DNA from: Gracilaria domingensis
Taxonomy: Eukaryota > Rhodophyta > Florideophyceae > Gracilariales > Gracilariaceae
NCBI GenBank assembly: GCA_022539475.1
Contig: VCMS01000442.1
Coordinates: 18,806-49,362 of the forward strand
Direction of reading: 5' to 3'
Length of the DNA stretch: 30,557 nt
The number at the start of each line of letters is the position of its first letter. The stretch's first letter is position 1. Below the pieces are notes generated by a model. That model ran no database searches. It saw only the letters and a list, made by a program, of their open reading frames with translations, and was not told the origin of the DNA. The position numbers were made by a program, and so were the translations under genes. Shown here one piece after another: positions 1 through 30,557 of the stretch.

Positions 1-2
1 TA

Positions 3-995
3 GATGAGCCTCGAAAATCTCAAGATAAGAAGAACGTCATATCGTTCAACCTGGTTCAGTGCTGTTCGAATACCTCTGAACCAGTGTTAGAGAACGTTGT
101 TGGCCCCTTACTTGATAATGGTGCCCCGTACAGCGGTATTGGACTAAGCGAACTGCATATGATTAAACACTTGGTGTGTCCCGAGTGGGATGCTGTTCTT
201 GATCCCATCCCTGAAGCTGTAGCGGATCGACGTTTTTGGCAATATGGAAAGGGAGACCATTCGAGTGAATTTAGACCTATTCTGGGATCCGTGGTACTCG
301 AAGCCAGAACGACGGATGGAGATGCAGTTAGAATCAGTCATTTGGTCATTGGAGGGTCAACGCAGTGGGTCGTAGGAAGAAATGTGATCAAGCACTGCAA
401 CATTATACACATTGGAACTAACGCGTTGCAATTACTGCCTTATGGAAATGGAAACTCGCAGGGATTCATCTCGCTTGTAGATCACGACATGCATAACTAC
501 ATCCCGTACTCTGAGTTCCTGTCAGGAGCAAGAAGCGTGTCCGAGAAGAATCAAAGTATCCTGTACTGTGCAATGGCTAACGTAGCTGACTCACAGGCTG
601 AGAGACCGTGGAGCGAGGTCAAACGGATTGTCGATAAGGTTAATCGACATATTTGTGGTCACGCAGCATACTCGGACATAAAGGTACTGTTACAGAGAAA
701 CGACCTATGGACTGAAGGAGTCAATAAGTATTTGTCTGAAGTGTTAGAGAAATGCACACATTGTAAGACGACATCTCTCCCTCAGACCACTAGGAAAGTG
801 TCTCTGAGTACCATGAGTAGGTCTTTTAATGACGTGGTATGCGTAGATCACATGTTCTTGGACGAAGTATGTGTGTTCCACGCAATGGACTCTGCATCTA
901 GATATTCTGCTGGCTGTCCAGTAGTAGATACATCGATGACTAGTGCTATCTCTGCCTTTTGTTCACACCACCTGGGAACAGTACATCTTCAGTGA
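3..995 (+). pseudogene. Truncated retroelement polyprotein: aspartic protease followed by integrase N-terminus
   Basis: The frame is open from the first bases of the window, so its 5' end lies outside; the first GTG/ATG-like codon is not a reliable start. Seen: an aspartic-protease active site DNGA with Asp at about base 114, and a second hydrophobic-Gly element WVVGRN about 85 residues later, as in retropepsins. Then comes an HHCC integrase zinc module (RHICGH ... CTHC, spacing H-x3-H-x30-C-x2-C) and the start of the integrase core with the first catalytic Asp in VCVDH. The frame stops soon after, so the second Asp, the Glu, reverse transcriptase and RNase H are absent. Protease directly followed by integrase matches the Ty1/Copia order rather than Ty3/Gypsy. 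The family assignment is inference; a protease-integrase element without reverse transcriptase is also possible. Confidence 0.65.
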
Positions 996-1120
996 AGTGT
1001 ACTGAGTCCGGTAAGTTGTGCTTAACTGCATGGTGCTTTCGACATCGCCATCGACACCACCCCGGTCCCAGACAGTAAAGATCTATGCCGCAAAGCGATA
1101 GGCTGGCGATGAATGAAATG

Positions 1121-1341
1121 CCCCTTACCACGATCGGCGGCTTCGATGTACCGTGTTCAGTGCAGTGCGGTGATTATATCAACGCGTGCGACTAAAAGCA
1201 GTCAATAAGCATTTCATGGCTCATATCGAGAGTGCCAAAGTCCCCCCCCGCCCTCATTTCTGGTCTTTGTGCCTCGTGCTTAGTGCATGGCAGCTTTTTT
1301 GTAGCGACCGTCTAGTACATGCTGCCAAACAGGTTTTGTTT
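1121..1341 (+). repeat. Dispersed repeat, copy 1 (intact site)
   Basis: This 221-bp segment aligns end to end and without gaps to 2855-3075, with about 28 differences by eye (roughly 87% identity). Copy 1 continues past its end with a GTAACGGCAC sequence, whereas copy 2 is interrupted exactly there by the 5' LTR of the Gypsy element. It therefore serves as an unoccupied reference for that insertion. It may be part of an older LTR. Confidence 0.8.
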
Positions 1342-1780
1342 GTAACGGCACTTAGTGTGCCACCTACAACTGGCTTAAGAGATCACGCACCCCTCGCTCA
1401 GTGCATTGCGCCGGATTGATTCTAGTTCAGTGTCGAATACGGTGACACCGTTCAATCGCTCTTTGCGGCAGTACTAGTGCTGCTAAACACTGCAACAGGC
1501 TCTGTTACATTGTGTTCAGTGCATGCTGTTGCTTGACAAACGTTTTTAGTAACAGTGGAATTGTTCCCGACACTGATGATGAACGGTCAAATATTGGACA
1601 GCGGCTCAGTTTCCTTTTGTTTATCATGATTGAGTTTCAATGGGGTTCTCCATTCAATACCTACGTACGGTATTTGCTATTTGTCACGACGAACCCGATC
1701 TTTCGACAGTACGTCTACTCGATACTACTTTGTTATGCCGAACGGCTCTCATAGTGGAGCCTATTATTGGTAATCTTAGG

Positions 1781-1861
1781 GTGTCTATAGGCCGTAACGG
1801 CACCCGGGTGACTAAAGCTGTTAATGGCACCCAGGTGTCTATAGCTCGTAATGGCACCCGG
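1781..1861 (+). repeat. Three tandem copies of a 27-bp repeat
   Basis: Units start at 1781, 1808 and 1835; each ends in a variant of GGCACCCGG. The unit is a multiple of three and in one frame reads as a 9-residue repeat of the type VSIGRNGTR, but the surrounding 79-codon frame has no other sign of being a gene. Confidence 0.8.
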
Positions 1862-2285
1862 GTGGATTTTGCTCATTAAATTACTCCGGGCGATCGTAAC
1901 TGTACCCTCGGAAAATGGTACCTTAAATGCACCAATGTTGCTCCCAATCAGGAAAGAAACTAAATTAAAATGCTACCTAGAGCAGCCTGTCATCCAGGCT
2001 TGGGTGACAGATGTATATGTGTCCGTGCCAGACGGAGTGGGTAATTGCATCATCCATTACAACGGTTTCGATCGGAAGGAGAGCGACGCAGTGACTCTGG
2101 CAACCGGCCAGCAATGTGCGTGAACAGACTGTTCTATGGTTAGGGATGTTAGCGCTGTGACGGCCACGGCAGGAAGCTGCTTGCGATGTGTCCATCTGCG
2201 ATGGAGATGGCAAAGTTGCAGACCATGGCAAATATTACTCACGGTGGTGACAAAAGTACTAGGAAATCTACAATCGGTTGATAAT

Positions 2286-2833
2286 CAGGCCCGTATTTGT
2301 GATTGACTGACTTGATAGAAATATAAATGACTATTGACTGACTGACTAGCATATGCAATTAAATTCTAGTCACATTTAGTCATTTACAGTACACCTGGCC
2401 ACAACGATACGTGTCATATTCCTAACTACTCATAATCCTACACGTGTGCAACATAAGAGCTGAAATGGTTCTCAAATTAAGTTTTGGTTTTGTTTTCACT
2501 AAAATAGTTAAATAGTGAACTAGTCAGTAAGATATCCCTTTTTCTGATTGCTGTTGCCTTTGTTTCCAATTTCTTGCTCATTTTTAAAAACTTTTTAAAA
2601 ACTTTGAAGTTTGGCATTAACATTGTTTAGAACGAATACACATTGCTAGAGCATAAGCAAGCTGATATGTATACTTCTATATCTCAAACCACGAGCAGTG
2701 TAGTTTAATTTCTAGACAAACACGCTTAGAAAGAAGGCAAAAAAAATGTGACTAAATATGACTGACTATGAATTTCATTGAGTGACTTTGACTTTTCGAC
2801 TCGGTGAAAAATCTCGTCAAAAATACGGCCCTG
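2286..2833. mobile_element. Non-autonomous hAT-type element (MITE), 548 bp
   Basis: The left end reads CAGGCCCGTATTTGTGA and the right end, read inward, CAGGGCCGTATTTTTGA: imperfect terminal inverted repeats of the classical hAT CAGGG type. The element is bracketed by an exact 8-bp direct repeat TTGATAAT (2278-2285 and 2834-2841). It has T at position 2 and A at position 7, as in the hAT target consensus nTnnnnAn. The inside is AT-rich, without a reading frame. TGACTGACT-type subterminal repeats appear near both ends, in inverted orientation. It must depend on a transposase encoded elsewhere. Confidence 0.9.
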
Positions 2834-2854
2834 TTGATAATCAAAGACAAAATA

Positions 2855-3075
2855 CCCCTTACCACGATCGGTAGCTTCGATGTACGGTATTAAGTGCAAT
2901 GTGGTGATTACATCAACGCCTGCGACTAAAAGTAGTCAATAAGCATTTCATGGCTGATATCAAGAGTGCCAAAGTCAACCACTGGCACTAATTCTGGTCT
3001 TTTTGCCTTGTGCTTAGTGCATGGCAGCTTTTATGTGGCGACCGTCCAGTACATGCTGCCAAACAGGTTCTGTTT
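2855..3075 (+). repeat. Dispersed repeat, copy 2, interrupted by the Gypsy LTR
   Basis: Gap-free match to 1121-1341. It ends at the exact base where the LTR begins (TGTGAAGCGC at 3076), so the Gypsy element inserted into, or recombined at, this repeat. The downstream half expected from copy 1 is not recognisable after the 3' LTR, apart from a short GTAAC. Confidence 0.75.
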
Positions 3076-3493
3076 TGTGAAGCGCACATGGAACCCATTA
3101 CAGAAGGATTACAGGATTATTCCAGAATGAACTGTAATGGTGCGGACGTTCTAGAACTTTTGTAGAAAGTTCTAGAAGGTGTCACAAATGCCCATGATGA
3201 GATGTAAGACTGGGGTACTTTCTACATTTAAGAAGCAGAGATGCTTCTGGAAATCTCTGGATGGAATCTTTAGAGGTCTTCGGACCAATCTAGATGTTCT
3301 GGAAGGCCCCTGAAAAGATGTCAACTAGCAATGAAGGGCTGAGAAATGCAGAGGAGGAACTAGTAAGGCATTATTAAGGCGACAAAGTGTCTAGAATTAA
3401 TCTTGTGATAGAGTAGAAATTAGAAACGCGTAGAAATGGTTTCTACGATTTGCCGCCTTCAAACAAAAGCTAGAATGGAGGGTATCAATCGTC

Positions 3494-3500
3494 TATATAA
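3494..3500 (+). promoter_or_regulatory. TATA box of the 5' LTR
   Basis: TATATAA sits about 420 bp into the LTR, followed by a pyrimidine-rich region; it probably drives the genomic transcript and would mark the U3/R border. The same motif is at 9943-9949 in the 3' LTR. Confidence 0.6.
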
Positions 3501-3779
3501 GCAGGGTGGCATTCGAATTGACCCTTCTTCGGTCCTCTCCAACCACCCAGCACCCACCACAGCGCCACATAAACAGCAACACCTGCTGGTCAACCTTCCC
3601 CTCAAAGTTTACATTCTTCTTCCCTTTAGTGTGGTGGGCTTCCCTCGATCATTATCCATCCCCCCTTTGGCCACTTGGTGGTTCTGGCCTTCCCCTCTTT
3701 TTCTTTTTCTTTTATCAAACTTTTTTTTGCCTAAGTCTGGGGATTAGCTCCCTCTTTTCTTTTAAATCTTTTCAAGCTT

Positions 3780-3955
3780 GTGCCTGAAGTTCGGCACAAG
3801 GTTTTGCCGTGTCTATTCAAACCTTCGTCTGAAGTTGGCCTGGGCTTTAGCCGTTTGGTTTCGTATCTGTGTCTGAAGTTCGACGCAGGTTTTAGCCGAA
3901 TTATTTCGGGTCCTCGTCTAGAGTTGGCGTGGGCTTTTGCTGTTTTTATTTGTTG
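3780..3955 (+). repeat. Four imperfect 44-45-bp tandem repeats in the LTR
   Basis: Units begin around CTGAAGTT (last one CTAGAGTT) at 3784, 3829, 3873 and 3918. Each carries a GGC/GCC-flanked segment of the type TTCGGCAC ... TTTTGCCG that can fold into a short hairpin. The 3' LTR has the same block at 10233, 10278, 10322 and 10367. Confidence 0.8.
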
Positions 3956-3997
3956 TTTATTTTATTGCGCACATCTGCACATTGCCATTAATTTGGC

Positions 3998-4015
3998 TGG
4001 TACCCCCAGCAGGTT
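3998..4015 (+). other. Candidate primer-binding site
   Basis: TGGTACCCCCAGCAGG begins at the last LTR base. A TGG start is complementary to the CCA end of a tRNA, as in most LTR elements. I could not match the remainder to a specific tRNA, so the primer identity is open. Confidence 0.5.
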
Positions 4016-4036
4016 CCGGTGCCGCGTGAAGTTCTT

Positions 4037-4636
4037 ATGTCATTCAATGGGTCTTCCACGGATATCAGGAAGTTCCTGTTCTATTTCGAGAATGTTGCCA
4101 CTCCTGGCATGGATGACGCTGACAGAGCTCTGAAGCTTCTTGGTTATTTGGAAGGAGAAGCTTTCGACTTTTATTACGACACCTATGCCATGAATGGGTC
4201 TCTGACGAGCGAGGCTCATGATTACGAGGGAGTGAAACAATTCCTCATTAACCGCTTTGGGGCTGCTGAGGAACCAGAAGAGCAGATCCGGTGTGCCGTC
4301 ACTGCTCGTCTGGACTACGGGGACCTTCTCGGTTCCCTGAAGAAGATGAACGCCTGCCTCGAGTTGGCAGGGTTCAATGAGAAAGCGAAGTTTGGCCTTC
4401 TCCGTAATGCTGCTATGGATTATGCGGACCTGGCCCAATTTGTGATCTTTCGCGGGGCTGACAGGTATGAAGCCCTCAAGTCCTTCGTTGCTGGAAGGAA
4501 AACCCTGGGTTCCTATGGAGCATTGAGTGCGCTTCCGCCGCCCAAGCAAGTACTGCAGAGGCCGGGGAAGTCGAAGACCGCACGCCCGAGTGCAGCGCCA
4601 CTAGAAGACAAAGTTGAGCACTGGCTGAGCAAATAG
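4037..4636 (+). CDS. gag: Gag-like protein of the Gypsy element
   Basis: The first ATG after the primer-binding site opens 199 codons. The product has the look of a Ty3/Gypsy retrotransposon Gag capsid: MSFNGSSTDIRKFLFYFENV near the start, an alpha-helical body, and a basic Pro-rich end. It would form the capsid of the virus-like particle. The frame ends at TAG (4634-4636); the zinc-knuckle nucleocapsid part continues from about 4636 in another frame. A single-base deletion near 4618-4625 best explains the break, because the helix-like sequence continues smoothly across it in the other frame (AEQIAKLHLL). A programmed shift cannot be excluded, but the same defect is present in the duplicated copy 651 bp downstream. 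Confidence 0.75.
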   Translation: MSFNGSSTDIRKFLFYFENVATPGMDDADRALKLLGYLEGEAFDFYYDTYAMNGSLTSEAHDYEGVKQFLINRFGAAEEPEEQIRCAVTARLDYGDLLGSLKKMNACLELAGFNEKAKFGLLRNAAMDYADLAQFVIFRGADRYEALKSFVAGRKTLGSYGALSALPPPKQVLQRPGKSKTARPSAAPLEDKVEHWLSK

Positions 4637-5247
4637 CGAAGCTTCATCTCCTTGTGAAGAAGAACCAGAGTGGCGGACCTCTGCAAGACAAGGATCAGAC
4701 GTGTTCGTACTGTCAGCAACTGGGTCACTTCGCGAATCGTTGTGAGTTGAACCCACACCGCAACACCCGTTGCAGTCGTTGTGGAAGGATGGGACACTCC
4801 GCTGTGACTTGTTGGTCGAAGCCTAAGGCCGAAGGAGAACGCAATGTGTCATTTGAAGGCGTCAAGTCACAGTCAGCCGCTGAGAGGGCCTTGAAAGAAA
4901 GGAATGACCTCAGCGAGGCTGAGGAGAACCAAGTTTCAGTTGCTGTTAATGATTTCGATGATGAGGAAGTTGTGACTGCAACGAAGAGAGATGTGGATGG
5001 TGCTCCTCTACCGAAGCAGTCGCGTATGGATGCATTACCCGGTATCTCACCAGTGATGTTTCCACAGAACCAAGGCATTGGACCGGCCCTTAAGCCTCCA
5101 GCGGGAAGCTCAAAGTCCAAGTCCAAGCCGCGTAAGGCGACGACCGTGAGATCAAAGGCCAAGCATAAAAAGATCAAGATCCAGGAGCACATCGGCAAGT
5201 ACAGCGTCTACGAGGAACTTGCCAAAGCCCCGTTGAGTATTACCTTC
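4597..5247 (+). repeat. Tandem duplication, unit 1 (651 bp) spanning gag end and nucleocapsid
   Basis: 4597-5247 is repeated at 5248-5898. The only difference noticed is T versus C in a GATGTGGAT/GATGCGGAT codon pair near 4992/5643. The junction has a 2-bp overlap (CG). The unit is 217 codons long, so it keeps frame, but it carries the gag frameshift and stop with it. Confidence 0.95.
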
Positions 5248-5268
5248 GCCACTAGAAGACAAAGTTGA
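4654..5268 (+). pseudogene. Nucleocapsid segment, copy 1
   Basis: Two retroviral-type zinc knuckles, CSYCQQLGHFANRC and CSRCGRMGHSAVTC (both CX2CX4HX4C), which would bind the element RNA. They are followed by an acidic stretch and a Lys/Arg-rich stretch. The frame has no ATG of its own and would need the gag frameshift. It runs across the duplication junction at 5247/5248, after which it reads the wrong frame of the second gag end and stops at 5268. This copy is therefore cut off from the protease by the duplication. Confidence 0.75.
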
Positions 5269-5898
5269 GCACTGGCTGAGCAAATAGCGAAGCTTCATCT
5301 CCTTGTGAAGAAGAACCAGAGTGGCGGACCTCTGCAAGACAAGGATCAGACGTGTTCGTACTGTCAGCAACTGGGTCACTTCGCGAATCGTTGTGAGTTG
5401 AACCCACACCGCAACACCCGTTGCAGTCGTTGTGGAAGGATGGGACACTCCGCTGTGACTTGTTGGTCGAAGCCTAAGGCCGAAGGAGAACGCAATGTGT
5501 CATTTGAAGGCGTCAAGTCACAGTCAGCCGCTGAGAGGGCCTTGAAAGAAAGGAATGACCTCAGCGAGGCTGAGGAGAACCAAGTTTCAGTTGCTGTTAA
5601 TGATTTCGATGATGAGGAAGTTGTGACTGCAACGAAGAGAGATGCGGATGGTGCTCCTCTACCGAAGCAGTCGCGTATGGATGCATTACCCGGTATCTCA
5701 CCAGTGATGTTTCCACAGAACCAAGGCATTGGACCGGCCCTTAAGCCTCCAGCGGGAAGCTCAAAGTCCAAGTCCAAGCCGCGTAAGGCGACGACCGTGA
5801 GATCAAAGGCCAAGCATAAAAAGATCAAGATCCAGGAGCACATCGGCAAGTACAGCGTCTACGAGGAACTTGCCAAAGCCCCGTTGAGTATTACCTTC
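5248..5898 (+). repeat. Tandem duplication, unit 2 (651 bp)
   Basis: Second copy of 4597-5247, joined in its original context to the protease region. It includes the same frameshift and TAG in the gag tail (around 5269-5287), showing that the frameshift predates the duplication. Confidence 0.95.
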
Positions 5899-6480
5899 GA
5901 ACAGTTGGCCCGTGGCGATGCCGACGAAGCGAAGAAGGATCTACGAGTTGCTTTTGCTAAAGCTCCGGCACTACGACCGGCGCTAAAGTTTCTCAATGTC
6001 GCCGTGTATGGAACGATTGCACAGGCATTGTTGGATTCGGGGGCCATCCCTAATCTGATGTCGACGACCTTCAGCCATAGGCTCTCACTAAAGCTGAAGC
6101 CTTCAAACAGGAGGATAATCGTTGCAGACGCTACGAAGTCCCTGGTTCGAGGAAGCCTGCAGAACATCCCAGTGGTCTTCGGAACCCTCTGAGCACCGCT
6201 CGACTTCTTGGTTGTTGAGAATCCTCCCTTCCATGTGATTATTGGATGCCCGGCTTTGAAATCTCTTCAAGCTTGTCTGGACCTCGGTACACAGCAAGTG
6301 TCCATGCAGTTTGACGGACATTCAGCTATTTTACCACTTGACCATCATCGCCCTAATCTGGAGCTAATTGATGACACGGTTCAGACCGACAGCGAAGATT
6401 TCAAGTCGGCTTCCGAATCCTTTTTCTCTAAAAGTGAAGGGGAAGAGGACGAAGAAAATGGCATCTCCTTATCTAGATGA
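5305..6480 (+). pseudogene. Nucleocapsid copy 2 plus aspartic protease, interrupted by TGA
   Basis: The frame repeats the two CCHC knuckles and then enters a retropepsin-type protease. It has the active site ALLDSGAIPN (Asp-Ser-Gly) about residue 246 and then hydrophobic strands. An in-frame TGA at 6190-6192 interrupts the domain, after which the same frame continues with VVENPPFHVIIGCPALK, the hydrophobic-hydrophobic-Gly element that closes the retropepsin fold. The protease would cleave Gag-Pol; with the stop in its middle it can only work by read-through. The frame ends at TGA 6478-6480, which overlaps the ATG of the next frame (ATGA). Confidence 0.8.
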
Positions 6481-7624
6481 AACCGGACACTTCCGCTTAC
6501 GCCTTAACTACAATGGGTGATGGGGAAGTCCCAGCCTCTGGGCAGGGGGTTTCAGATGAATTTCCAGAACAGGACGCCGTGGAACTTATTACGGAACTCA
6601 TCGTAACTCAAAATCAACGCGAGCCGGTTGTTCCTCAGTCCCAAGTGGTGGACGAAGAGCGACGCAGGTTCGAAGGTGCCGAGGAGATTGAAGAGAGTTC
6701 AAGTTAAGAAGATGAAGAAGGCTCTCCGCCACCTGAGCAAACCCTTGTGCTACCGATAAGAAGTGATGTGGTCTTGCTCCGACCTGAGGATTCCGACCGT
6801 CGGCCAGACTATCTAATCTTCCGAGTGTACCGCCGCTACCCTCAGCTGGCTCCAGGAGATCCAATTCATCCCCACGTTACTGAGCTGCCATATGGCGAGA
6901 TGGGTGTCCTAGAACTCGACCGTCGAGCGGAGCAGGTGGTTCGCTTTGGTGAAGGATGGCCAATGTCGAAGAAACTGCTGCCCAGCCAGCTGGAGCAGAA
7001 GAGACTGAAGAGCTTGTGACCTACGTGGGAATTGAAGATTCTGATGATTGTCTGGAGGGTCGAGTGATCAGCTTCGGAAACCTCCCTAGGCACGATACGC
7101 TCGATAATCACCCCTCGAACTCGTCATCATTCCAGAGCTTCACCACCGACACCAGCGTCCAGCAATACCCTGCTGGCAATGTACCGATTGACGAAAGCGG
7201 GGGCGCTGAAAAAGATGTTACGAATGAAGACTATGAAGATGAAGCTTATGAAGAAGAAGATGATGATGAAGATGAAGTTAATGAAGATGAAGTTAATGAA
7301 GATGAAGTTAATGAAGATGAAGATAAAGAAGAAGATGAAGAAGAGAACTCTTCTCCAGAAAAAGTTGAGATATCTGGTACACGGCTTTATCGTGACCCCG
7401 TCCTGACTATACCCATCAAGGACGAGGTGAAACTGCTACCACAGGAAGAGGGTGAGCTCGTTAGCGATTTTCTATTCGTACGCATGGAAATACGTTATTC
7501 TGTTCCTTCTCCTGATCATCCACCCCACTTGGGCGTCCACAATATGCCTTTTGGACGCATAGGACACCTGGAGGAGAACGGGATTGGCAAGATGGTTAGA
7601 CTTCCTGGCAGAATACGAATTTGA
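6477..7624 (+). pseudogene. Acidic inter-domain region with a duplicated unknown domain
   Basis: Three frames cover the region normally leading from protease to reverse transcriptase: 6477-6707, the same frame after an in-frame TAA (6705-6707) to 7019, and a second frame from 6956 to 7624. A segment at about 6747-6947 (VLPIRSDVVLLRPED ... LPYGEMGVLE ... QVVRF) recurs at about 7400-7583 (VLTIPIKDEVKLLPQEE ... MPFGRIGHLEENG). This is a duplicated domain of about 60 residues that I do not recognise. Between the copies lies a very acidic Ser/Glu/Asp stretch with a three-fold 5-residue repeat. The second domain copy ends where the reverse transcriptase deletion begins. Confidence 0.6.
7274..7318 (+). 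repeat. Three tandem 15-bp units coding an acidic pentapeptide
   Basis: Units at 7274, 7289 and 7304 encode Glu-Val-Asn-Glu-Asp three times inside a long Glu/Asp run. Slippage-prone microsatellite-like DNA within the retroelement spacer. Confidence 0.85.
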
Positions 7625-7976
7625 GATCGTATACAGGGCAGGCAACAAGAACCACGCCGACGATTACCTCTCCTGTTATGCCGCTGCGAAGGAGACAGCG
7701 GACGAGGACGGTACGGCGGTGGTTGCTGCACCGGTTACTGACGTCTTTAGTGGGCTGGAACCGTACTACGCCAACATCGAAAGGCACTTGAGCCAGATTC
7801 CCATCGAGGAACCTAACAAGAAGCTCAGAGCTGTCGTGAGGCGCACCTCATAGAAGTTAACTGTCTGGGATGGGCGCCTCTACCGCCGTATTGGCACGTG
7901 GCTGAGACTAGTTCCCGATATAGCCGAAAGGATCCAAATCATCTGGACCTTCCATGATGACGTTGGACACTGGGAC
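7585..7976 (+). pseudogene. C-terminal stub of RNase H and linker to integrase
   Basis: The frame opens with ARWLDFLAEYEFEIVYRAGN followed by HADDYLS. This is the hallmark end of the Ty3/Gypsy RNase H, where elements usually read RW...L..Y.FEI.YR.G..N..AD.LSR. Everything before it (all of reverse transcriptase and the RNase H catalytic core) is missing: the preceding bases belong to the unknown spacer domain. An in-frame TAG at 7851-7853 separates this stub from the integrase, and the sequence after it (VWDGRLYRRIG ... VPDIAERI) reads on naturally in the same frame. Confidence 0.8.
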
Positions 7977-9077
7977 GTGGCAGCCACCATGAGGCATCTT
8001 TTGGACAGATTTTGGTGGCCTACTATGCCCGTTGAGGTCACCAAATACGTCAAGAGTTGCAATGGCTGTCAGTTCATGGGACACTTTCTCTCATATCGTG
8101 CCGGCCAACAGGCTCCTCTCACTAATGTGTTTGACACATTTTCTATCGACTTTACTGGACCTTTTAGGCCTACTAGCAGTGGCAACAGGTTTCTTCTGAT
8201 CGGAGTGGAACACTTGACTGGATGGTCCATAGCACTGGCTACAAGGAACGCGACTGCTTCAGAAGTCCTGAGATTTGTTCTACATGAGATTGTCGGTTCC
8301 TTCGGTTACCTTCGGACGATCGTCTCCGATAACGCAACCTCTTTCCTTGCAGCCACCGTTCAGCACTACATGAGAAAGCATGGCATCTCGCTGAAGCCGG
8401 TGCTAGCATATGCACCTGTCTCGAATGCACGCGCAGAAAGAATGGTCGGAACCATTAAGAGAGCCATTGTAAAGATCGTCTATGAAAGAGGAATCAACTG
8501 GGACGAAGCACTACAAGATGTGCTGTACGGATACAGGACTCGTAGGATGTCTGAAGGATATTCACCCTTTCAGCTTCTCTACGGAACGCGTCCTCGTATG
8601 CACCGTACGGACTCCCCTCCTTTGATCCCCGGTGCCACAGAGGCGAATCGTCTCACGGAAGTAGAAGCAGTTACCGTGGGAAGGGCCAGTCGAGTCGACA
8701 GGCAAGTAGCACGGCAAGAAGACGAACGACATGGACACAGGTTCGCAGTTGGAGATCAGGTACTTGTCATGCGTGGTGAAGCCATGTATCCGTCGATCAA
8801 GTGGCCACCGTTTGTCTCTAAGTTCTATGGCCCTTATCGCATCATACGCGCTAGTCATTCGCGCTACTATTTGATCTCCCCGCACCGCCGCATGTCCAGA
8901 AGAGGTATTCATGCGAGAAGGCTCAGGCTCTACGATGAGAGATCGGATAACCTAAGGATTGAGACCAATGACATTCAGGATGCTCTCGCTATGCCGATCT
9001 TGGTGGACTACGAAGTCTACAAACACGAGGTGAACTATTTGGAAGTAGAAGTCGGAGGATTCACCCTGCGTGACTGA
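7854..9077 (+). CDS. int: Integrase of the Gypsy element (DD35E with GPY/F module)
   Basis: Counting from the ATG at 7977, the core carries Asp58 (SIDFTG), Asp118 (IVSDNAT) and Glu154 (NARAERM), with exactly 35 residues between the last two, i.e. a complete DD35E triad. Upstream in the same frame is the zinc module (HDDVGH ... CNGC). Downstream a GPY/F module (KFYGPYRIIRASHSRYYL) near residue 285 identifies a Ty3/Gypsy integrase. The function is insertion of element cDNA into the host genome. The catalytic part looks intact; only the upstream TAG and the missing RT disable the polyprotein. The stop is TGA at 9075-9077. Confidence 0.88.
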   Translation, partial: KLTVWDGRLYRRIGTWLRLVPDIAERIQIIWTFHDDVGHWDVAATMRHLLDRFWWPTMPVEVTKYVKSCNGCQFMGHFLSYRAGQQAPLTNVFDTFSIDFTGPFRPTSSGNRFLLIGVEHLTGWSIALATRNATASEVLRFVLHEIVGSFGYLRTIVSDNATSFLAATVQHYMRKHGISLKPVLAYAPVSNARAERMVGTIKRAIVKIVYERGINWDEALQDVLYGYRTRRMSEGYSPFQLLYGTRPRMHRTDSPPLIPGATEANRLTEVEAVTVGRASRVDRQVARQEDERHGHRFAVGDQVLVMRGEAMYPSIKWPPFVSKFYGPYRIIRASHSRYYLISPHRRMSRRGIHARRLRLYDERSDNLRIETNDIQDALAMPILVDYEVYKHEVNYLEVEVGGFTLRD

Positions 9078-9476
9078 CTCTCCCCATTAGACTGTGAAGA
9101 CTGGGAAAAGCACAGGATTGTGTGGAATTGTTTCCACCTGTGCCTCAGCGCGCACCACGTCTATGGGCAGTATATCACACGACGTTCTCACGAGATGCTT
9201 GGACCACTGGCACGTAGGCTACACCCCCAGATGGTGAGGCTTGGCGCCGATACGACCATCTTTCTTCTCTATCACTATGTGGTTGGAACATATGGTCATC
9301 TTCCCCCAGCAGCTACGCATGAAAAGCAGGTGGTGGACTACATCCGACTCATAGGACAGCGCGAAGAATTTATCGTCGACTTTGAGCCGGATCCTTATTA
9401 TCCAGAGCCGCCGTATCCGTTCCAGTATACCACGGAAGACGTTTCAAGGAATGGAGCTTTAGAGCCTACTGTGTAA
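9078..9476 (+). pseudogene. Extra C-terminal frame after integrase
   Basis: Directly after the integrase stop the same frame stays open for another 132 codons (LSPLDCEDWEKHRIVWNC ... to TAA at 9474-9476), so the TGA at 9075 may be a nonsense mutation in a longer polyprotein. The product has Trp/Tyr-rich and His-rich patches (MVRLGADTTIFLLYHYVVG) and a Pro/Tyr-rich acidic end. It is not a chromodomain that I can recognise, and no envelope features such as a signal peptide or membrane anchor are seen. Function unknown. Confidence 0.5.
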
Positions 9477-9510
9477 GAAGCTTTTTCGGTCGCCCAGGCG
9501 AAGCGACTGC

Positions 9511-9524
9511 TGAGTGGGGGAGTG
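9511..9524 (+). other. Polypurine tract
   Basis: GAGTGGGGGAGTG lies immediately before the 3' LTR, where the plus-strand primer of LTR elements is expected. Confidence 0.75.
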
Positions 9525-10447
9525 TGTGAAGCGCACATGGAACCCATTACAGAAGGATTACAGGATTATTCCAGAATGAACTGTAATGGTGCGGACGTTC
9601 TAGAACTTTTGTAGAAAGTTCTAGAAGGTGTCACAAATGCCCATGATGAGATGTAAGACTGGGGTACTTTCTACATTTAAGAAGCAGAGATGCTTCTGGA
9701 AATCTCTGGATGGAATCTTTAGAGGTCTTCGGACCAATCTAGATGTTCTGGAAGGCCCCTGAAAAGATGTCAACTAGCAATGAAGGGCTGAGAAATGCAG
9801 AGGAGGAACTAGTAAGGCATTATTAAGGCGACAAAGTGTCTAGAATTAATCTTGTGATAGAGTAGAAATTAGAAACGCGTAGAAATGGTTTCTACGATTT
9901 GCCGCCTTCAAACAAAAGCTAGAATGGAGGGTATCAATCGTCTATATAAGCAGGGTGGCATTCGAATTGACCCTTCTTCGGTCCTCTCCAACCACCCAGC
10001 ACCCACCACAGCGCCACATAAACAGCAACACCTGCTGGTCAACCTTCCCCTCAAAGTTTACATTCTTCTTCCCTTTAGTGTGGTGGGCTTCCCTCGATCA
10101 TTATCCACCCCCCTTTGGCCACTTGGTGGTTCTGGCCTTCCCCTCCTTTTCTTTTTTCTTTTATCAAACTTTTTTTTGCCTAAGTCTGGGGATTGGCTCC
10201 CTCTTTTCTTTTAAATCTTTTCAAGCTTGTGCCTGAAGTTCGGCACAAGGTTTTGCCGTGTCTATTCAAACCTTCGTCTGAAGTTGGCCTGGGCTTTAGC
10301 CGTTTGGTTTCGTATCTGTGTCTGAAGTTCGACGCAGATTTTGGCCGAATTATTTCGGGTCCTCGTCTGGAGTTGGCGTGGATTTTTGCTGTTTTTATTT
10401 GTTGTTTATTTTATTGCGCACATCTGCACATTGCCATTAATTTGGCT
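9525..10447 (+). repeat. 3' LTR
   Basis: Same length and offset as the 5' LTR, with the TATA box at 9943-9949 and the four 45-bp repeats at 10233-10410. Differences from the 5' copy cluster in the 3' third (pyrimidine tract near 10110-10155 and the repeat block). Confidence 0.92.
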
Positions 10448-10538
10448 CGTAACCTCTGGCACTTCTATTAACCCTTTTTAAATAAGAAGTTTTGCCCTTA
10501 CGGCTTAACCTTCGATTCCAGGCTGTTGTAGATTTCAA

Positions 10539-10558
10539 AATAAGAGCGAACTCTTATT
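10539..10558. repeat. Perfect short hairpin
   Basis: AATAAGAG, a CGAA loop and CTCTTATT form an uninterrupted 8-bp stem just upstream of the Harbinger remnant. It could be subterminal transposon DNA. Confidence 0.6.
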
Positions 10559-10612
10559 GTATGTCCACGTGCGCCGGACGAACATGATGTCTTGTCACGA
10601 GACTCTCGAGGC

Positions 10613-11437
10613 ATGGAAGGGGAAGACATTCTCCTACCTCTACTTCTTATGGAGCAAACGTGCCAGACGGCGGCACACAATCAAATTCTGGTTAATCAAG
10701 GCATGCTACTAACCAAACAAATCGGCTCTACGCCCCCCAACGTCTGCGAACGCACCGATGAATGCACACCAGGGCGTTGAAATGCCGTCCTAGGCTCAAA
10801 AGCGCGATATGCAATGCGGCAGTCCACCGTTGTATACAAAGATATACGTGACAACGATCCAGATGTACTTTTGTTTGACAAAACTACACATATGTTCCGT
10901 GAGAACTTTGATCACCTCCACAGCATAGTACGAGACCAAATAGAAATGGCCATAGATGTTCGTAACGTCTTTGGCGAACAGCAGAGAATTCCGCGCGCAC
11001 GACGGTTAGATTCTGAAGAAATGTTATTCTTGTTCTTAGATGTGCTTGGAGCACCGAACGAAGGGGGAATAGGGATAGAAAAAACTGCGCATCGGTATGG
11101 AATCTCACCGGGAACTGTGTCAAACTACTTTCGACATGTTTTGTATGCCTTGTTTAAATGTTTGGATGCCTATCAGCCCAAACTGATTCAATGGCCGGAC
11201 GCTAACGAGCGGAGAGACATGGAAGATTTAATCATTGGCTTCCCAAAATGTGTGTTCTTTGTTGATGGTAACAAATCTAAACGCTGGCGACCAAAGGAAA
11301 ACTCGGAACAGGAACGAGCCTATGATGGCTATAAGAAGGCCCATGCTTGGTCTGTGTTGGCGTTTTGTGACTTGTTTGGGACGTCTGTGTTTCCGGAACG
11401 CTATGTAAAGAGGATAGAATGCTATTTTGTGGATTGA
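10613..11437 (+). pseudogene. PIF/Harbinger-type transposase remnant
   Basis: From ATG 10613 the frame meets TGA at 10778-10780 and continues in the same frame to 11437. In the 207-codon part from 10814 there is a helix-turn-helix (EKTAHRYGISPGTVSNYF, residues 89-106). It is followed by the start of a DDE_Tnp_4/HARBI1-like catalytic domain with Asp151 (FFVDGN) and Asp186 (CDLFG). The protein stops about ten residues after the second Asp, so the final catalytic Glu and the rest of the fold are missing. This family cuts and pastes DNA with 3-bp target duplications; I found neither terminal repeats nor a target duplication here. An inactive relic. Confidence 0.7.
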
Positions 11438-11808
11438 ATCGTTAAAAAATGTGCAAAAAATTGAATGTACGGCTATGTGCAAGCCAAAAAAAAATTTTTT
11501 TGGATACCATACTTTCATTTATTCAAGCAATACTACAGAATTTGTAGAATGAGTGAAAGCGGACATAATTGCTAGTTCACCTCCATGACATGAAAGTTTT
11601 TGTACCTAGTATACTCAGACGGATTAGGTGGTAGCTCGATCTGGAAGCTACCAACGGCACTTGCATACTTGTCGATTGCAAATAAACACAAATAATGAAT
11701 GTAAACTAACTCTGGCTAGTACAACATTCATGAAATGGTAGTTGCGCACATCCATTCCCCCACCGCTTTTTTACCTCCATCAACCCGGCAACTACTGTAT
11801 CAGCTCAA
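11438..11808. other. AT-rich intergenic DNA
   Basis: No gene is seen. It holds an A9-T7 tract flanked by CC/GG near 11485-11505, a 7-bp stem GGTAGCT/AGCTACC with a 9-base loop (11630-11652), and AATAAA at 11681-11686, a possible polyadenylation signal on the plus strand. Confidence 0.5.
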
Positions 11809-12621
11809 TCAAAGTAAAGCACCTTTATCTCCTTCCTCTACCTCCATATCCGCGAATGATAGCGTACGAAATTCTTTCCCATCATCATTCTCAACGGTTT
11901 CCTCCTCATCTTCCACAACATCCTCCCAGCTCCACTTCTCCTCGTATCCAACAACACTGCTCCCTTTCCACACCGGATTCGGAACAGTCCTGAACCCAAC
12001 CCGTGTCCTCTTCTTACTATCCCCTTTTCCTTTCTTGTTCTCCACCTTCGGCTGAATTTCATCCTCTTCTACACCCACACTCCTCGGTTGGATCGGCCCC
12101 TTCTCGCCAACCTTCCTCTTCAGACCTCTCTTCCTCACCAATTCTCCCTCCATCACCTCATCCGCCCCAAAACTATCCGTCGCCGGTACAAAATCTCTCG
12201 CATCCTCGTCCTCGCTTCCGATGCACACTCCTACCTCAACGCCGTTCACGATCTTCGTCTTCGGCGCCGGAGTTACCGGCGTTCCCTCCACACCCCCTAC
12301 CCCGCCCTCCTTCCTCCCATTCACCTCCTTCGAGCTCCCCTCCAGATTCTCAATGCGTTTCATCATCTTCTTCTGCTCCTCTTTCATCCCCCTCAGTTCC
12401 CTTACCACGAACCCTGTCACCTTCTTCGTCAGTCGACCCACGTCCTCTCCCATGCGCGTCCCCATCGCTCCGGCACACCCCAGCACTGCAGTGGCCCACC
12501 AGTCCAGCTCGTCCTTTTCTTCCTCCTCCTCGAACACACTCTTTAACTTCTTGTGTGACCGTACCCCTTCGTCCGACTCCCACGGCCACCTAATGTTCGA
12601 ACGCGAATCGTCATCGCTCAT
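11809..12621 (-). CDS. Hypothetical acidic/basic coiled-coil protein (270 aa)
   Basis: The start is ATG at 12621 in a GACCATGAG context. Seen: an acidic N-terminus with Trp residues (IRWPWESDEG, then a five-Glu run), a short Ala/Gly segment after DWW, and a likely coiled coil at residues 60-95 (GRLTKKVTGF ... KKMMKRIENLEG). A Gly/Pro-rich linker with a Val-Glu-rich strand follows. Further on are basic clusters that could act as nuclear localisation signals (RKRGLKRK, KKGKGDSKKRTR) and a Trp-containing acidic tail. No domain is recognised. It diverges from the membrane-protein gene at 13262. The codon pattern and lack of stops argue for a real gene rather than chance. Confidence 0.55.
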   Translation of the reverse strand: MSDDDSRSNIRWPWESDEGVRSHKKLKSVFEEEEEKDELDWWATAVLGCAGAMGTRMGEDVGRLTKKVTGFVVRELRGMKEEQKKMMKRIENLEGSSKEVNGRKEGGVGGVEGTPVTPAPKTKIVNGVEVGVCIGSEDEDARDFVPATDSFGADEVMEGELVRKRGLKRKVGEKGPIQPRSVGVEEDEIQPKVENKKGKGDSKKRTRVGFRTVPNPVWKGSSVVGYEEKWSWEDVVEDEEETVENDDGKEFRTLSFADMEVEEGDKGALL

Positions 12622-13261
12622 GGTCGCGTTGGTAGAAGATCTGGTAGAAGAGCAAAAGGGATATCGAAAGAAGAGAAATCAGGGAAGCCGAAAAGAACAG
12701 AACTCGCTGATCGTTCCTTCGCAAACCGATCACGGTGTACCAAGGGTAGACGCTTTCGTCCCATGACAGTGTAGTACCGCCGTACCCGCTCATATCCGTC
12801 CAACCTCTGCATCGCAATTATTTTCATATTTACTAGCACAATTCTTCACTTTTGAACACTCTCTATGCTTCTCATTCTCCATGTTCTCCCAACCGTTGCG
12901 AGAAGGGCGTCCCTTTTCATACATGGTTCATGCCAGTAGTAGATGAAATGAAATCCTACCACTACCATCATATCATGATTCTTCCGTCCTCTTCATCGCC
13001 CTACATTTTATTCTTCATGTACTCCGTCTCTTCATAGCTTTTCCATCACAGAAGCTAAGTTCGCCACTCGTTTATGAACACCTTCTTCACTTCAAATTTA
13101 CAAGCCTTAAAGGAAACAAAACATATATATAGCTCCTTCGATACACCTCTTTATAGGTAATATCTGCTCGTTTCGTTCTCAATTAATATATCTTCTCCTC
13201 GCCCCTTCTTTCTTCATTTCTTCTCCTCTTTCCTACCTACTCACAGGCAGCAGAGCTCACA
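12622..13261. promoter_or_regulatory. Divergent intergenic region with a TATA-like element for the rightward gene
   Basis: 640 bp between two diverging genes. TATATATA at 13124-13131 lies about 135 bp before the plus-strand ATG at 13262 and is followed by a long pyrimidine-rich leader. A possible 90-nt 5'-leader intron is visible at 13157-13246 (AG|GTAATATC ... CTACTCACAG|GC), but it would start right at the expected transcription start, so either reading is uncertain. No further gene is seen. Confidence 0.4.
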
Positions 13262-14464
13262 ATGGCCTTCCAAAACACCCACAAGGTATCGCATGTACAG
13301 CTTCGCAACCAAACTGCTCTCATACCTATCCATCTCAACGCATTTCCCCATAAGACACACATCACCTTTGACGACTGCCTTCAACTGAAGTACGACGTTG
13401 ACACCGGGGAAGCCACGGTTCGAGGAGTCCAGACCCTTTTATCTCCCGAACTGCTGGATGAACTCAGTGATGTTTATGACATACTTTACGAAGTTTCAAT
13501 TCATGACCGAATCCTTGAACATCCTCCCTTCTTCCACACAATTGGGAATCTTTCAGAGCTACCCAACTACATGTCAGAGGCTCGGTCTTATTCACATAAT
13601 CCCCTGAACATGCTCTCGCTATCCTCTCTCTTGGCATTCTTCCTCTTCGCTTCAGTAGCCATAGGAGCTCTCTATGGGATTATAAAGCCTCTCACAACAC
13701 ACGCTCTTCTCTACGATCGCTCCTGCCGCCAAACACAATCGGGATTCACCATCCTGTACAGCATGCTCGAAACTATGTTTCACATTATTCTGTTTGAATT
13801 GGCATTCTCTCTTCACGCCACAAGATATGGTAGACTCGCATATGGTCCAATGACTCCGTCGCACACATCCAGCACCGTTTCGGCACTGAGGAATAAATAC
13901 CTCGGCATGGGCATCGGTGGGCTTATCGTCCTCAACCTCTCTATCTTCGTCACCTATCAGCTCCGTCCTCCTCCAATCGATGTCATGGATTCTCTCAAAA
14001 CTGCATGTATTTCCTTCTTCCCCGGCGGTTTCTTCTTCGGCTTCTTCACCATTCTCATCAACACATTTGGGATCTATTTCTCTACAAAACATACGTTCAA
14101 CAACATAGCTCCGCTCTCCAATCGGGTGGTATACCGGAGAAGAGGGCTAAATCCGTACTGCCGTTGTATTCTAAACTCGTTCCGGAAAGCTTTGTTCCTT
14201 CAGGATTTCCTGCTTTCTATCAGACTTTTTCTGAACAGATTGGTCCCAGTCTTCTTCGCACACACACTCTCCGATTCTTTGGACCCCGAATCCTTTGGTT
14301 CGTACAGATGTATCCCGCCCCTCCTCACAAACACCTTGTTCATTGTACTACTTGTATGCTCCGGAGTCGTCAAACACGCACCAAGAATCAACGCAAAGCG
14401 ATACTTGTGCGCCATTGGTGAGCACCCTAGACCCCCGACACAACATCTACTGCCTTCTGGCTGA
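13262..14464 (+). CDS. Hypothetical multi-pass membrane protein (400 aa)
   Basis: The ATG lies after a pyrimidine-rich leader (CTCACAATGG context). The first 115 residues are soluble, with an acidic central part. Then come about five hydrophobic segments likely to span a membrane: residues 118-140, 162-185, 214-233, 248-273 and 353-370. A basic loop (YRRRGLNPYCRC) sits between the fourth and fifth. There is no signal peptide and no motif of a known transporter or enzyme that I recognise. It converges with the ParB/oxygenase gene to its right. Possibly cargo of a large element, or simply a host gene. Confidence 0.6.
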   Translation: MAFQNTHKVSHVQLRNQTALIPIHLNAFPHKTHITFDDCLQLKYDVDTGEATVRGVQTLLSPELLDELSDVYDILYEVSIHDRILEHPPFFHTIGNLSELPNYMSEARSYSHNPLNMLSLSSLLAFFLFASVAIGALYGIIKPLTTHALLYDRSCRQTQSGFTILYSMLETMFHIILFELAFSLHATRYGRLAYGPMTPSHTSSTVSALRNKYLGMGIGGLIVLNLSIFVTYQLRPPPIDVMDSLKTACISFFPGGFFFGFFTILINTFGIYFSTKHTFNNIAPLSNRVVYRRRGLNPYCRCILNSFRKALFLQDFLLSIRLFLNRLVPVFFAHTLSDSLDPESFGSYRCIPPLLTNTLFIVLLVCSGVVKHAPRINAKRYLCAIGEHPRPPTQHLLPSG

Positions 14465-14585
14465 CGTATTCACCAAGTGCGAGACAAGTAGTATACGAAC
14501 ATAAGTACATAACTGATACATGTTTCAACTAAACAGAATCTCTTCTCTAAAAACATAGTTCCCACTTGTTCATGACGCTCTCCAG

Positions 14586-14627
14586 GATTGAAGTGTTTGG
14601 TATGGTATCCTATCCTACCCTTCAATC
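14586..14627. terminator. Inverted repeat between convergent genes
   Basis: GATTGAAG and CTTCAATC form an 8-bp stem around a 26-base loop, midway between the ends of two convergent genes. A role in 3'-end formation is only a suggestion. Confidence 0.3.
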
Positions 14628-14741
14628 TTGGGTATAGTCGTCGCATCCACAATTCTTAAACTTTCTCTCGATTCACAAGATCATTTACTTCGAAACTATA
14701 TTCGACACATAGATTACCACAAAGTTTCATCACATATTCAC

Positions 14742-17700
14742 TCAGTCCTCTTCGCCATCCTCAAGATCGTTTTCAATCTCCTCCACTTCATAATTCTCAT
14801 CTTCGTCATCTTCTCCATACTGTTCTTCCCCTTCCTCTACTATCACCTCATCATTCTCCTCCTCCAAATTCGATGGTTCTGGATTCTTCCTCTTCTCCTT
14901 CATACTAACCAGGTCTTCATCCTCCTTGAACTGAGGTCGAAAGTGTGGGTTAAGGTGTACCGCATCCGGGAGGTTGTATTTCTCAGGTACCATGTACATG
15001 TGGTAACGAAACAAGGGAATCTCGGGGAATCTTCCATCCTCATTTGAAGCGCCTGCATGGAACACATCACCTCTTCCAATAAATATAGACTTAGGCGGAA
15101 CGAAAAACTTCCTCACAAACATCCCCCGTGCCAAACCTTCAAATGCCTTGGGAGTAACTGCGTAGTGTGTATGAGACCCTTTACATACCCAAATTGGAAA
15201 CGACACACTTCCGGACACCATCATAAAGTACCCCGGGTTCTTCTTTTCTTCCAGCTTATCCTCATTCGCCAAGGTCGGGAAATCCGTATGTAACTGCTGC
15301 CGCTTGCATCCAACTGCAGTGCATAACACCCTCCCCCCCGTCTTCGGCGCATACATTCTCTCCTTTTCCACCCTATTATCTTGTAAACCCATTAAAGCAC
15401 ATATCTGTCCCAGTCGGGCATCCAGTAAAGCTCTCTTCTTCACAAGCACATGTCTTTCTACGGCTGCCTCCATGTCATCCACTATGCCTCTTCTGGTAGT
15501 CATGTACCTCTAACCATCTGCGTTGATGATCGGTATCCATGTGATTCGGTTCTCTGGTATCCTAAGGTCTGGAGCCCTCTTGAAGTCCCTTCGGAAGAAG
15601 TCCAGTAATTCCACACTAACATCCCCGTCAATGAGCTTGCTCAAACTCTCTGTCAGCTTCACCAACTCTCCATCCGATGCAAAGCCGTTCAGAATACAGA
15701 AACCTCTGTCTCGAAGCTCGACGTTCTTCTTCACAAAATAGACATACGCAAGAGAGTCGTTCTTCAGTGCATCCCCCCATAACGTCTTCTCGTCGACCTC
15801 CATGCCTCCCATTGCCACGTTCAGGAGTTTATGGCCATGATACGCTGCATGCCAAAAGACTGCATGGTGCACACTTTCAAAGTCGTTGGGCTCCAACAAG
15901 TGGCCTCGGTGTTGCTTCTGGAGATGTATCGCATCCATCCACGGGTACACAGATTTAATGACATTCTCCACTCCAGTCGGCCACTTGCTTGGTAAGGTCT
16001 TCACCAACTTTAGCCACGAATCGTCACCTTCATATGCTTCTTCTTCAGCCTTCTTCAGACCTGGCGCCAATACCTGCGGTACTGTGTCATTGAACGGGTC
16101 AGTGTCCTCTGCCTGTGAGACCACAATTGGTACTCCATCTGAGTCTGTGTCGCTGCCAATGGATATCTGATGACTTTTCAACAAGTTTCTCACCCCCTTC
16201 GCACCAAGACTCCGCAGATGACTGGTAACTTCATCCTGAACAGATTGAATACCCTCCGTCTTTGACTTCTTCCGTTGATTAGGGTTCACGTCTCTCATTG
16301 CATTCCTTCGTCGACGGCTTCGTCTTGAACTCCTCATGCTTCTTGTCTTCGATGGCATATTCTCTTCACTTTCTACATCAGAGTCCTTAGAGCCCTTGCG
16401 CACTGGCGCTTTAGCCTTCCTACTTGCCGAACGTGTGGCCATTCTCTGCGTTGTAGACTCGTCTACCGCTTTGGTCTCAGACTGTGGTTCAGTCGGCGTA
16501 GTACCAGTGGCAGGTTTCAACATATCCATCCCTACACTCTTTGCCAGCTTATCACGAGCAAACCAGACTCTTCTCGAAATCCTTCCTTCCCAGAGCTTCT
16601 TATTCGAAGGTACTTCAATTCGTGCTGCCTGTGTTGCAAGGTACTCACGAACGGTGCGCATTTCAAACTTTGTCACTTCCACCTTCATGGCATACGCTTC
16701 TTCCAATGTAACTTTCTTCTTCTTCGAAAGCTCCTCTGCCAAAGATTGAAGCCTCTTGCAGCAGATAAAGAAGTATTTGCGTACGTCTTCAAAACGACCC
16801 GTCAGTTTCGACACTCGCCTCCTGGAAAAGTATGCAACCAGAGCGTCGAGCGTGAAGTGGGTTGTATGCTCATCCATGGTAAAGAATTCATCACTTGATA
16901 TACAAGAAATTCCAATCTCATGGTAGTCCCCACAAATCCGCTCCAAATGTTCCAGCAATCCAGGACTTCTCGCCACCTCCAACCCCATCTCTGCAAATCT
17001 TGCCAAATGCTTGATATTGTACTGGCCAATGATACCGCAAACACTTAGTGCACCTGCGACAGAGGTCCTCGTCATCTTGCTCAAGTCCTTCTTCTCTTCC
17101 TCAAAAAGGACCCTTATAAATGACACAATAGAATGCACCTTGTCAGCAAAACCCATAAAACGAGCTTGCTTCAATCCATCGTTTAGCACATTGCCAAGAT
17201 TTCTCTCGTGGTCATCTTCTGTCCATCTTTTCTCTTCCACAGCGAAACACAAAGACCTTCACATAGATTCCTAATGTTGGGCATAGATTCACAGAGCTCT
17301 TTGAGTGCTACATGACGATGAGCTCCATCAATCAGCACACAATTCACTTTCAAGCAATTGTTCTGCACTATGTCCTTCTCGGACACATCCTGAGACAGAA
17401 CAGCAACGCTCATGGTCCCAAGTGCCTGTAAGAAGCTTTTGCGTCCAATCTCTTCTTTCAGAGCCTCGACATGATTACGGAACAACCCTCTCACAGTCAT
17501 TTCTGGAACTTGAATGAGCTCAATATCGACTTGAACAGACACATACTCGTAATGATCTAAGTCAAATACCAAACTCGCTAAACTCGTATCGACATCATCA
17601 GGAGGTATCACATCACCTTCATCAAAGAGTTCATTGACGTTGCTTCCAAGGCTTTCCTTCACTAGAACCACGTCTTCGTCTTCGTCTTCATCCACGTCAA

Positions 17701-17854
17701 TCACTTCCATTGTCACTCCACTGCGATTTCCAGCCTGAGTAATAGCTTCCGCAGTGCTGTTCCTCGATGCTCCAGACTGCACAATCGTAGCAGTTTGTTT
17801 ACGAAATGCCGATACAGCACTCTCTGGGGTCGTGGTCATCTTGAATTCTTGCAT
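14742..17854 (-). CDS. ParB-like domain - basic linker - 2OG/Fe(II) oxygenase-like protein, broken in two places
   Basis: Three abutting frames. (1) 17854-17183: after an acidic VIDVDEDEDED stretch comes a ParB/sulfiredoxin-type domain with VLIDGAHRHVALKEL near residue 180, the DGxHR signature of ParB-like nucleases. (2) The frame changes between 17252 and 17183, and a 580-codon frame follows: helical first half, strongly basic Arg/Ser-rich linker at residues 271-333, then a region with RGFCILNGF (516-524) like the N-terminal strand of 2OG dioxygenases. (3) After an in-frame TAG (15510-15512) the same frame goes on to 14742. It has LHTDFP (His72, Asp74), VFHAGA (His149) and a basic RYH near residue 167, a complete HxD...H iron facial triad, then a 45-residue acidic tail. 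Because TAG falls inside the oxygenase domain, this was probably one protein of about 1,030 residues. Intron, read-through or pseudogene cannot be separated from sequence alone. Confidence 0.6.
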
Positions 17855-17860
17855 CTGCTT

Positions 17861-18517
17861 TCAACCACCGTGAACGTTCGATGGTGTTTTCAGCTTTGGC
17901 ACTTGCGCTTGTTTCCCGCCTTGGGGTTTTTTAGCATTCGACGGGGTTTTCACATGAGCCACTTTCATCGACATTCGCTTTCGGGCACTGGATAGAGTTT
18001 TAGGTTCTACCACTCGCACCCGTTTCCCAGCAGTATTCGATGGCTTCTCAGGGGCGACGAATTTGGAACTCAGAGCACCCTTGTCCCCTTCATCAGCGCT
18101 TACGACGTCACCCACCTTAGACATTAAGCTCAGGTCCCAGGCGTAGAAATCGGGCCTGTTCATGTCCTTCAATGTCTTCGGAACAGAATCTTCATCGGTA
18201 CACTTAAAGGGATAGGGATAGGGAGTGTCAAGCTCATGAGATATCTTCGCTCGCCATATACCAACTACATCTTCCCCTGGTTTTCCCTGCAGAGCATGTC
18301 CATGCATTTCCCTTCTGAACGTTGTCTTCCCTCCACCAGCGTCCACTTCAACGAGAACAGCTTTCCCAATCGCTGCTTTGTTCCCTCCTGCCCTCCCTCC
18401 CAACAACAAGGTCACTTCTTCGCCTGGTGCGGGCTTTGACTTCATAGCTGTGGATGCGTTCCCCGTCGCTGCGTTCGGTTCAGCAGGTTTGGTCCCGCTC
18501 CGAAGTTGTGGTGCCAT
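17861..18517 (-). CDS. Hypothetical basic protein (218 aa) upstream of the ParB-oxygenase frame
   Basis: The start is chosen at 18517 because its context, ACCATGG, is a perfect Kozak core; the frame could extend to 18718, but those codons look like leader DNA. The protein has an Ala/Pro/Ser-rich start, a compact middle (EEVTLLLGGRAGG ... GKAVLVEVDAGGGK ... EDVVGIWRAKI) that looks like beta strands, and a Lys/Arg/Pro-rich tail with a repeated K-T-P/L-S pattern (KLKTPSN, HVKTPSN). No known family is recognised; DNA or chromatin binding is a guess from charge. TGA at 17861-17863 is followed in the same frame, after two codons, by the ATG of the ParB frame. The two could be translated from one transcript or originally be one protein. 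Confidence 0.5.
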   Translation of the reverse strand: MAPQLRSGTKPAEPNAATGNASTAMKSKPAPGEEVTLLLGGRAGGNKAAIGKAVLVEVDAGGGKTTFRREMHGHALQGKPGEDVVGIWRAKISHELDTPYPYPFKCTDEDSVPKTLKDMNRPDFYAWDLSLMSKVGDVVSADEGDKGALSSKFVAPEKPSNTAGKRVRVVEPKTLSSARKRMSMKVAHVKTPSNAKKPQGGKQAQVPKLKTPSNVHGG

Positions 18518-18584
18518 GGTTCGTCGAGGCTTTCTCACCTTTCGAGAGCGTCTCATTTGACCCTTTCCCAGTCCCCTCATATCC

Positions 18585-18590
18585 ATTATA
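18585..18590 (-). promoter_or_regulatory. TATA-like element of the leftward unit
   Basis: Read on the minus strand this is TATAAT, about 70 bp before the chosen ATG at 18517. Several CACGTGA/TCACG-type motifs follow further upstream (about 18655-18760). Confidence 0.35.
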
Positions 18591-18856
18591 TGGTGCCAGT
18601 GTGTGTGATACACACGAGTCCTGGTGTTCTTCAAATCGTACGTTTGCTCCCGTGAAGTTGCAACCGCTCGTGTTCGAATCTCCGCCCTTTCTCGCGTGAG
18701 CACAATGAACGCAACCACTCACGTTCAAAACGGCTGCAATGCCCACGTGAGCAGTGTGGGTACAGTTCCTGATGGTTATAAATGGTTGGATCAATGTCTG
18801 ATTCCGTCCTGGTTGACCACTGTCCCCGCCTTTCATCATCTTTGAACATCGCCCAA

Positions 18857-18952
18857 GCGCCGTGTGGGAACCGCGGTTCGCCGAGTTCATAGCCGAGATC
18901 ATAGCTATGATCTCGGCTATGAACTCGGCGAACCGCGGTTCCGGCACGGCGC
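18857..18952. repeat. 96-bp palindrome A
   Basis: The centre is between 18904 and 18905 (ATAG|CTAT). The inner 76 bp (18867-18942) are perfectly palindromic; the outer 10 bp of each arm add two mismatches. Each arm also contains the smaller perfect palindrome GAACCGCGGTTC, so the structure is nested and could extrude a cruciform. Confidence 0.95.
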
Positions 18953-19353
18953 ATCTGACGAAACGCCACGTGTATACCGCCGAAAGGACCCCCCCTGAGG
19001 ACTCCCTGGAGACCACTTCTACTACACAATGCGCACCAAAGCACCTGTTCTCACCCACACCACCACTACCGGTGGTGTTGCTGGCGTTTATGTGGGCAGT
19101 GAATAAGTGACGCCCCGTCGATGGCCGCCGCCCTCCGTGCGCTGCTCCGCTTCCACCGCATCGTCTCTCCTCCTCAAGCCCTTCCCCTCCGTCTTCCACG
19201 CTTGCTACACAATGTGTCCGAAGTGTCATCCGCGTCTCCATCGCTCTCCCGTTTATTCGACGTCACTGCCCACATAAACGCCAGCAAGGGGTCCTCCAGG
19301 GGGGTCCTCAGGGGGGGTCCTTTCGGCGGTATACACGTGGCGTTTCGTCAGAT

Positions 19354-19449
19354 GCGCCGTGCCGGAACCGCGGTACGCCGAGTTCATAGCCGAGATCATA
19401 GCTATGATATCGGCTATGAACTCGGCGAACCGCGGTTCCCACACGGCGC
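19354..19449. repeat. 96-bp palindrome B
   Basis: The same structure as palindrome A, centred between 19401 and 19402, with a few extra mismatches (GGTACG for GGTTCG on the left, GATATC for GATCTC on the right). The outer ends carry the same two-base asymmetry, but reversed, consistent with arm B being an inverted copy of arm A. Confidence 0.95.
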
Positions 19450-19469
19450 TCGGGCGATGTTCAAAGATG

Positions 19470-19749
19470 TACGAACCCAGTGTTTTCTACGTTGGTTTTA
19501 CATACTAGACATATAATGCACTGCACATACTGAGGTGCCCCACCGGTTTGATGTGTTTAGATCCCACTCTCGTCTCTCTATTTCATTACCCGCTCAGTTC
19601 TCGGTAATCCGTCGCAACCGCGCTCTCCACCATTGTTTCCGACGCTTCCCGACGTTTCCGACGCTTCCCACCCATTTAAACATCTCCGAAACTTCTACCG
19701 TTTCACAATACTCGTTTACTTCGCGTCCTTTCCGATTCTCAGTTCTTAC
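19470..19749 (+). promoter_or_regulatory. Upstream region of the rightward unit
   Basis: Contains two tandem 19-bp units (19635-19653 and 19654-19672, GTTTCCGACGCTTCCC core) and a TATA-like ATTTAAA at 19674-19680, about 70 bp before the ATG at 19750. The distance mirrors that of the leftward unit. The rest is pyrimidine-rich leader. Confidence 0.4.
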
Positions 19750-21075
19750 ATGGCGTCCACCGGAAATGACGCTCCTCGGACTCTTATGCAGAGTGTGCTG
19801 GCCGATGAGAACCACGGCACGGTATCCTCTAGCGCATCCTCTAGCGCGTCGTTCGATTCAGCCAGCATGACAACGCGTTTCTTGAACTGTTGGGGGTTGT
19901 TCATTGAGTTGCGAGATGCGTATGCCGCTTCAAGAAGTGGTACTGGTAATCCGCGTGAAGTTGGGTACACGGAAGTTGTGGAATACGCTGTATCAAACCG
20001 TGAACACCTGCCATGTGCACAAGAGTTCATCACCACTGCGGTCAAGGGTCCTTTCCAAAACTACTCCGCAAAAGAACTCACGAAGATCTGTCTGGACGTG
20101 CGTTTTCTGAGCAGGGTCTACAAATATACGCGTATCACTGATCTAGACGACGAGAATTCTGATCGGCGCGTGAGAGATTTGTTTACCTGGAGTCTTGAAA
20201 AGGATGTCGACAACGGTAACTCGTACATAGAACGGGCTTTCTGGAATGACCTTTTCAAACGACATGGTCCAGGCAGTACGCAGACGAAGAGAACTACGTT
20301 CAGGATTGGGCCTCCCACTCGTTTTCAGCAGTTACTCTATCTCTCTTTCGTGAAGCATATAACTTCGGAGAGAAATCTCCCAGCGGCGAAGAGAGGAAGG
20401 ACCGGGAAGGGAACCCATAGAGCTGTGCAGTTCGTCGACGGCTACATAGCTTCGAATGAGACGCACGGGAGACGGATGGCACATGCAGTGCAAACGATTT
20501 GTAAGGGATGGGATTTCTTTGCCTCAACCTTAGGCTTTGGTGATGGTGAGCAGAGGTTGCTGCCATACCTGCTTGTAGAAAAGAAGTCGCTTGGGTTCCA
20601 TGTCATTGAATTCCGCTCTGTTGGGTACAGTCCGGAGTCAGCTTTTCATAAGTTGGGAGAAGAACTGAAACCCACGTTGGATGTGAACGACACCGTTTCT
20701 TGGGTTCATACTCTTCCGGATACTATCGACGCCAACTTACGGGAGTTGGCAAAGGAATTCTTGGCAGATTTCAGCAAGATTGTGTTGAATGGCTTCCTAT
20801 ACAAAATGTCCCCAACGTCAAGATGGAATTTGTTGGAAAGCTTCAGACCTGGCCGCCCCGCACGAGTACCACCCCGTTTCAATGTATTCTCCGAAGAGTA
20901 CGTGTCTCCTATTCGTCAAGCGATGTCTGTACATAACTTCCAACCATCTCGACTTATCCCTAGGGCCGCTTTTCAGGGCAGGATGGAGGAAGTAATACCG
21001 TCACGGTTAAGGTTGAGAACTCGATACAGATTCCGAGCTTTCCAAGAGGAACGCCGCAGGGAAAAGCTCAGTTAA
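19750..21075 (+). CDS. Hypothetical protein (441 aa) upstream of the methyltransferase
   Basis: The start ATG at 19750 (TACATGGCG) is preferred to codons further up, which overlap the tandem promoter repeat. The N-terminus is Ser-rich. The body is a long, mostly helical, mixed-charge region (FLNCWGLFIELRDAYAAS ... AFWNDLFKRHG ... RFQQLLYLSFVKHI) with a beta-rich part (LLPYLLVEKKSLGFHVIEF), then an Arg-rich end (RLRLRTRYRFRAFQEERR). No family is recognised. The frame ends at TAA 21073-21075, where the methyltransferase frame is already open (+1). The two may be one protein joined by a frameshift or small intron, or two consecutive genes. Confidence 0.55.
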   Translation: MASTGNDAPRTLMQSVLADENHGTVSSSASSSASFDSASMTTRFLNCWGLFIELRDAYAASRSGTGNPREVGYTEVVEYAVSNREHLPCAQEFITTAVKGPFQNYSAKELTKICLDVRFLSRVYKYTRITDLDDENSDRRVRDLFTWSLEKDVDNGNSYIERAFWNDLFKRHGPGSTQTKRTTFRIGPPTRFQQLLYLSFVKHITSERNLPAAKRGRTGKGTHRAVQFVDGYIASNETHGRRMAHAVQTICKGWDFFASTLGFGDGEQRLLPYLLVEKKSLGFHVIEFRSVGYSPESAFHKLGEELKPTLDVNDTVSWVHTLPDTIDANLRELAKEFLADFSKIVLNGFLYKMSPTSRWNLLESFRPGRPARVPPRFNVFSEEYVSPIRQAMSVHNFQPSRLIPRAAFQGRMEEVIPSRLRLRTRYRFRAFQEERRREKLS

Positions 21076-22915
21076 CTCCGATGTCATCGTCATCCTCGAT
21101 AGCGAAAATGAAGAAGGTGATACACCTGGTGCCTCTGTTGGGGCGAAAGATAACGTTCCAGATGGGGTTCACCCCCCTCATGACTTTGATGACACGCGCA
21201 TGTTAAATGCTCTAGATGTGGTGCGAGGAAGCATGGAGAAGCAATTCTCAATGCATTGTGTCGGATATGACGAACTGGTGGAGGCCCATGGTACTATCTT
21301 CCCATCGGATACATCTTTGGAAGGCAACGTTCAGTTCGTGCTCACAGACCCACCATATGGCATCCGCGACAGCGAGTACGACGAATTGGCTGACCATGAT
21401 ATGGACAATACTGCGGACATCATGGCATCCATGCTTCGACCAGGAGGACATTTCGTTTTGTTCTGCAGTATCGACCAGTTTGGAGACTGGGAAGAGATTT
21501 TGCGAGAGCACAAGTCGGAGGACGCAAGCGGAAAGAAAACCGCATCATTCTTAGTGGATTCGACGCCCATGAACTTCATTCGTTCTCGTTCGAACCCCTT
21601 GAAGAACCCTGCGCGTAATACTACTCGCCTGTTTGGGGCGACGGAGTACGCCGTGCATGGCGTGAGGAATGGAAACCCGTACGCGGAACAGAAGGTAATG
21701 GTGAACTATCAGAACTTCAACTACGTTTCAGCTCGCTATCCTGGGCACTTTTCTATCATTGACCAGGTTCCAAATCTTATGCCTGTGGAGAGTCTCCGAT
21801 GGACAGTGAAGAGTGGTAGAAGAATTCGAACCGCGAAGGCTCGTCCAGAACAAAAGTCGAGGCAGCTACTGATGGAGCTGATAGCGAAGTTCTCGAATCC
21901 CGGGGATGTTGTGGTTGATCTCTACTCCGGCACGTTCTCGTGCGCGCTGGCATGTATGGATATTGAGGGGCCTCGGCGTTTCATTGGATGTGAGCAAGAT
22001 GAGCAGTGTTTCTCTCATGCCAAGCACAATGCTATTGTGCATTACGCAAGAAAGGTGTGGCGCAATGAATTGAAGATGAAAGAACCGGTTACGAATGAGG
22101 TAGTTCAATCGTCTTATGTGGTGGATGCCAAATTTCCTGAACGGAAACGAAAGACTTCGACTATATGGAATGCTCCCAAGGGATTCCCATCGTACCAATC
22201 TTTCCCATTCCATATCATGTCGTACCTATCCACCTATTGGAATGAACCTGGTCTTATCACTACGTACAAAGAGAAACCGTTCCATGAGTGGCCACTTGCC
22301 TTACAAGGGAAGATGACTACGTTGGACAGTCACACTTTACTCTCTGTCGAGGCGACATCGCTATGGCTCTATGTGAAGAAGTCGAATATCAAACATGCAG
22401 CAAGTGGAAATGGAGTATTTACGAGTAGGGCGTTTTCCGAAGGGGAGGTTATTGGATACTTTTATGGGACCTTGGTGTATCATGATCTAAGCCGACGCAA
22501 TACCACACATTTGACGTATGGAGACGGAATGCTGGGGGCCACTGCATCTCGGTTCAGGAAGTATTGCATGCAAGTGAGGGTGAAGGGGCAAATGTACAAC
22601 ACTCTCCCGCATTATGATACTGAAGTCAACGCTGGTCATGCCTGGATAGTTCCTGCTCCTTTCTGTGTAGCGGGCTATATCAATGACGCGTCATATCGTG
22701 AAGGTGATGAGGACAAGGAATTGGAAGAAATGGATTCTAACATGGCATGCAAACCAAATGTATTCATTCGCCAGCCCACAGAGTATCAGGCTACAACTTT
22801 GGGGCTTTTGGAGAACTACAGACTCCTCGTAGTCACGGCCTCAAGGGACATTAAGGAGCACGACGAAATTTACGTTGACTATGGACCCACATATCCTTGG
22901 GAAAGGTTAACCTAG
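21071..22915 (+). CDS. DNA methyltransferase - SET domain fusion protein
   Basis: The first ATG is at 21200 (571 aa); the frame is open from upstream of 21071 and the extra codons encode an acidic DVIVILDSENEEGD stretch. Residues 40-285 form an N4-cytosine/N6-adenine type DNA methyltransferase. The catalytic motif TDPPYG is at 49-54, a motif X-like segment at 214-230, and the AdoMet motif NPGDVVVDLYSGTFSCALA at 233-251. Catalytic motif before AdoMet motif is the beta-class order. The AdoMet loop is atypical: DLYSGTF replaces the usual DPFxGSG. Residues 391-565 resemble a SET lysine methyltransferase domain: GNGVFTSRAFSEGEVIGYFYG, GYINDA, KPNVFIR, and the closing SRDIKEHDEIYVDYG. No breaks occur in the fused frame. 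Likely nuclear, acting on both DNA and a protein such as a histone; this is inference. The fusion looks unusual to me. Confidence 0.82.
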   Translation, partial: VNSDVIVILDSENEEGDTPGASVGAKDNVPDGVHPPHDFDDTRMLNALDVVRGSMEKQFSMHCVGYDELVEAHGTIFPSDTSLEGNVQFVLTDPPYGIRDSEYDELADHDMDNTADIMASMLRPGGHFVLFCSIDQFGDWEEILREHKSEDASGKKTASFLVDSTPMNFIRSRSNPLKNPARNTTRLFGATEYAVHGVRNGNPYAEQKVMVNYQNFNYVSARYPGHFSIIDQVPNLMPVESLRWTVKSGRRIRTAKARPEQKSRQLLMELIAKFSNPGDVVVDLYSGTFSCALACMDIEGPRRFIGCEQDEQCFSHAKHNAIVHYARKVWRNELKMKEPVTNEVVQSSYVVDAKFPERKRKTSTIWNAPKGFPSYQSFPFHIMSYLSTYWNEPGLITTYKEKPFHEWPLALQGKMTTLDSHTLLSVEATSLWLYVKKSNIKHAASGNGVFTSRAFSEGEVIGYFYGTLVYHDLSRRNTTHLTYGDGMLGATASRFRKYCMQVRVKGQMYNTLPHYDTEVNAGHAWIVPAPFCVAGYINDASYREGDEDKELEEMDSNMACKPNVFIRQPTEYQATTLGLLENYRLLVVTASRDIKEHDEIYVDYGPTYPWERLT

Positions 22916-23377
22916 GTTCTCAGACAATGTCCTTGAACTTAGTATGGGCTCAATGTAGTGAGAAAAGCTTTTTGTTGAAGTAAATTGTATTGAACACTTG
23001 TGCTATGATGGCAGAAATACTACTCATATGTACACTCAAGCTGTACTGTGTAACATATTGATGCATATAGTGTATGAAAGATCGTTGAAAGTGCCGTACT
23101 TGTATATGCAGGGCGCAACATCCGGGAAAATCGGACCAAGTCCGGAATATGGACCCGGGAAAGGTCCAAAAATTGAATGCCGATCCGCCACAAATGCTGC
23201 AGAATGCTTTTCTCCATATATGCAGTACGAGGTTAAATTCCCCTCCCCTTCACATATCAGTCCTGCACACCGAGTACATGACCCTCACATATCACTCTCA
23301 ATCATATACCTTCAGTATCGTTCACGTTTCATATCTGTTCCGTAATACTACCGCACACGAAGGCCGAAGGATCTCGG
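22916..23377. other. Intergenic DNA with nested hairpin
   Basis: No gene seen. At 23121-23160 an outer TCCGGG/CCCGG stem encloses a perfect inner hairpin TCGGAC-CAA-GTCCGGA (23131-23146). Two TATATGCAG motifs (near 23104 and 23216) stand before the next gene. Confidence 0.45.
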
Positions 23378-25919
23378 ATGGCCCCTCAACGTGCGGAGCA
23401 TGCAGGTGGTAAACCGCGAAAGGCATCGGTACCGCCGGAGCGCTGGGATACTGGGGTGGCCAAACGTAGGAGCGCGGTCGTCTCACGAAGTAGTGCTACT
23501 AATGGGAGAGGTAGCCGAGGCCGAGCACCTCGTGCTGGACTTCGCAAACCAAAATCTTCATCTACAGTATCGGAAGTAAAACCGAGAAGGAGGTCAGGAG
23601 CTTCCACATGCACTACGGAACGCACAGTAAGTGAAACCGTTCAAGCCAAGGATAGTGCAATGCGTGGGCCTGTTACACGCCACATGGCTGCAATGGAAGA
23701 GCCAAGGGTCAGTGATGATGGAAATGTAGATTCAAAGCGATGAAAGGAAATAAGAGAAGAACGGCTGTACGTCAGAATGTAAGGAGGACAAGAGGCAGTG
23801 GAGGAACAGAAGGTCCTCGTATCGATGATTGTTTCGACAAGGTGAGAACTGCGGATGACAATGCGGAGATGGAAATCGTGGATTGCGCCATCGTGAGAGC
23901 CGAACCTAGAGCCGAACCTGGGGATAGGGAGATACCCAGAAGCGCTGCCGGAACAGAACGTAACAGTTATGATTCGAGAAAAGTGAAGAGGAACGAGAAA
24001 ATGAATGAGGGTGTCTCTCGTGCCAAGAAAGGCAGTGGAAGAAAGGAGCGGGAGTCCACGGACGCAGTAGATATCCCAATGACGTGGAGGAAAGGATAAC
24101 GTGGAGGCGAACGATAACGTGGACGCCGGAAATGCAACGCATATGGCTCCCATCGAAGGCAGGCATGATTCCGTCCTCATATTGAGTCCAGACACAAGGA
24201 AGACGAAGACGAAGACGAGATACAACCGACACCAGTCACAGGTGAGTCACAGAGAAACAGGTTCAATCAGGTCAGAAGAAGGACGAACCATGGAAATGAG
24301 AATAGACGGATGGGGAACGATCGGCAACCTGTCATAGCAAACGCCCGTAGAGAAGTATGGAACGATAAAGATGTTGATCCTGGTGCTTTGTCACGGAGCT
24401 TTTCCCTGCATGGTGCAATGGAAGAAGATGAAGATGAATCCCTTACTCCGCGATACGAGCTTTTGGAAAAGATCGGGAAACTGAAGGAGATCTGTATCGT
24501 ACAATAGAGGACAAGCAAAGTCTGAAAATGAGCGTACGACTTGCTCAGAAGAACATAGAGCAACTGGAGGTTAAGGTCAGAGAACAAGAGGTTCTCATAC
24601 ACTCTTTGAGAGAGGCTCTCAGACGTGGAGGGAAAAGGAACGAACGTGACAGTAACAAGAGCAGGAAGCGGTACAACATGACGTGAACGACGAGTTTGTT
24701 GGTGTTGCGAAGACCGTCTATGACTCCATACTTCAATACGCCAAGACGAGACAAGAGAGCTATGCTTCGAGATGAGTTTACCGGCAAGGAACTGGGGCAA
24801 CCGGAGTGAGACAGTTGGACCTGAGAAAGACGACAGTGTGCTGGTTGTTGATGGGAGGAGATAGTGCCACGGTGCCCAATGGATCTTGCCATGGAGATGA
24901 GGGCGTACACGCCATCCGTACGTGGTGGAGGCGACCATTTGTTGATGCAAATTGTGGAGACGGAGGTAATGAAGCCACGTTGGGAATCTATCCGAGGAAT
25001 GAAAATGGAAGATGACTGTGTGAAACAGTTAACGCACGACATTTGTTTGCGCAGAAGGTTGAAACAGGCTTTAAGTGATGCAATAGGTGTTCGAAAACGC
25101 CATGCGAAGGAGAATTATTGATGGGACTAGGTTACGACATGCTTGTAAGGACCCCGATAAAAAATGATGAAAGGGAGCAGAACAAGTATGAAATACAAAC
25201 CAGAGAGGTACGTGAAAAACTCCTACCCAAAGATGCAAATGGATGTTAGATTCTGTCGTCGTGGAGAACTCAGAAGGTAGAAGATATATGTTTCTCGGGC
25301 TTTAACCCATATCATGCAACCAAGATGAACCATGTGACTTGTTTTTTCGGAACAGCCTGAGCTTGGAGGTGCTGCGTGAGTTCATGGGCTACGACGTTTT
25401 ACAAACAAGTTCGAGGAATACCGAAGAGAGGGATCCAGTGGATGAACAATTATGCATCTGGCACGTCTTGATGCCTGGATAGCGTCCGTTGTTCGCGCGA
25501 CAGAGTCTGAACGAGGGAGAGGTGGTAAGAGACAAGTGTTGTTCTCCAACTTGTTCGGGAAATATCTACCACTGGCACTTGAGAGTATACTGAAGACCGT
25601 GAGGGTCCGCATGCAGCAGAGTTATCCAACAGAGTTCAGAAATGGCCCATCGAATGCTGAAGATGCGCGGCATGGAAATGATGACCGGGTGGGCACTGTG
25701 GTTTACTGGATTCCGTCGAAAAGGAAAATGTACCTTGCTGTCCGAGAAGATGTGTTTATGGGAGAGATCTCTGAGAAGCTCGGAGCTGTACTGGATTGCT
25801 ATGTTGGATGCTGCAGTCGGGGAGACCGTATGTTCTACGACATAACTGCAGAGAGGGATGTGAGGGAAAGGTCTGTGCAAGAAGGATTACATGAGGAGAA
25901 TCGGATAGAACGTCACTAA
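23378..25919 (+). pseudogene. Broken (or spliced) gene for a basic, coiled-coil protein
   Basis: Six or more plus-strand frames follow each other: 23378-23743, 23740-24099 (ATGA overlap), 24101-24337, 24310-24507, a frame at about 24486-24686, then 24864-25121 and 25452-25919. Early parts are Arg/Lys/Ser-rich. At 24486-24640 a convincing coiled coil appears (RLAQKNIEQLEVKVREQEV then LIHSLREALRR), continuing the helix of the previous frame (YELLEKIGKLKE). The last part has a structured look (LFGKYLPLALESILKTV ... VVYWIPSKRKMYLAVREDV). A consensus 5' splice site CAG|GTGAGT at 24239-24247 and AAG|GTGAGA near 23841 mean introns are possible instead of frameshifts. Antisense frames here are Ser-rich shadows. 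No family recognised. Confidence 0.45.
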
Positions 25920-25935
25920 TGCATTATGGTTTACG

Positions 25936-28900
25936 TTACGAAAGTTTGGTGATTGGATGGTAGTGTAAACGAGCTCGGGGATTGCGATAGAATCTGTTAA
26001 TGTAGAATCGGTGGAACTTCCAGTGCAATGGAGGGAAAAAGGGGCGTGCGGGATAGTTTTGTCGGAGGATGTGTACCGAGCCTTTGATCGAAGAGAATGG
26101 GACGAGACCGAACCATGGGGATACAGATGCAGTTGTTGACCGTTTTAGAGAATTGGAGGTTTGCAATGTGTGATCTTCCTCGTCATCCGTGGCCCAGCGG
26201 AGGGAAATGCAGTTCAAGGATTCGTCAATGTTATCCAACGGCTCCGTTACCTCGAAGAAGCGAACAAAGGCAAATTCAGAATCGGAATTGCTTTGGTTAC
26301 ATCTGCTAAAGCGAACCAGGGCAAAGACTTTGCATACCCATGCGGTCGGGAAGTCACAACCGGGAGGAGGAGTTCCATTAACCAGGACGGTAGAGAATTT
26401 TGGGGACTTGGAAGGGCCGAAAGAAGTGGTTGCAAAAATACGTTCACACAAAGAGACCTCCGGCTCTCGCAGTCTAATGCATTGAAAGGAACGATCGTAG
26501 TCATCCAGCGAGGGGCAGAATCCAGAAACAATGTAAGCGGAGTTAACGACGTTGATTTTGATGTCATGGGGGTTGTCCAACGGTTGAAGAGTTTCTAAGC
26601 TTAGGGTGCGGAAGGAAGAGAGGGCGTCGCGAGAGATTTGGTTGATGAACTGCAATGTAGTTTTGGAGAACAAATCTGTGAGAGCAGATGACGGGACGTT
26701 TGGATGGGACCGTAGATACTTGTCGGCCGTGATGATGTCGGAGAGCGAGAATGAACTACCATCACGAACCATGGAGGGACACCGCTCCGACAAACGACTG
26801 GCCAGTTGGTAGACATGGAGAAGTGTTTCCTTACCGAGATGGAGTGTAAGAAATCCTGCGACTCTTGGATTGAGTCCACTGTTTCCTTATGCGCAGTTGA
26901 TCTTCTGCGAGAGGTACGGCGGTAGTGGTTCTTGAAGAGGAGATGCGCGTGCTCGTACACACCTGCATCACCGAAATGGAGGCCTCCGTATCGACGGATG
27001 TCTGGAATGATGTGATCCAGGAGATGGAATTTGAGAGTACGAAAGTTGGAGGCCTGGTATGGACCCAAAACTGAGACAGTTTGAGTCTTGAAGTTCTTGA
27101 TGAGAGTCTCCAAAGAGCGTAAGCGATCATCAGTCCATTCTGGGGCAGTGTGGTAGTGAAGAACGTTATTGACGAGATCGACGTAAGAGGTGAAAATGGT
27201 GGTTATTGGGGCGGGAGATACTTCACCGCAGCAACGGTCGAAGAATGCATCGATGAAGGGGAAGACCATGTCGAGGGCGCGATAGTCCTTTGCTTCTAGC
27301 ATGCCTCTGATTCCGTCAGTGGTGAAGAAGCCGTTGAGAGACTTACCCTTTTCAGATGTCGAGAAATCAATATGAAGCCCTGGAGCCGGAAACGAGCTTT
27401 CGATGTCAGCTAGGATGGAGTTGGCGTGAGTAAGAATAGATGTTCTGATGGACTGAAACGACCTGGAGGATCCATTGAAGCCCACGGAAGTGTGAAGAGA
27501 ATCGGACTTCAGGCGTTCGATTGTGGCGAGTTTGATGAGCTTAGAGATGCCAAGGTGAAAGTTGTGAAGGGGCTCGAAGGAGAAGATTGAATAAGGAGTG
27601 AGCAGTGAAGAGATGTTGAGAAGAGGGTAAGATTCCAGAAAGGACTTGTATGGAGAGAGAGAGGTGGAGTAGAGAAGTTCTGCAGCTTCTTCTTTGAGGT
27701 TCCTTGCAACCCGTGGTCTATGGGAGAGGAGAGCAGAATCTGCCTCGAGAAGTAGGTCATCATGTCTTTTTCTGGTTTGCAAAATGTGTGAGAGGGTTCG
27801 CTCTGTGAGAGTAGGTTGGTAGAGGTTGAGTTTTGAACGAGGGGGGAGACACCGGTGGCAGGGTTTGCTTGGCTTTGTGCCATGAAGTACTGCGAGAATG
27901 TTCTTGGCTTCGGGGATTTCAGCGCTGTAGTTGGAGATGACTGGATGGCATTGACAAAGGACTCCTTTGGCGTCGCGGAAGGGAAAACCCTTCATACCGA
28001 TATGATACAGAGATTTGAGGATGGTTTCTAGGGACTCCTGGACGAGCTGCATGCGCACAATGCGGGTCACGCTGGGGGTTGAGGGAGCGACTTCCAAGGA
28101 ATCTGTGTCAGTGGAGGACGAGTCGGAGGTGAAGGATGTGGGTATGTATCCGACGAGTGTGTAGTTCTGCGTGATGCACTTTCTGCGGAAGGAGTCATTG
28201 AAATTGAGGAGGGTGATGTGAAGAGGATACGACGTAACAGAAGAACTTTTCAAAGAGGTGGAAGACTTGTCTGAATATAGTTGAACGAGGCCGACGAACG
28301 AGTCTGTGCCGGTGATACTGGGATCGTGCCGGATGACGTCGGGGTCCGGAGAATGCATGATATGCCTCTTGATAGTCGGGAAGACATGGCGGCCGAGTTC
28401 CGAAGCCATAGGGTGTGCGATTGCGGTAGTTCCTGTTCTTGAAGCTTGTTTGACTGGATGAAAGAAGGAGTTGCCGTGGGATGCGAGACGAAGTTGTTGT
28501 AGGAGAACCTGAACGGGGTACCTGAGGTAGAGGGTGGCGGAGAAGTAATGGTTTTTGTCATGGATGATGGTTGAGGTGAACCCAATGGAGCTGACTGTTT
28601 CTTCGAAGATTTTGGAGTGCAGTTTCAGACATTCGGCAGCGGAAGTGATGGAGGTCTGGAAGAGGGAAGAGGGAAAGGTGGATTGCTTGAGAATGTTGAT
28701 GAGCTCGTCAGCAGAACGCTTTCCGAGTTTTGTGGCGATGGAGGATATGTAGGTGACGAGGTTATGGATGTGGTCTTTCTCTGAGGGTGGAGAGGGGGAG
28801 AAGGCGTTACCTGAGCCTGTGGAAGGGGACTGGGAGGCGAGTTGGTGATGCGGGCTGAGTATCTGTGCTGCGTCGGATGAGCGTAGGGAGCGAGCAAGCT

Positions 28901-29144
28901 GTTCCTGGAGATAAGGGTCGTCGTCGGCGAGTGCTACGTTATCGGACGGGCGGTTAGAGGGGGGGAAGGAAGGGGGTTCGGTGTTGTTGAGTCTGCGGCG
29001 CTTGGTTCGGGGAGGGAAGTGTGGGGCAAACTCGGAAGAGTGAAACCCACCAGACTGTCCGAAGGTCCGCTCTCGTGGGAGATGGCAGACCAGTGACAGA
29101 GCCCTCTGTACCACCGTAACTCGGTTGTAAGGCCGAAGTGGCAA
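25936..29144 (-). pseudogene. KDZ/Plavaka-like DDE transposase with a frameshift
   Basis: The main frame runs from 29144 (no ATG, so the true start lies upstream). Landmarks of the fungal KDZ/Plavaka group of the CMC superfamily: VQLYSDKSS near residue 290, then YPLHITLLNF and FRRKC...LVGYIP, MKGFPFRDAKG ... HPVISNYSAEIPEAKN ... KPCHRC (385-432), and a PLHNFHLGI element at 525-533. Candidate catalytic acids are Asp292, Asp391 and Glu524 (inference). Between about 26880 and 26800 the sensible sequence switches frame (to LGKETLLHVYQLASRLSE) and continues to 25936. That part carries the C-terminal domain typical of the group (FAFVRFFEV ... FGLVPFSSIKGSVHIL). One indel therefore breaks an otherwise long, well-kept gene. 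The enzyme would cut and paste its own element. Confidence 0.7.
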
Positions 29145-29149
29145 CTGGC

Positions 29150-29985
29150 TATACCTACAGAGGTGCTAGGCCACGTCGTGAGGAAACGATGAGAAACTCC
29201 AGAGATGGGGTGGCATCGGCAACGATGAAACACGACCAACGACAGGTGTAGTCCCAAGAGGGAAAGCAACAGAAAACAACAACCGAACAACACCCACACG
29301 CGACGGGTAGGGCCTCCTCGGCACTGTGCCCGGAGCGGGGCGAGATCCTCCAACGGTAATGCACGGGTTTCCGTAAACACGGCAAAACTCTATACAGAGT
29401 CCGATCACTTCGTAATCTAGTCCTATACCTCCTCGGTACGACCTCGGGTCCCGACATCAACGACAGATGTTCCTCAAAGGTACCGAGAGGGTAGGACCAC
29501 CGTAACCAGACGTGGCTATACTCGCGAGAGTGATAACCCACGTAGGCGGTTGGCGCCAGAGCCTCACTGGTGTAGAGTCCACTCAGGAGAGCGCTACTCG
29601 ACAAAGAGTTCACTTAGAAGTGCTCGGGTTGACTTTACAAAGGTGCTCGCGACGACGAGGTCGAGCTCACCTAAGTAGGTCTAAACTAACTATGTACACG
29701 TGGTGCACACCCGCAGGGGTCCGTACACGTGGCTAGCCCAGTGTCAGGCACCTCAGGTGCACTACCTATTGTCCCGTAATATGCACACACACGGTGGTGT
29801 AGTACACGCGTCCACCTAGCGGTATTGGCCAGCAATGGCAACCCTGATTACAGGTAACTGTGGGAAAGCCATTCCAAAAGTAACCGCCAAAATTGGGTCC
29901 AACTCATAACTCTTCGAGTGCATCCTCGTATCACTCCCATGAGTATATGAGGCGCATCATCCTGATAATCACGCAAATTGCGTTG
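29150..29985. other. Unexplained DNA between the transposase body and its likely N-terminus
   Basis: About 835 bp without a convincing gene; minus-strand frames such as 29613-29155 look like chance. It contains TACACGTGG twice, 29 bp apart (29695 and 29724), repeated ACCACCGTAAC motifs (near 29110 and 29500) and AGGTGCT motifs (29160, 29640). It may be a long intron or another insertion into the transposase gene. Confidence 0.4.
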
Positions 29986-29987
29986 CT

Positions 29988-30130
29988 CTACAGGAAGTGG
30001 GATCCTCGATGAGGTGTTGGGGTGAGAAACGGGTCTGGGTCATTCGTGTGTCTGCATCGCTTCTGATGCTGGGCGAGAGAGGCGAGGGACTGTATATGGA
30101 ATGAGCAGCGGGGAAACAACAGTTGTGCAT
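29988..30130 (-). pseudogene. Probable zinc-finger N-terminus of the KDZ/Plavaka-like transposase
   Basis: Minus-strand codons around 30115-30050 read FPRCSFHIQSLASLAQHQKRC. This resembles the N-terminal finger of Plavaka-type transposases (C..C....S..GL..H...C), but one cysteine falls in another frame next to an ATG at 30130, which reads MHNCCFP. A one- or two-base slip would join them. The frame ends at 29988. A minus-strand TATAAA lies about 115 bp upstream of that ATG, supporting this as the true 5' end of the gene. Confidence 0.4.
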
Positions 30131-30231
30131 GGCTGGGTGAGAGGGTATGAAAGTAGTGAGGGAAGTTGCTTGCAGAGGGAGGTCGGTGGTGATGGTGCGG
30201 CGCAGAATCTTGGAGCACCCTGCAGGGGAGA

Positions 30232-30250
30232 GTATAAAGTGTGTTTATAC
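30232..30250. promoter_or_regulatory. Palindromic TATA element
   Basis: GTATAAA-GTGTG-TTTATAC is a perfect 7-bp inverted repeat giving TATAAA on both strands (30233-30238 plus, 30249-30244 minus). The minus-strand copy is suitably placed for the transposase. Confidence 0.45.
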
Positions 30251-30557
30251 GCCACCAACTCCACCGTGCACGTGATCGTTTACGTACCTTTCCTGCATGT
30301 TTCAGTGTGGGGAGGATTTCGAACTTTTCTGAACACAACTTTCAAAAATTTTCGCGGACGGCGCATTACGCGGCCGGCGATGATTGACGTACAGTGTGGC
30401 TGCGATTGAAGTTCTTCTTCTGTGACCTTCAGTGGCGTTGCCTCTCAGAGTCCTGTCCTGGGATTGTAAACGTGCGAAACCAGGTAAAGTCGAGGCGTAA
30501 ATGTTTGATATGGACGAATATGCGCGCCACTCTGACCAGTGTTGTTTTGCGCGGCGG
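30251..30557. other. Right edge, no gene seen
   Basis: Roughly 300 bp with a CG-rich patch (CGCGGACGGCGCATTACGCG near 30352) and no reading frame that I can support. A terminal inverted repeat of the transposon might lie here or beyond the window. Confidence 0.4.

Follow-up and report, generated by a model that had tools for sequence, protein, structure and literature searches.

The Fused Reading Frame and Its Two Domains

The window analyzed here is a stretch of 30,557 nucleotides from Gracilaria domingensis (C442:18806-49362), and the genome searched comprises 77.9 Mb in 680 contigs. Contig C382 of this genome is matched at 100% over 371 residues by the G. domingensis protein FGB62_382g03. 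On the plus strand of the window, positions 21071-22915 constitute a single open reading frame of 614 aa, in which the Pfam profile search recognized both PF01555 (N6_N4_Mtase) and PF00856 (SET) and which has homologues in the genome and among proteins. This frame is the 3' part of a gene of about 1055 aa, a cargo gene of a DNA transposon of about 20 kb. In another copy of the transposon, C12, the full gene is encoded in one plus-strand frame of about 1055 aa. In the window copy the gene is broken into two frames (19633-21075 and 21071-22915, both on the plus strand), and the former encodes the N-terminal half of the protein in a frame different from that of the rest. No RNA families were found at the gathering threshold.

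An earlier note on this DNA had proposed that a beta-class DNA methyltransferase and a SET-like domain are fused in one uninterrupted frame of a eukaryotic gene. The fusion was confirmed, as the 614-aa frame matches both Pfam families. The methyltransferase domain (21329-22024, plus strand) was assigned by profile, fold, and motifs. It matches PF01555 with the e-value 1.1e-14 (55.4 bits against the curated cut-off of 26.7), and motif IV, LTDPPY at residues 91-96, precedes motif I, DLYSGTFS at residues 283-290; the beta-class assignment is thus upheld. The SET domain (22406-22885, plus strand) matches PF00856 with the e-value 4.1e-8 (34.0 bits against the cut-off of 22.4). The match covers the whole profile (1-105 of 105), in agreement with the proposed SET-like domain, and the motifs SGNGVF (445-450), GYINDA (535-540), CKPNV (560-564), and EIYVDYG (599-605) are recognized.

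Conserved and Altered Residues

The consensus AdoMet motif of beta-class amino DNA methyltransferases is FxGxG. None of the 13 aligned proteins shows it: the second glycine is replaced, giving GTF in 12 of them and GTL in one. The altered motif that the earlier note had pointed out is therefore real, but it is not decay of the window copy alone; shared among the aligned proteins, it is a feature of the family. Motif IV is DPPY or DPPF in all 13 proteins. A relative from the same genome, L066, reads DPFAGTST, which is closer to the usual form. The predicted structure retains the methyltransferase fold despite the altered motif and resembles a beta-class enzyme in fold. The list of the fold search was filled by the methyltransferase part and says nothing on the SET domain.

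SET domains have the consensus motifs GxG, NH, and a catalytic DY. The window protein has GNG and VDY, with IND where NH is usual; the IND motif has diverged in the homologue P0013. The end motif is kept as DY or SY in 10 of the 12 aligned proteins that reach it. When a sequence profile was compared with solved structures, weak SET matches were obtained for KMT2C (e-value 0.0043) and KMT5A/SETD8 (from 0.046).

The Ends and Copies of the Transposon

The element is bounded by 15-bp terminal inverted repeats at which homology breaks sharply; the left one reads CGTCTGTGTTTCCGG and the right one CCGGAAACACAGACG. The left repeat lies at 11382-11396 (plus strand) of the window and was recognized from the sharp stop of homology and the genome-wide repeat count; the right end of this copy is beyond the contig stop at window position 30557. 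Genome-wide counts are 73 for the exact 15-mer and 1 for its reversed control. Pieces 86-99% identical to the window, most of them 95-99%, are present in ten other contigs, one of which (C166) aligns over 4.2 kb only. From end to end, copy C12 measures 19,977 bp. Twelve properly oriented end pairs were found, spaced 13.2-23.9 kb; among the matches listed, eight of them enclose methyltransferase-SET pieces and nine enclose Plavaka. A correctly oriented end repeat is present within 14 kb at 28 of the 42 loci of the window subfamily.

Plavaka transposons make target duplications of 2 or 3 bp. Target duplications were counted in 11 end pairs, C61 being excluded for its ambiguous ends. The flanking dinucleotides match in six pairs (C96, C266, C202, C120, C25, and C277) and not in the other five (C140, C469, C293, C12, and C233). 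At 1 in 16 per pair, six or more matches would arise by chance with a probability of 2.1e-5. The element probably makes 2-bp target duplications.

Positions 18837-19469 of the window contain a 170-182 bp inverted repeat around a centre of about 270-290 bp. This segment is inverted in C12, C161, and C61, whereas C233 and C399 carry it colinear with the window. In C25 and C294 it has collapsed, and it is outside the coverage of the remaining three aligned contigs; it seems to flip between copies. To the left of the transposon, 7977-9077 (plus strand) encodes a retroelement integrase core (rve) and an H2C2 zinc-binding domain.

The window frame has 82 matching pieces in the genome. Among the best candidates scored, the closest, excluding the window itself, are 94-98% identical, and a second group is near 62-69% identity. 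These repeat copies rule out a single-copy host gene. The proposed eukaryotic gene does reside in a eukaryotic genome, but it is the cargo of a repeated transposon of about 20 kb rather than an evident host chromatin gene.

Other Genes of the Element

Copy C12 encodes a 666-aa dioxygenase-like protein and a 416-aa protein on the minus strand, the methyltransferase-SET protein and proteins of 509 and 341 aa on the plus strand, and a 1072-aa Plavaka transposase on the minus strand. The counterparts of all six are fragmented in the window copy. The Plavaka transposase gene (25936-29144, minus strand) lies in pieces and matches PF18759 with the e-value 3.9e-20, and the C12 transposase does so with 5.9e-24. 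The frame at 26601-29144 corresponds to residues ~45-783 of the C12 protein and that at 25936-26793 to residues ~785-1072; the gene is split near residue 784, and a short N-terminal piece is found past an insertion, at 29991-30341. This nested insertion of 971 bp (29022-29992) inside the transposase gene is absent from all nine other copies aligned across the site. It begins with TG and ends with CA, with GGAAGTG on either side.

By comparison with C12, the counterpart of the 509-aa gene occupies 23378-24683 (plus strand) in several frames, and that of the 341-aa gene 24852-25916 (plus strand) in pieces. The counterpart of the 416-aa gene (17183-18718, minus strand) consists of two frames, 17183-17854 and 17861-18718, with no family match above the cut-off. 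A further 400-aa frame at 13262-14464 (plus strand) has no Pfam match and is also present in the loci L057, L058, and L059; several hydrophobic stretches are visible by eye, and it is possibly a membrane protein on the transposon.

2-oxoglutarate Fe(II) dioxygenases have a double-stranded beta helix with the residues HxD...H...R. The gene at 14742-17252 (minus strand), which is in two frames in the window copy, is designated as dioxygenase-like from the motif pattern HTD ... GRGDVFHAG ... RYH only. Its motif residues (LHTDF and GRGD) are invariant in all six aligned proteins, and the family has at least 151 matches in the genome, one group of them near 46-47% identity. The dioxygenase-like proteins scanned gave no Pfam match, their profile gave no credible match to solved structures, and the predicted model has a pLDDT of 38.5. 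In three of these proteins, P0020, P0021, and P0023, a DGxHR stretch is present that by eye presumably resembles ParB-type domains.

A Recurrent Gene Layout in the Genome

The genome-wide profile searches listed at least 150 matches to PF01555, at least 150 to SET, and at least 123 to Plavaka. In related copies, a recurrent layout was recognized, with the dioxygenase-like gene upstream and divergent, and Plavaka downstream and convergent to the methyltransferase. Among the matches listed, a same-strand SET match follows within 1500 bp in 76 of 150 methyltransferase matches. When the pairs of 129 methyltransferase matches were examined, the commonest gap was 388 bp, and 42 of the 63 listed pairs shared a frame; decay or alignment edges probably account for the other 21. 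These same-frame pairs, together with homologues containing both domains, rule out two separate genes run together.

Convergent Plavaka matches were found within 12 kb downstream of 32 of the 150 listed methyltransferase matches, 27 of them at a distance of 5,324-5,855 bp. Other placements are few among the 129 listed methyltransferase matches, with one Plavaka downstream on the same strand and six upstream. For the dioxygenase-like genes, 34 of the 37 listed neighbours within 15 kb are upstream and divergent. Both neighbours are present at 10 of the 129 listed methyltransferase matches, while 118 of the 150 listed have no Plavaka in the layout position and 93 of the 129 listed have no dioxygenase-like neighbour. 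Many copies are broken or near contig ends, and these counts do not prove linkage for the copies without neighbours.

The eight best of the 150 listed SET matches (e-value 2.2e-11 or better) have no methyltransferase or Plavaka neighbour among the matches listed. Of the remaining 142 (8.0e-8 or weaker), 87 have either a methyltransferase directly upstream or a Plavaka in convergent orientation no more than 8 kb away. Judged from these profile matches, element-type SET genes may outnumber ordinary SET genes in the G. domingensis genome.

Homologues and Selective Constraint

A search among 5.8 billion proteins revealed 12 homologues, one of which, from Chondrus crispus, is labelled "adenine specific DNA methyltransferase". 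The SET domain is present in nine of them (P0002-P0008, P0011, and P0013) by the Pfam cut-off or the precomputed domain list. It was not found in P0012, which ends early, nor in P0009 and P0010, which have lost its motifs; the latter two keep the methyltransferase, and SET is thus dispensable in some lineages. P0002 and the dioxygenase homologue P0020 are each on four contigs, the longest being 20,528 bp in both cases, which suggests that they share contigs. A profile search with 13 sequences added three proteins, 328-362 aa long, that contain methyltransferase domains. A tree of 15 rows, with good support for four of its 12 inner branches, places the window protein beside L063; L066, although from the same genome, is placed beside P0003.

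A viral origin was considered and rejected: of 35 stretches picked up in IMG/VR by two peptide patterns, 2 were confirmed, both in the methyltransferase part only (residues 84-323 at 21% identity and 252-312 at 36%). The pattern scan of bacterial and archaeal genomes in GTDB confirmed 4 of 70 stretches, again in the methyltransferase part only, and found no fusion.

For the selection analysis, copies of the window subfamily were compared with L062-L064, three copies of a subfamily 67-69% identical to it. Between the subfamilies, dN over the whole stretch is 0.199-0.212, dS is 2.5-3.6 or saturated, and ω is 0.056-0.170 in the seven comparisons where it is computable. The SET domain shows dS of 1.2-1.6. 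The methyltransferase domain alone shows dN of 0.162-0.179, with dS saturated each time and thus no ratio. Within the window subfamily, dN/dS among six copies is 0.41-1.70 in 14 of 15 pairs, the remaining pair being identical, and is near neutral; within the second subfamily, ω is 0.77 (L062/L063) and 0.60 (L063/L064). The low ratios between and the near-neutral ratios within subfamilies indicate that the subfamilies diverged under constraint and that recent copies decay.

Relationship to Known Systems

CcrM and other beta-class N6-adenine methyltransferases (PF01555) resemble the seaweed protein in fold, motif order, and the DPPY of motif IV. Unlike CcrM, the seaweed protein is eukaryotic, has a long N-terminal region and a fused SET domain, and carries another residue in place of the second glycine in its AdoMet motif. 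The bdelloid rotifer N4CMT (8s9m, 8s9n, and 8s9o) is described as a host gene with a chromodomain (PMC8885841), whereas the seaweed protein is transposon cargo with a SET domain.

In fungi, DNA transposons including Plavaka are reported to bear TET/JBP genes (PMC12730594). In common with the seaweed element, they have Plavaka transposases, and their short target duplications and cargo enzyme for DNA modification correspond to the probable duplications and the predicted enzyme of the seaweed element, but the seaweed cargo is a methyltransferase with SET and the host is a red alga. The termini reported there are TGT..ACA for PlavakaA and CATCA..TGATG for PlavakaB. The seaweed termini, CGTCTGTG..CACAGACG, have CGTCT in place of TGT or CATCA, and so the element falls outside both fungal groups as they are given in that source. 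HarbingerS and MuDR elements of Phytophthora, cited in the same paper, are also DNA transposons with SET cargo, and no DNA methyltransferase fusion is mentioned for them in its available text (PMC12730594). Each of the two components has been described on transposons by itself, and no description of a bacterial-type DNA methyltransferase fused to SET as cargo was found in the literature searched. The suggestion of the earlier note that the fusion is not a described family holds in that no paper on it was found, although a 2016 review on eukaryotic adenine methylation may hold a description, but the Chondrus crispus protein was already deposited.

Possible Roles of the Fusion Protein

The fused architecture is well supported. 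With a probability of roughly one half, the protein serves a Plavaka-lineage transposon of about 20 kb as an accessory enzyme, a predicted dual writer acting on the DNA and the chromatin of the element, likely against silencing. The CcrM-like domain of the full-length protein would methylate adenine, or less likely cytosine at N4, in DNA, while the SET domain would methylate a lysine of a histone or another chromatin protein. Both methylations would target the element's own chromatin. By analogy with the transposon-borne TET/JBP enzymes of fungi, the marks would most likely keep the element expressed against host silencing, and any marks that oppose this might be erased or changed by the product of the divergent dioxygenase-like gene. 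In the related red seaweed Gracilariopsis chorda, DNA methylation has been reported, around 8% of the genome (PMC8566409), and there may thus be something for the element to counteract. More tentatively, the element might carry a whole epigenetic cassette, in which one dual writer for DNA and chromatin proteins is accompanied by a divergent oxygenase editing or erasing marks.

An enzyme that adds marks could equally silence. The element might repress itself through the marks that it writes and thereby do less harm, its copies persisting quietly, as is conceivable from the PF01555 4mC methyltransferase that marks transposons in silent chromatin of bdelloid rotifers (PMC8885841) and from the H3K27me3 reported on roughly half of the repeats in Cyanidioschyzon, another red alga (PMC8566409 and PMC8616336). 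The rotifer precedent is a host gene, however, a fully self-silenced transposon would gain little, and the prevailing 95-99% identity of the copies suggests recent activity; this role is considered unlikely. The protein might instead act on transposition itself, with putative methylation of end repeats or newly copied DNA gating the transposase and SET serving as a docking part. Dam methylation gates the transposase of some bacterial elements. The recurrent linkage of the transposase at a near-constant distance is consistent with such gating, as are P0009 and P0010, whose methyltransferase outlasted the SET motifs, but a SET part used for docking does not readily explain the widely kept DY or SY end motif, and gating is judged unlikely.

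The altered AdoMet motif in all 13 aligned proteins and the unusual IND in SET raise the question of whether catalysis has been lost in one domain or in both, the protein acting as a DNA or chromatin binder. Against this stand the invariable DPPY or DPPF of motif IV, the combination of low dN with saturated or high dS in each of the two domains, and the motif of L066 nearer to the usual form, and a dead enzyme is judged quite improbable. From a single window alone, the frame could be taken for a host chromatin gene or for two genes joined by chance; no evidence supporting this was found, and it is made very improbable by the repeat copies, the end repeats, the linkage to a transposase, and the occurrence of this fusion in Chondrus crispus as well.

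Transposons with single epigenetic enzymes are already known. The preferred reading, an accessory enzyme countering silencing, would add a predicted dual writer for DNA and histones that is conserved as cargo across divergent subfamilies. The occurrence of 6mA and 4mC in multicellular eukaryotes is disputed, and the protein is a candidate source of either mark in such an organism. The way in which mobile DNA controls the chromatin that it occupies could also be tested directly on this protein. If the cassette interpretation is true, the chromatin state of many repeats in this seaweed would be set by marks that the transposons write themselves.
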